From positions 1-50,882 of the forward strand of contig CAKZQG010000034.1 in the NCBI GenBank assembly GCA_937139605.1: a stretch of DNA of 50,882 bases, written 5' to 3'. The notes beneath the pieces were generated by a model. It saw only the letters and a list, made by a program, of their open reading frames with translations. It made no database searches and was not told the origin of the DNA. The DNA comes from an uncultured bacterium. Its GTDB lineage: Bacteria > DRYD01. Positions 1 through 50,882 of the stretch are shown here, one piece after another. Both the position numbers and the translations under genes were made by a program. How positions within the stretch are numbered: the first letter of the stretch is position 1; each line of letters begins with the position of its first letter.

Positions 1-286
1 AAAAAATAAAAGCAGGTTGATTAAAAAATAAAAACAGGTTGATTAAAAAATAAAAACAGGTTGATTAAAAAATAAAAGCAGGTTGATTAAAAAATAAAAG
101 CAGGTTGATTAAAAAATAAAAACAGGTTGATTAAAAAATAAAAACAGATTGATTAAAAAATAAAAACAGATTGATTAAAAAATAAAAACAGGTTGATTAA
201 AAAATAAAAACAGGTTGATTAAAAAATAAAAGCAGATTGATTAAAAAATAAAAGCAGGTTAATTAAGAAATAAAAGCAGATTGATT
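1..286. repeat. 22-bp tandem direct repeat array, 13 copies
   Basis: Thirteen head-to-tail units of 22 bases, consensus AAAAAATAAAARCAGGTTGA followed by TT, with the period kept exactly from base 1 to 286. Units differ mainly at the R position (A or G) and GGTT versus GATT; the last two units (243-286) are the most diverged, as expected at the edge of an array. It starts at the window edge, so its true length is unknown. Every unit carries TAA stops and no ORF crosses it. There are no spacers, so it is not a CRISPR array. The length and spacing resemble replication iterons, but nothing else here supports an origin; it may be a simple variable-number repeat. Confidence 0.95.
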
Positions 287-317
287 AAAAAATAAAATAA
301 ATAAATCAAAAGAGAGT

Positions 318-389
318 GGGCTGCTAGCTCAGTGGAAGAGCACTTGCCTTTTAAGCAAGGGGTCCTAGGTTCGATTCCTAGGCAGCCCA
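318..389 (+). tRNA. tRNA-Lys (UUU)
   Basis: A complete cloverleaf can be folded by eye. The acceptor stem GGGCUGC (318-324) pairs with GCAGCCC (382-388), with discriminator A389. The D stem is GCUC/GAGC (327-330/338-341), the anticodon stem CUUGC/GCAAG (343-347/355-359), and the loop CUUUUAA places anticodon UUU at 350-352. The T arm has the usual GGUUCGAUUCC. The 3' CCA is not encoded. It reads lysine AAA/AAG codons, AAA being very common in this window. Confidence 0.96.
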
Positions 390-461
390 TTCTTTTTTAT
401 TAAATAAATCTCTACTTTCCCTTAAACCTATCTTATGAAAACTAACACTAATTAACTCTAT

Positions 462-1235
462 ATGAAAAATCAATCCTTAGCTTCCTATATCATAATTTCC
501 TTTATTTTAATTATCTTTTTTATCTTCACTATTTTTCCTATTATTTTTGTTTTATTATTTTCATTTAAAAAAAATTTCATTAATAACTATTTAATTGTTT
601 TAAAGAATTATGATTTTGGGATATATATTTTAAATTCATTGTTTGTTTCTATTGTAGGAGCAGTATTAAGTGTATTAATATGTTTATTAGCTGCTTATTT
701 TTTTTATAAAAATAAAACTAAATTGAGTTCATGGCTTTTAACTTTTATTACTTTATCTTTTTTATTTCCTGCTGAAGCTAAAGTCATATATAATTTTTTT
801 ATTGTTATGAAATTGAATTTATTGGATAAATTAGTGTCAGTATTTTTACCTTTTTTAGTGAATTTATACACTTTATTATTATTTATTCAAGCTTTTAGGT
901 ATTATTCTAAAGAAATTGATGATTATACAGAGTTAGAAGGGTTTAATATTTTCCAAAAGATTTTTTTAATACATATCCCAATTTTAAAGCCATATATTAT
1001 AACGGGGTTTATAATGAATTTTTTAACTTTATGGAATGACTTCTTATGGCCTTTAATTGTATTACAGGATGAAAAGAAATACACTATTCAAGTGGGGATA
1101 AATTATATAGCTAAGTCTTTAATATTTGAGCCCTTATATTTTAGTGCTGCAGTAAGTATATCCATTATTATCCCAATTTTAATTTTCATTGTTTTTAATA
1201 AGTATTTTAGTGTAAAAAATACTGTTAATATTTAA
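462..1235 (+). CDS. ABC sugar transporter permease (MalG/UgpE-like)
   Basis: 257 residues with about six hydrophobic membrane segments, the first at residues 8-35. The cytoplasmic EAA loop of binding-protein-dependent permeases is visible around residues 157-177 (the stretch reading ELEGFNIFQKIFLIHIPILK), with the conserved Gly and the trailing hydrophobic-Pro element. Length and placement fit the MalG-type permease of carbohydrate importers, which normally pairs with a MalF-type permease, an ATPase and a lipoprotein binding protein. None of these is next to it: tRNA-Lys and a repeat array lie upstream and unrelated minus-strand genes downstream. No clear ribosome-binding site precedes the ATG, so the start is less certain. 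The substrate cannot be inferred. Confidence 0.85.
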   Translation: MKNQSLASYIIISFILIIFFIFTIFPIIFVLLFSFKKNFINNYLIVLKNYDFGIYILNSLFVSIVGAVLSVLICLLAAYFFYKNKTKLSSWLLTFITLSFLFPAEAKVIYNFFIVMKLNLLDKLVSVFLPFLVNLYTLLLFIQAFRYYSKEIDDYTELEGFNIFQKIFLIHIPILKPYIITGFIMNFLTLWNDFLWPLIVLQDEKKYTIQVGINYIAKSLIFEPLYFSAAVSISIIIPILIFIVFNKYFSVKNTVNI

Positions 1236-1283
1236 TAATTATTGAATCAGAATTTATAATTCCAAGTAAAAGAATTATTTAAG

Positions 1284-1620
1284 CTAATTATTTATTTCTT
1301 GTTGTCTTTGACGAAATATAATAATAGCTATAATTGCAAGTAAAATCCAGAAAAATATTATAAAGGATATGGCAAATTTAATAGTGGAAGTACTCTCAGC
1401 TGTAACCTCATAAGGATTCTGAGGATTATATCTTATTTCTATTTTTTCCCCTACTGTAGGATATCTATTTATTACTTTTTTTATTTTTCGACCGTCTATT
1501 GAAAATTCTACTTCTATTTTATACTCTTTTTTGGTACGCTTATAACCTTTAGAATCTTTATAAGTTATTATAATAGTTTCATATAGCTATCAAAATCATA
1601 ATAAACAAGCTTTTAGGAGA
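1284..1620 (-). pseudogene. Decayed DUF3592-like membrane protein
   Basis: Between two intact genes the minus strand reads as plausible protein: an extracellular-type segment ending ...RYPTVGEKIEIRYNPQNP, then a C-terminal hydrophobic helix (FAISFIIFFWILLAIIAIII) and a short charged tail ending at TAG (1284-1286). The G-x-x-[IV]-x-[IV]-x-Y-[ND]-P-x-x-P pattern followed by a membrane helix is typical of DUF3592 proteins. An in-frame TAG lies just before the readable part, there is no usable start codon in this frame, and the likely N-terminal end (an ATG near 1598 reading MILIA) is in another frame. The best reading is a gene broken by frameshift and truncation. Function of the family is unknown. 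Confidence 0.5.
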
Positions 1621-1694
1621 TATTTCTTTTTGAAACATATTAGATATTTTATTCTTAAAAATATATTTAGCATATTTAGAATAAAATTTAAAAT

Positions 1695-2510
1695 TTAGGT
1701 GAATATTATACCTATTCCAGCTCTATCTTGATTAGGATTTTCTATTATTTCCATGTACTTATATTTTTGACATTCTTTAAGTTCTTTCCAAAAGATCGGT
1801 TTATAACCTGTATATTTCTTTATATTTCCTTTAGGAGCAATATCATGGATTGCAATAATCCCACCTTTTTTTACTAATGGAGAATACATATCAAAATCCA
1901 TTTTAGTTCCTTCATATGAATGATCCCCATCAATAAATAGGAAATCTAATTCTCTTTGCTTTAGTATTTCTTTTACTTTTATTAGAGTTTTTTCACTATG
2001 GCTGCTACTTCTTATAAGGTGTAATTCTTGAGAAGTTTTTTTAAACTTATTTATTACATTAAGTATAAGGTTATCATATTTTTCATATTTAGGTATTCCG
2101 TAAAAAGGCAAGTCAATACTGATTATACAAGAGTTTGGAGGTAAGACTTTACAAAAGCAAAACAAGGTTCCCCCCCTTGCGGTTCCTATTTCTAAAATAT
2201 TTTGTACATTCATATCTTTCAGTATTTTTAATAATTGTAGAAATTCGCTTTCAAACTGCATAGGAGCTATTATACCGTTATAAAATATCTGAGAAAAATT
2301 AAAAATATCTTCTAAATTTTTAAAATCAATTCTACTTAATTCATTTAAGAGTTCTTCATTATTTATTAAGGATTGCAGCGAATTTATATATTCCTGATAA
2401 ATAAGATCTCTATTTACTTTGGATTGAAAAAATTTTTTTAGCTCTGTTAGCGCCCTTTTTATACCATATTTTTTAGTGTATTTATAAAACTTTTGTATTT
2501 TTTTTAGCAC
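1695..2510 (-). CDS. Class I SAM-dependent methyltransferase (Methyltransf_24-like)
   Basis: 271 residues. The SAM-binding motif I reads NILEIGTARGGTLFCF (about residues 100-115), followed by an acidic residue in the next strand. Later DFLFIDGDHSYEGTKMD and GGIIAIHDI give the D-G-D-H-x-Y-x-x-x-x-x-D signature of the Methyltransf_24/cephalosporin-hydroxylase-like group, often associated with modification of sugars or polysaccharides. The N-terminal 60 or so residues are lysine-rich and helical with no recognised domain. The start is GTG (2510) with no obvious ribosome-binding site, only 10 bases downstream of the 3' end of tRNA-Gly on the same strand, so it may be co-transcribed with rpsF and the tRNA. 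The substrate is unknown. Confidence 0.8.
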   Translation of the reverse strand: MLKKIQKFYKYTKKYGIKRALTELKKFFQSKVNRDLIYQEYINSLQSLINNEELLNELSRIDFKNLEDIFNFSQIFYNGIIAPMQFESEFLQLLKILKDMNVQNILEIGTARGGTLFCFCKVLPPNSCIISIDLPFYGIPKYEKYDNLILNVINKFKKTSQELHLIRSSSHSEKTLIKVKEILKQRELDFLFIDGDHSYEGTKMDFDMYSPLVKKGGIIAIHDIAPKGNIKKYTGYKPIFWKELKECQKYKYMEIIENPNQDRAGIGIIFT

Positions 2511-2520
2511 GTTTTTATAA

Positions 2521-2592
2521 AGCGGTAGACGGGACTTGAACCCGCGACACCCAGCTTGGGAAGCTGGCGCTCTACCCCTGAGCTACTACCGC
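2521..2592 (-). tRNA. tRNA-Gly (CCC)
   Basis: On the minus strand the acceptor GCGGUAG pairs with CUACCGC (2586-2592 with 2522-2528) with discriminator U at 2521. The D stem is GCUC/GAGC, the anticodon stem CCAGC/GCUGG, and the loop UUCCCAA gives anticodon CCC. The T stem GCGGG/CCCGU closes the standard UUCAAGU loop with one G-U pair. No 3' CCA is encoded. It lies between rpsF (15 bases upstream) and a methyltransferase gene (10 bases downstream), all on the minus strand. Confidence 0.96.
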
Positions 2593-2607
2593 TTTTATTA
2601 TATTATT

Positions 2608-2976
2608 TTAATCTTCTTTTGGATCTTTCCTAATTAATATAAATCTTAGGACTTTTTCATTGTTTTTTAAAAGATTTTGGAGTTTGACTACATCATCTGG
2701 ATAAGCCTTAAAATCGATTAAAACATAATACCCTTTTTTCATTTTATTAATAGGATATGCAAAATCTTTTTCTCCTATATTTTCAACTTTTATTATCTCA
2801 CCTTTATTTTCTGTTATAAAGTTCTTGTAAGTTTCTATTAATTCATTTCTTTCTTTTTCTGTTGTATTAAAATTAATTATAAACATTAATTCATAGCTTC
2901 TTGGTTTTATTATTTGTTTTATTTCTTGAATATTTTCATTTTGTTTTATTTTTAGTAATGTTTTTCCTTCTTTCAT
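2608..2976 (-). CDS. rpsF: 30S ribosomal protein S6
   Basis: 122 residues. The S6 fold is recognisable from residue 27: the strand YELMFIINFN, a long helix with NELIETYKNFITENKG, then the conserved strands DFAYPINKMKKGYYVLIDFKA and the final VLRFILIRKD. S6 binds 16S rRNA as a heterodimer with S18. The first 26 residues are a lysine-rich extension, kept because a strong site (AAGGGGG) sits 5 bases before this ATG. In many bacteria rpsF, ssb and rpsR form one operon; here rpsR is on the opposite strand at 6311, and rpsF is followed by tRNA-Gly. Confidence 0.95.
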   Translation of the reverse strand: MKEGKTLLKIKQNENIQEIKQIIKPRSYELMFIINFNTTEKERNELIETYKNFITENKGEIIKVENIGEKDFAYPINKMKKGYYVLIDFKAYPDDVVKLQNLLKNNEKVLRFILIRKDPKED

Positions 2977-3123
2977 AATGCCCCCTTATTTATTATTTTA
3001 TTAATTATTAATATTTTACTTCTATTTATATTATTAACTATTTTATTTTTTTTTCCTTTATTTTAATAGGATATTTAAACAAAATTATAGAAATATAAAA
3101 TAAGGGGAATTAAGGAGGGGCTT

Positions 3124-3939
3124 ATGAGTTTTATTGCTATAAATGATTTAGTTAAAAAATTGATCAATAAATCAGAACCTAAAAAAAATAATTTGAAAAA
3201 TGGTAAAATTTATGTAAAAATTAAAAGACAAGATGATATTAATTCTAAACCATATTATCAAGAGTTTTTAATACCATATAAAGAACATATGAATGTTATA
3301 ATGATATTGATGTATATTAGGGAGAATCCAGTGGATATAGATGGTAATGAGGTTAAGCCTGTAGCATTTGAGGCCAGCTGTTTGGAAGAGGTTTGTGGTA
3401 GTTGTACGATGGTTATAAATGGGAAACCTAGGCAAGCTTGCTCGACTTTAATTGATAACTTAGAACAACCTATTATTATTGAACCTTTGTCTAAATTTAA
3501 AGTAATAAGGGATCTGATAGTTGATAGATCAAAAATGTTTGAAGGGTTAAAGAAAGTAAGGGCTTGGGTGGATATAGATGGTACTTATGATAAAGGCCCA
3601 GGACCTACTTATTCTCAAGAGATACAACAGATTAGATATTCTTTATCAAGATGTATGACATGCGGAGCATGCTTAGAAGTTTGTCCACAATATAATGATA
3701 TAACTAATTTTGTTGGCCCATATGCTTTAGCTCAAGCTTATCTGTTTAATCTACATCCTATTTCTAAAAATTTTGAAAAACATAGGTTGAATTATTTAAT
3801 TTCTAAAGAAGGGATAGCTAACTGTGGAAACGCTCAATTATGTGTTCAAGTTTGTCCTAAATCTATTCCTATTACTGATGCTATAGCTGAACTAAATAAT
3901 AGTATAACTAAATATCTATTATCTTTATTAACTAGATAA
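3124..3939 (+). CDS. sdhB: Succinate dehydrogenase/fumarate reductase iron-sulfur subunit
   Basis: 271 residues carrying all three clusters. The N-terminal ferredoxin-like domain has CLEEVCGSCTMVINGKPRQA followed by Cys (residues 86-106), the [2Fe-2S] ligands. The C-terminal domain has CMTCGACLEVCP (from about residue 177) for [4Fe-4S] and CGNAQLCVQVCP (from about 234) contributing to [3Fe-4S] and [4Fe-4S]. The wording is close to the Bacillus-type SdhB. It passes electrons from the flavoprotein SdhA to the quinone pool at the membrane. An excellent AAGGAGG site lies 7 bases before the ATG. Neither SdhA nor a membrane anchor gene is adjacent, unlike the usual sdhCAB operon; the next gene is a small protein of unknown function. 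Confidence 0.93.
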   Translation: MSFIAINDLVKKLINKSEPKKNNLKNGKIYVKIKRQDDINSKPYYQEFLIPYKEHMNVIMILMYIRENPVDIDGNEVKPVAFEASCLEEVCGSCTMVINGKPRQACSTLIDNLEQPIIIEPLSKFKVIRDLIVDRSKMFEGLKKVRAWVDIDGTYDKGPGPTYSQEIQQIRYSLSRCMTCGACLEVCPQYNDITNFVGPYALAQAYLFNLHPISKNFEKHRLNYLISKEGIANCGNAQLCVQVCPKSIPITDAIAELNNSITKYLLSLLTR

Positions 3940-3977
3940 TATTAAAATAAAGTAAAAAGATTAATACAGATTTGGTT

Positions 3978-4340
3978 ATGGAAAAAAATTATTCAATGGA
4001 TAATTTTGTTTTGCTTATTCAGCAACTTAAGGAACCTTTTGATAAATTAAATCCAATAATGTCCCATGCTAACTTTTTCAATTTAATGAAAATAAATTTT
4101 GAATTATTAGCTGATCAAGTTGCTAGTAGATATTTAAAAGATAGAAATTCTTACGGTGGACAATTACCTATTGAATTAGAGCAACAATATTGTAAAATTT
4201 TAATGGACTCTCTTAAAGAAGGAAACCTTAAAGTTTTAGATTATATCAAGTGGTTAGATGAAGTTATATGGGCTTTGGAAAATGAGCAAGATATTCCAGT
4301 GCTACCTGAAGAACTTTTCATGTGGGAACAATTTAATTAA
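3978..4340 (+). CDS. Hypothetical protein downstream of sdhB
   Basis: 120 residues from the ATG at 3978 (an in-frame TTG lies six bases upstream at 3972). It is soluble, acidic and largely helical, with no signal peptide or membrane segment; the C-terminus EELFMWEQFN is rich in aromatic and acidic residues. I do not recognise the family. It begins 38 bases after the sdhB stop on the same strand and may be co-transcribed, but a strong ribosome-binding site is not visible. Any link to succinate dehydrogenase assembly is only positional. Confidence 0.6.
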   Translation: MEKNYSMDNFVLLIQQLKEPFDKLNPIMSHANFFNLMKINFELLADQVASRYLKDRNSYGGQLPIELEQQYCKILMDSLKEGNLKVLDYIKWLDEVIWALENEQDIPVLPEELFMWEQFN

Positions 4341-4537
4341 AATTTAATTTTAAATGCGATATAGTTTTAATCAAAGATGAAGCACTGAAAAAATAACATA
4401 GAGAATTATTATAAGGGGAAAAAAATTATATATAAAAAAACAAAAAAATCTTTTAAAAATAAAATAAAAAGAATTAAAATTAATTAATTATGTTTTAGTA
4501 TTATTAAAAATTAGAATACCTAATTTAGGGTATATGT

Positions 4538-6223
4538 ATGAGTGAATTTATAAATCAGAAGTTTTTTTCGTTAAAAAAATATTTGGAAATTTTATTCTTA
4601 GAAATCCTAAAATCTCTAAATTTTACAGAAGATATTAAATTTAGTGTTGATAAAAGCCCTGTTAGTGGGTTTGATTATGGAAGTAATATTTTATTAATCT
4701 TAAGAAAAAATTATAAACTAGATGATAGCTTTATAAAAAAAATTATTGAAAAAGTTTCTTTATGTGCTTTTATTAGTAAAGTTGAAGAAGTGAGAGGATT
4801 TTTAAATATTAAATTTTCTAAATATGTTTTTAGATTTGTTTTAGATGATTTTATTAATAATAATTTATGGGATAGTTATAAAGTTTTTAGTGATAGGATT
4901 TTAATTGAGTTTGTTAGTGCTAATCCTACGGGGCCGTTAAATGCTGTTAATGGTAGAGCTGCTTCCTTTGGGTTAGTTTTATCTAATGTTTTAAAATACT
5001 TTGGGAACTATGTTTTTAAAGAATATTATGTTAATGATGTTGGAGAACAAGTTGAAAAATTAATTGATAGTGTTATTCAAAGGATAAGAGAGGTTAATTC
5101 CTTAGATTTTAATATACCTGAAGATGGGTATAAAGGAGAATATTTAAAAGATTTTGCTTTTTATCTTGTTAATAAATATAATATAAATAAAGATAATGTT
5201 TTGGAATTTTTAAAAAATAGAGAATTAATATATAAAGAAACAATAGATTATTTTGTTAATTTACATATTAAAACTTTAAATAGATTTGGAGTAATTTTTG
5301 ATAATTTTTTTAAACAAAGCACTATAAAAGTAGAGGATTTAATAAACTTAATAGATTTTTTAAAAGAAAAGAACTTAGTATATAATCAAGATGAAGCAAT
5401 TTTATTTAGAAGTACTTTATTTAATGATGATAAGGATAGGGTTTTAAAGAAAACAGTTGGCAAAGTTGATTATACTTATTTTGCTTATGATATTGAGTAT
5501 ATAAGGAATAAATTTGGAAGAGGTTTTAATAAGTTAATAACTATATTAGGGCCTGATCATCATGGCTATGTTAATCGTTTAAAAGCTGCTACTTCCGCTT
5601 TAGGATATGATCCAATTAATCATGAGATACTAGTTTTACAGATTGTTAATGTGGTAATGAAAGATAAAGCTTTAAAGATGTCTAAGAGAAAAGGAATTTT
5701 AGTATTATTAGATGAACTAATGGATAATGTTAATCCAGATATTTTAAGGTTTTTCTTCTTATCAAGATTAAAGGAATCTCCATTAGAATTAGATTTGGAG
5801 TTAATGAATAAACTGACTTTGGATAATCCACTTTATTATATTCAATATGTTTATGCAAGAATAAATGGAATTTTAAGAAATATTTATAGCACTGATGAGT
5901 TAGATATAAAACAAGAGTTAGCTAATCTAGTTAAAATGATAAAAATTGATTTTTTAGATGATCAGGAGTTTGGGATATTTTTAGAGGCAATAGAATTAAG
6001 GGATCATATTTATTCTGCTTTAAATGATCCTTATTATTTGGTTTTATGGGCTTATAATTTTGCTAAATCTTTTCATAAGTTTTATAATGCTAATAAGATT
6101 TTATGTGAATTTGAACTTGGAAAAGATAAGCAAAATATAAGATTAACTTTGGTTTTATTTTTTAAAGCGTTGTTAGAACTATGGGCTTCTTTTTTAAATA
6201 TAAAATTACCTAAAAAAATGTAG
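4538..6223 (+). CDS. argS: Arginyl-tRNA synthetase
   Basis: 561 residues, the usual length. Order of domains: an N-terminal additional domain (1-110), the class I Rossmann catalytic domain, and a C-terminal helical DALR anticodon-binding domain (about 440-561) ending LWASFLNIKLPKKM. The block EFVSANPTGPLNAVNGRAA (about residues 123-141) is the ArgRS HIGH region, and LKMSKRKG (about 379-386) is the KMSKS loop. It charges tRNA-Arg with arginine. The HIGH tetrapeptide, normally H-[VIL]-G-H after NPTGPL, reads N-A-V-N, so both histidines are replaced. The rest of the enzyme looks intact and the gene is a single frame, so it is probably functional. The ribosome-binding site is weak (TTAGGG). Confidence 0.93.
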   Translation: MSEFINQKFFSLKKYLEILFLEILKSLNFTEDIKFSVDKSPVSGFDYGSNILLILRKNYKLDDSFIKKIIEKVSLCAFISKVEEVRGFLNIKFSKYVFRFVLDDFINNNLWDSYKVFSDRILIEFVSANPTGPLNAVNGRAASFGLVLSNVLKYFGNYVFKEYYVNDVGEQVEKLIDSVIQRIREVNSLDFNIPEDGYKGEYLKDFAFYLVNKYNINKDNVLEFLKNRELIYKETIDYFVNLHIKTLNRFGVIFDNFFKQSTIKVEDLINLIDFLKEKNLVYNQDEAILFRSTLFNDDKDRVLKKTVGKVDYTYFAYDIEYIRNKFGRGFNKLITILGPDHHGYVNRLKAATSALGYDPINHEILVLQIVNVVMKDKALKMSKRKGILVLLDELMDNVNPDILRFFFLSRLKESPLELDLELMNKLTLDNPLYYIQYVYARINGILRNIYSTDELDIKQELANLVKMIKIDFLDDQEFGIFLEAIELRDHIYSALNDPYYLVLWAYNFAKSFHKFYNANKILCEFELGKDKQNIRLTLVLFFKALLELWASFLNIKLPKKM

Positions 6224-6310
6224 GTTTAACAAAAATAAGATTAAAAAGGATTTTTTTTTAGTTTTAGAGAATATTATATTAATAATTGAAAAAAGGAAGG
6301 AGTTGTTTTT

Positions 6311-6523
6311 ATGCCCAAACGAAAAAAATGCTTATTATGTAATAATAAAATAGATTATGTAGATTATAAGAATTTGGATTTATTAAAAAATTTTATAAAT
6401 GATAAATATAAGATTCAACCTAAGAGGATTACTGGTACTTGCTCTAGACATCAAAGGAAGGTAGCTACTGCTATAAAACGTGCAAGAATAATGGCTTTAA
6501 TCCCATTTGTCCCAGCTATATAA
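6311..6523 (+). CDS. rpsR: 30S ribosomal protein S18
   Basis: 70 residues. Characteristic S18 elements are present: [20 protein letters not shown], then [20 protein letters not shown] and the hydrophobic end MALIPFV. It has CLLC near the N-terminus plus C-x-x-H in the TCSRH segment, so it appears to be a zinc-binding (C+) paralogue. It assembles with S6 on the platform of the 30S subunit. A strong AAGGAAGGAG site precedes the ATG. It is separated from rpsF (opposite strand, 2608-2976) instead of sharing the common rpsF-ssb-rpsR operon. Confidence 0.96.
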
Positions 6524-6554
6524 GTAAAGTCATACTTATTAAGGAGTGAAATAA

Positions 6555-7361
6555 ATGTATAAAACAGGAGCTATAGGAAGTTTTGTTGTTTTTGTTTTAT
6601 CCTTATTTCTTTATTTTATAGCTTCATTTTTACCCGTTAATTTTTATGACTTTTATTTTTATACTGATAATAAACAATTATTTGAAAATCTTAACTCTAA
6701 GTATTCTCAGGCCTTAAAAAGTTTACAAAATACAAGAGACGGAAAATATTTAAAGCTTAGTTATTCTTTAGATAAAAATGTTATAATTGTTAAAGAAGAT
6801 AAATCTAAATTAGTTTTAGCTTTGTTTGAAAAAAATTATGACTTTTTAGTTAAAAATTTAGGACCTATTTTAAAAAAAAGTGGGTACTCTTTTAATATCA
6901 TACAATTAAGTGATAATACTTACATGCTGTATTTGAATAAAATTTACCCATGCTTAAAACCTATCGATGATGTATTCAAAGTAACAGATACTGTTAGAGA
7001 TTATTTAAGTAAAGATGATATTAAAGGGTTATCTAATTATCTTGCTGAGTATATAGATTCTAATTATGTTAAAGATGTTGTAGATATTCAGCAAAGTATG
7101 TATAAAAAAGGATTTCTTTTTGTTTTAGATTATTATAAACAATCTTATAAAAAAGATATTTATACTATTAAAATTTTTAATATTCCTTATATAAATGACA
7201 ATTTAGAGATAGTTAGTAATATAGTAGAGATTTATAGTAATGCTTTAAAATCTATTAAGCCTTTTTATTATAAGCCCGAATTGAAATTAAAGGTATCTAA
7301 TTTAATTACTTTAGAAAGAAATATCAAAAAAGAAGAAAATAAAAAAGAAGAAAATAATTAA
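6555..7361 (+). CDS. Membrane-anchored protein of unknown function
   Basis: 268 residues. One N-terminal hydrophobic segment (about residues 7-30) is followed by SFLPVNFYDFYF and a large soluble domain rich in Lys, Asp and Tyr, ending in a charged tail made of KKEEN-type repeats. It looks like a signal-anchored protein with most of its mass outside the membrane. I recognise no domain. An AAGGAG site lies 8 bases before the ATG. It begins 31 bases after rpsR and ends 19 bases before glmS, so it is probably part of that transcript. Confidence 0.65.
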   Translation: MYKTGAIGSFVVFVLSLFLYFIASFLPVNFYDFYFYTDNKQLFENLNSKYSQALKSLQNTRDGKYLKLSYSLDKNVIIVKEDKSKLVLALFEKNYDFLVKNLGPILKKSGYSFNIIQLSDNTYMLYLNKIYPCLKPIDDVFKVTDTVRDYLSKDDIKGLSNYLAEYIDSNYVKDVVDIQQSMYKKGFLFVLDYYKQSYKKDIYTIKIFNIPYINDNLEIVSNIVEIYSNALKSIKPFYYKPELKLKVSNLITLERNIKKEENKKEENN

Positions 7362-7380
7362 ATAAAATTTTGATTAAGTT

Positions 7381-9231
7381 ATGTGTGGTGTTGTTGGGTA
7401 TAAAGGTAAAAATATAAAGGTTGCAGATATAATTGAGAGTTTAAAATTATTAGAATATAGAGGATATGATTCTGCAGGGATTGCTTTTAATTATAATGGA
7501 GACTTAGTTGTTCAAAAAAATGAAGGGAAAATAGATAAATTGTTAATTAATTTTAATGGAAAATATGAAGATATTAGTAGTAATATAGTTATAGCACATA
7601 CACGTTGGGCTACTCATGGCGTTCCAAATGATATTAATGCACATCCTCATATAGATTGTACTAAAAAGATAGCTGTTGTACATAATGGAATTATTGAAAA
7701 CTATAAGGAAATAAAGGAAGAATTAATTAACAAGGGGCATAATTTTATTTCTGATACTGATAGTGAAGTTTTGTCTCATCTAATAGAAGAATTTTTAAAT
7801 AAATATAATAATTTATTTGAAGTTAGCTTGGAGGTAGTAAAAAAAATCAAGGGAGCTTTTGCTTTTGTAGCTATTTCTAATGATTTAGAAGAATTAGTTG
7901 CTGTTAGATATGAAAGTCCTTTAATTATTGGAATTTATGATAATAATTATATTATCGCTTCTGATATACCTTCTATTCTTAGATTTACTAAAAAAATTAT
8001 TGTACTTGAAAATGGAGATATATTTTTTATTAATAAAAAAAATGAATATAAAATATATAATTTTATAATTGATAAAGAAATTAAAAGACCGATTGAATTT
8101 GTTTCTTGGGATATAAGTATTGCTGAAAAATCTGGATATAAACATTTTATGTTAAAAGAAATTATGGAGCAACCTAAAGTAATTAAAGATACTCTATTAG
8201 AACGTATTAACATAGACTCTAATACAATTACCTTGGATGATAAAGTTAAAAATCTAATTGATCTCAAAATAAATGATATAAATAGTATTGTTTATTTAGC
8301 ATGTGGAACTAGTTATCATGCGGGATTATTAGGAAGATATTATACTTGGGAATTAACTGATTTGAATCCTGATGCTTTTTATGCTTCTGAATATAGATAT
8401 ATTAATAAAAATGTTAATTTGGATAAAATTTTGTATATTGTTATAAGTCAATCTGGAGAGACTGCTGATACTTTGTTTGTTGCTAGAGAATTAAAAAGGT
8501 TGGGGGCTAATATTATTGGAATTCCTAATGTTATAGGTAGTAGTTTATATAGGGAATTTATATCGTTTAATACTAGAGCAGGAATAGAAATAGGAGTTGC
8601 TGCTACTAAAACTTTTACTGCACAAATTATTGCTATTTTATTACTTAATCTTTATATATCTTCTCTTAAAAATAAAGATAATCTAATTTTAAAGGATCTT
8701 ATTCAAGATCTAGCACATATTCATATAGTTGTAGATAAATTTTTAGAAGATTACATAAAAATTCAAGAAATAGCTATTAAATATAAAGATTATGAGCATT
8801 TTTTGTATTTAGGGAGAAATTTAATGTATCCTGTGGCTTTGGAAGGGGCTTTAAAATTAAAAGAGATTTCTTATATTCATGCGGAAGCTTATCCTTCAGG
8901 AGAGATGAAACATGGACCAATTGCTTTAATTGATTCTAAGATGCCTACTATGTATTTAGCACCTTATAATGACTTAATTTATAAGAATTTATCTAATATT
9001 CAAGAAATAAAAGCAAGAAAAGGAATAATTATAGCTTTGGTAGACAATAAATCTGTTGATATTGTTAAAGATTATGTAGATGATTTTATAGTTTTACCTT
9101 ATGTAAATAAATTTCTACAACCTATTTTATTTAATATTGCTTTACAGTTGTTTGCATATTTTGTAGCTGATTTGAAAGGTCTAGATGTTGATCAACCAAG
9201 GAATCTCGCTAAAAGTGTTACCGTTGAATAA
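7381..9231 (+). CDS. glmS: Glutamine-fructose-6-phosphate aminotransferase (isomerising)
   Basis: 616 residues, the expected size. It starts MCGVVGYKG, giving the N-terminal nucleophile Cys1 after methionine removal. The class II amidotransferase domain follows (RGYDSAGIA, HTRWATHG, HNGIIEN, SDTDSEVLSHLIEE). Two SIS sugar-isomerase domains carry ACGTSYHAG and SQSGETADTLF, and the C-terminus ends DQPRNLAKSVTVE as in GlmS. It makes glucosamine-6-phosphate for peptidoglycan, the substrate supply for GlmM (encoded at 22924). No self-cleaving glmS ribozyme is evident; only 19 bases separate it from the preceding gene, and no clear ribosome-binding site is seen. Confidence 0.97.
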   Translation: MCGVVGYKGKNIKVADIIESLKLLEYRGYDSAGIAFNYNGDLVVQKNEGKIDKLLINFNGKYEDISSNIVIAHTRWATHGVPNDINAHPHIDCTKKIAVVHNGIIENYKEIKEELINKGHNFISDTDSEVLSHLIEEFLNKYNNLFEVSLEVVKKIKGAFAFVAISNDLEELVAVRYESPLIIGIYDNNYIIASDIPSILRFTKKIIVLENGDIFFINKKNEYKIYNFIIDKEIKRPIEFVSWDISIAEKSGYKHFMLKEIMEQPKVIKDTLLERINIDSNTITLDDKVKNLIDLKINDINSIVYLACGTSYHAGLLGRYYTWELTDLNPDAFYASEYRYINKNVNLDKILYIVISQSGETADTLFVARELKRLGANIIGIPNVIGSSLYREFISFNTRAGIEIGVAATKTFTAQIIAILLLNLYISSLKNKDNLILKDLIQDLAHIHIVVDKFLEDYIKIQEIAIKYKDYEHFLYLGRNLMYPVALEGALKLKEISYIHAEAYPSGEMKHGPIALIDSKMPTMYLAPYNDLIYKNLSNIQEIKARKGIIIALVDNKSVDIVKDYVDDFIVLPYVNKFLQPILFNIALQLFAYFVADLKGLDVDQPRNLAKSVTVE

Positions 9232-9299
9232 AAAATATTTAAAATGTGTTTTTATTTTTTTATTAAATTTTATTATAATATTCAGAGGTGATTTTATTT

Positions 9300-9818
9300 A
9301 TGGAAAAAATAGATGAATTTTTAGAAGAATTTAATAGATTTAAAAGATATGCTACGCCCTTTAGTATTGTCGTTTTTAAATTGGTTTTTGAAGATAAAAA
9401 TAATGAAATTAATTATTTTAATACCGTTTTATTTAATTTGAGAATATTTTTTGAAAAAAATAAAAGAAAACTAGATATATTGGATAGATATAAATCTTTA
9501 ATTATTATAGGTTTAAGAGAAACTCCTTTTGATAAAATTAAAGGATTTTTAGAAAGGTTTTATAATTTATTAGATTCTTATTTAAAAAACTATATCTTAG
9601 AGCAAACTGATCAAAAGGGGATCCCTAAGGATAAAATTAAAATAATTAATATTAAATTAAATATTTATTTGTTAGTATTTGATAAAATTTTAGATAATGT
9701 TATTTATTTAAATGATTTTAATGAAAATGTTTTTGTCTCTAATTTAGAAAATATAAATAACTTAGAGGAAAAGGTATTTGAAATTTGGAAGGTTGATTTT
9801 CCTATTATTGAAGAATAA
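9300..9818 (+). CDS. Degenerate GGDEF-like domain protein
   Basis: 172 residues from ATG 9300. An in-frame GTG at 9288 exists, but it forms part of the AGAGGTG ribosome-binding site, so the ATG is preferred. The N-terminal RFKRYATPFSIVVFKL resembles the first helix-strand of diguanylate cyclases (R-x-x-R-x-x-x-P-F-S), and KLDILDRYKSLIIIGLRET sits where D-x-[VL]-x-R-[YW]-G-G-D-E-F-x-[IV]-x-L-P-x-T would be. The GGDEF signature itself is absent (YKSLI). If the homology is right, this is a catalytically dead regulatory or scaffold domain. It lies between glmS and an M20 peptidase, on the same strand and 14-20 bases from the latter. Confidence 0.55.
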   Translation: MEKIDEFLEEFNRFKRYATPFSIVVFKLVFEDKNNEINYFNTVLFNLRIFFEKNKRKLDILDRYKSLIIIGLRETPFDKIKGFLERFYNLLDSYLKNYILEQTDQKGIPKDKIKIINIKLNIYLLVFDKILDNVIYLNDFNENVFVSNLENINNLEEKVFEIWKVDFPIIEE

Positions 9819-9838
9819 ATTTAAGGAGGAAATTGCTA

Positions 9839-10990
9839 ATGAGTTTAAATGAACAAGTATTTTTTGATGTGGATTTATCTAATTATGAATTTATTAGAAA
9901 AGAAATTGTAGAATTAGCTTCGAGTTTAATTAGATTTAAAACAACTGCTTCTAATGAACAAGAATTAAAAAATATTATTGATTTTGTTGAAAATTATCTA
10001 AAAGCTAATAAATTAATAAGTATAAATAAATTTAAAGTAAATGATAAGTATAATTTAATAGCTAAATTAAGTGATAAAATTAAAGTATATTTTGTGGTAC
10101 ATTTAGATGTTGTTGATGCTTTGGATAGCCAGTTTAATCCATATATAGAAGATAACAAATTAGTAGGTAGAGGAGCTTTAGATATGAAAGGTCCTGCTTC
10201 TACTGTTTTATATTTATTTAAAAATCTTAAACAAAATATACCTATTGGTTTGATTGCTACTACTGATGAAGAGATCGGAAGTTTATCAGGTGTTAAATAT
10301 ATTTTGGAAAACATGGATATAAAAGCTGATGTTGCTGTTATTCCTGATGGTGGAGAAGATTTCAACATAATAACTAAAGGTAAAGGGGCTTTTCATTTTA
10401 GAGTTAAATCTTATGGAAAATCTGCACATGGCAGTACCACTTGGTTAGGGATTAACGCTGTTGATAAGTTATTAAAATTTTATAATGAATTAAAAGAAAT
10501 AATTTTAGAAAACAATGAAAATGATATTAATCAAGTGGATAAAGATTTACATTGGCATAATACTGTAAATTTGGGGAAAATAGAGGGTGGGGTTAAAGTT
10601 AATGTTGTTCCTGATTATGCTTATGCTGATATAGATATTAGATTTACTGAAAAATATACTTTAGATAATATTTATAATCTTGTTGATTATTTAGCTAAAA
10701 AGTATAGTTTAGAATTAGAGGTTTTATCTACTGGACAACCTGTAAGTATCGATTTAAATAATAAGTATCTACAAAAATTTATAGAATCTTATAAAGTGGT
10801 TTTAGGTGAGCCTAAGTTTAGTGTAGAACATGGAGCTACAGATGGTAGGTTTTTTGCTGCTAAAAATATTCCAGTTATTACTATTTATCCTAAAGGCCAA
10901 GGATTACATTCTGATTATGAATGGGTTGATGTTGATTCTCTTGTTATTCTTTTTAAATTATTTTATAATTTTATTTTAAAAATTTCTTAA
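9839..10990 (+). CDS. M20 family metallopeptidase/deacylase (ArgE/DapE-like)
   Basis: 383 residues from ATG 9839; an in-frame TTG at 9833 is nearer than optimal to the AAGGAGGA site at 9823-9830, whereas the ATG sits 8 bases away. M20 signatures: VHLDVVD (first zinc ligand His, bridging Asp region), GRGALDMKGP (bridging Asp), TTDEEIGS (catalytic Glu-Glu), then VIPDGG, and HGATDGRF near the C-terminus. A dimerisation domain with YGKSAHGST is inserted in the middle. Such enzymes hydrolyse N-acyl amino acids or dipeptides; succinyl-diaminopimelate desuccinylase, acetylornithine deacetylase or dipeptidase are all possible. The gene following begins 4 bases after its stop, so the two are translationally close. 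Confidence 0.88.
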   Translation: MSLNEQVFFDVDLSNYEFIRKEIVELASSLIRFKTTASNEQELKNIIDFVENYLKANKLISINKFKVNDKYNLIAKLSDKIKVYFVVHLDVVDALDSQFNPYIEDNKLVGRGALDMKGPASTVLYLFKNLKQNIPIGLIATTDEEIGSLSGVKYILENMDIKADVAVIPDGGEDFNIITKGKGAFHFRVKSYGKSAHGSTTWLGINAVDKLLKFYNELKEIILENNENDINQVDKDLHWHNTVNLGKIEGGVKVNVVPDYAYADIDIRFTEKYTLDNIYNLVDYLAKKYSLELEVLSTGQPVSIDLNNKYLQKFIESYKVVLGEPKFSVEHGATDGRFFAAKNIPVITIYPKGQGLHSDYEWVDVDSLVILFKLFYNFILKIS

Positions 10991-10994
10991 AAAT

Positions 10995-12326
10995 ATGAAT
11001 GGGGAATTTTTAAAAAAGAATAAATTAATCTGGTTTTTATTGTTATTAATAGTATTGTTTTTAGGGGGATTTTTTTTAGGAAGTTTTATTCATAAAAATA
11101 GCAATAATAACTCTAAAAATAGTAATAGTGATATTTTTTCTATTTTTTTTAATAATCTTGATAAAAAAGAAGAATATAAAGACTATGTTAAATTGTTGGG
11201 TTCAAAAAAGTTGGTATTTTTAATATTGGGTGCTGATTATAACTGGACATCTGACCATAAACCTACTAATGAAAAATCACGTACTGATACTATTATATTA
11301 GCTACTTTGGATGTATATGGTAATGAATTAAGATTGCTTTCGATTCCAAGGGATTTAAGGGTATATTATGATGAACCTTATAATTATTATGAAAAAATCA
11401 ATGCTGCTAATGCTATTGAAGGACCTAAATTAACTAAAAAAATTATTTCTAATTTATTTAGTATTAACATAGATTATGTTATTTTGATAAAACAAAGAGC
11501 TATTAAGGAATTAGTGGATTCTGTTGGAGGAGTCTATATCAACGTTGAGAAAGATATGCAATATAATGACAATTGGGGAAATTTACATATAAATCTTAAA
11601 AAAGGCTATCAGTTATTAAATGGAGATCAAGTTATAGGATATATGAGATTTAGGATGGATGAGGAAGGAGATTTAGGGAGAATTAGAAGACAACAACAAG
11701 CTATTAAAGAAATATTAGCTCAAATTAAAGATAAAGTTAATATTACTAATTTACCTGTTATTATTAATAATGTTTTGCCTTATATCCAAACTGATTTAAA
11801 TAAAGATTATATTTTTAAATTAATGAATTATTTTAAAAATAATTCTATAAAAATTAGGTCTTATCAATTACCAGTATATACTACTGAGATTGATGGGATA
11901 AGTTATGTAGAATTGGATCAAGGTTATAAAAAAGCTATTGAAGCATTTTATAAAGGATATCCTATTATTTCTATCTTTAATGGTACTGATTTAGATAATT
12001 CTATTTTAGATAAATTATATGAATATTATAATATTGATAAAAAATTTTATATAATAAATTCAGGATATGCTGATGATTATTATAATCAAACAATTATTAT
12101 TACTAAAAATAAAGATAATAATTCTAAGTTATATTATTTTATTCCTGTTTGTAAAGTTTTGAATTCTCAGGATTTTATTTATAATAGATATTATAATATT
12201 AAAAGTGATATTTATTTAGTTAATAAAAGATTGTATGAAAATAGTAAAGATCTATTTTTAAAAGCTATTGAAAAGTCTGACGAAATATTAATTTTAGGTA
12301 ATGATATGAAAGATTATTTAAAATAA
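10995..12326 (+). CDS. LytR-CpsA-Psr (LCP) family protein with LytR_C domain
   Basis: 443 residues. A cytoplasmic start, one membrane helix (residues 12-31, with the GGFFLGSF glycine-rich stretch) and then the LCP domain: LVFLILGADYN, EKSRTDTIILATLD, LRLLSIPRDLRV, the SVGGVYINV strand, NGDQVIGYMRFRMDEEGDLG and RIRRQQQ. The Arg and Asp residues that bind the polyprenyl phosphate head group are present. The last 120 residues match the LytR_C fold (SIFNGTDLDNS onwards). LCP enzymes attach glycopolymers to peptidoglycan, so a cell wall with attached polymers is implied. It starts 4 bases after the M20 gene and is followed by rsfS. Confidence 0.92.
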   Translation: MNGEFLKKNKLIWFLLLLIVLFLGGFFLGSFIHKNSNNNSKNSNSDIFSIFFNNLDKKEEYKDYVKLLGSKKLVFLILGADYNWTSDHKPTNEKSRTDTIILATLDVYGNELRLLSIPRDLRVYYDEPYNYYEKINAANAIEGPKLTKKIISNLFSINIDYVILIKQRAIKELVDSVGGVYINVEKDMQYNDNWGNLHINLKKGYQLLNGDQVIGYMRFRMDEEGDLGRIRRQQQAIKEILAQIKDKVNITNLPVIINNVLPYIQTDLNKDYIFKLMNYFKNNSIKIRSYQLPVYTTEIDGISYVELDQGYKKAIEAFYKGYPIISIFNGTDLDNSILDKLYEYYNIDKKFYIINSGYADDYYNQTIIITKNKDNNSKLYYFIPVCKVLNSQDFIYNRYYNIKSDIYLVNKRLYENSKDLFLKAIEKSDEILILGNDMKDYLK

Positions 12327-12363
12327 AATTTTTAAATAAATAATAAAAGGGGGGGAAAATCTA

Positions 12364-12933
12364 TTGACTAAAAAAACATCGAAAGTATCAAAAAAGTTAC
12401 AACAAAAAGAAAATATTTCTTCTGAAACAAAATTAAAAGATAATAATAAAGTTAAAAATAATAATAAAAATATTAAAACAGCTAAAATATTAAGTGAAGA
12501 ATTATTTAACCAAGAGAACTTAAATAACTTTATTGATTATATCATAAAGATTTTACAAAATAAGAATGCATTTAATATTATTGTTATAAATACCCCAGAT
12601 TATTTAACAGATTATTTTATTATAGCTTCTGTAGATAATAAAGTAACTTTGGAAGCTATTTCTAAATATTTTATTAATGAATTTATGCTAGAAATTTCTA
12701 ATAAAAATTTTAGAAAATTTTTTGAGGACATAAAGATAGGATTTGATGGGACTTATGATAGCGGTTGGGTTGTTATTGATCTTTATTATTTTTGGATCCA
12801 TTTATTTTTACCTGAAGTTAGAGAAAAGTATTCTATAGAAAGATTATGGAATCTTAGAAATACAATGAGACAGTTAAGCGATAGTAATAATGATAATAAC
12901 AATGAAGATAATTATGAAAATAATGAAGAATAA
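12364..12933 (+). CDS. rsfS: Ribosomal silencing factor RsfS
   Basis: 189 residues starting at TTG (12364), supported by AGGGGGGG 7-10 bases upstream. About 55 N-terminal residues are a Lys/Asn-rich low-complexity extension. The RsfS domain follows: INTPDYLTDYFIIASVDN, then FDGTYDSGWVVIDLYYFWIH and LFLPEVREKYSIERLWN. It binds uL14 on the 50S subunit and prevents subunit joining when nutrients are scarce. The C-terminus is another Asn/Asp/Glu-rich tail. Its end overlaps the start of the next gene. The lcp-rsfS order is also common in Firmicutes. Confidence 0.93.
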   Translation: MTKKTSKVSKKLQQKENISSETKLKDNNKVKNNNKNIKTAKILSEELFNQENLNNFIDYIIKILQNKNAFNIIVINTPDYLTDYFIIASVDNKVTLEAISKYFINEFMLEISNKNFRKFFEDIKIGFDGTYDSGWVVIDLYYFWIHLFLPEVREKYSIERLWNLRNTMRQLSDSNNDNNNEDNYENNEE

Positions 12934-13978
12934 TTTAAATAAAAATAAATTAGTTTTTTTTATTTTATTATTTTTATTTTTTATAGTAATAAAAGTAAAT
13001 GCAATTGAATTAAAACTAGAGCTAATTAATCCTGATAAACCAGTTATAACCAGACATCCGGAAATAATTATAAAATTTCCTATAGATATTAGTCCTATTG
13101 TTGATAAAAATAGTATTAGAGTTTTAATTAATAATATTGATTTTAGTAATTATATTCGATATGATTTTAGTTCTCCTGTTTTATATTTGATTATTAATGC
13201 CACTAAACCTTTAAATATAGGAGTTAATAATGTTATTATTAAGGGAAAATTAATTAATGATGATATTTTTGAGAATTCTTTTAAAATTATAGTTGATCCT
13301 AAAAAAAATCAGAAAATTAAAAGCATTATGTTAAAATTAGAAAATTCAAAAGATAATAAAACTAAAGCTTATTATTATAATGAATTAGGGAAAGTTTATG
13401 AAAAACTTAAATACTATCCAGATGCTTTGGGGTATTTTAATTTAGCTATGACAACAGATCCTAATAATAAAGAAGCTAAAAACAATTTTAATAGGCTATT
13501 TTCTGCTTTTAACAGTAAAGCACTTAAATTATTAAATGTTGTTGTCGATGTTAATATGATCTCTATTGATTCTCTTAAAAGAAATGGATATTATCTTTTT
13601 AAAGTTATTATAGAAAACTATAGAGATCAAGAATTAAGTTTTAATTTAGATAATTTTTTAATAGTAGATAATGATAACAATTTTTATAGACCACTAAGTA
13701 ATCCTTTTGAAAGTATTAGAAAGGATACTATTAATAAAAAAATAACTATTGAAGATTTTGCAATAAGTAATTATTTGCTTCAAAAAGAAAACTTGGATTT
13801 TAATTATAAAGATAATTATATTTTAAAACCATATGATAGTATAAAGTTAGATTTAATATTTTATATTCCTAATAAAAAATTAAGGTATATTAGTTTTCAA
13901 GTTTTTAAAATAAAAATGAAAGATGGTAAAAAGGAAGAGAATTTACCAGTTATTTTTAAATTACCTTTTAGCATTTGA
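12923..13978 (+). CDS. Exported TPR-containing protein
   Basis: 351 residues from the ATG at 12923, chosen because it gives a clean signal peptide (MKNNLNKNKLVFFILLFLFF, cleavage probably after KVNA). Earlier in-frame ATGs at 12890, 12902 and 12914 lie deeper inside rsfS and would add a charged leader. The gene overlaps the last 11 bases of rsfS. After a beta-rich domain (about 30-105; PVITRHPEIIIKFP) comes one or two TPR units around 120-165 (YYNELGKVYEKLKYYPDALG then YFNLAMTTDPNNKEA). The C-terminal part resembles an Ig-like/DUF4352-type beta domain. The overlap suggests translational coupling to rsfS. Function unknown; probably a cell-envelope protein. Confidence 0.7.
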   Translation: MKNNLNKNKLVFFILLFLFFIVIKVNAIELKLELINPDKPVITRHPEIIIKFPIDISPIVDKNSIRVLINNIDFSNYIRYDFSSPVLYLIINATKPLNIGVNNVIIKGKLINDDIFENSFKIIVDPKKNQKIKSIMLKLENSKDNKTKAYYYNELGKVYEKLKYYPDALGYFNLAMTTDPNNKEAKNNFNRLFSAFNSKALKLLNVVVDVNMISIDSLKRNGYYLFKVIIENYRDQELSFNLDNFLIVDNDNNFYRPLSNPFESIRKDTINKKITIEDFAISNYLLQKENLDFNYKDNYILKPYDSIKLDLIFYIPNKKLRYISFQVFKIKMKDGKKEENLPVIFKLPFSI

Positions 13979-13996
13979 TAAGGGGGAAGTAAGGGT

Positions 13997-14881
13997 ATGT
14001 TATATTTTCAGGAATTGATAATGAAGTTAAATGAATATTGGGGTAATTTCGGCTGTGTTATTGGTACTCCTTATCATACTGAGGTTGGGGCTGGTACTAT
14101 GAATCCTTTAACGTTTTTTAGATCCTTAGATAATGAGGATTGGTTTGTAGCTTATTTTGAGCCTTCTATTAGACCTGCTGATGGAAGGTATTCTAAAAAT
14201 CCTAATAGATTACAGCATTATTTTCAATATCAAGTTATCCTTAAACCAGCTCCTTTTAATGTTATTGATGTTTATATTAAAAGTCTAGAATACTTAGGAA
14301 TTGACATAGTTAAACACGATTTTAGATTATTAGAAGATAATTGGGAATCTCCTTCTTTAGGAGCTTATGGAGTTGGTTGGGAAGTATGGCTTGATGGTAT
14401 GGAGATTACCCAATTTACTTATTTTCAAACAATGGGAGGAATAGAATTGGAAAAAGTACCAGTTGAAATTACTTATGGGCTTGAAAGAATTGCTATGTTT
14501 TTACAAGATAAAAATTCAGTATGGGATATCAAATGGAATCAATCTTTTACTTACGCTAATATATATAAAGATTCAGAAATTCAATTCTGTTATTATAATT
14601 TTGAAAAAGCTAATATAGACAATTTAAAAAAATTGTATGATATATATCTTAATGAAGCTAATTGCTTGATTAGTATGAATTTGTATTATCCTGCATATGA
14701 TTATGTTTTAAAGCTTTCTCATGTTTTTAATTTATTAGATTCAAGGGGAGCTATTGGACCTATAGAAAGAAATAATAGATTATCCGATATTAGAGGTTTA
14801 GCTAAAAAATGTGCTTCCCTTTATATCCAAGATAAAAATCAAAATAATATTACTTCTCATATTTTAAATATTGTAACTTAA
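13997..14881 (+). CDS. glyQ: Glycyl-tRNA synthetase alpha subunit
   Basis: 294 residues, typical for GlyQ. Conserved blocks: FQELIMKLNEYWGNFGCVIG, VGAGTMNPLTFFRSL, the class II motif 2 region IRPADGRYSKNPNRLQHYFQ with QVILKPAP, then LLEDNWESPSLGAYGVGWEV, LDGMEITQFTYFQ and the motif 3 segment EITYGLERIAMFLQ. It is the catalytic subunit of the alpha2-beta2 GlyRS and needs the beta subunit GlyS. GlyS is normally encoded immediately downstream; here only a 72-residue unrelated frame follows. The ribosome-binding site is AAGGGGG (13980-13986) with a second AAGGG nearer the ATG. Confidence 0.96.
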   Translation: MLYFQELIMKLNEYWGNFGCVIGTPYHTEVGAGTMNPLTFFRSLDNEDWFVAYFEPSIRPADGRYSKNPNRLQHYFQYQVILKPAPFNVIDVYIKSLEYLGIDIVKHDFRLLEDNWESPSLGAYGVGWEVWLDGMEITQFTYFQTMGGIELEKVPVEITYGLERIAMFLQDKNSVWDIKWNQSFTYANIYKDSEIQFCYYNFEKANIDNLKKLYDIYLNEANCLISMNLYYPAYDYVLKLSHVFNLLDSRGAIGPIERNNRLSDIRGLAKKCASLYIQDKNQNNITSHILNIVT

Positions 14882-14988
14882 AAGGGGGGTATTTTTAATA
14901 GTACCTTGTTAATTAGAAAAAACAATTTTTGAATAACTTGGATAATTTTAAAAAGTGAATAATTGATTTTTTAAGAGATATAAAATTT

Positions 14989-15207
14989 ATGAAGGACTAT
15001 TTGAAGGTTCTTACCTCTTTTAGAGATGGTTTGATTTCAGAAATTGAACTTCAAAACGAATTAGATGGAAATTTTTTACTAGAGAACCTTGATGGTATTA
15101 TTAGTATTCGAGAAAATCCTATTCTTAAAGATCTTTGTCCTGTTTATGCTTATCATGTATTTGGAATTTTACAGAAGTATTTAGAATTTTTCTTCTTTAT
15201 TATTTAA
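14989..15207 (+). CDS. Short hypothetical ORF
   Basis: 72 residues in the place where glyS would be expected, reading MKDYLKVLTSFRDGLISEIE at the start and ending in a phenylalanine/isoleucine run. Codon use looks like neighbouring genes in its first 60 codons, but there is no ribosome-binding site worth the name, and the region behind it (15208-15470) does not read as protein in any frame. It may be a real small gene, or the leftover of a longer one. It does not look like the N-terminus of GlyS. Confidence 0.3.
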   Translation: MKDYLKVLTSFRDGLISEIELQNELDGNFLLENLDGIISIRENPILKDLCPVYAYHVFGILQKYLEFFFFII

Positions 15208-15477
15208 CAAAACGAAAGTATTTATCTTTTATAAAATGACTTGAGCTTTACAAAATATGAGCTTTACAAAATATCAGTTTCTGTACATGATATTTACGGA
15301 ATTGGGTTGTTCAAGCGATAAAGATAGAACAGTTTAGAACTCAAGCTTATAAAGCTTAGAATTTTGGCAAAACTAACTTGGGTTTGTTATAGGAAATAAC
15401 TAGATTCCAAACAGGAAGCACTGCTTCTATAAATAGAATTAACTAAATTAAAAGTGTGTATTACAATTTGAAAAATA
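15208..15477. other. Intergenic region without recognisable gene
   Basis: Between a short plus-strand ORF and the 3' end of era on the minus strand. It contains a near-duplicate pair (GAGCTTTACAAAATATGAGC then TTTACAAAATATCAG at about 15243-15280), but no open frame, no tRNA and no clear terminator stem. Its base composition is less extreme than that of the coding regions, like the gap at 48519-49161. Confidence 0.5.
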
Positions 15478-16422
15478 TTAATATCCTATGGATTGTATAA
15501 AATCTAATTTGGATGTCCAGTTTTCTTTTTCTTTAACCCATAAATCTAGATATACTCTTTTTTTTAGGATAAATTCTAATTCTTCTCTAGCTGATTTCCC
15601 TATTTTTTTTATCATTTGCCCATTTTTTCCAATTATTATAGCTCTTTGAGATTCTTTTTCTACAAATATTGTTGCTCCTATGTATATTAAATCATTTTTT
15701 CTTTCTTCTATCTGTTCTACAAATACTGCTGTTTTATATGGTAGTTCTTGATGGGTAAATAATAAAATCTTTTCCCTTATTACTTCCGCTATAAAGAATT
15801 TTAGATTCCCTATAAATGGTTGTTTATCTTTTGGATCTATTAAATAATCATTATATGGTAAATAATTTGAAATAACTTTAATTAACTTATCTATATTTTC
15901 GTTTTTTATAGCTGATATTGGTACTATTTCTTTAAATAATCCATAACTATTCATTTCTTCTATTATTGTTAAGGCTAAGTTTCTGTTTTCTAGTTTATCT
16001 ATTTTATTTATTGCTAATATTATGTTTTTGTTATTAAATTTTTCCTTAAGGAGATTAATAAATAAGAAATCTTCATCAGCTAGTGGTGTAGTCGCATCTA
16101 TTATCATTAAAATAACATCTGCTTCATTTAATGCTAATTCTATATGTTTTATCATGTTTTGTCCTAGAATATTAACAGGCTTATGATAGCCTGGTGTATC
16201 TATTAAAACTAATTGAATAATTTTATTATCAATTTCTTTAATGGTATATCCATATATATTTACTCTTGTTGTTTGAGGTTTAGGAGAAACTATTGAGGCC
16301 TTTATGTTTAATAGATTGTTAATTAAAGTAGATTTACCTACATTTGGTTTTCCAACTATACAAACATATCCTGATTTTATTTCTTTTTGTGTTTCCCTTT
16401 TTTCTTTAATATTGTTAGTCAT
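15478..16422 (-). CDS. era: GTPase Era
   Basis: 314 residues. GTPase motifs: G1 GKPNVGKST (residues 24-32), the switch I region PKPQTTRV, G3 DTPGYH, G4 NKIDK and G5 SAI. The C-terminal KH domain shows VFVEQIEERKNDLIYIGATI and the GxxG loop in IIIGKNGQMIKKIGKSARE. Era binds the 3' end of 16S rRNA and helps mature the 30S subunit. It is the last gene of a minus-strand run (permease, proS, small protein, era). A GGAGG site is centred about 10 bases before the ATG. Confidence 0.97.
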   Translation of the reverse strand: MTNNIKEKRETQKEIKSGYVCIVGKPNVGKSTLINNLLNIKASIVSPKPQTTRVNIYGYTIKEIDNKIIQLVLIDTPGYHKPVNILGQNMIKHIELALNEADVILMIIDATTPLADEDFLFINLLKEKFNNKNIILAINKIDKLENRNLALTIIEEMNSYGLFKEIVPISAIKNENIDKLIKVISNYLPYNDYLIDPKDKQPFIGNLKFFIAEVIREKILLFTHQELPYKTAVFVEQIEERKNDLIYIGATIFVEKESQRAIIIGKNGQMIKKIGKSAREELEFILKKRVYLDLWVKEKENWTSKLDFIQSIGY

Positions 16423-16489
16423 TAAAACGCCTCCATATTAATTAAATTATAATAAGGTTATAAAAAGATTTTTTCAAAATCATTTTAAA

Positions 16490-16813
16490 TTAACTAAGGG
16501 ATTTTATTGTGCTCCTTATTAATGGTTCTTTTAAGTTCTTATTACCTATTAGAACTACTATTAATTCTTTGTAATTAAAAATAATAGCTATATTTTCTTT
16601 GTGATTAAATGAAATATAATTAAAAAGAGTTTTTTGGGTAGCTTTATCTATTTTATTAATTAATATTTTTTTTATAATTTCTTTTAAATTATTTAGTTCT
16701 ATGTCGTTTATATCACTTAATTTACTTTCTTCTTTGATATTTAAGTTAATATCTATTGTTATAATAGCTAACAAATCTTTAGTAGTTTTAAATTTTTCTA
16801 ATAAAGTTTCCAT
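16490..16813 (-). CDS. Small protein, possibly Roadblock/LC7-like
   Basis: 107 residues, soluble. The pattern is a helix, a strand (LLAIITIDINLNIKEES), a long helix (NNLKEIIKKILINKID), two further strands (NIAIIFNYKELIVVLIGN) and a final helix (LIRSTIKSLS), which has the order of a Roadblock/LC7 domain. That match is by pattern only and I see no diagnostic residue. Roadblock proteins often regulate small GTPases, and it sits 67 bases upstream of era, which is suggestive but not evidence. No ribosome-binding site is visible. It follows proS. Confidence 0.55.
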   Translation of the reverse strand: METLLEKFKTTKDLLAIITIDINLNIKEESKLSDINDIELNNLKEIIKKILINKIDKATQKTLFNYISFNHKENIAIIFNYKELIVVLIGNKNLKEPLIRSTIKSLS

Positions 16814-16852
16814 AATGTTTTTTTTAATATTTTCTGTTTAATAAATTGATTT

Positions 16853-18649
16853 TTAATTCTTTATAAAATTAATGTTTATATTTAGTAAATTAATTATATA
16901 TTGAATAGTTTCTAAAGTTTTGTCATAGTTTATTAATGAGTTTTGATAATTAGTTATTTTTTCAAATAGTTCTGGCTTTAATGTTTTATGAAAATTAGGG
17001 TTAAATTTTAATTCAATTAGATTATCTTTTATTTTATTCCCAATAATTATTACAAATGGGATACCTAATAATTCCCAATCCTTAAATTTAACTCCTGCAG
17101 ATTCTTTTCTATCATCCCATAGAGTTTCTATGTTATTTTGGATTAAAGTATTGTATAAGTTTAGGGATTTTTCGTATTGTAATTTATCATCAATATTTAT
17201 TGTTAAGATATATATTTTATATGGTGTAGAATTGAAGGTCCAGGTGATTGAGTTTTCTGAAGAATATGCTTCAACTATGGCAGAAACTAATCTACTAACT
17301 CCTATTCCATAGCATCCCATTATTATAGGTTTTAGTTTATTAGTTTCGTCCATAAAGTAAGCTCCTAAGGCTTGGGAGTATTTTGTTCCTAATTTAAATA
17401 TATGCCCTAATTCCAAAGCGGGATAAACTTTATATTTACCTTTACATTTGTAGCATTCATCATTATCTGTAGCTATTGAAAGATCTCCGAAATCGTCTAT
17501 ATCTAAATTTTCTAAATTTAAATTAATAAAATGATAATCCTTTTTATTTGCACCTATTATTATATCTTTTAAATTAGATACAGAATAATCAGCAATTATT
17601 TTGACTTTACTTCTATTATTTAAATTGACTGGGCCAATGTATCCTAAGATCCAGTTATTTATTTCAAAATCTTTATTTTCTGCTAAAAATACCTCTTTAT
17701 CTAAAAACTTGTTTAATTTTATTTCATTTATTTCTTTATCTCCCCTAACTAAAACCAAATAGAAATTATTGTTATTATCTTTGTATAATATACTTTTTAC
17801 AAAGTTTTTTTCATTTTTATTTAAGAATTTTACTAAATCTTGAATAGTATAAGCATTAGGTGTATAAACTAAATGCTTTTGTTCTAATTCATTTAAAGGT
17901 AAAGGATTGTATGAATAATTGAAATCTGGTTTAGCTATTTTAGCTATTTCTGTGCTTGCAGTGTATCCACATGATAAACATTTTATAAATTTATCTTCTC
18001 CACTATTGGTAATTAGCATGAACTCGTGAGAAACATCCCCACCTATTGCACCTGAGTGTGCTTCTACTACTTCAAATGGTAAGTTTAATCTTTCAAATAT
18101 ATTACTATATGCTTTATATACATTATTATATGTTTTATCTAAACATTCTAAGGAGGTATGAAAACTATATAGATCTTTCATTATAAATTCTCTACCTCTT
18201 ATTAATCCTCCTTTAGGTCTTAGTTCATCTCTAAATTTAACTTGGATTTGATATAATAGTAATGGAAGATTTTTATAGCTTTTAACGAAATGAGCAACTA
18301 TATCTGTTATTATCTCTTCATGGGTAGGCCCTAATAACATATCTACCCCTTTTTTATCTTTAAATTTAAATAAAACGTTATCCATTGTATTGTATCTATT
18401 AGTTTTTAGCCAGAGATTGGAAGTGTGTAAGGCTGGCATTAGTAATTCTTGCGCACCTATTTTATCCATTTCCTCTTCTATAATTTTCCATATTTTTGAT
18501 AAGACTTTAAATCCTAAAGGTAAAAAATTATATATACCTGCTGCATGTTGATAAATATAGCATGCTCTAGTTAATAATGAATGACTTAAAGTAGTAGTAT
18601 CAGCTGGTGTTTCCTTTAAAGTATATATAAATGATTTAGTGTATCTCAT
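16853..18649 (-). CDS. proS: Prolyl-tRNA synthetase (bacterial type with editing domain)
   Basis: 598 residues, near the usual 570. N-terminal class II core: TRACYIYQHAAGIYNFLPLG, motif 2 around QVKFRDELRPKGGLIRGREF then IMKDLYSFH. The inserted YbaK-like editing domain lies at about 230-385 (starting after the CLSCGYTAS Cys pair). Motif 3 is GCYGIGVSRLVSA. The anticodon-binding domain begins near TPYKIYILTIN and includes LWDDRKESAGVKFKDWELLG and IPFVIIIGNK. It attaches proline to tRNA-Pro and clears Ala-tRNA-Pro. Its ATG is 2 bases past the permease stop and its AGGGAG site lies inside the permease gene, so the two are translationally coupled. Confidence 0.97.
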   Translation of the reverse strand: MRYTKSFIYTLKETPADTTTLSHSLLTRACYIYQHAAGIYNFLPLGFKVLSKIWKIIEEEMDKIGAQELLMPALHTSNLWLKTNRYNTMDNVLFKFKDKKGVDMLLGPTHEEIITDIVAHFVKSYKNLPLLLYQIQVKFRDELRPKGGLIRGREFIMKDLYSFHTSLECLDKTYNNVYKAYSNIFERLNLPFEVVEAHSGAIGGDVSHEFMLITNSGEDKFIKCLSCGYTASTEIAKIAKPDFNYSYNPLPLNELEQKHLVYTPNAYTIQDLVKFLNKNEKNFVKSILYKDNNNNFYLVLVRGDKEINEIKLNKFLDKEVFLAENKDFEINNWILGYIGPVNLNNRSKVKIIADYSVSNLKDIIIGANKKDYHFINLNLENLDIDDFGDLSIATDNDECYKCKGKYKVYPALELGHIFKLGTKYSQALGAYFMDETNKLKPIIMGCYGIGVSRLVSAIVEAYSSENSITWTFNSTPYKIYILTINIDDKLQYEKSLNLYNTLIQNNIETLWDDRKESAGVKFKDWELLGIPFVIIIGNKIKDNLIELKFNPNFHKTLKPELFEKITNYQNSLINYDKTLETIQYIINLLNININFIKN

Positions 18650-18651
18650 TA

Positions 18652-20187
18652 TTAATTGCTCCCTGTATTATCTCCATTTTTTTTAGCTAATCTACTATTT
18701 TTAAATCCATATAAAAAGTATATGCTTAATCCAATAATTGTCCATATTAATAATCTTATCCAAGTATCTGGAGGTAGGAATACCATTTGTAATAAAGAAA
18801 ATATTGCTCCTAAGGGTGCTACTATATGAACTAGTGGAGTTTTAAATGGTCTAGGTATATCTGGTCTTGTTATTCTTAAGATTAATACAGCTATGCTAAC
18901 GATAGCAAAGGCTAGTAACGTACCAATTGATACTAACTCTCCTAATAATCTTATAGGAAAAGTTGCTGCTACTAACATTGCAAATGATACTACAATTATA
19001 GTTGATATATATGGAGTTTTTAGAGTTGGATGGACTTGTGATAAAAATGGAGGTAATAAACCGTCACGGGATATTGAAAAGAATATTCTTGTTTGGCCTA
19101 ATAAGGTTACCATTATAACTGAGGTTAATCCAGCTAATGCTCCCAGTTTAACTAGAGGTTTTAACCATAGGATTCCAATTTTGTCAATCCCGACAGCTAT
19201 TGGATCTGGTACGTTAAGTTCTTTATAATTTACTACTCCTGTTAATACTAAACTAACGGAAATATAAAGGATAGTAGAGATTGCTAAAGATCCTAGGATT
19301 CCAATTGGTAGGGTTTTTTGAGGATCTTTAGCTTCTTGAGCAGCTGTAGATACTGCGTCAAATCCGATATACGCAAAAAATACTACTCCAGCTGCTCTTA
19401 AAATCCCTGTTATTCCATATTCTCCAAATCCTTCTGAAGGAGGAATAAATGGAGTCCAATTAGCTGGATCTATTTTCCCAAAGCCTACTACTAAAAAAGT
19501 TAATAAAACTAATACTTTTATTATAACTATTATGTTATTTACAATAGCTGATTCACTTATTCCTATTAATAACACTATTCCTACTATTAGAACTATTAAC
19601 ACTGCAGGAAGATTAAATAAACTTCCAGTTGTTTTTAAGTGTAATATTGCTAAGAATTTTTCAAAGAAATTAGCATTAGGGTTAGATAATATAGCTTTTT
19701 GAGTTTCTGGGTCTATTATATCTAGAGGTGCATATGCAAATTCTTTTGGGATTATTATTCCAAAGTCTTTAAGGAAGCTTGTAAAATAACCGCTCCATCC
19801 GACTGCAACTGTAGATCCAGCTATTAGGTATTCTAATACTAGATTCCAAGCGATAAACCATGCCCAGAATTCTCCTAAGGTTGTGTAAGCATAGGTATAT
19901 GCGCTTCCGGAGATTGGTACCATAGCGGCGAATTCTGCGTAAGCTAATCCAGCGAATGCGCAACCTAAGCCTGCAATTATAAAAGAAATAGCTACTGCGG
20001 GCCCCGCATAATTAGCTGCTGCTTGACCTGTTATCACAAATATTCCAGCTCCGATTATCGCTCCTAATCCTAAGGATATTAACCCTAAAGCACCTAATGC
20101 TCTCTTTAGTTGTGGACCTTTTTCTAAATCTTCTAAAAAATCTTCTACATGTTTTACTCTTAACATTTCCTTAAAAATTCCTTTCAT
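18652..20187 (-). CDS. APC-family amino acid permease (YfnA/CAT-like)
   Basis: 511 residues with about 12-13 membrane segments. The first core helix reads GLGAIIGAGIFVITGQAAAN, with the unwound G-A-G-I-F substrate-binding loop of APC transporters; FAGLAYAEFAAMVPISGSAY follows. Helix 6 contains FFAYIGFDAVSTAAQEAKDP as in cationic amino acid transporters. The nearest type by wording is the bacterial CAT/YfnA group of amino acid:proton symporters. It heads the minus-strand operon into proS. Stretches (about 19860-20060) use G/C-ending codons more than neighbouring genes, perhaps reflecting transfer or strong constraint. The AGGGGG site is complementary to C-rich runs in its long leader. Confidence 0.93.
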   Translation of the reverse strand: MKGIFKEMLRVKHVEDFLEDLEKGPQLKRALGALGLISLGLGAIIGAGIFVITGQAAANYAGPAVAISFIIAGLGCAFAGLAYAEFAAMVPISGSAYTYAYTTLGEFWAWFIAWNLVLEYLIAGSTVAVGWSGYFTSFLKDFGIIIPKEFAYAPLDIIDPETQKAILSNPNANFFEKFLAILHLKTTGSLFNLPAVLIVLIVGIVLLIGISESAIVNNIIVIIKVLVLLTFLVVGFGKIDPANWTPFIPPSEGFGEYGITGILRAAGVVFFAYIGFDAVSTAAQEAKDPQKTLPIGILGSLAISTILYISVSLVLTGVVNYKELNVPDPIAVGIDKIGILWLKPLVKLGALAGLTSVIMVTLLGQTRIFFSISRDGLLPPFLSQVHPTLKTPYISTIIVVSFAMLVAATFPIRLLGELVSIGTLLAFAIVSIAVLILRITRPDIPRPFKTPLVHIVAPLGAIFSLLQMVFLPPDTWIRLLIWTIIGLSIYFLYGFKNSRLAKKNGDNTGSN

Positions 20188-20338
20188 ATTTTTCCCCCTG
20201 TATTAAAAATTAATATTAATAACATTTAATAAACAAAAGATATTTTTTACTTTACTAATAGAATTCTTTAGGATAGTAAATAATCCTTTTTTATTTGGTC
20301 CTAAAAATCGGTTGTGAAAAAGAAAAAAAAAGAAAACA

Positions 20339-20381
20339 GGGGGGAGGTGGGGGGAAAAGGGGGGAGGTTACCCTTTTCCCC
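20339..20381 (-). promoter_or_regulatory. GC-rich hairpin/G-run element in the permease leader
   Basis: The plus strand has three runs of six G (20339-20344, 20349-20354, 20359-20364) plus two GG pairs, and an 11-bp perfect inverted repeat GGGGAAAAGGG (20351-20361) with CCCTTTTCCCC (20371-20381) around a 9-base loop. It lies between the end of the clostripain-like gene and the permease start, both minus. In the minus-strand RNA the hairpin is followed by CCACCTCCCCCC and a T-rich tract, so it could terminate the upstream gene. The C runs are also complementary to the permease AGGGGG ribosome-binding site. On the plus strand the G runs could form a quadruplex. Confidence 0.5.
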
Positions 20382-20470
20382 ATCTGCCATATTCTTACTC
20401 GCCTCTACTTTATATTTCTATATTTTATTTTTTTTCCCTTCTTTGGATTAAAATGTTAAAGAAAATTCTA

Positions 20471-22282
20471 TTAATTAGCTGCATTTAAAATTTTTTTGTA
20501 TAATTCTAGTAAAAATAGATCTTTTAAGCTTAAGTCATTATATACGAATTTATCTTTTACTTCTTTATAATTTTGATATACATTATAAAAATCTTGGATC
20601 CAAGGGAGTAGGAATGTAAGTAATCCTGCAGTAGCTCCTACAGGAGCTAAGAATGGTAAAACATATGATAAATTAGCTATTAATTTTGTGATCCCTTGTG
20701 CTAAACTGAATCCAACTGGACCTAAGTATTTTGATTTATCTTTTATATCATTAGTTAAAATGTATTGACCTGTTTTAAGATTATCATATATTTGATCAAT
20801 AGAACCAGCTAAACCTAAGGCTAAAGTAATATAAGGAGGCAAAAATAGAAATGAAGGGATTTTATTAGATCCAATTTTATTAACGGCATTAAACCAGGAT
20901 ATTAAGCTAGCCCATGGCTTTACATACGAATCATATTTTTCATTAGCATCATTTTTTAAAGCATATAAATTGTCAATGAATTTTTGATTTAAACCTAATT
21001 TAGTTAAGAATTTTTCAACTAAGGTTTTTTGGGAGATTTTAGTAAGGAACTCATCCCAGTGAGTTAGCTTAGCAAATTCTGTTTTAGAGTATCCTAAATC
21101 TTTTTCAAAATCTTTAGGAATAGGAAATTTATCTGATTTAAAATTCCCTAAATTTATTGGCATAAATATGGATGGTCCTTGAGATTTAGGATCTATTTCT
21201 CCCGCTAAGTTATTAAAAGATAACAGAATATTATTAGTTTTTTCTAATGCATTTTTAGCTGCTTGTTTTATATCGTCACTTATATCGTCTGAATTTATTA
21301 GATTATTTAAAAATGAGTTAGCGTCTCTAAATTCTAAATAAGGCTTTCTATTGGGTGTATTAGCTAAATCTTCTGATTTATATATTTTAGGTAATATTTT
21401 ATCAATTAATTCTTGTTCAGATAAGCTAAGTAATTTAGAAGCTAAGTTATCGTAAGCGTTAATTAAATCACTAATTTTATCATTTGTTAAATCAACTATT
21501 GCACTATTATTAGATGCTCCTGCTAAATTATGTATTAAGAAATATGATTTAGCTACTGTTTCAACATCATTTGGACCTCCGTCTATTAGATTCTTCATTT
21601 CATTTATAAACATTCCTAAGGGAATATTTAATGCATTAGCAAAACCAGTGGTTCCTATTAAGTAATTTGCTTTATCTTTTAGTTGTGCAATATTTTCTAA
21701 TGAAACTATATTAGAGCCTCCCATTACTAATATATCTGGTTTTTTAAATAATTTGTCATTGTTTAAAGCTTGGCTTATGTTATACGCTCTAAAAGTACTT
21801 AAATTTTTAGAATCATTTATATCAAATACCATAAACTTTTTAGAAGGGAATTTAGTTGTAACCCATTTTAAACTATCTGCTATGAAATTAGGATCATTTG
21901 GATTGATATTTTCTAACTCTTCTATTGGTTTATTTTCTAATTTCGGGGTGCTAAACGGTAATAAATTTTTTAATGAGAGTTTAATTATTTCAGATATGTT
22001 CCAATCTCCTTTTTTTTCAATATAGAATCTTTTTACCTTTTTCCAGGTGGGTAAATATGCTTGAACTACTATATTTAGATTTTTATCTGAACCAGTTAGC
22101 TCTAATAATTTTAAATTCATTAAAGCATTTTTAACTGATGCTTCATCTTCTATATTAATATTTACAAATACTGTCCAATCTTTTTCTTCTTGTTTTATGC
22201 TCTCTGTCTTATTTAAATTATTAATTACTGTGTTATTTTCTTTAACTGAATTTATATTAGTATTTAATTTATTTATTTCCAT
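20471..22282 (-). CDS. Clostripain-like (C11) protein lacking catalytic residues
   Basis: 603 residues. From residue 35, DWTVFVNINIEDEASVKNAL, KNLNIVVQAYLP, then DPNFIADSLKWVTTKFPSKK follow the layout of peptidase C11 (clostripain) domains. The catalytic His, expected in an H-G after the core strand, is replaced in FMVFDINDSKN (150-160). The catalytic Cys, expected in D-A-C, is missing in DILVMGGSNIVSLEN (183-197). The rest of the fold pattern continues (ANYLIGTTGFANALNIPLGM). A glycine- and proline-rich hydrophobic region is near the C-terminus (about 525-570). No signal peptide: the N-terminus is Asn/Thr/Lys-rich. A GGGAGG site precedes the ATG. Probably a pseudoenzyme with a binding role; assignment rests on pattern. 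Confidence 0.6.
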   Translation of the reverse strand: MEINKLNTNINSVKENNTVINNLNKTESIKQEEKDWTVFVNINIEDEASVKNALMNLKLLELTGSDKNLNIVVQAYLPTWKKVKRFYIEKKGDWNISEIIKLSLKNLLPFSTPKLENKPIEELENINPNDPNFIADSLKWVTTKFPSKKFMVFDINDSKNLSTFRAYNISQALNNDKLFKKPDILVMGGSNIVSLENIAQLKDKANYLIGTTGFANALNIPLGMFINEMKNLIDGGPNDVETVAKSYFLIHNLAGASNNSAIVDLTNDKISDLINAYDNLASKLLSLSEQELIDKILPKIYKSEDLANTPNRKPYLEFRDANSFLNNLINSDDISDDIKQAAKNALEKTNNILLSFNNLAGEIDPKSQGPSIFMPINLGNFKSDKFPIPKDFEKDLGYSKTEFAKLTHWDEFLTKISQKTLVEKFLTKLGLNQKFIDNLYALKNDANEKYDSYVKPWASLISWFNAVNKIGSNKIPSFLFLPPYITLALGLAGSIDQIYDNLKTGQYILTNDIKDKSKYLGPVGFSLAQGITKLIANLSYVLPFLAPVGATAGLLTFLLPWIQDFYNVYQNYKEVKDKFVYNDLSLKDLFLLELYKKILNAAN

Positions 22283-22477
22283 GATTTTTAACCTCCCTAT
22301 TAATTATATTTGTTTTTTATATTTGGTTAATTTTATAATAAAAAAATTATATGTAATGTAAAAAAAATGTTAAAACTAAAAAAATAACTTTTAGAAAGAA
22401 ATATATTTTTAAGAGTATTTTTGGTATTTTTTAAAAGGAGTTTTGCTAAAAATCTTTAATAATATAATTAGATAAAC

Positions 22478-22510
22478 TAATTAATAATTAGATAATCTAA
22501 TTATTAATTA
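22478..22510. promoter_or_regulatory. 33-bp perfect AT palindrome in a divergent intergenic region
   Basis: Arms of 16 bases, TAATTAATAATTAGAT (22478-22493) and ATCTAATTATTAATTA (22495-22510), surround a single A at 22494, with no mismatch. It lies between the divergent clostripain-like gene (minus) and the glutaredoxin-like gene (plus), about 75 bases before the latter. An operator for a dimeric regulator is one possibility. Low sequence complexity makes partial palindromes common in AT-rich DNA, but 16 matching pairs is long. Confidence 0.55.
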
Positions 22511-22536
22511 ACTTATTATAAATTAGTTTAAAATAA

Positions 22537-22550
22537 AGGGGCTAACCCCT
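22537..22550 (+). promoter_or_regulatory. Short GC hairpin before the glutaredoxin-like gene
   Basis: AGGGG-CTAA-CCCCT forms a five-pair stem with a four-base loop, 34 bases before the chosen ATG (22585). A related stem follows the same gene at 22855-22870, so the gene is bracketed by two similar GC hairpins in otherwise AT-rich sequence. Confidence 0.4.
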
Positions 22551-22584
22551 AAATAATAACATGCATAAAAAGGGGGTAGAAATT

Positions 22585-22830
22585 ATGGGTAAAAAGAAGG
22601 TAATTTTTTATCATGCTGGTTGTCCGGTTTGTAGAACTGCTGAAGAAGCAGTCTTAGAATTAATAGATAGAAATAAGTATGATATACAAGTTATTCATTT
22701 GGGGCAAGATAAATCAAGAATCCAAGAAGCAGAGAATTATGGGGTTAAAAGCGTACCTGCTTTAGTTATGGATAATAAGGTTTTTCATATAAATTTTGGA
22801 GCTTCTATAGAAGAAGTTAAAGCAGGTTAA
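22585..22830 (+). CDS. Glutaredoxin/thioredoxin-like protein (CPVC)
   Basis: 81 residues from ATG 22585, chosen because AGGGGG lies 8 bases before it; an ATG at 22561 in frame would place that site inside the coding region. The fold is thioredoxin-like: KVIFYHAGCPVCRTAEEAVL with the redox pair C-P-V-C near residue 14-17, then YDIQVIHLGQ and the cis-proline strand YGVKSVPALVM. The C-x-x-C with a following T-A-E-E and the short size fit the glutaredoxin branch. It probably reduces disulfides or shuttles thiols in the cytoplasm. It is flanked by small GC hairpins. Confidence 0.85.
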   Translation: MGKKKVIFYHAGCPVCRTAEEAVLELIDRNKYDIQVIHLGQDKSRIQEAENYGVKSVPALVMDNKVFHINFGASIEEVKAG

Positions 22831-22854
22831 TTTTTTTTATATTTTTATTATATT

Positions 22855-22876
22855 TAAGGGGTTAGCTCCTTTTATT
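22855..22876 (+). terminator. Probable terminator after the glutaredoxin-like gene
   Basis: AAGGGG-TTAG-CTCCTT (22855-22870) folds into a six-pair stem with one G-U pair, followed by TTATT. It begins 25 bases after the stop codon. The stem is short, so termination may be weak. Confidence 0.45.
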
Positions 22877-22904
22877 AGTTTTTATAAAAGGAAGGGATTA
22901 AGAA

Positions 22905-22979
22905 ATGTTGAAATTAATAATTAATGGCGTTATTATTTGGAACAGATGGAATAAGAGAGAAATATCCTGTTTTAAATGA
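22905..22979 (+). other. Possible 24-codon leader ORF overlapping the glmM start
   Basis: ATG at 22905 follows AAAGGAAGGG at a good distance, and opens a 24-codon frame ending at TGA 22977-22979. It is in a different frame from glmM and overlaps its first 19 codons. The best ribosome-binding site in the area serves this ORF, not the glmM ATG at 22924. It may couple translation into glmM, or be chance. Confidence 0.35.
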
Positions 22980-24399
22980 ATTGAATTCATTTTTGGTATC
23001 TTATTTTTTTGTAAATACCATTAAGGAAGATTTAACAGATATTTATATTGGGTATGATAGTAGATTTAGCAGTTTAAGTTTAGCGTTAGCTTGTGCTTCC
23101 TCTATCACTTCATTTTTTAATAAAAATAATATAAATAAAAAAGTTATTTTATCTAATACTTTTACTTCTACTCCTTTGATGGCTTTTATTTCTAAGGATA
23201 AGAAAGCATATTCTATACAAATAACTGCTTCCCATAACCCCTTCTATTATAACGGCATTAAAATATTTAATAAATTTGGTAAAAAAATTGAACCTTACTT
23301 AGAAAACAAAATAGAAACTCAATTAAATGAAGCTATTAATTTAAATTTTAAAGAAACTTATAGATTCTTAGATTTTAAGCAAGATAATTTATTTCATATA
23401 GATAATAAGATTAACAAATTTTATTTTAAGGATTTTTCTAAATTTTATATATCAAAAATAATTAGTTTTTTTAGGAGTTTTTATAAGGAACACAGTATTA
23501 ACTTTCAAAATTTAGGGAAGGTATTAATTTTATTAGATTTAGGGAATTCTGCTATCTCTTATTTAGCTTTAAAAGTTTATTCTAAATTTTTGGATTTAAT
23601 ATTTAGTTTAAATCCTAACTTGAGTATTGATTTAAAATTTATAAATAATGAGCCTAATGGATATAATATTAATTATAACTGTGGTTCTGTTAATCCTAAT
23701 GCTTTAGAAAGTGAAATTTTAAAAGTAGATAGTTATTATGATTTAGTATTAGGTTTTACTTATGATGGAGATGCCGATAGAACCTTAGCTTATATTAAAG
23801 TAAATAATTCAAATAATCCAAATAAGTTGCTATTTTTAGATGGAGATTTAATAGTTTTAGCAATTGTTTATTTTTTAAATAAAATTGGTTATAAAATACA
23901 AAAGGTAGCCTTAACTCATATGAGTAATTTAGCAATAGAAAAAGAATTTAATAAATTAGGAATTAATATAATTAGAGTTAATGTAGGAGATAAGTATATT
24001 ACTCAAGCAATAGAAGAAGGCAAAGCTCAAATAGGGGCCGAGAATTCAGGACACGTTGTTATCCCTTTATTTCTAAAAACCGGAGATGGATTATTTACTT
24101 CCTTATTTTTTACATCCGCTTTATTTTATGATATTAATCAAATCATTAATTTATTAAATAGTATAAAACTTTATCCTCAAAAACTCATTAATATTAAAGT
24201 TTCTGATAAAATGGAATTTATGGAAAAAAATAAAGAGATATTTAATAAAATTGAGGATTATATTAAGGGAAAAGGTAGAGTTTTTATAAGGCCTTCTGGG
24301 ACTGAAGATCTTATTAGAATACTTATAGAAACTTATGATCAAAAAATAATAAATGAAATAGAGAATATAATAAGTAAAGAGGTGATTATAAATGTTTGA
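22924..24399 (+). CDS. glmM: Phosphoglucosamine mutase (GlmM-like)
   Basis: 491 residues, longer than the usual 445 or so. It begins MALLFGTDGIREKYPV as GlmM proteins do, which fixes the start at 22924 although no good ribosome-binding site is directly in front. Active-site serine in TASHNP (Ser103), metal loop DGDADR (about 281-286), sugar-binding ENSGH (about 373-377, in place of the common E-x-S-G-H) and phosphate-binding RPSGTE (about 456-461). It converts glucosamine-6-P to glucosamine-1-P, the step after GlmS. Extra length is in inserts around 140-230. Its last 8 bases overlap ffh, so the two genes are coupled. PgcA/ManB-type specificity cannot be wholly excluded. Confidence 0.9.
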   Translation: MALLFGTDGIREKYPVLNELNSFLVSYFFVNTIKEDLTDIYIGYDSRFSSLSLALACASSITSFFNKNNINKKVILSNTFTSTPLMAFISKDKKAYSIQITASHNPFYYNGIKIFNKFGKKIEPYLENKIETQLNEAINLNFKETYRFLDFKQDNLFHIDNKINKFYFKDFSKFYISKIISFFRSFYKEHSINFQNLGKVLILLDLGNSAISYLALKVYSKFLDLIFSLNPNLSIDLKFINNEPNGYNINYNCGSVNPNALESEILKVDSYYDLVLGFTYDGDADRTLAYIKVNNSNNPNKLLFLDGDLIVLAIVYFLNKIGYKIQKVALTHMSNLAIEKEFNKLGINIIRVNVGDKYITQAIEEGKAQIGAENSGHVVIPLFLKTGDGLFTSLFFTSALFYDINQIINLLNSIKLYPQKLINIKVSDKMEFMEKNKEIFNKIEDYIKGKGRVFIRPSGTEDLIRILIETYDQKIINEIENIISKEVIINV

Positions 24400-25774
24400 A
24401 AAATTAGTAGATAGTTTTAGTAAAATTGTTAAGAATTTATCAGGTAAAGGGAAGATATCTAAGGAAGAAATAGATCAAACTATTAGGGATATAAGGTTAG
24501 CTTTATTAGAAGCTGATGTGCATTTAGATGTGGTGAGAGAATTAACTTTTTTAATAAAAAAAGAGATGGAGGATAAAGAGAATGTAGAATATTTTACTCC
24601 TTCACAGTTGATAATAAGGGCAACGAGGGATAAGATTATAGATATTTTAGGGGGGCAGGCTTCTAATTTTGAAATATTAAAGAATCCTTCGATTGTTTTG
24701 TTAGTTGGCTTACAAGGTTCAGGAAAGACTACCACTGCTGCTAAATTAGCTTATTATTTAAAATCCTTAGGTTATAATCCTTTGCTTGTTGCTGCCGATT
24801 TTAATAGACCTGCTGCTATTGATCAATTAGTTTATTTAGCTAATCAAAATAATTTACCTGTAGTTTATGATCATAATTCTAATAGTATGGATATAATTTC
24901 GAAGGCATTAGAAGTTTCTAAAGATCAGGGATTAAATCCTATTATTGTTGATACTGCTGGTAGAGTCCATATTAATCAGGAAGTAATTAATGAAATAAAA
25001 GATATAAAAGAAAAGTTTAGGGATTTTGTGGAGCATAGTATATTGGTAGTTGATTCTATGGTTGGGCAAGAGGGGGTTAATATTGCTAAGCAGTTTGATG
25101 AAAAAATTAATTTAACAGGGTTTATTGTTACTAAATTGGATGGGGATGCGCGTGGTGGAGTCGCTTTATCTATTAGATATGTTACTAAAAAACCCCTTTA
25201 TTTTATTGGAGTTGGGGAGAAAATTTCAGATCTAGAAATATTTTATCCTGATAGAGTTGTATCAAGAATCCTTGGAATGGGTGATATTTTAACTTTTATT
25301 GAAAAAATAGAAAAACAGATAGAAGAAGATGAATTACAAAAAGTAGAAAAATATTTACAAGGAGATTTTACTTTTAATGATTATTTATCTTATCTTAGGT
25401 TAATAAAGAGGATGGGAGATTTTAAGAGTATATTATCTATGTTACCTTTATCTATGTTTGGGATAAATCCTGCGGCTTTAAGGGAAATTAACGTTGATCC
25501 TAAGCAAATAGATAAAATTGAAGCAATTATTAATTCTATGACTAAGGAAGAGAGGAGGAATCCCGATATAATAAATAGTAGTAGGAAAGCAAGAATCGCA
25601 CGTGGTAGCGGCACATCTATTAAAGATGTTAATTTAATATTAAAACATTTTAGGGAAATGCGAAAAGTATTAAAGAAAATGGGCAATATAGTTAAGAAAG
25701 AAAATATCCCTGAACTAAATGCTCCCGTTAATACATCTAATATTAAAGATATTATGAATTTATTTAAAAGATAA
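24392..25774 (+). CDS. ffh: Signal recognition particle protein Ffh (SRP54)
   Basis: 460 residues. An N domain (1-90), a G domain with GLQGSGKTTTAAKLAYYLK (P loop, about 106-124), AADFNRPAAIDQL, DTAGRVHIN, TKLDGDARGGVALS and GVGEKISDLEIF, and a methionine-rich M domain with the RNA-binding RNPDIINSSRKARIARGSG segment. It binds 4.5S RNA and signal sequences and docks with FtsY, so classical co-translational export exists in this cell. AAAGAGGTGA lies 7 bases before the ATG, inside the end of glmM. Confidence 0.97.
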   Translation: MFEKLVDSFSKIVKNLSGKGKISKEEIDQTIRDIRLALLEADVHLDVVRELTFLIKKEMEDKENVEYFTPSQLIIRATRDKIIDILGGQASNFEILKNPSIVLLVGLQGSGKTTTAAKLAYYLKSLGYNPLLVAADFNRPAAIDQLVYLANQNNLPVVYDHNSNSMDIISKALEVSKDQGLNPIIVDTAGRVHINQEVINEIKDIKEKFRDFVEHSILVVDSMVGQEGVNIAKQFDEKINLTGFIVTKLDGDARGGVALSIRYVTKKPLYFIGVGEKISDLEIFYPDRVVSRILGMGDILTFIEKIEKQIEEDELQKVEKYLQGDFTFNDYLSYLRLIKRMGDFKSILSMLPLSMFGINPAALREINVDPKQIDKIEAIINSMTKEERRNPDIINSSRKARIARGSGTSIKDVNLILKHFREMRKVLKKMGNIVKKENIPELNAPVNTSNIKDIMNLFKR

Positions 25775-25822
25775 TTTAAAAATAAAAATATAAAAAATGG
25801 GTACAAAATATATTTTTTTGGG

Positions 25823-25828
25823 TATAAT
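25823..25828 (+). promoter_or_regulatory. Probable -10 element (TATAAT) for the pilin-like gene
   Basis: TTTTTGGGTATAATAT at 25815-25830 contains a consensus TATAAT 25 bases before the start codon, with the AAGGAGG site between. A convincing -35 hexamer is not visible at the right spacing. A very similar sequence, TTTTGGGTATAAATAT, precedes groES (29145-29160). Confidence 0.45.
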
Positions 25829-25852
25829 ATATTAAGAAGGAGGTTATAGTAT

Positions 25853-26527
25853 ATGAAATATTTATTAAAACGAAAGGGAACTAAAAGAAAGAGTTTAAAG
25901 GGGATAACTTTAATAGAGCTCTTAATAGTGGTAGCTATAATTACAATATTAGCTGCTATATTGTTACCATATGTTTCTAATAGATCAGAAGATGCAAAGA
26001 TAGCTGCAATGGAAGAGATGATAAACTCTTTAAGGAGTGCTACTGCATTGATGTTTAATGACGGATCTATTTTCCCTACTGAATGGAGACATTTTGTTTC
26101 TCCAGTAAACCCACCTTATACTGCTGGTGTTAATTGGAGAGGGCCTTATTTACAAAGATCTAGTACTGCTACGGGTGGTACATGGACTAATGCTAGCCCA
26201 TGGAAAACTGATTTAGTTCTTTTTTTCGATAACAATGGTGCTAATACTGAAAGGTTTGCTTCTTCTACTAACTTATTCCCTTTTAGATATGGGATAGCTT
26301 TACAAGTGGTTAATCCTTATTCCACTACAAATGCAATTCCTATTTCTAGTTTACAAAAAATAGATCAAGATTTGGATGATGGTCTTACTAATAGCGGTTA
26401 TATAGTATTTACTACTACTGCTACTACCCCTATTGGTGCTTCTCCTAGTTTAACTTTTGTAGCGAATTATAATACTCCTGTAACTACTAATAGTTATTTT
26501 GATATTCTAATAAATGCTATTCCTTAG
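25853..26527 (+). CDS. Type IV pilin-like protein (prepilin N-terminal methylation)
   Basis: 224 residues. After a 17-residue basic leader comes the prepilin peptidase site G-ITLIELLIVVAIITILAA (Gly18 then the conserved Glu at +5), followed by a hydrophobic helix to about residue 40 and a soluble Thr/Asn-rich globular part with no recognised fold. The length and wording fit a major or minor pseudopilin (type IV pilus or type II secretion). It would be inserted in the membrane, cleaved by PilD and assembled into a fibre. It stands alone: no assembly ATPase, PilC or PilD is nearby. It has a strong AAGGAGG site and its own probable promoter. Confidence 0.88.
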   Translation: MKYLLKRKGTKRKSLKGITLIELLIVVAIITILAAILLPYVSNRSEDAKIAAMEEMINSLRSATALMFNDGSIFPTEWRHFVSPVNPPYTAGVNWRGPYLQRSSTATGGTWTNASPWKTDLVLFFDNNGANTERFASSTNLFPFRYGIALQVVNPYSTTNAIPISSLQKIDQDLDDGLTNSGYIVFTTTATTPIGASPSLTFVANYNTPVTTNSYFDILINAIP

Positions 26528-26671
26528 TAAAAAAAGTAAAATATATTCAAGGCTGGGACTTGAGAATATACATAAAAAATAATTTTAGTTTGTTATAGTG
26601 GGCATTTAGATTTTAATCAAGTACTTAATAATTTAGAGATTTTTTTATTTTATTATTTATTAATTTTAACA

Positions 26672-27892
26672 TTAGTGTGTGTTTTGATAGGTTGTGATGA
26701 ATTTTTGAGTAGGGATTTTGTTGTTTATTAAGTTTTTCATAAATACTTTAGTCATAGCTAATACTTCATTTTTTAACATTTCTAATTCTTCTTTAGATTT
26801 AGGATAGAAACTGTTGCCTATTTCTAGAGTGTAATTAAATCTTCCTTCTACGTGATGATAATCTTCACTGCTACCAGTGGTAGGATACATAGAGACTGAT
26901 TGTTCTACATAATATTTATTATTAACTGCTTTAGCCATTTCTTGTCCTACTTCTTTATAAATGGCATCCCATTGGGTAGGTTCTGTTGTATGTCCCCAAG
27001 GATATAAAATTGCATTAGAATAACTGTGGATATCAATAACGGTATCGATATGTTTAGAATTAACTAATTTAGTAATAGCTTTAATTTCTGGCTCACTATT
27101 GCCATACGGTCCTCTGTAGGTATCGGAATAAACGCTATCACTTGCGCCATAATCATCCCATGTACTGTCAGGTTTATCATTAGGTTGCCTGTATAAAGTA
27201 GGATCTTTTGGGGTAAAGTAATTCCTATTTAAATCTACTCCTATTCCTTTTTCAAATTTAGTTCTATTTTTACGCCACCATCTGTCTTGTTTTAAAGAAT
27301 ATTCATAACCATCTGGATTAACTACTGGTAAAATATATATATCTAAATCATTAAGGTAATTATTAAGTGCGTTATCATTGGATTCTAATAATTTTTCAGC
27401 TATATTAAGTGCGGATTCACCAGTAGCCCATTCTCTTGCATGATGTAATCCTGTTATTAAGATACTTTTTTTCTTACCTTCTTCATCATTAATGTTTTTA
27501 CTTATCCTCATAACAACTATATCTCTTCCTTCAAAAGTTTTACCTAAATATTCTAATTTAACTTTATCAGGATATTTTTGCTCTAATTCTTTCATTTTAT
27601 TTATAATTTGGTTATAATCTCTTATAAAGGTTGGGGCTTTTATATCTATGTCTTGTAAATATTCTTTAAAATCATTGACGATATTATGTTTATTAATGAT
27701 TTCTAAACCATCTTTTGTCATTCTAAGTTTTAGGTCACTAAGTTTTAGGTCATCGTTTTTTATTAAGAAATCAGTGATTTCATTATCATCTAGAATGTGA
27801 TCATTATTTTTGTCTATTTTTTTAGCATAATCTAGACGCTTACTTGAAACTTCCTGGAGTTTGTTATTTATAGTTAAATAGTATTTATCCAT
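26672..27892 (-). CDS. M14 zinc carboxypeptidase with N-terminal EF-hand-like loop
   Basis: 406 residues. The M14 core has HHAREW (zinc ligands His151 and Glu154), the arginine/asparagine substrate segment VDLNRNY, IDIHSYSN (third zinc ligand His) and YTLEIGNSFYP (catalytic Glu). A 12-residue loop DKNNDHILDDNE at 27-38 matches the EF-hand calcium loop (positions 1, 3, 5, 9, 12). M14 carboxypeptidases are usually exported, yet the N-terminus MDKYYLTINNKLQEVSSKRL has no signal peptide. Ribosome-binding site AAAGGAG is 10 bases before the ATG. The nucleotidase-like gene upstream is on the same strand. Confidence 0.9.
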   Translation of the reverse strand: MDKYYLTINNKLQEVSSKRLDYAKKIDKNNDHILDDNEITDFLIKNDDLKLSDLKLRMTKDGLEIINKHNIVNDFKEYLQDIDIKAPTFIRDYNQIINKMKELEQKYPDKVKLEYLGKTFEGRDIVVMRISKNINDEEGKKKSILITGLHHAREWATGESALNIAEKLLESNDNALNNYLNDLDIYILPVVNPDGYEYSLKQDRWWRKNRTKFEKGIGVDLNRNYFTPKDPTLYRQPNDKPDSTWDDYGASDSVYSDTYRGPYGNSEPEIKAITKLVNSKHIDTVIDIHSYSNAILYPWGHTTEPTQWDAIYKEVGQEMAKAVNNKYYVEQSVSMYPTTGSSEDYHHVEGRFNYTLEIGNSFYPKSKEELEMLKNEVLAMTKVFMKNLINNKIPTQKFITTYQNTH

Positions 27893-27998
27893 ATTTTTAT
27901 TCTCCTTTTTATTTTTATTTTACATTTAAATATTATTTTTATTTTAATGATAAAATAAAAAGGATGTTAAAAAAAAGTAAAAATTAAGAAGTAATTAA

Positions 27999-28889
27999 TT
28001 AATTAGTAAAAGTTAATTGAGGGTTAATAGTGGGTATATATGAGGTTGCTTTATTATTAAAGTATTCATCTATAATTTTTTTAATTTCTGGGTCTGGTTG
28101 GATTACTTTAGAATTAATTGGGAATGGTTTAAGTATAAAATCAATAACTTTGTTTTGCTTTTTATCGTATTTAATTTGAGAGAACCCGAGGTATTTAGTA
28201 TAAGCTCCCATTTCTACTATATAAGTTTTATGATTAAATCCTTTTATATTAGTTTCAAAAATAATTGGTTTTGGAGTATAGTTATGATCATGTCCAGCAA
28301 AAATTACATCTATATCTGAAGCTATATCAGGATTACTTTTTAAAATATCTTGAATTTTATTAATTCCTTCGTGAGCTAATAAAATAACAATATTTGATTG
28401 GGATTTAATTTTTGGGATTAGTTCTTTTAGAATTTGATTAATGGGTATTTTTATTGTATCTTTACCGACATGAGGGTTAGCCGAGGTAGCTAATTCTGTA
28501 GTACATACACTTATAAAAGCTATTTTTATCCCATTTTTTTCTATAATTGTATAAGGTATTATTCCTTCAGGTAATTTATTAGTAGATTTATCTAATATAT
28601 TACTGTTAAGTACTTTAAAATTGGCTTGTTTGACATATTCATTAACAAGTGTATTAACCCCATATTGGTATTCGTGGTTTCCAGTGGCGGCTATATCGTA
28701 TTTAAGCGTGTTCATTATTTTTACCATTGGTTTAAAATGATGTTTTTTATCATAAGGAGGATTATATACAGTATCCCCTATATCAATCAGAAATGAATCA
28801 GGGTATTTGGTTTTTAATTGTTTTATAATTGTAGATATGTAAGGCATTCCGCCAGTTGAATTGTTGTTAGGATAGTATTTCCCATGCAT
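27999..28889 (-). CDS. 5'-nucleotidase/metallophosphatase-like protein, interrupted N-terminus
   Basis: 296 residues from the first ATG after an in-frame stop. Metallophosphatase blocks: IDIGDTV (metal ligand Asp), ATGNHEYQYG (Asn-His), LLAHEG and FAGHDHNY (His ligands). This matches the catalytic domain of the UshA/5'-nucleotidase family, without the C-terminal domain. The family's first motif, H-T-N-D-x-H-G, is encoded just upstream as IIHTNDMHGKYY: the Met of this motif is the ATG at 28889. Starting there would lose the Asp ligand. The same frame continues upstream to ATG 29045 with one TAA (28947-28949). It is therefore either a broken gene or one needing readthrough. Confidence 0.75.
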   Translation of the reverse strand: MHGKYYPNNNSTGGMPYISTIIKQLKTKYPDSFLIDIGDTVYNPPYDKKHHFKPMVKIMNTLKYDIAATGNHEYQYGVNTLVNEYVKQANFKVLNSNILDKSTNKLPEGIIPYTIIEKNGIKIAFISVCTTELATSANPHVGKDTIKIPINQILKELIPKIKSQSNIVILLAHEGINKIQDILKSNPDIASDIDVIFAGHDHNYTPKPIIFETNIKGFNHKTYIVEMGAYTKYLGFSQIKYDKKQNKVIDFILKPFPINSKVIQPDPEIKKIIDEYFNNKATSYIPTINPQLTFTN

Positions 28890-29045
28890 GTCATTTGTAT
28901 GAATTATATTTATTGTTTCTATTGAATCATCTGAGTCTGAGTTATTTTAAATGATATCAATAGTACCATTAAAATCAATATCATTTTTATTAAGAAAATT
29001 AAGAAAACGATTTGCTATTTTATTAATAAAATCTTTTATTATCAT
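28890..29045 (-). pseudogene. In-frame N-terminal segment of the nucleotidase gene, with TAA
   Basis: Reading the minus strand from ATG 29045 gives MIIKDFINKIANRFLNFLNK, then NDIDFNGTIDII, TAA (28947-28949), and NNSDSDDSIETINIIHTND leading directly into the annotated frame. The segment after the stop holds the essential family motif, so it was coding until recently. The segment before the stop reads NKNDIDFNGTID, similar to an EF-hand loop. No ATG, GTG or TTG lies between the TAA and the D-M-H-G methionine. Confidence 0.65.
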
Positions 29046-29150
29046 AATATTTAGTTTTTATTGAAGAACTTTTTATTTTGATTTATAAATTGTAATAAAA
29101 TTGTAAAAATTTGAAAAGGTAAAATGTGTATAAAATTTTTTTATTTTGGG

Positions 29151-29156
29151 TATAAA
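29151..29156 (+). promoter_or_regulatory. Probable -10 element before groES
   Basis: TTTTGGGTATAAATATATAT at 29145-29164 provides a TATAAA box 35 bases before the start. The inverted repeat CIRCE bound by HrcA (TTAGCACTC-N9-GAGTGCTAA) is not present, so HrcA control of this operon is not supported. Confidence 0.4.
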
Positions 29157-29190
29157 TATATATGAATGAAAAGGAAGGAGGTGTAAAAAA

Positions 29191-29499
29191 ATGGCAACTC
29201 AAACATTAAAATTAAAAATGTTAGAGGATAGAGTGTTGGTAAAACCTATGCCTCAAGAGGATAAAACAGAAAGTGGGATATATCTACCAGATAGTGCAAA
29301 AGAAAGACCTCAAAAAGGAGAAGTTATAGAAGTAGGTCCAGGAAAATTATTAGATAACGGGCAAAGAGTTAATCCAAGTGTAAAAAAAGGAGATAAAGTA
29401 TTATTTGGTAAGTACGCAGGAACTGAAGTTAAATTTAGAGGAGAAGAATATATTATTTTAAGAGAATCTGAAATATTAGCAATAATAGAAAGCGAATAA
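29191..29499 (+). CDS. groES: Co-chaperonin GroES
   Basis: 102 residues. The typical start KLKMLEDRVLVKPM, the mobile loop region EDKTESGIYLPDSAKERPQK that contacts GroEL, GEVIEVGPGK, and the end GEEYIILRESEILAIIE. A heptameric lid for GroEL. Strong AAGGAAGGAGGTG before the ATG. groEL follows after 36 bases in the standard order. Confidence 0.98.
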   Translation: MATQTLKLKMLEDRVLVKPMPQEDKTESGIYLPDSAKERPQKGEVIEVGPGKLLDNGQRVNPSVKKGDKVLFGKYAGTEVKFRGEEYIILRESEILAIIESE

Positions 29500-29535
29500 T
29501 ATAATAATAGTTAAATTTTAGGAGGTGTTAGTATT

Positions 29536-31188
<1,653 letters not shown>

Positions 31189-31216
31189 TTTTAATTATCT
31201 TTTAAACGAAATTTTT

Positions 31217-31250
31217 AAGGGAGGGGATATTTTCTCCTCCCTTTTTATTT
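31217..31250 (+). terminator. Terminator after groEL
   Basis: Stem AAGGGAGG plus GG (31217-31226) pairs with CT-CCTCCCTT (31234-31243) around a 7-base loop, followed by TTTATTTTATTTTTT. It starts 29 bases after the groEL stop. Confidence 0.85.
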
Positions 31251-31380
31251 TATTTTTTAATGAAAAATTTAATTAAATTAACTTTTTATACTTAAAAAGT
31301 AATAAAAATACAAGCTTATATAAAAAATTGGATAAGTCAAACTTAAAGAATAAAAAAGTATATATTAAGATCTTAAAGAT

Positions 31381-31446
31381 AAATAGAATTAGAAAATTCC
31401 AAAGAGTTTTCAATTTTTGGGATTTTGCTCCCTAATTCTATTTTTA
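31381..31446 (+). ncRNA. Candidate structured RNA (three-way junction) downstream of groEL
   Basis: A 12-bp perfect outer stem (AAATAGAATTAG, 31381-31392, with CTAATTCTATTT, 31432-31443) encloses two inner hairpins: AAAATTC-CAAA-GAGTTTT (31393-31410, seven pairs with one G-U) and GGGA-TTTTGC-TCCC (31419-31432, sharing a pair with the outer stem). A T-rich tract follows on the plus strand. No reading frame covers it. It lies between the groEL terminator and the terminator of the convergent glycine-rich gene. It may be a small RNA with its own terminator or a complex terminator; no known family is recognised. Confidence 0.35.
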
Positions 31447-31455
31447 TTATAAATT

Positions 31456-31485
31456 AAAAAGGGAGGAAAAATCTCCTCCCCTTTA
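31456..31485 (-). terminator. Terminator of the glycine-zipper gene (minus strand)
   Basis: GGGAGGA (31461-31467) pairs with TCCTCCC (31474-31480) across a 6-base loop. On the minus strand the stem is followed by TTTTTAATTT, as an intrinsic terminator should be; a T-rich stretch also follows on the plus strand, so it may act both ways. Confidence 0.7.
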
Positions 31486-31515
31486 GTTTTTTATTATCTA
31501 TATTTATAATTTAAA

Positions 31516-32049
31516 TTATAGAGCTCTTGGAAAACCGAAGCTTCCACTTATTTGGCTGAAGTTAAAATTAAATCCTCCTTGATTAAAATTATTTTGTTGA
31601 TTTTGTTGGTTTTGTTGTTGTAATAGCATCATTAGCAGAATTATTAATAAAATTATTATTAATTGATTATTCATTGCGTTAGGGCTATTTTGACAACAAG
31701 GATTTCCAAATGGAGCCATTCCTGGGTTCATTCCACCCATTGGATTCATTCCTCCTAAGGGATTCATTCCTCCCATTGGCAAAGAGAATGGAGATACTGG
31801 ATTTTGTCCACCTAAAGCTCCTCCTAATATGCCCCCTAATAATCCTCCTAAGACTCCTCCTAATAATCCACCAATTAAGCCACCTAATAACCCATTAACT
31901 AAATTATTCATTGGATTAATATTAGCTATATCTCCAAAACCCGCTCCTATTGGTAATCCACCACCTATAGCACCAAAACCTGCTCCTATTGATAGACCGC
32001 CACCTATTGAAAAACCTCCTCCTATAAATCCTCCTATATTATTTATCAT
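31516..32049 (-). CDS. Glycine-zipper protein with C-terminal hydrophobic segment
   Basis: 177 residues of low complexity. Residues 1-45 are glycine-rich (GGFIGGGFSIGGGLSIGAGF), then a regular glycine zipper with G-G every four residues (about 53-83), a segment of N-P-M/L-G-G-M repeats (about 90-115), a Cys-Cys pair in GNPCCQNSP, a strongly hydrophobic helix (IIILLIILLMMLL) and an Asn/Gln-rich end. No signal peptide. Such glycine zippers insert in membranes or make tight helix packings. Related zippers occur in the proteins at 36100 and 49860. Strong AAGGAGGTG site and its own terminator. Function unknown. Confidence 0.75.
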   Translation of the reverse strand: MINNIGGFIGGGFSIGGGLSIGAGFGAIGGGLPIGAGFGDIANINPMNNLVNGLLGGLIGGLLGGVLGGLLGGILGGALGGQNPVSPFSLPMGGMNPLGGMNPMGGMNPGMAPFGNPCCQNSPNAMNNQLIIILLIILLMMLLQQQNQQNQQNNFNQGGFNFNFSQISGSFGFPRAL

Positions 32050-32170
32050 TTTTATTCACCTCCTTAATTATATTTTTAATATAATCTTTTTTTATTTAGA
32101 TTTTGTTCATTTTTTTTAAAAATATTAAAAAATTATTAAAATTGTTAAAAAATTAGTTAAATATATTTAG

Positions 32171-32976
32171 CTATTGGTTAAATAAATAAAGAAAATATTT
32201 GTATGCATCTATTGTAGCTTTATTATCTTCTTGATTTATTTTTTTTATAATTTGGGATCTTATGTTTTCTATTTTTTCATAGCTGATTTTTTTGTTATGA
32301 TTATCTGATAATAAGTTAGTTATAATAAATTTAAAAATATCTTCACAATCGAGTATCTTATAGCTCATTATATAGTTACCATATAGTGTTGGTATATATT
32401 CTAGGAGATTATTAGTATCTAATAAATTATGATTTTTAAGGATTTTGATAATCTCTTTTTTTAATGGGTAAATAGGATTGGGGTAATCTGGGATATCATC
32501 TAAGAATACAAAATCTGATATTTATTTTGCTATAGTTTTAGGGAGATCAGAAGAAGGAAAACTATTTTTTATATTAGATAACATATCTCTATATCTTCTA
32601 CTTTATTAATAGTTAAACTATATTTATATTCTGATTTGAATATTTCAAAGAAAAGATTTAATATATTTAATCCATTATTGACCATTAAATCTAAAAAATT
32701 ACATAACATATCATAATCATTGTGTTTAATAAAAAAAGGAAATTAATTGATAGCTATTACCTTGTATTATGTAAGGATCGTAATTTATGGATTGGAATAG
32801 ATTATTTAAATTAGAGTAATCTTTTTATTTTAAAAGGAAGGAAATTAGTTTATTAGCGTTTTGTTTTATAATAGATTTAGGTTTATTATTTATGATAAAT
32901 TCTATTAATTTGGTATCTTTTTGATCTATTAGATAATCCAGAAGTAAAGTAGTTTTATAATTAGATAGTTTTTTTT
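32171..32976 (-). pseudogene. Decayed gene, continuation of the 32961-33275 frame
   Basis: Across this stretch the minus strand reads as convincing protein only if frames are switched. From the poly-A run (32969-32976) comes LSNYKTTLLLDYLIDQKDTK and so on to LISFLLK, TAA (32825-32827), KDYSNLNNLFQSINYDPYII to LISF; a frame change at the T7 run (32731-32737 on plus); IKHNDYDMLCNFLDLMVNNG to KVEDIE; another frame change near 32600; RDMLSNIKNSFPSSDLPKTI then AK, TAA (32522-32524), and ISDFVFLDDIPDYPNP to the end YKYFLYLFNQ at 32171. An intact ancestor of about 370 residues (with the next entry) is implied: a membrane segment plus a helical domain. No family recognised. Confidence 0.7.
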
Positions 32977-33275
32977 ATATATTTTTCTTTTTCTGAAGGT
33001 TTTAAAGAATCTAATTTTTTAGAAATGAAATGTAAATTTATAGTATTAAATAAGCTAATTATTAAAAAAACTATAGCAAAAGGTAAAATTATTGTTTTAA
33101 AAATATATTTACTAACTAATAATATATCTTTATAATAGGTCATTAAAAAATTTATAATAATTAAAATGAATTTTACTATACTAAAAATAATGATAAAAAT
33201 AATGGTAAAAAAGATAAAAAACGGACTTATTATCCATATTTTATCCCATATTTGGGAAATTATTTTATTTATCAT
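32961..33275 (-). CDS. Membrane protein fragment (5' part of a broken gene)
   Basis: 104 residues with two strong hydrophobic regions (about 16-45 and 57-80), ending KPSEKEKYIKKTI. A strong AAGGGGGGG site precedes the ATG. The stop comes just after a run of eight A bases on the coding strand; moving one base there joins it to a long downstream frame (32171-32976). It is thus likely the truncated N-terminus of a larger membrane protein and may still be translated. Function unknown. Confidence 0.6.
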   Translation of the reverse strand: MINKIISQIWDKIWIISPFFIFFTIIFIIIFSIVKFILIIINFLMTYYKDILLVSKYIFKTIILPFAIVFLIISLFNTINLHFISKKLDSLKPSEKEKYIKKTI

Positions 33276-33489
33276 GATTTCCCCCCCTTTTTATATGTAT
33301 ATATTTAATTTTGAAGAAAATCTTGCTAAAATAAAAACATTATAAAAATTACCAAAATTTAGTATGTTTATAATTCAATTAAAATTGATTTTTTTTGAAA
33401 ACCATTATGGTATTGTAATGTAAGGTAGGAGTGTAATATTTAAGAATAAAATTAAGAAAGTAGGTTAGTAAAATTATTTGATTTAGTTT

Positions 33490-34908
33490 TTATTTACTTT
33501 CTTTTATTAAGTTGATAATATATTCTAAATCATTTAGGGAGTTTTTTTCAGTTGTACATATTATAGCAGTATTATTTATAAAATCATTAAAGTTAGTGTA
33601 GTTTAGATGTAATGATTTAAAATTATTAAAAATATTCTGTAAATGAATGTTGTCAAAATGCAATTTTGCTAAATTGGAACCAAAAAATATATTTTGATTT
33701 AATAATTTTTTATGAAATTCATTATATTCTGGAAAATATATTGCTATTTCATTGAATACTTTTGAATTGATATCATTAAAAAGTAATTTTATATTTGAAT
33801 TGGAATTAATTAATTCTTGGGATAAGTAATTAATAAGAAGGTTATTTAGTTTAGCTATCTTTATTAAATTGTTTTTACCTAAAGAAAGTAAGTAAATAGT
33901 GTTTCTGATAGCCATTAAGCCTTGGTTAGTGCAGATGTTGCTGTTAGCTTTTTCTCGTTTTATGTGTTGTTCTCTAGTTTGTAATATCATTGTAAATGCT
34001 GTATTATTATCTTTATCAATAGTTTTTCCAATGATTCTACCAGGTAATTGTCTGATATATTCTTTTTTGGTAGCTATTACTCCAAGGTATGGACCTCCAA
34101 AATATAGGGGTATCCCAAAAGATTGTAGGTTTGCGCTAACTATATCTACATTCTCTATTTTAGGTAATATAAAATAAGCTAATGGCTCTAAAACCAATAA
34201 AATTAGTATTTTTTCTTTTATTATATTTTTAATTACGTTTATATTTTCTATGATACCAAATAGGTTAGGAGATTGAATTACAACTGAAAAAATACTATCA
34301 TCTTTTGATAATTCTTCTAATTTATTTAGATCTATTTTTCCATCTTTATCAAATTCTAGAAATACAGGAGAAAAATTAAATGGATAGCAATAAGTTTTTA
34401 AAACATTAAAATAATGAGGATGTATAGAATTAGGTATTATGTATTTATAGGCATTTTTATTAGGATAAATTCTATAAGCCATTAATAAACTTTCAGCTAA
34501 AGCAGTTGCTCCATCATAGTGTGAAGAATTACAAACATCCATATTAAATAAATCTGAAATAAGTGATTGGAATTCCCAGATAATCTGTAAAGTACCTTGG
34601 GATATTTCTGCTTGATATGGAGTATAGGAAGTTAAAAATTCACTTCTTATTAATTCATCTACTATTGGAGGGATAAAATGATCATATGCTCCTAACCCTA
34701 CAAAATATTTATTTAATGATATACTTTTTAATATGTTTTCAAAATAATCTATTATTTCTATTTGAGATAAAGGCTTTAATAAATTAGGTTTATAAAATTT
34801 CTCTTTTCCTGTAATCTCTTTAAATAATTCATCAACATTATTAAATTTTATACCACTTAAATCATTTATTTTATTTAATAATACTTCTTGTTTTGTAGGT
34901 ATGTACAT
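33490..34908 (-). CDS. gcvPA: Glycine dehydrogenase (decarboxylating) subunit 1
   Basis: 472 residues, a little longer than the usual 445. Matches the N-terminal half type of P protein: YIPTKQEVLLNKINDLSGIK near the start, GAYDHFIPPIVDELIRSEFL then TSYTPYQAEISQGTLQIIWE and FQSLISDLFNMDVCNSSHYD GATALAES. The PLP lysine is in GcvPB, so this subunit alone cannot act. No gcvPB, gcvT or gcvH is in the window. It begins 5 bases after hfq with no ribosome-binding site of its own, so it is probably translated by coupling with hfq. Confidence 0.93.
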   Translation of the reverse strand: MYIPTKQEVLLNKINDLSGIKFNNVDELFKEITGKEKFYKPNLLKPLSQIEIIDYFENILKSISLNKYFVGLGAYDHFIPPIVDELIRSEFLTSYTPYQAEISQGTLQIIWEFQSLISDLFNMDVCNSSHYDGATALAESLLMAYRIYPNKNAYKYIIPNSIHPHYFNVLKTYCYPFNFSPVFLEFDKDGKIDLNKLEELSKDDSIFSVVIQSPNLFGIIENINVIKNIIKEKILILLVLEPLAYFILPKIENVDIVSANLQSFGIPLYFGGPYLGVIATKKEYIRQLPGRIIGKTIDKDNNTAFTMILQTREQHIKREKANSNICTNQGLMAIRNTIYLLSLGKNNLIKIAKLNNLLINYLSQELINSNSNIKLLFNDINSKVFNEIAIYFPEYNEFHKKLLNQNIFFGSNLAKLHFDNIHLQNIFNNFKSLHLNYTNFNDFINNTAIICTTEKNSLNDLEYIINLIKESK

Positions 34909-34913
34909 TGTTA

Positions 34914-35180
34914 CTATATTTCATTTATTTTAGCTATTGCGTGTTTATAAATCATTACCTTTTTATTATCTTTTTCCAAAATAACAACATATTGATCAAA
35001 GGATATTAATTTACCCCTTATTTCACTCCCATTGGTTAATAGTATATTAATTTCCTTATTTGAATTTCTTAATGTATTTAAGAAACTATCTTGAAAGTTT
35101 TTTCCCTTAGGATTTTTATCATTACTTTTGCTCTTTTTTAATAAATTTTCACTCTTTTTTAAGGATGTATCAAATTGCAT
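34914..35180 (-). CDS. hfq: RNA chaperone Hfq
   Basis: 88 residues. The Sm fold starts at QDSFLNTLRNSNKEINILLT (from about 30), continues NGSEIRGKLISFDQYVVILE and ends with the Sm2 motif YKHAIAKI (classical YKHAISTI). An N-terminal extension of about 28 residues is rich in Lys, Ser and Asn. Hfq hexamers bind small RNAs and poly-A tails. Typical neighbours miaA and hflX are absent; gcvPA follows directly. Ribosome-binding site AGGGGG is 5 bases before the ATG. Confidence 0.88.
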   Translation of the reverse strand: MQFDTSLKKSENLLKKSKSNDKNPKGKNFQDSFLNTLRNSNKEINILLTNGSEIRGKLISFDQYVVILEKDNKKVMIYKHAIAKINEI

Positions 35181-35355
35181 ATTTCCCCCTCACTTATTAA
35201 TTATTTTTACTAATTAATTATTTTTACTAAAATTTTATTTAAATATCATTTGTTTTTAGAATTTATTTTTCCTCCACATTTAGAATATTAGACAAAAAAA
35301 ATATAAAACCTTTTATTATATTTTGACTAATATTATTTTATGAACTGTAAAAATT

Positions 35356-36045
35356 TTAATATTCTTTTATAAATTGGTTTATTTTATCTAAGATTTTATT
35401 AATTTTAGTTTCGTTATTTTCTTCTATAGCTTTATCTAAGGATTTTAGTAAATTATTTAATTCATGAGCTTTTTGTAAATCATTTTCATCTAATAATTCA
35501 CTTTCTTTTAGTATATCTTCTAAAGTAAATTCATTATTTTTATTAGAATTACTTAATTTTTCTTCAATTTCTTTTAAAAGTTTTGTTTTCTCTTTTTCAT
35601 TTATTTCTTCATTTTCTATTATATTATCTATTTCTTCTATAGGATAAAAATTATCCAGATCTTTTTCTTCGTTATTTTCCTCTTCAGCAGTATTTACTAA
35701 TTCTTCTAAAGCTTTTAAACTTTCTTCTACTTCTTTATTTAAATTTTCCAGTTCTGCTTCATTATACTCTTTTTTGTTATCTATAATATCTTCTATTGTT
35801 TTTAAATATTCTCCTATTTTTAAATTAATTTCTTCTAAATTATTCTTTATTCCTAGTATAAATTTGTCTTCTTCATCTATTTCTTCTTTATAATTTTCCA
35901 TATCTTTTATAGAACTTTCTAATTCTAAAATATTTTGATTTATAATATCTTTTATATTTAATAAAAAGCTTCTTAAATCTTGTAAATTAAAATTATCTTT
36001 TTTATTTTCCAATTGTTTTAAAATATTATATATATCACTAATAAT
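35356..36045 (-). CDS. Acidic coiled-coil protein, possible ATT start
   Basis: 218 residues from TTG 36012, or about 229 if it starts at ATT 36045 or 36042. No ATG begins the frame. The only strong ribosome-binding site (GGTAGGTGAG, about 36049-36058) is 38 bases before the TTG but at ideal distance from two in-frame ATT codons, and the frame between stays open (IISDIYNILKQLENKKDN). The protein is highly charged, mostly Glu/Lys/Asn, with long helices and heptads; there is no membrane segment. I recognise no family. It lies between hfq and the GMGLP protein, all on the minus strand. Confidence 0.65.
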   Translation of the reverse strand: MISDIYNILKQLENKKDNFNLQDLRSFLLNIKDIINQNILELESSIKDMENYKEEIDEEDKFILGIKNNLEEINLKIGEYLKTIEDIIDNKKEYNEAELENLNKEVEESLKALEELVNTAEEENNEEKDLDNFYPIEEIDNIIENEEINEKEKTKLLKEIEEKLSNSNKNNEFTLEDILKESELLDENDLQKAHELNNLLKSLDKAIEENNETKINKILDKINQFIKEY

Positions 36046-36099
36046 TAACTCACCTACCTAAAATTTTTTATTAAAATATTTAAAGTATTTAAATAATTA

Positions 36100-38451
36100 T
36101 TAAGCTATAGCTACATTATTTTGAAAACTAAAACTACTAATCGAAACAAAACCTATATTTAAATTATTAAAATTATTAAAATTATTTAGTAAGTTATTGT
36201 TATTCATTATTAAATTATTATTTATTAACATATTTCCAAGAACTCCTCCCAGTATACCTCCCAGCATTATTTGATTCATCATTGGATTTGCTAACATATT
36301 AATAGGGTTTGTCATTAAGGGGCCGCCTAATGTTCTACCTAACATTCCTCCTAATGCTCCTCCAATTAAGGCACCTTGTATTGCACCTGCTGATGCTGGA
36401 GATATTCCACTTAAGTTTTCTCCTACAGCTTGTGATACTAATTGCCTAACTTCTGGGCTTATATCTATTCTTTGAGCTATTTGGATGTAAATATTCCTTA
36501 ATATAATTTTATACATTTGAGCTTGCGGGTTACTTTGATTATTCAATATGAAATTAGCTAATTGTGTTAATTGTTGTTCTGCTTGTCTTTTAACATATCT
36601 TGGAGTAAAATTAGAACCAATAGAACCTGCTAATGCTCCTCCTAAAGCACCACCTAACATACCCCCCATTAAACCTCCTAACATATTAGAGTTTAATGGA
36701 TTCATTAATCTTCTTTGCATTAACATATTATTTCCCATTAAATTCATCATACCTCCCATTAACATAAATGACAATCCCATTAACGGATTTATCCCCATTA
36801 ACCCTATTCCCATCATTGAGATTGTATTACCTAAACCATTAAACATTAGTGGCATCCCAATGGGAGGTAATCCCATACCAGGCAATCCCATACCAGGTAA
36901 TCCCATACCAGGTAATCCCATACCAGGTAATCCCATACCAGGTAATCCCATACCAGGCAATCCCATACCAGGTAATCCCATACCAGGTAATCCCATACCA
37001 GGCAATCCCATACCAGGTAATCCCATACCAGGCAATCCCATACCAGGCATCCCTATACTAGGTAATCCCATATTTCCTACATTTTCTCCTAACATCATTA
37101 ATCTTTGGATGATCATTTGTCTTTCAATAAGTTTTTGTTGAATCAATTGAGATACATAATTTTTTCTTTCTTTTATTTGGTTTAATCTTTCTGTAATATT
37201 TTGTATTTGTTGGAGGGCTTTTTGTTTAAGTTTATCTAAGAAAGATATTTTTTTGTCCATTAGTTGTTGCATTTTGTTAAGATGATTTGCTTTATTTTGC
37301 ATGAGTTTAGATTTTTGTTGAAGGAATTTAGAAGCTTTTTTAAGCATTTTAGCAATCATTCTAATAGCTTTAGCAGCCATTCTTAAAGCAGCAGCTATGG
37401 CTGGGCCAACTAATGGAATAGCTTGGGCTGCATTAGCTGCAGCTTCTAAACCTTGTGCAGCGTTTTCCATAACAGTAGACATTTTATCCAAAACTTTAGA
37501 AGCAACATCTAAAGCTTTAGAAAAACCTTTGAACATAGTTTCTTTTGCTTTAAAAAATATTTTTCTCATTTTAGCAAAATTCTGACCTTGATTTATTTTT
37601 AATAAATCGTTTTGTAATAACATTAATTTTTGAGTTTCCATTATTTCCATTGAACTTAAGTTTTGAAAACTAGTAAATAGATTCCCTAAAATTTCTTGAT
37701 TAGAAGATAGCATGGAGACTAAGGAATCTACATCATGTATCTGCATGATGTTATTATTAACAATAGATGAATTAAATAAAGAAATTCCTCCTAAAGTTGC
37801 TACTCCTATACCTCCAAATAAGCTAGAAAACATACTTTTAAAACCATCTTCATTAACAGATAATCTAAATGGAGTTAGTAAAAATCTAAAATCACCTTGT
37901 AAATTAGGAAATTGAGAAATTAAATTTGCTCCTTTATTATATAAAGCATCTTTAGCATGATTATTTGAAGAAAACTGATTAACTAAGTTTTTTGTTTGTG
38001 ATTCTGTTTTATTTTTTAAATTTAAATGTTTTGATTTAAGGTTTTTTAGATTTTTAAGACCTTTAGTAAATATTTTTATTTGCTGTTTAATTTGATTTAT
38101 TAACCCCCAGGGTTTAAATTTTCTTGATAATAAACTTTTTAATTTATTTTTTAGGGACGTTATTTTATTAGTTAAATTAGATATCCCTGAGTCGAATTTA
38201 GTTAATGTTTGGGTAAAATTTTTAGTTAATTCTTGAGGAACTTTTTCTACTTTAAAATTAGAGTTAAAACCAGCATTTTCTAATGGTTTATCTTGGTTTA
38301 TGGAGTTTTGTACTTGTTGAATATCATTTTGATTAACATCTCCTGCTTCAGTTTGTTGTCCCGAAGATATTGTAAAATCTCCGTAAAATAAAGCGTTACT
38401 ATAATATGAATTTCCTACATTAAAATTATTGTTAAAAGAATTTATTGACAT
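36100..38451 (-). CDS. Coiled-coil protein with GMGLP repeats and glycine zippers
   Basis: 783 residues. The N-terminus MSINSFNNNFNVGNSYYSNA has no signal peptide. A Lys/Leu-rich helical region (about 75-150) is followed by a glycine- and isoleucine-rich stretch, then coiled coil with an amphipathic hydrophobic hairpin AAQAIPLVGPAIAAALRMAA (about 345) and a long Gln/Lys coiled coil to about 450. Then about twelve GMGLP repeats (from about 465 to 530), a Met/Gly/Leu-rich part, glycine zippers (GGLMGGMLGGALGGALAGSI and GALIGGALGGMLG) and an Asn-rich end. Strong TAGGAGGTGA site. The layout resembles type III translocators in outline only. Probably an exported or membrane-inserting protein; no family recognised. 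Confidence 0.75.
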   Translation of the reverse strand: MSINSFNNNFNVGNSYYSNALFYGDFTISSGQQTEAGDVNQNDIQQVQNSINQDKPLENAGFNSNFKVEKVPQELTKNFTQTLTKFDSGISNLTNKITSLKNKLKSLLSRKFKPWGLINQIKQQIKIFTKGLKNLKNLKSKHLNLKNKTESQTKNLVNQFSSNNHAKDALYNKGANLISQFPNLQGDFRFLLTPFRLSVNEDGFKSMFSSLFGGIGVATLGGISLFNSSIVNNNIMQIHDVDSLVSMLSSNQEILGNLFTSFQNLSSMEIMETQKLMLLQNDLLKINQGQNFAKMRKIFFKAKETMFKGFSKALDVASKVLDKMSTVMENAAQGLEAAANAAQAIPLVGPAIAAALRMAAKAIRMIAKMLKKASKFLQQKSKLMQNKANHLNKMQQLMDKKISFLDKLKQKALQQIQNITERLNQIKERKNYVSQLIQQKLIERQMIIQRLMMLGENVGNMGLPSIGMPGMGLPGMGLPGMGLPGMGLPGMGLPGMGLPGMGLPGMGLPGMGLPGMGLPGMGLPGMGLPPIGMPLMFNGLGNTISMMGIGLMGINPLMGLSFMLMGGMMNLMGNNMLMQRRLMNPLNSNMLGGLMGGMLGGALGGALAGSIGSNFTPRYVKRQAEQQLTQLANFILNNQSNPQAQMYKIILRNIYIQIAQRIDISPEVRQLVSQAVGENLSGISPASAGAIQGALIGGALGGMLGRTLGGPLMTNPINMLANPMMNQIMLGGILGGVLGNMLINNNLIMNNNNLLNNFNNFNNLNIGFVSISSFSFQNNVAIA
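36871..37050 (-). repeat. 15-bp coding tandem repeat, 12 copies (GMGLP)
   Basis: Twelve 15-base units (plus strand TCCCATACCAGGYAA) run without interruption inside the 783-residue protein gene. The only variation among full units is one synonymous C/T, so the array is recent or homogenised. Diverged copies flank both ends (GLPSIGMP and GLPPIGMP). Copy number probably varies between strains. Confidence 0.95.
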
Positions 38452-38677
38452 TTTATTTTCACCTCCTAAATTTTTTTACTCCAATTTTAATATAATCATT
38501 TTTTTTTTAATGTAAATAGTTTTTTAATAATTTTTTACTAATTTTTTACAATTTTAGCATTATTAAAAGAAAATTTGATAATATTTTTTAGTGTTTTTTT
38601 ATTAAAAATTGGGAATAATAGAAAATATTTAAAAAGAATTTAATACTTTGGAAGTTTTAAAAGTGATTGATTAGCTA

Positions 38678-39053
38678 TGGTGGAGGTGGTGGGAGTTGAA
38701 CCCACGTCCGGTAAGCTAAGCAGATAGCATCTACAGGCTTAGGTAAGTTTATGGCTAACTTACCAAACCCCTGGTTTTAAGTTTTAGTGTATTATTAAGA
38801 TAACCAGGAAACTTAACAATACACGTAGCACCGATTATCTTAGTTTATAAGCGGTGCGACTTATAAACGCAGCTTGCTTGGATCTTAACCCACTAAGGTA
38901 AGAGCAAGCGCTTACCTTAGCAAGCCTGCTTATTATTAAGCAGCTAAAGCTAATTGGTTGTCGGCGTTTATTTTACTCTTAGCTTTAACGGAGCTAAGAC
39001 CCGGCCTGCAGCTTATCTACTTAACCTCTTACCGTCGAACCCCTTACACCCCC
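38678..39053 (-). ncRNA. ssrA: tmRNA (transfer-messenger RNA)
   Basis: On the minus strand, 5' GGGGGUG (39047-39053) pairs with CACCUCC (38682-38688) as the acceptor stem, followed by A and the encoded CCA (38678-38680). The T arm is GGGUUCAACUCCC. The 5' section carries the conserved GGGGUUCGACGG. The tag reading frame, GCC-GAC-AAC-CAA-TTA-GCT-TTA-GCT-GCT then TAA TAA, encodes ADNQLALAA (38936-38965 including stop), with the usual LALAA degradation end. The mature length is about 376 nucleotides, single piece. It rescues stalled ribosomes with SmpB. Confidence 0.95.
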
Positions 39054-39072
39054 TCTTATCCCCATTATTAAT

Positions 39073-39078
39073 ATTATA
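39073..39078 (-). promoter_or_regulatory. -10 element of tmRNA
   Basis: TATAAT on the minus strand, 19 bases before the mature 5' end. Transcription would begin about 12 bases upstream of the mature end, which RNase P would then trim. No clear -35. Confidence 0.45.
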
Positions 39079-39128
39079 CTTTTATTAATAAAATTCCTTT
39101 AGATCTTTAGAAATTAATTTTACTAATT

Positions 39129-40457
39129 TTAAGTTATACTAAATAATATTAATTCTAATTTATTATTTATTTCATTTAATTTTTTAGAAATATTTGATAT
39201 ATCAGATATTTCTAATTCTTTTTTTGATTCTAAAATTTCTATGATTTGATCTGTGATATTTATTATACTTTCTATTTCTTTTATTTTACCTATTATTTGA
39301 TTAATATAAATTAAACTAGTTTGAACTAATGCTAATTTTTTATATATTTTAGGATTTTGATTTATTGTAGAATATAAGTAATTCTTAAATTCAATTATAT
39401 TATCATAAAAAAGATCAAATTCATCTAGAATTAATAAGTAGAAAAGAAATTTTATTAAATCAATATTTGTAAATAAGTCAATATAATTTATATCACATTT
39501 AGGACAACTAAAATAAACAAAATCTAATTTACTTTTTTTACATATTATACAATTTATATCCCCTTTTTCTATTCTAAAAATGAACTCATTTAATATTAAT
39601 TGCTGAAAATTTTTAAATTCAATAAAATTTTTTAAATAATTTAAATAATCTTGAAATAAATTATTTTCATTATAAAGTATATTAATGAAGTTTTCTAATT
39701 TATTTTCTAAAGAAAAATCTTGTAGATATTTTAATATTACTCTTAGTTGTATTTCTTGATAAAATAATAAATATGAAATTAATTCCCAATCTATATTTAT
39801 TTCATAATTTATAAAATCTGATAAATAAAAAACTATGAAATCATTTAATTCAGTTTTCCTTAAAAAATTCTGTTCCTCTTTTAAAAAATAAGGAACATCT
39901 ATCAGTTGCTGGTTATATAAATTCCAGATAGAAATTTTTATATTATCAAACGAATTTTTTAGTAATTTTAAAAAAATTATAAATTTTTTATCTTTATAAC
40001 TTATTACATTATTTTCTATATCTATTATATAAAAATTTTCATTTTCTATATTGATTTGATTTAGCACTGCTTCAAACTGCTTTATTAAAAGAAATACTAA
40101 ATTTATTTCTTTAGATTTGTTTTCTTCTTCTAAATTATTGATTTTTTCTTTATTTTGTTCTTCTAATTTGTTTAAGATTAATTGTTTTAATAAGTTTAGT
40201 TTTATTTTTATTTCTTCTATTAAAATTGATATATTCTGTATTTTTTCGTTATCATTTATTTCAGATAATTCCAAAATATCTATAATAACATCAAACTCAT
40301 TTACTAAGTTTTTTTTTATTACGTTTTGGTAATAAAAATGTATAGTAGTTGGTGAATCTAGTTCTAAAGAATATATTTCATCTATTATCTCTATTGCGCT
40401 ATACGGTAATAAATCTATAAAATTTATAACAGCATTAAAGGTATCTCTTGTATTCAT
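39129..40457 (-). CDS. Helical protein with zinc-ribbon-like Cys pairs
   Basis: 442 residues, rich in Ile, Leu, Asn, Glu; mostly helical without a signal peptide or clear membrane segment. Four cysteines form two CxxC pairs, CIICKKSKLDFVYFSCPKC (about residues 309-327), a rubredoxin/zinc-ribbon-like metal site. A Lys/Glu coiled coil lies near 110-125. No family recognised. There is no ribosome-binding site in front of the ATG (A/T only), so initiation is unclear. The next gene upstream is 61 bases away on the same strand. Confidence 0.65.
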   Translation of the reverse strand: MNTRDTFNAVINFIDLLPYSAIEIIDEIYSLELDSPTTIHFYYQNVIKKNLVNEFDVIIDILELSEINDNEKIQNISILIEEIKIKLNLLKQLILNKLEEQNKEKINNLEEENKSKEINLVFLLIKQFEAVLNQINIENENFYIIDIENNVISYKDKKFIIFLKLLKNSFDNIKISIWNLYNQQLIDVPYFLKEEQNFLRKTELNDFIVFYLSDFINYEINIDWELISYLLFYQEIQLRVILKYLQDFSLENKLENFINILYNENNLFQDYLNYLKNFIEFKNFQQLILNEFIFRIEKGDINCIICKKSKLDFVYFSCPKCDINYIDLFTNIDLIKFLFYLLILDEFDLFYDNIIEFKNYLYSTINQNPKIYKKLALVQTSLIYINQIIGKIKEIESIINITDQIIEILESKKELEISDISNISKKLNEINNKLELILFSIT

Positions 40458-40518
40458 TTTTTTTATTTCTACTTTGTTTTTTGTATTTATTTTTAATGAA
40501 AATTATATTTTAATTTAT

Positions 40519-41262
40519 TTATTTTCCACCACCTGAAGAATTACCGGAACTTGAAGAGCCGCTAGCTCTTGAAGAATTACCGGAACTTGAAGAGCTGCTA
40601 GCTCCTGAAGAACTACCGGAACTTGAAGAGCTGCTAGCTCCTGAAGAACTACCGGAACTTGAAGAGCTACTAGCTCCTGAAGAACTACCGGAACTTGAAG
40701 AGCTACTAGCTCCTGAAGAACTACCGGAAGGGGTTTTATCTCCTAATTGACTAAAATCACCAGGCTGTAATTTATTTTCTCCATCTTTAGTAGGTTTTCC
40801 ATCTTCGTTAGTATCTATTACAACTGCTGGTTTATTTTCTCCACCTATATTAACGTTAGGATCTGGTTTTAAATCAAAATCTTTACCATCATTTGTAATT
40901 ACTTTTTTAGAATTAAGATCTATTTCTTTTATATTAGCATCTTGGGCAGATTTTAATTCGTTGTTATCTATTTTCCCATCTTTATTATAATCAATTGATA
41001 CTTGTATATCTTTTAATTCATCTCCACTAATTTTTCCATCTCCATTTTTATCATATTTAGCTAAATCATTTAAATTACTTAAAACTCCGTTTTTTAAATC
41101 TAAGGTTTCTCCATTTTTAAGGGCTTCAAGATCCTTAGCTGAAAAAATAGTTAAAAAAGCATCTCCTAATTGTTTAGGAGACGTACAGTTAGGTTGACTG
41201 CTAGATTGACTACTAGGATTTATAGGATTGAAGGAAGCGGCTTCTTGTGAAAAATTCCCCAT
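40519..41262 (-). CDS. EF-hand protein with Ser-Gly-Ala repeats (truncated frame)
   Basis: 247 residues from ATG 41262, but this ATG has no ribosome-binding site; the frame continues upstream to 41496 with one TAA. Two canonical EF-hand loops are visible: DKNGDGKISGDE (about residues 70-81) and DYNKDGKIDNNE (about 89-100), with a third weaker DTNEDGKPTKDG. Then a C-terminal low-complexity region of five 12-residue SSSGASSSSSSG-type repeats, ending in GGGK. It could be a calcium-dependent secreted protein; the M14 peptidase in this window has a related loop. No signal peptide in this version. Function unknown. Confidence 0.7.
   Translation of the reverse strand: MGNFSQEAASFNPINPSSQSSSQPNCTSPKQLGDAFLTIFSAKDLEALKNGETLDLKNGVLSNLNDLAKYDKNGDGKISGDELKDIQVSIDYNKDGKIDNNELKSAQDANIKEIDLNSKKVITNDGKDFDLKPDPNVNIGGENKPAVVIDTNEDGKPTKDGENKLQPGDFSQLGDKTPSGSSSGASSSSSSGSSSGASSSSSSGSSSGASSSSSSGSSSGASSSSSSGNSSRASGSSSSGNSSGGGK
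40543..40722 (-). repeat. 36-bp coding tandem repeat, 5 copies (Ser-Gly-Ala)
   Basis: Five 36-base units, plus strand ACCGGAACTTGAAGAGCTRC and so on, run head to tail; the first (40543) differs most. The composition is notably richer in G and C than the rest of the gene. Encodes the SSSGASSSSSSG repeats. Confidence 0.95.
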
Positions 41263-41496
41263 TATTGAAGCATATTGAGCTCTAAACGAATTAATTAAAT
41301 GGGGTTTCTGTTTTAATAAAAATACAAATACAAAAAATGATATATTTCCTAAGCTTAATGAAATAAAACCGAAGTAAAATTCTAATTCCTCAATAGATAC
41401 CCCTAAACTAGCAGATATATTATTAACTTCTTATTTTTGCTGAATACTTAATTGATTATAGTAATATCCATAAGAGAAGTTATTACTTATTAGCAT
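41263..41496 (-). pseudogene. In-frame 5' segment of the EF-hand gene, with TAA
   Basis: From ATG 41496, preceded by the textbook site GGGAGGTGA, the frame reads MLISNNFSYGYYYNQLSIQQ K, TAA (41431-41433), then EVNNISASLGVSIEELEFYF and a hydrophobic helix FISLSLGNISFFVFVFLL before joining the EF-hand frame. The strong initiation signal is therefore upstream of a stop at codon 22, and the true protein would be about 325 residues with a membrane segment. Substituting any sense codon at that one position restores the gene. Confidence 0.7.
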
Positions 41497-41781
41497 ATAT
41501 AATTCACCTCCCATTTTTTATTTTTTAGTTGTTATTTTATATTTTTATATTATAATTTTTATTATAAGAAATCTAGATTTTGTTAAATTTATTGAATAAA
41601 TGTTAAATAATTAAACAAATTGTTAAATATTAAAATTAAATTAATTAAGAAATATTAATTTTAGGTAGTTTTTTAAAAGATAAAGATAAAAATAAAAATA
41701 AGTGAAATAGATGTCATTTAATGTTTTCTTTTGTTTCGTAAATCAATCTTATATTTGCTTTAAGAATATCTATTTAAATTT

Positions 41782-43023
41782 TCAGATTGCTTTTACTTTT
41801 CTAAAGGAGGCTACAAAGCCTGCAGTAAAAGCTGGGTAGTTAAAAGATGGCATCGGCATATTTGAAAAAGCTAAAAAACTACTAAACACACTTAATACCG
41901 GTAATATCATATTATTATTTAGAGAATTATTATTCATCATTGAATTTCCAAATAACCCCATCATATTCATTATTGGACTATTCATAAACATATTTAGTAA
42001 TGAGAAAATATTTAATGGATTTAAGTTATTCATATTTGGATTATAAAATCCTAAGCCTCTTATACTATTTAAATTATTTAAAATATTATTAAGAAGATTT
42101 AATTGATTTTCAAATTGTTTTTGATTTATTAATTCCTGAGCCCTTTTATATATTAATTGCAAATGTTTTACTACTTTAATTATTGCTTCTTTTAATTTTT
42201 CTTGATAATTATTAATATTATTAAGCAATTGTTTAAGATTATTTAATTTTATATCCAGTTGTTGTAGTTTATTTTGTAATTGATTAACTTGATTTTGAAG
42301 TTCATTGGCTTTATTACGTAGTTCTTGAGCTTTTTGTTGTAGTTGTTGTGCTTGGTTTTTAAGTTGAGTAGCTAAGTTTTTTAAAGTCATAGCTTGAGCT
42401 CTTAAAGCTTGTGCTTGAGATAATAAAGAAGCCCCAGCAGAAGCTGTAAACGGATTAGCTAATAATGCCTGAGCTTGTTGTTCTAATAAATTAGCACTTT
42501 GTTCTAAATTGTTTGCTTGCATTTCATAATTATTAGCTTGATTTGTTAAATTATTTGCTTGATTATTTAATTGATTTGCTTGATTATTTAATTGATTTAT
42601 CTGATTATTTAATTGTTCTATTCTTTGTTGAATTTGAACTTTATGATTTTCTATATTTCTTATATTATTTAAAACTTTGTTTTTATCAACTTCTACTTTC
42701 TGATATATTTTAACTAATTGATTGTATTTATCTAAATATAATTTAAATTGATCACTTAGTGTATTTAAATCATTTATTTGAGAATAGTAGGATTCATTAG
42801 GTTCAGGGACTGCAGGAATTGGTTCAGGATTATATGAAGTATTTATATTGTTAGGTCTTACTGTAGAATATAAATCATTATAATCTACTATATTAAAATC
42901 ATCTTTAATATATCCATCTAATGGTAAGCTTGTGGAACTTATAAAAGAAGTAGAAATAGTAGTACTTGGTCTTACATAATTACTACCTATTATATTTAAA
43001 TTAGAAAAAACATCAAATGACAT
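41782..43023 (-). CDS. Asn/Gln-rich coiled-coil protein
   Basis: 413 residues. An 80-residue Ser/Thr/Asn/Pro-rich start (MSFDVFSNLNIIGSNYVRPS, then PEPIPAVPEPNE), a long coiled coil of about 85-310 with seven-residue repeats such as QLNNQANQLNNQANNLTNQA, an alanine-rich break ALLANPFTASAGASLLSQAQ, and a Met/Asn/Leu-rich tail with NPMN-type repeats. The end has a hydrophobic segment (VLSVFSSFLAFSN). No signal peptide. Strong AAGGAGGGA site. Like the 783-residue protein it combines a Ser/Asn head, coiled coil and Met/Gly-Asn tail. No family recognised. Confidence 0.7.
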   Translation of the reverse strand: MSFDVFSNLNIIGSNYVRPSTTISTSFISSTSLPLDGYIKDDFNIVDYNDLYSTVRPNNINTSYNPEPIPAVPEPNESYYSQINDLNTLSDQFKLYLDKYNQLVKIYQKVEVDKNKVLNNIRNIENHKVQIQQRIEQLNNQINQLNNQANQLNNQANNLTNQANNYEMQANNLEQSANLLEQQAQALLANPFTASAGASLLSQAQALRAQAMTLKNLATQLKNQAQQLQQKAQELRNKANELQNQVNQLQNKLQQLDIKLNNLKQLLNNINNYQEKLKEAIIKVVKHLQLIYKRAQELINQKQFENQLNLLNNILNNLNSIRGLGFYNPNMNNLNPLNIFSLLNMFMNSPIMNMMGLFGNSMMNNNSLNNNMILPVLSVFSSFLAFSNMPMPSFNYPAFTAGFVASFRKVKAI

Positions 43024-43138
43024 GAGATTAATCCCTCCTTACCTTTTTATTTTTTTCTTTTTCTATTATTAATATAATCGATTTATTAAAAAAATAAAAA
43101 TAATTTTATTTTTTTTACATTTTTTTTACAATGTTAAT

Positions 43139-45211
43139 TTATTTAATTAAATAATCTTTATCTATTATTTCTTGAGTCTTTGTATTTACTATATTTATAT
43201 CAAATTCTCCTTTTTCTAAATTCAAATTAGAAAAATCAAATAAAAGAATATTACTAGATAATTGCTTTAAATTAGATAATTTTTCTCTAAATATTATTTC
43301 TCCATTAGAATTAACAATATTTATTTCATAATCATCTAGATTTAATTTCTCATTTAAGGGATTTATTATTTTTATATTAAGTTTATTGTTATTTATATTA
43401 TATATACACATTGTGTAAGGTAAAGGAGTATTATCTTGATCTAAAGGTTCCCAAATTAAAGATGGAAACTCTATATTATATCCAGCTTTTAAAGCATATT
43501 TTAAAGCATTAACCATTAGTTCTCTATGTAATCTTGCAAAATATGCATCATTTCCGCTATCCCAATCTTGACCATACCACCAGAACCAATCGGAACCTTC
43601 TGAAGCAAATAAAGTATGCCAAGCTCTATATAAATAATATTTTTCTCTATCCGATTTATCAGGCTCTTTTAAATCTTTTATTTCGTTTATTAAAGGGATT
43701 TTAATAAATTCTTGTCTTAATTTATTTAGCATATTCCACGCTTTATTTTCCGAGTCTTCAGTTATCCAAGTAGATAAATCCCCATAAACCCAGCTACCTG
43801 TGGCTAATGGCTCTAATTCCCATTGTTGATTTATTGTTTTTATTTGAGTTATGAATTCTTTTGGAGTCATTGTTATTATTTGATTATCTTTGCTTAATAA
43901 ATCGTACAAAGCTAATAAGAAATCTTTTCCATCATTTTGGTAATAAGTCCATACGTTTTCCCCATCACATGTATTGGTAATAAAAATCGGTTCATTTTTA
44001 GCAGTATCTATATGTTTTAAAGATTTTACAAAACTAATATAATCCTTAGCTGCTTCTATTCCATCTGTCTTACCTCTATAATATCCATAGTCCCAACCTA
44101 TTTTATCATGTAAAGATCTAGGTACTACTGTTAAAGCATCATTATTTAAATTATCTATAAATTCTTTATCGACATCAACTCTATAAGGCATTAAAACATC
44201 ATAAGCATGCCCTGATTTCATTACTACTTCATTACCTGTAGCTATCCACTTAACGCCATTTTTAACAAAATGTTTAATAATACTTTCACTTACTGCTCCT
44301 TCTCCAGGCCACATACCTACAGGATATTTACCAAATACCTTTTTATAATACTCTGCTGCTAATTTTACTTGTATATCTGCGTCTTCGGGGTATTTAAATT
44401 GATTAGGTAGATTGCTATTTGGATTAGATTCTTTAGCTACATTTGTATCATCTATTAAAGGTAAAATTGGATGGTAGAAAGGAGTTGTAGTTATTTCTAT
44501 TTGCCCTTTGTTTTGAAGATACTTATGTATCGGAATCACAAATTTCATTATTTTGTAAGACTCTAATATAATATCTCTTGCATCTTGTTCTGTGAAATTC
44601 TTTCCTTGAATCCCTTTTAAATATATATCTTTTATTTTAGTTACTTTATCTTTTATAATATTATTATTTTCATCTTGACCAATTAATTCTACTTCTTTAG
44701 TAAGGAAATCATAATCAAACCAAACTAAATTAAACCAAACTTTTAGATTTAAAAAATCTTGATTAGTTAATTCTTCATTATTTTTTACTTTATCATATAG
44801 TTTTTTATATGCAGGATATTTAGCTATTTGGGATTCATAATGAGCATCAAAAAATCTTTTTTTAGCATATTCTTTATCTTCTTTAGACCACTCATTAACT
44901 GGCTTAAAAAGTAAATCTAATGCTTTATCTAGCTTTCCATATGGAAAGTACTTATCATTTAGGTAATGAGGGCTTTTTTCATCAGCATAATCTTTCATTT
45001 TCTCAACGTAATCTTGTAATTGTATTAATAATGAAGGAGTTAAATTTATTGTAAGTTTGATTTTAGGAAAATTTAAGAGAATAGCAACCATATCGTAATA
45101 ATCTTTGGTAGCATGTAGTCTAACCCATGGAGCAGTGTAGGTATCTTTTATTGGATCTTTATATATAGGTTGATGTTGATGCCATAGGATATTTAAGTAA
45201 ATTTGTTCCAT
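43139..45211 (-). CDS. Glycoside hydrolase family 57 protein
   Basis: 690 residues. The GH57 start ILWHQHQPIYKDP (about 9-21) is followed by APWVRLHATKDYYDMVAILL and LTINLTPSLLIQLQDYVE. The nucleophile region is GMWPGEGAVSES (Glu near residue 303), and the acid/base region is ITNTCDGENVW (Asp near 413). GH57 enzymes act on alpha-glucans: amylase, 4-alpha-glucanotransferase, branching or amylopullulanase. It has no signal peptide, so cytoplasmic glycogen metabolism is likely. The C-terminal 80 residues form a beta domain. Its GGGGGGAGA site is before the ATG. Exact specificity cannot be told. Confidence 0.9.
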   Translation of the reverse strand: MEQIYLNILWHQHQPIYKDPIKDTYTAPWVRLHATKDYYDMVAILLNFPKIKLTINLTPSLLIQLQDYVEKMKDYADEKSPHYLNDKYFPYGKLDKALDLLFKPVNEWSKEDKEYAKKRFFDAHYESQIAKYPAYKKLYDKVKNNEELTNQDFLNLKVWFNLVWFDYDFLTKEVELIGQDENNNIIKDKVTKIKDIYLKGIQGKNFTEQDARDIILESYKIMKFVIPIHKYLQNKGQIEITTTPFYHPILPLIDDTNVAKESNPNSNLPNQFKYPEDADIQVKLAAEYYKKVFGKYPVGMWPGEGAVSESIIKHFVKNGVKWIATGNEVVMKSGHAYDVLMPYRVDVDKEFIDNLNNDALTVVPRSLHDKIGWDYGYYRGKTDGIEAAKDYISFVKSLKHIDTAKNEPIFITNTCDGENVWTYYQNDGKDFLLALYDLLSKDNQIITMTPKEFITQIKTINQQWELEPLATGSWVYGDLSTWITEDSENKAWNMLNKLRQEFIKIPLINEIKDLKEPDKSDREKYYLYRAWHTLFASEGSDWFWWYGQDWDSGNDAYFARLHRELMVNALKYALKAGYNIEFPSLIWEPLDQDNTPLPYTMCIYNINNNKLNIKIINPLNEKLNLDDYEINIVNSNGEIIFREKLSNLKQLSSNILLFDFSNLNLEKGEFDINIVNTKTQEIIDKDYLIK

Positions 45212-45309
45212 TTATCTCCCCCCTCATTCTATGCTACTTTTTTCTCTACTATATTATTATGTTTAAATTCAATAAAAATCCTTTAAAAAGTAAATCTTTT
45301 AAAAAGTAG

Positions 45310-46254
45310 TTATATATTTTTTTGATTATCATTCGCTAAGGTATTTACAACATTATATATAGCTTGAATTCTTTTAAATAATGTACTATAATCAATTTTA
45401 TTAGCTTCATCAGTTACTTTATGATAATCATTATGTAGTAAAGATGAAAACATTATAACTGGAAAGCCTTGTTTATAAAATGGATAATGATCTGAATAAG
45501 GAAAGTATTTAAAATATTTCCCCTGAATTATATCAAAATCATTATTAGAATTTAGATTTTGTAAGATTTGTTTAAGAAGATCCGCAGAAGAAGGGTTTTT
45601 AGAATCAAAGGCAGCTGTTAGAGGTTTATCTCCATTTCTTCCTACCATATCCATATTTATCATATACTTGATATTATAATTGGGTAGTAATTCTTTTATT
45701 TTATTTGATAAATCTGAAGATCCTATTAAACCCATTTCTTCAGCATTAAACCCTACGAAAATAATAGTTCTTTTGGTAGGGAATTTTGAAAATAGTCTTG
45801 CTAATTCTAGCATAGCTACAGTCCCACTTGCATTATCATCTGCTCCATTACATATTTTATCATTAGTTCCTGGTACTTTCCAACAAAGATAACTTTGACC
45901 AATATGATCAAAATGAGCTCCAACTATTATAGCTTCATTTTTTAAATTAGGATCACTACCTTCAATTACTCCTATAACATTATTAACACTTAATCCGTTC
46001 CATTTAAAATTTTGTAAATATGTATTGTTATTATAAGGCTTTAAACCGTATTCTTTAAATTTATTAACTAGAAAATCTTGAGCTTTAATATTGCCTTCGG
46101 TTCCTACTAATCTTCCACCAAATTCATCACTACTTAATGTTTCTAAATTGTTTTTTACCTCGGATTCATCTATTTCTATATTATTTTTATAATTATGTTT
46201 ATAGAAAGAAATAGAATTTAGTTTATCTGTTTTTTTCAATTGTATTATCTTCAT
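45310..46254 (-). CDS. M28 family zinc aminopeptidase
   Basis: 314 residues. FGGRLVGTEGNIKAQDFL, then metal ligands in VGAHFDHIG (His), GADDNASGTV (Asp bridging), FNAEEMGLIG (catalytic and ligand Glu), INMDMVGR (Asp) and HNDYHKVTDE (His). A C-terminal catalytic domain as in Aminopeptidase S/Y families. M28 peptidases are usually exported, but the N-terminus MKIIQLKKTDKLNSISFYKH shows no signal peptide. AAAGGAG site 10 bases before the ATG. GH57 follows downstream. Confidence 0.92.
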   Translation of the reverse strand: MKIIQLKKTDKLNSISFYKHNYKNNIEIDESEVKNNLETLSSDEFGGRLVGTEGNIKAQDFLVNKFKEYGLKPYNNNTYLQNFKWNGLSVNNVIGVIEGSDPNLKNEAIIVGAHFDHIGQSYLCWKVPGTNDKICNGADDNASGTVAMLELARLFSKFPTKRTIIFVGFNAEEMGLIGSSDLSNKIKELLPNYNIKYMINMDMVGRNGDKPLTAAFDSKNPSSADLLKQILQNLNSNNDFDIIQGKYFKYFPYSDHYPFYKQGFPVIMFSSLLHNDYHKVTDEANKIDYSTLFKRIQAIYNVVNTLANDNQKNI

Positions 46255-46295
46255 TTATTATTATCTCCTTTTTTTATTTTAATTTTTATTCAAAA

Positions 46296-46727
46296 TTAAT
46301 TAGAAAAAGTTTGGTTATTATTATCATAATATGATACTTTTATATTTTTGTAAGAAGCATTTAGTAGTTTATATGGGTTATATTGGTTTATATAAACGTT
46401 ATTATTAACATATTTTGGTTGTACATAAGTAGGAGAAACGTAATTATTATTAATATAAATTCTGTTTATCATTACTTGGGGAACATAAGTAGGACTAACG
46501 TAAACTCTATTAACATAAACTGGATTAACATAAACTGGGCTAACATAAACCGGACTAACATAAACTCTATTAACATAAACTGGATTAACATAAACTGGGC
46601 TAACATATGCACTAAACGCTTCTAATTTTGAACATAATAAAATTATTATTATCAAGATTAATGAATTAATTAATAAATTTTTATTAATTTTTTTTGTTAT
46701 TTTTTTGGTTTTTAGAATTTTTAACAT
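46296..46727 (-). CDS. Exported protein with VYVxP pentapeptide repeats
   Basis: 143 residues. A lysine-rich start and a hydrophobic segment (LLINSLILIIIILLC) ending KLEAFSA form a signal peptide or anchor. Then about 10-12 pentapeptides of the V-Y-V-[NS]-[PR] type, first perfect (VYVSPVYVNPVYVNRVYVSP), later decaying (YVPQVMINRIYINNNYVSP). The DNA repeat is 15 bases. Strict alternation suggests a beta-structured or fibrous surface protein. Ribosome-binding site CGGAGGGGGA. One of few proteins in this region with a clear signal sequence. Function unknown. Confidence 0.75.
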   Translation of the reverse strand: MLKILKTKKITKKINKNLLINSLILIIIILLCSKLEAFSAYVSPVYVNPVYVNRVYVSPVYVSPVYVNPVYVNRVYVSPTYVPQVMINRIYINNNYVSPTYVQPKYVNNNVYINQYNPYKLLNASYKNIKVSYYDNNNQTFSN

Positions 46728-46892
46728 TTTTATCCCCCTCCGTTTTATTTTTTTATTTTTATTTTTTATTATTATAGAATTTTTTATATTTAAATTTTAG
46801 TGTAAAAAAAATGTTAAAAAAAGAAAAAATTATAAAATATAGAATTCTATATTGTAGGTTTAAAAGAAATAATAAATAGAAGGGGGTTTTTT

Positions 46893-48026
46893 ATGAAAGC
46901 TCAAAAAATTAAATTATTTGACTTAAAAAAAGAATACGAAGAAATTGGACAAGAAATATTAGAAGAAATAAGAAAAGTTTTAGAATCGGGAATATTTATA
47001 ATGGGAAAAAATGTTGAACAATTAGAGCAAGAATTAGCTAATTATTTTAATGTAAAATATGCTATAACAGTTAATTCAGGTACAGATGCATTACTAATCT
47101 CTTTAAAAGCTTTAGGTATAAGAGAAGGGGACGAAGTGATTACTACTCCGTTTACTTTTTTTGCTACTGCTGAAGTCATTAGTAATTTGAAAGCTGTTCC
47201 TGTTTTTGTTGATATTGATGATAATTTTAATATAGATGTTAATTTAATTGAAAAATCTATAACTGATAAAACTAAAGCTATAATACCGGTTCATTTATTT
47301 GGGTTACCTGTAAATATGGAAAAAATTATGGAAATTGCTAAGAAGTATAATTTATATGTTATAGAGGATGTGGCACAAGCTTTTGGGGCAAAATATAAAG
47401 GTCGATTGGTAGGGACTTTTGGAGATTTTGGAGCTTTTTCGTGTTTCCCTACTAAAAACTTGGGAGCTTATGGCGATGCCGGATTTATTTTAACTAATGA
47501 TCAAGAATTATATAAAAAATCTAAAATGTTAAAAGTTCATGGAAGTATTAAAAAATATTATCACGAAGAATTTGGATATAATTCTAGAATGGATGAAATA
47601 CAAGCCGCTATCCTTAAAGTTAAGCTTAAATATATTGAAAAATTTAATAATCATAGAATCAAAGCAGCTAATTTGTATAACACAATTTTATCTAAAAATC
47701 TTTATATAACTACTCCTAAAGCTTCTGATGAGTTTTATCATGTTTATCATCAATATACTATTAAAGTTAATGACAATTCACCTATTGATAGGGATACTTT
47801 AAAAAAAGAATTAGAATTAAATGGTATAGAGACTAATATATATTATCCTTATCCTTTACATAAGTTACCTGTTTATCTTAATAAAGATAATTATAAAGTA
47901 TATCATTCTTTAGTAAGGGCTGAGGAGTTATGTAATAAAGTTTTAAGCTTACCGATGTATCATTATATTTCTTTAGATGATGTAGAATATGTTGCTAATA
48001 CTATTAATAGAATATTTAATGTTTAG
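46893..48026 (+). CDS. DegT/DnrJ/EryC1/StrS family PLP aminotransferase
   Basis: 377 residues. N-terminal LFDLKKEYEEIGQEILEEIR, GKNVEQLEQELANYF, substrate-binding NSGTDALLISLKALGI, TTPFTFFATAEVI, EDVAQAFGAKYKGR and the PLP lysine in FPTKNLGAYGDAG. The end has GYNSRMDEIQAAIL typical of the family. These enzymes aminate keto-sugars for surface polysaccharides or antibiotics. It stands alone, with no nucleotide-sugar dehydratase nearby. AAGGGGG site before the ATG. The GC-rich repeat follows it. Confidence 0.93.
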   Translation: MKAQKIKLFDLKKEYEEIGQEILEEIRKVLESGIFIMGKNVEQLEQELANYFNVKYAITVNSGTDALLISLKALGIREGDEVITTPFTFFATAEVISNLKAVPVFVDIDDNFNIDVNLIEKSITDKTKAIIPVHLFGLPVNMEKIMEIAKKYNLYVIEDVAQAFGAKYKGRLVGTFGDFGAFSCFPTKNLGAYGDAGFILTNDQELYKKSKMLKVHGSIKKYYHEEFGYNSRMDEIQAAILKVKLKYIEKFNNHRIKAANLYNTILSKNLYITTPKASDEFYHVYHQYTIKVNDNSPIDRDTLKKELELNGIETNIYYPYPLHKLPVYLNKDNYKVYHSLVRAEELCNKVLSLPMYHYISLDDVEYVANTINRIFNV

Positions 48027-48040
48027 GTAAGAAGGTGGAG

Positions 48041-48206
48041 TTATGGGATGTTAGACCCATTATTAGGGGAGGGTTTAGGGGTTACTTAACCCCCTAATGG
48101 GGTATGGGGTGGAACCCCATTATTAGGGGGGTTTTAGGGGGTTACTTAACCCCCTAATGGGGTATGGGGTGGAACCCCATTATTAGGGGGTTTTTGTGGT
48201 TACTTA
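48041..48206 (+). repeat. GC-rich 60-bp direct repeat with nested palindromes
   Basis: Two nearly identical 60-base copies (48061-48120 and 48121-48180) and a partial third to 48206, with a diverged start at 48041-48060. Within each, CCCCATTATTAGGGGG pairs with CCCCCTAATGGGG, plus TTAGGGG with CCCCTAA; also GGGGTATGGGGTGGAACCCC. The G/C content is far above the surroundings. It lies between the aminotransferase and the pterin dehydratase gene. It may act as a terminator or structured RNA, or belong to a dispersed repeat family. Confidence 0.85.
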
Positions 48207-48242
48207 ATATAGGCAAATCTTTATTGAAAGGAGGTGAAAAAA

Positions 48243-48518
48243 ATGAATGATAAAGATAGTTTAGAATTATTTTTAAAAGAGAATCCAGAATGGAAAGTAG
48301 TGGATAATAAGCTTTATAGGGAGATTGTATTGAATAACTTTAAAGAGGTGGTTTTAGTATTTAATTTAATATCTTTTTTAGCAGAAAAATTAAATCATCA
48401 TCCGGATTTAGAAGTTTATTACAAAAAAATTATTATTAAACTCTTTACACATTCTGCTAACTGTATAACTAATAAGGATATAGAGTTAGCTAATTTAATA
48501 GAAAAAAATTTGAAATAA
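48243..48518 (+). CDS. Pterin-4a-carbinolamine dehydratase-like protein
   Basis: 91 residues from ATG 48243; an in-frame GTG at 48234 is part of the AAAGGAGGTG site. The signature E-K-L-N-H-H-P-D-L-E-V-Y-Y, followed by the histidine in FTHSANCIT and D in NKDIELA, matches the PCD/DCoH catalytic pattern (H-H-P then Y, then H). Recycles 4a-hydroxy-tetrahydrobiopterin after aromatic amino acid hydroxylation, or binds molybdopterin in bacteria. Neither a hydroxylase nor a molybdenum gene is nearby. Confidence 0.85.
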   Translation: MNDKDSLELFLKENPEWKVVDNKLYREIVLNNFKEVVLVFNLISFLAEKLNHHPDLEVYYKKIIIKLFTHSANCITNKDIELANLIEKNLK

Positions 48519-49161
48519 TTAAAATTTAGAGTAATAAAGTAATTGCTTAGATTATTCTACCTTAAATAATTTCAACAATTATTCAAATAAATTTTCCTAT
48601 ATAAGCATTACCATTAGAAAATATTATTTGTGGTCAATTTTGTTATGCGAAAACCCATACATTACTAATCAGTCATAGCGTTTGAATTTAGCTTTTGGAG
48701 TGAGTTGTATTCAGACTCTTCTTCCTGACTTTCTTTATTGCTTTCTTTAGTTTTATATTTTAAATTCTAGTTTTTCTTCCTTTTACAAAGTTTTAAATTA
48801 GATATTTTGAGAAAAGTAATTTTTCTTCTTTTTCGTTTTTCTTCTCACTGAAATAGTTATTGTTTATCTCTACTTATCTAGTCAATAGTTGTATTCAACA
48901 GTATATATATTTATCAAAATAAAGTGCTTATGAGTAGTATTGTAAAGTAGAATTTAATTTACTTGAAGCTTTCAATACAGGAACTTAAAGCCAAAAGCTT
49001 TAATAACCAAAATGAATGTGGTAAAAGGGATTTTCATGTTTTAATTTTCAGGTTTTCAAGAATACTATCTTTTCTTACACTCCATTTTCTTACACTCCAC
49101 TTTTGCTTACAACCGAGGTTTTGATTACAACAGAAGAATAAAAATTTATCTTACTTTATCA
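48519..49161. other. Gene-free stretch of 640 bases
   Basis: No open frame of convincing codon use on either strand, no tRNA, no clear terminator. Contains a 14-base direct repeat TTTCTTACACTCCA (near 49071 and 49086). The sequence has more C and less pure A/T run than coding neighbours, like 15208-15477. It may be the residue of decayed genes, merging into the pseudogene below. Confidence 0.5.
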
Positions 49162-49767
49162 ATGTGCTTATTTCACTATATGTGTTTATCTTCACTATAT
49201 GCAATGTATAATTTTTTTAAAATCTCTTTTTGTCTTAGAAGCTTTTCAGCTTTTAGTTCAAATATAAAAGAATTAATTTCTATTTTAATAGAATCTCTTA
49301 TTTTAATGACTACTATTTCTATCTATCAAAATTATAACTTAGATAAAATAAAGGAAATATTATCTACTTTTTTAGATATAGTTCAATCATTTATAAATTA
49401 CATAATCTACAAGAAATTAAAGAAAATTATTATCAATTTATAATAAAAAATTTGGATTTTTTAAAAAGAATTGAAAAAAATCATTCAAAATATTTAAGAA
49501 ATTACTTAGATTCTAAAAATATTATTAAAAAGAGAACTAAAAAATCTCATGTTGAAAAAAGATTAATAGAAATAAAAAAACATGTTGAACAAATTTATTT
49601 AGAATTGGAATAATCTATTTAATTATAATGCTTTGTTTTTGAGCTTATATAAAGATTACATTATAAAATATATGAGTTTATATCCGGATAATTATAAATT
49701 AGCTTTAAAATATGCTTGGAAAGCATTTTTTATCGCCGATAGATATTTACTTTCTCCTTCATTGTAA
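49162..49767 (+). pseudogene. Decayed gene in three frames
   Basis: Three consecutive readable pieces on the plus strand. The first ends ...NLDKIKEILSTFLDIVQSF (49162-about 49395). The second, in another frame from 49395 to 49613, reads KLHNLQEIKENYYQFIIKNL through KKHVEQIYLELE. The third, again shifted (49612-49767), reads NLFNYNALFLSLYKDYIIKY to RYLLSPSL. Codon use is like real genes, but no single frame spans them. The start of the first piece is uncertain. A helical, Lys-rich protein of at least 170 residues is implied; no family recognised. Confidence 0.55.
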
Positions 49768-49859
49768 TTAATTTTGAAAGTTCAACTTTTCATTTTTATC
49801 CAAATCCTTTACTTAATTTCAATATGGGCGGAATTAATTAGGTAATCGTCTAAAATAAT

Positions 49860-50882
49860 TTAGTAGTAGATGTTTTTAAGAGTTTTAAGATTATCTAAAT
49901 TGTTAATATTTATGGGTTTTTTGTAATTGGATTCCCAAGTGGTTTGACCTAAAAATGGGATGTTAAATTGGTTTATAGTTTTTTGTTGGATAATAAATGA
50001 TTTATTTTCAAGGAGATATTTTAGTGTTTCAATAGGTCCTAATTCTTTGCCTAAGTTTGCTTCTTTTAGGGATTTTTTGGTTCCCCATAGACCACCACCT
50101 ACAAATCCTGCACCTGCTAAAGCTAATAATGCTATTCCTATAGATGGTAGCCCCATACCTGCTAATAAGCTTCCTATTAAGAGTAAAGGACTTGAAAATG
50201 CTACACTTACTCCTGTACCTATTAAACCACCCTTAGATATATTCTTTAATGCATTTTTTAATTTTGTTTTTATATTGTTTTCTTTAGGGTCATAAAATTT
50301 CCAAAAGTACTTGGAACTATATTTTTCTAAGATAAATGGTTTTAGAGTTTGTATTAATTCATTTAGTTTCTCATTTTTTAAAGGGTAGTTATTATCTGAA
50401 AAAAGAGAATATAAAAGTTTTAATTCTTTATAATTTCTAATAAAAATAGGTTGTCCATCGATTACTTCGCTTTTTAATTCTGTATTTTTTATTAAATTGT
50501 TCCCTTGTTGGATCCCTTCTCCTATTTTTTTGAAATTTTCTAAATTACTGATGTTGCCTATGGTAGTTAGTTCTTGGCCTCTATCTGCTAAGTTAAAGAT
50601 TTTTGTTCGTTTAGGAAATAGCCCTATTTCCTGATTATTTTTTAGTAATTTTAGTGCTTCTAATTCATTTATATCTTCAAATTTATTGTTAATTTTAGCT
50701 TTTATATCCCATGGAAACCCTTTATCTCTTGAAATTTTTAAGAAGAATCCTAAAATTTTAGCAGCTTCTTCATCTGTTATAGTTTCCTCATTTTCTAAAA
50801 ATTTATCTAATCCTTTTAAATCCTGGCTTTCAATTGTGTTATTATTTTCTTTATTATTATTTTCTTTATTATTATTTTCTTT
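49860..50882 (-). CDS. Glycine-rich hairpin protein, partial at window edge
   Basis: At least 340 residues; the 5' end is beyond the window. The frame is open from the right edge to TAA at 49860. It begins with K-E-N-N-N repeats, then a soluble helical domain (about 18-195, starting ESQDLKGLDKFLENEETITD), then a long hydrophobic hairpin GGLIGTGVSVAFSSPLLLIG, SLLAGMGLPSIGIALLALAG and AGFVGGGLWG, and an 80-residue C-terminal part ending LKTLKNIYY. GMGLPSIGIA closely matches GLPSIGMPGMGLP of the 783-residue protein. A membrane-inserting protein; no family recognised. The segment 49860-50156 starting at an internal Met is only the C-terminal part. Confidence 0.75.
   Translation of the reverse strand, partial: KENNNKENNNKENNNTIESQDLKGLDKFLENEETITDEEAAKILGFFLKISRDKGFPWDIKAKINNKFEDINELEALKLLKNNQEIGLFPKRTKIFNLADRGQELTTIGNISNLENFKKIGEGIQQGNNLIKNTELKSEVIDGQPIFIRNYKELKLLYSLFSDNNYPLKNEKLNELIQTLKPFILEKYSSKYFWKFYDPKENNIKTKLKNALKNISKGGLIGTGVSVAFSSPLLLIGSLLAGMGLPSIGIALLALAGAGFVGGGLWGTKKSLKEANLGKELGPIETLKYLLENKSFIIQQKTINQFNIPFLGQTTWESNYKKPININNLDNLKTLKNIYY

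Follow-up and report, generated by a model that had tools for sequence, protein, structure and literature searches.

An in-frame TAA private to one genome interrupts an EF-hand gene of an uncultured bacterium and is probably a single-base lesion or a consensus error

A start codon with a strong ribosome-binding signal, followed after 21 codons by a TAA in a frame that then runs on into an EF-hand protein, raises the question of whether the gene is broken, carries a sequence error or is translated past its stop. The locus lies in the window, the whole stretch of 50,882 nucleotides that was analyzed (GC content 25.2%), which belongs to the genome of an uncultured, AT-rich bacterium (G000; 1,881,279 bases, 88.5% complete). 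The relatives used for comparison are all members of the same order (G001 to G006), with G001 belonging to the same genus as G000 and both G002 and G003 to the same family. An earlier note on this DNA had described a frame opened by GGGAGGTGA and ATG 41496, and reinspection bears this out: TAA is codon 22 (41433-41431), and no further stop follows until the TAA at 40519. Sequence inspection also agrees that the ATG normally called, at 41262, has no Shine-Dalgarno (SD)-like sequence upstream; the ORF that it opens encodes 247 residues. The interrupted frame has the following parts.

41504 to 41512, minus strand: Shine-Dalgarno sequence GGGAGGTGA of the original start, recognized in the sequence; an SD-like run also precedes the ATGs of the G001 and G002 orthologues
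41434 to 41496, minus strand: 5' end of the frame, 21 codons that precede the stop and share 67% of their residues with G001
41431 to 41433, minus strand: derived in-frame TAA, aligned with sense codons in G001, G002 and G003
41263 to 41430, minus strand: conserved 56-codon segment with a hydrophobic stretch, separated from the start by the TAA; dN/dS 0.12 and 75% identical residues to G001
41392 to 41394, minus strand: ATT behind an AGGGG run, the sole in-frame re-initiation candidate 3' of the TAA in a start-codon scan
40519 to 41262, minus strand: body with an EF-hand pair and Ser-rich C-terminal repeats, the SD-less ORF of the gene caller; assigned from PF13202 and dN/dS

The comparison with relatives that the earlier note had proposed yields the same answer in every case. 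The body of the EF-hand protein was queried against 40 genomes, six of them the other order members, and all three of these six that have the segment (G001, G002 and G003) show an uninterrupted frame over the stop position, with a sense codon at the TAA column. The G001 orthologue comprises 331 residues and, like that of G002, is uninterrupted and begins at an ATG preceded by an SD-like run. G003 was found using the N-terminal segment as the query, and its contig piece is uninterrupted across that segment. A match in G004 that appeared to contain one TAA (E=0.017) failed on closer inspection. Because all three relatives carry sense codons, the TAA is derived and private to G000; the G001 codon at this column is one substitution away from TAA.

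Judged from these alignments, the frame on both sides of the TAA is ancestral coding sequence. Conservation, dN/dS and the rarity of so long an open frame all indicate that the stretch between the TAA and 41262 is genuinely coding: chance alone leaves 56 codons in a row open in 0.6-0.7% of Markov-random sequences with matched dinucleotide composition, and dN/dS versus G001 over these codons is 0.12, a constraint that may wholly predate the origin of the stop. The body reaches 0.27 in its initial 173 aligned codons and 0.40 in the last 64, so the 56-codon segment is the most constrained part that can be measured; in the 21 codons before the TAA, synonymous sites are saturated versus G001. These results bear on the simplest reading of the annotation, in which the short form from ATG 41262 is the normal product and the frame extends upstream of it only by chance. 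The short form is the longest ORF having a standard start, but it has no SD, the segment upstream of it is conserved and constrained, and the frames of G001 and G002 begin further upstream at SD-preceded ATGs. In addition, ATG 41262 aligns with an alanine codon in G001, with no start there, and therefore is not a conserved start. This reading is extremely improbable.

It is instead very probable that the gene is an EF-hand orthologue hit by a recent single-base nonsense lesion, either real or a consensus error, and not an evolved decoding signal. A real mutation and a consensus error are about equally likely. As the relatives suggest, one substitution would have created the TAA from a sense codon close to the 5' end. 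Ribosomes would start at ATG 41496 and halt after 21 residues. With no ribosome-binding site at ATG 41262, little or no body would be produced, leaving the EF-hand protein lost or strongly reduced. Any product from ATG 41262 would miss the hydrophobic segment found ahead of the EF-hands in the normal protein. The sequence 3' of the TAA is still constrained and contains no further stops or shifts; since no further damage has accumulated, the lesion would be recent unless it is a consensus error.

Translation might also resume past the stop. Re-initiation 36 bases past the TAA at ATT 41394, behind the AGGGG run, would retain the entire body along with the hydrophobic segment. When all in-frame ATG, GTG, TTG, CTG, ATT, ATA and ATC codons from 41496 to 41262 are scanned, only ATG 41496 and ATT 41394 are preceded, at suitable spacing, by a G-rich run resembling an SD, which makes the ATT the sole in-frame candidate past the TAA with such a run. 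The lineage also appears to start genes with ATT: a window gene at 35356-36042 (minus strand) has an SD followed by an ATT start codon, which is conserved because the same SD and ATT are present at the same place in G001 (C88, about 26073). Against re-initiation, a conserved glycine codon already demands the G-rich run at 41394, the aligned G001 codon is ATA and not ATT, and non-AUG re-initiation at that distance from a stop is unusual. This route to the full body is very unlikely.

The remaining alternative is that useful low-level readthrough of the TAA supplies a little full-length protein. In its favor, the segment 3' of the TAA is intact and under constraint, the base directly after the TAA is G, and one gene of the lineage has a conserved in-frame stop. 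According to an excerpt of PMC11126739, a G after the stop is associated with lower termination accuracy in E. coli proteome data, whereas E. coli reporters in the same excerpt show TAA to be read through least of the stops, making it the tightest terminator. Conservation of the stop between species, by which readthrough can be recognized, is not seen at this position, where G001, G002 and G003 all have sense codons. None of the 42 tRNA genes of G000 has an anticodon complementary to UAA, UAG or UGA, and thus none fits a suppressor tRNA; because the genome is only 88.5% complete, a tRNA gene could have been missed. A 4-bp anticodon stem in tRNA-Trp is the mechanism named in the excerpted text of PMC13092985; the tRNA-Trp(CCA) of G000 has a 5-bp stem with a terminal G-U pair (by eye) and is not clearly of that kind. 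TAA is the standard terminator in a 450,882-base sample of G000 (the window plus 400 kb): of 304 open segments exceeding 200 codons, 242 end in TAA, 35 in TAG and 27 in TGA. Readthrough is quite improbable. Of the options that the earlier note had left standing, nonsense mutation or sequencing error is favored by the sense codons in three of three relatives, the single substitution and the lack of a UAA-reading tRNA among those found, while readthrough gained no positive support. Two considerations do weigh against the lesion: a single genome cannot tell a recent lesion from a rarely used readthrough site, and, besides the G that follows the TAA, the same genome has another gene, similarly laid out, whose in-frame TGA is conserved.

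That TGA lies in a GNAT acetyltransferase gene of G000 (L103, G000:C37:~135513, minus strand) with counterparts in G002 (L104), G005 (L105) and G003 (L106). An SD and ATG open a leader that ends at the in-frame TGA; the body continues in this frame. The TGA is common to these four genomes, which represent two genera, and the G000 body contains no standard start codon within its first 114 codons. Codon differences indicate that the leader is conserved as protein: G003 and G005 differ by 3 synonymous and 0 nonsynonymous changes in 16 codons, and comparison with G002 gives 5-6 synonymous and 2 nonsynonymous differences. The G000 leader is four codons longer and more diverged, and G006 has a related acetyltransferase gene without the stop. 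Because the TGA is conserved and the layout is similar, leader-stop-body genes can persist in the lineage, and this TGA looks like the one place where a stop is meaningful. Selenocysteine insertion is unsupported, as no match to the selB model TIGR00475 exceeds the cut-off in any of seven genomes. ARAGORN reads the top G000 match to the tRNA-Sec model as a tRNA-Ser(UGA), and in G002-G005 this model gives candidate matches scoring over the cut-off. A hairpin directly 3' of the TGA is strong in G002 (L104) only (z -5.0); in the other three folded acetyltransferase sequences it is no better than most shuffles.

A broader proposal would be that the lineage tolerates or uses stops between a translated leader and a body, through readthrough or non-AUG re-initiation, with the acetyltransferase TGA as the best case and the EF-hand TAA, perhaps along with a metallophosphatase leader, as young members. 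This proposal is very unlikely. The metallophosphatase gene (window 27999-29045, minus strand) has a leader frame (ATG 29045, no SD) split from its body by a TAA. The corresponding leader of G001 is interrupted by a frame offset at ten consecutive T, and G006 has one intact frame. The body has a dN/dS of 0.13, and the listed start would drop part of an HTNDMHG motif, which presumably has a role in the enzyme.

How often isolated stops occur in this lineage was assessed by two screens. The homology screen used read-through queries to compare the G000 sample with an 833,254-base sample of G002 in both directions, and the resulting 44 stop-crossing rows from six comparisons were sorted by eye. 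Within this screen, which is blind to genes without relatives and to frame offsets, the only intragenic stop crossings are the EF-hand rows, two rows for the acetyltransferase and one for the G002 peptidase; the remaining rows are antisense, intergenic or natural gene ends. Two of the 226 G000 queries with a match in G002 cross an intragenic stop (the private EF-hand TAA and the shared acetyltransferase TGA). In the opposite direction, 1 of 252 queries with a match crosses a stop private to G002, besides the shared acetyltransferase TGA; both counts were made by eye. The peptidase-like gene of G002 (G002:C3:46820, minus strand) has an internal TGA where G000 has a sense codon.

The ab initio stop screen returned 113 candidates (8 in the window, 31 in C7, 37 in C37, 23 in C44 and 14 in C88 of G001), and eight of those in C7, C37 and C44 were inspected closely. 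A TAG lies inside a D-glucuronyl C5-epimerase gene (G000:C7:91139, minus strand), with Pfam family PF06662 spanning both sides, and a TGA lies inside a beta-propeller-like gene (G000:C7:128541, plus strand). Searches of G001-G006 gave no match for the epimerase and no orthologue of the beta-propeller-like gene, only short, weak repeat matches. Most other candidates are genes starting at an SD-less ATG shortly 3' of the stop. Otherwise sound genes do carry isolated stops here, at a low background rate. These stops involve all three stop codons and therefore fit mutation or consensus error, not a TAA-specific mechanism. A four-term literature query on premature stops in metagenome genomes found no publications.

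Several other features were recorded in the window and elsewhere in G000. Apparent non-AUG starts (ATT/ATA) behind an SD-like run are found at G000:C37:91845 (plus strand) and G000:C44:53938 (minus strand), in genes that we take to be coaD-like and infC-like, respectively. A gene at 36100-38451 (minus strand) encodes a protein of 783 residues that has a tandem LPGMG repeat and weak matches of Gly-zipper type. It possibly forms a surface or secreted set with the low-complexity proteins nearby (31516-32049, 41782-43023 and 46296-46727). A tmRNA gene with the tag ADNQLALAA is located at 38678-39053 (minus strand).

With regard to the EF-hand protein itself, a Pfam profile search confirms the domain assignment of the body (EF-hand_5, PF13202, E=1.7e-10, two stretches). 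Upstream of it, where a membrane helix had been proposed, lies a 19-residue hydrophobic peak, with Kyte-Doolittle means of 2.1 in the window, 1.99 in G001, 1.77 in G002 and 1.06 in G003, but the AlphaFold2 model of the G001 protein, which is of low confidence (mean pLDDT 51.5, 3 sequences), gives strands there and so does not show a helix. One reasonable guess is that the product is a membrane-anchored surface protein that binds calcium, but the structure model is too weak as support. By comparison with its relatives, the protein is lineage-specific and consists of a leader, a hydrophobic segment, the EF-hand pair and a Ser-rich tail.

The annotation should flag this gene as interrupted and place its start at 41496, not list a 247-residue protein from an SD-less ATG. 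The EF-hand case carries little biological weight unless readthrough is shown, for which detection of EVNNISASLGVSIEELE by metaproteomics would be supporting evidence. The acetyltransferase TGA is the more useful result, since it offers a direct test of recoding or leader-stop-body expression in this lineage.

Compared with known systems, the locus resembles functional readthrough genes in having an open frame that is constrained in relatives and runs on 3' of the stop. Unlike in those genes, the stop in the window is unconserved, is a TAA and occurs with no suppressor tRNA found. Nonsense lesions and single-base pseudogenes in draft metagenome genomes share with it the one private stop, the otherwise intact frame and the unbroken relatives, and no feature was found that distinguishes the locus from them. 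The encoded protein, with two EF-hand stretches over the Pfam cut-off, resembles bacterial EF-hand proteins (Pfam PF13202 / PF00036) but also has a Ser-rich tail and a hydrophobic N-terminus specific to the lineage.
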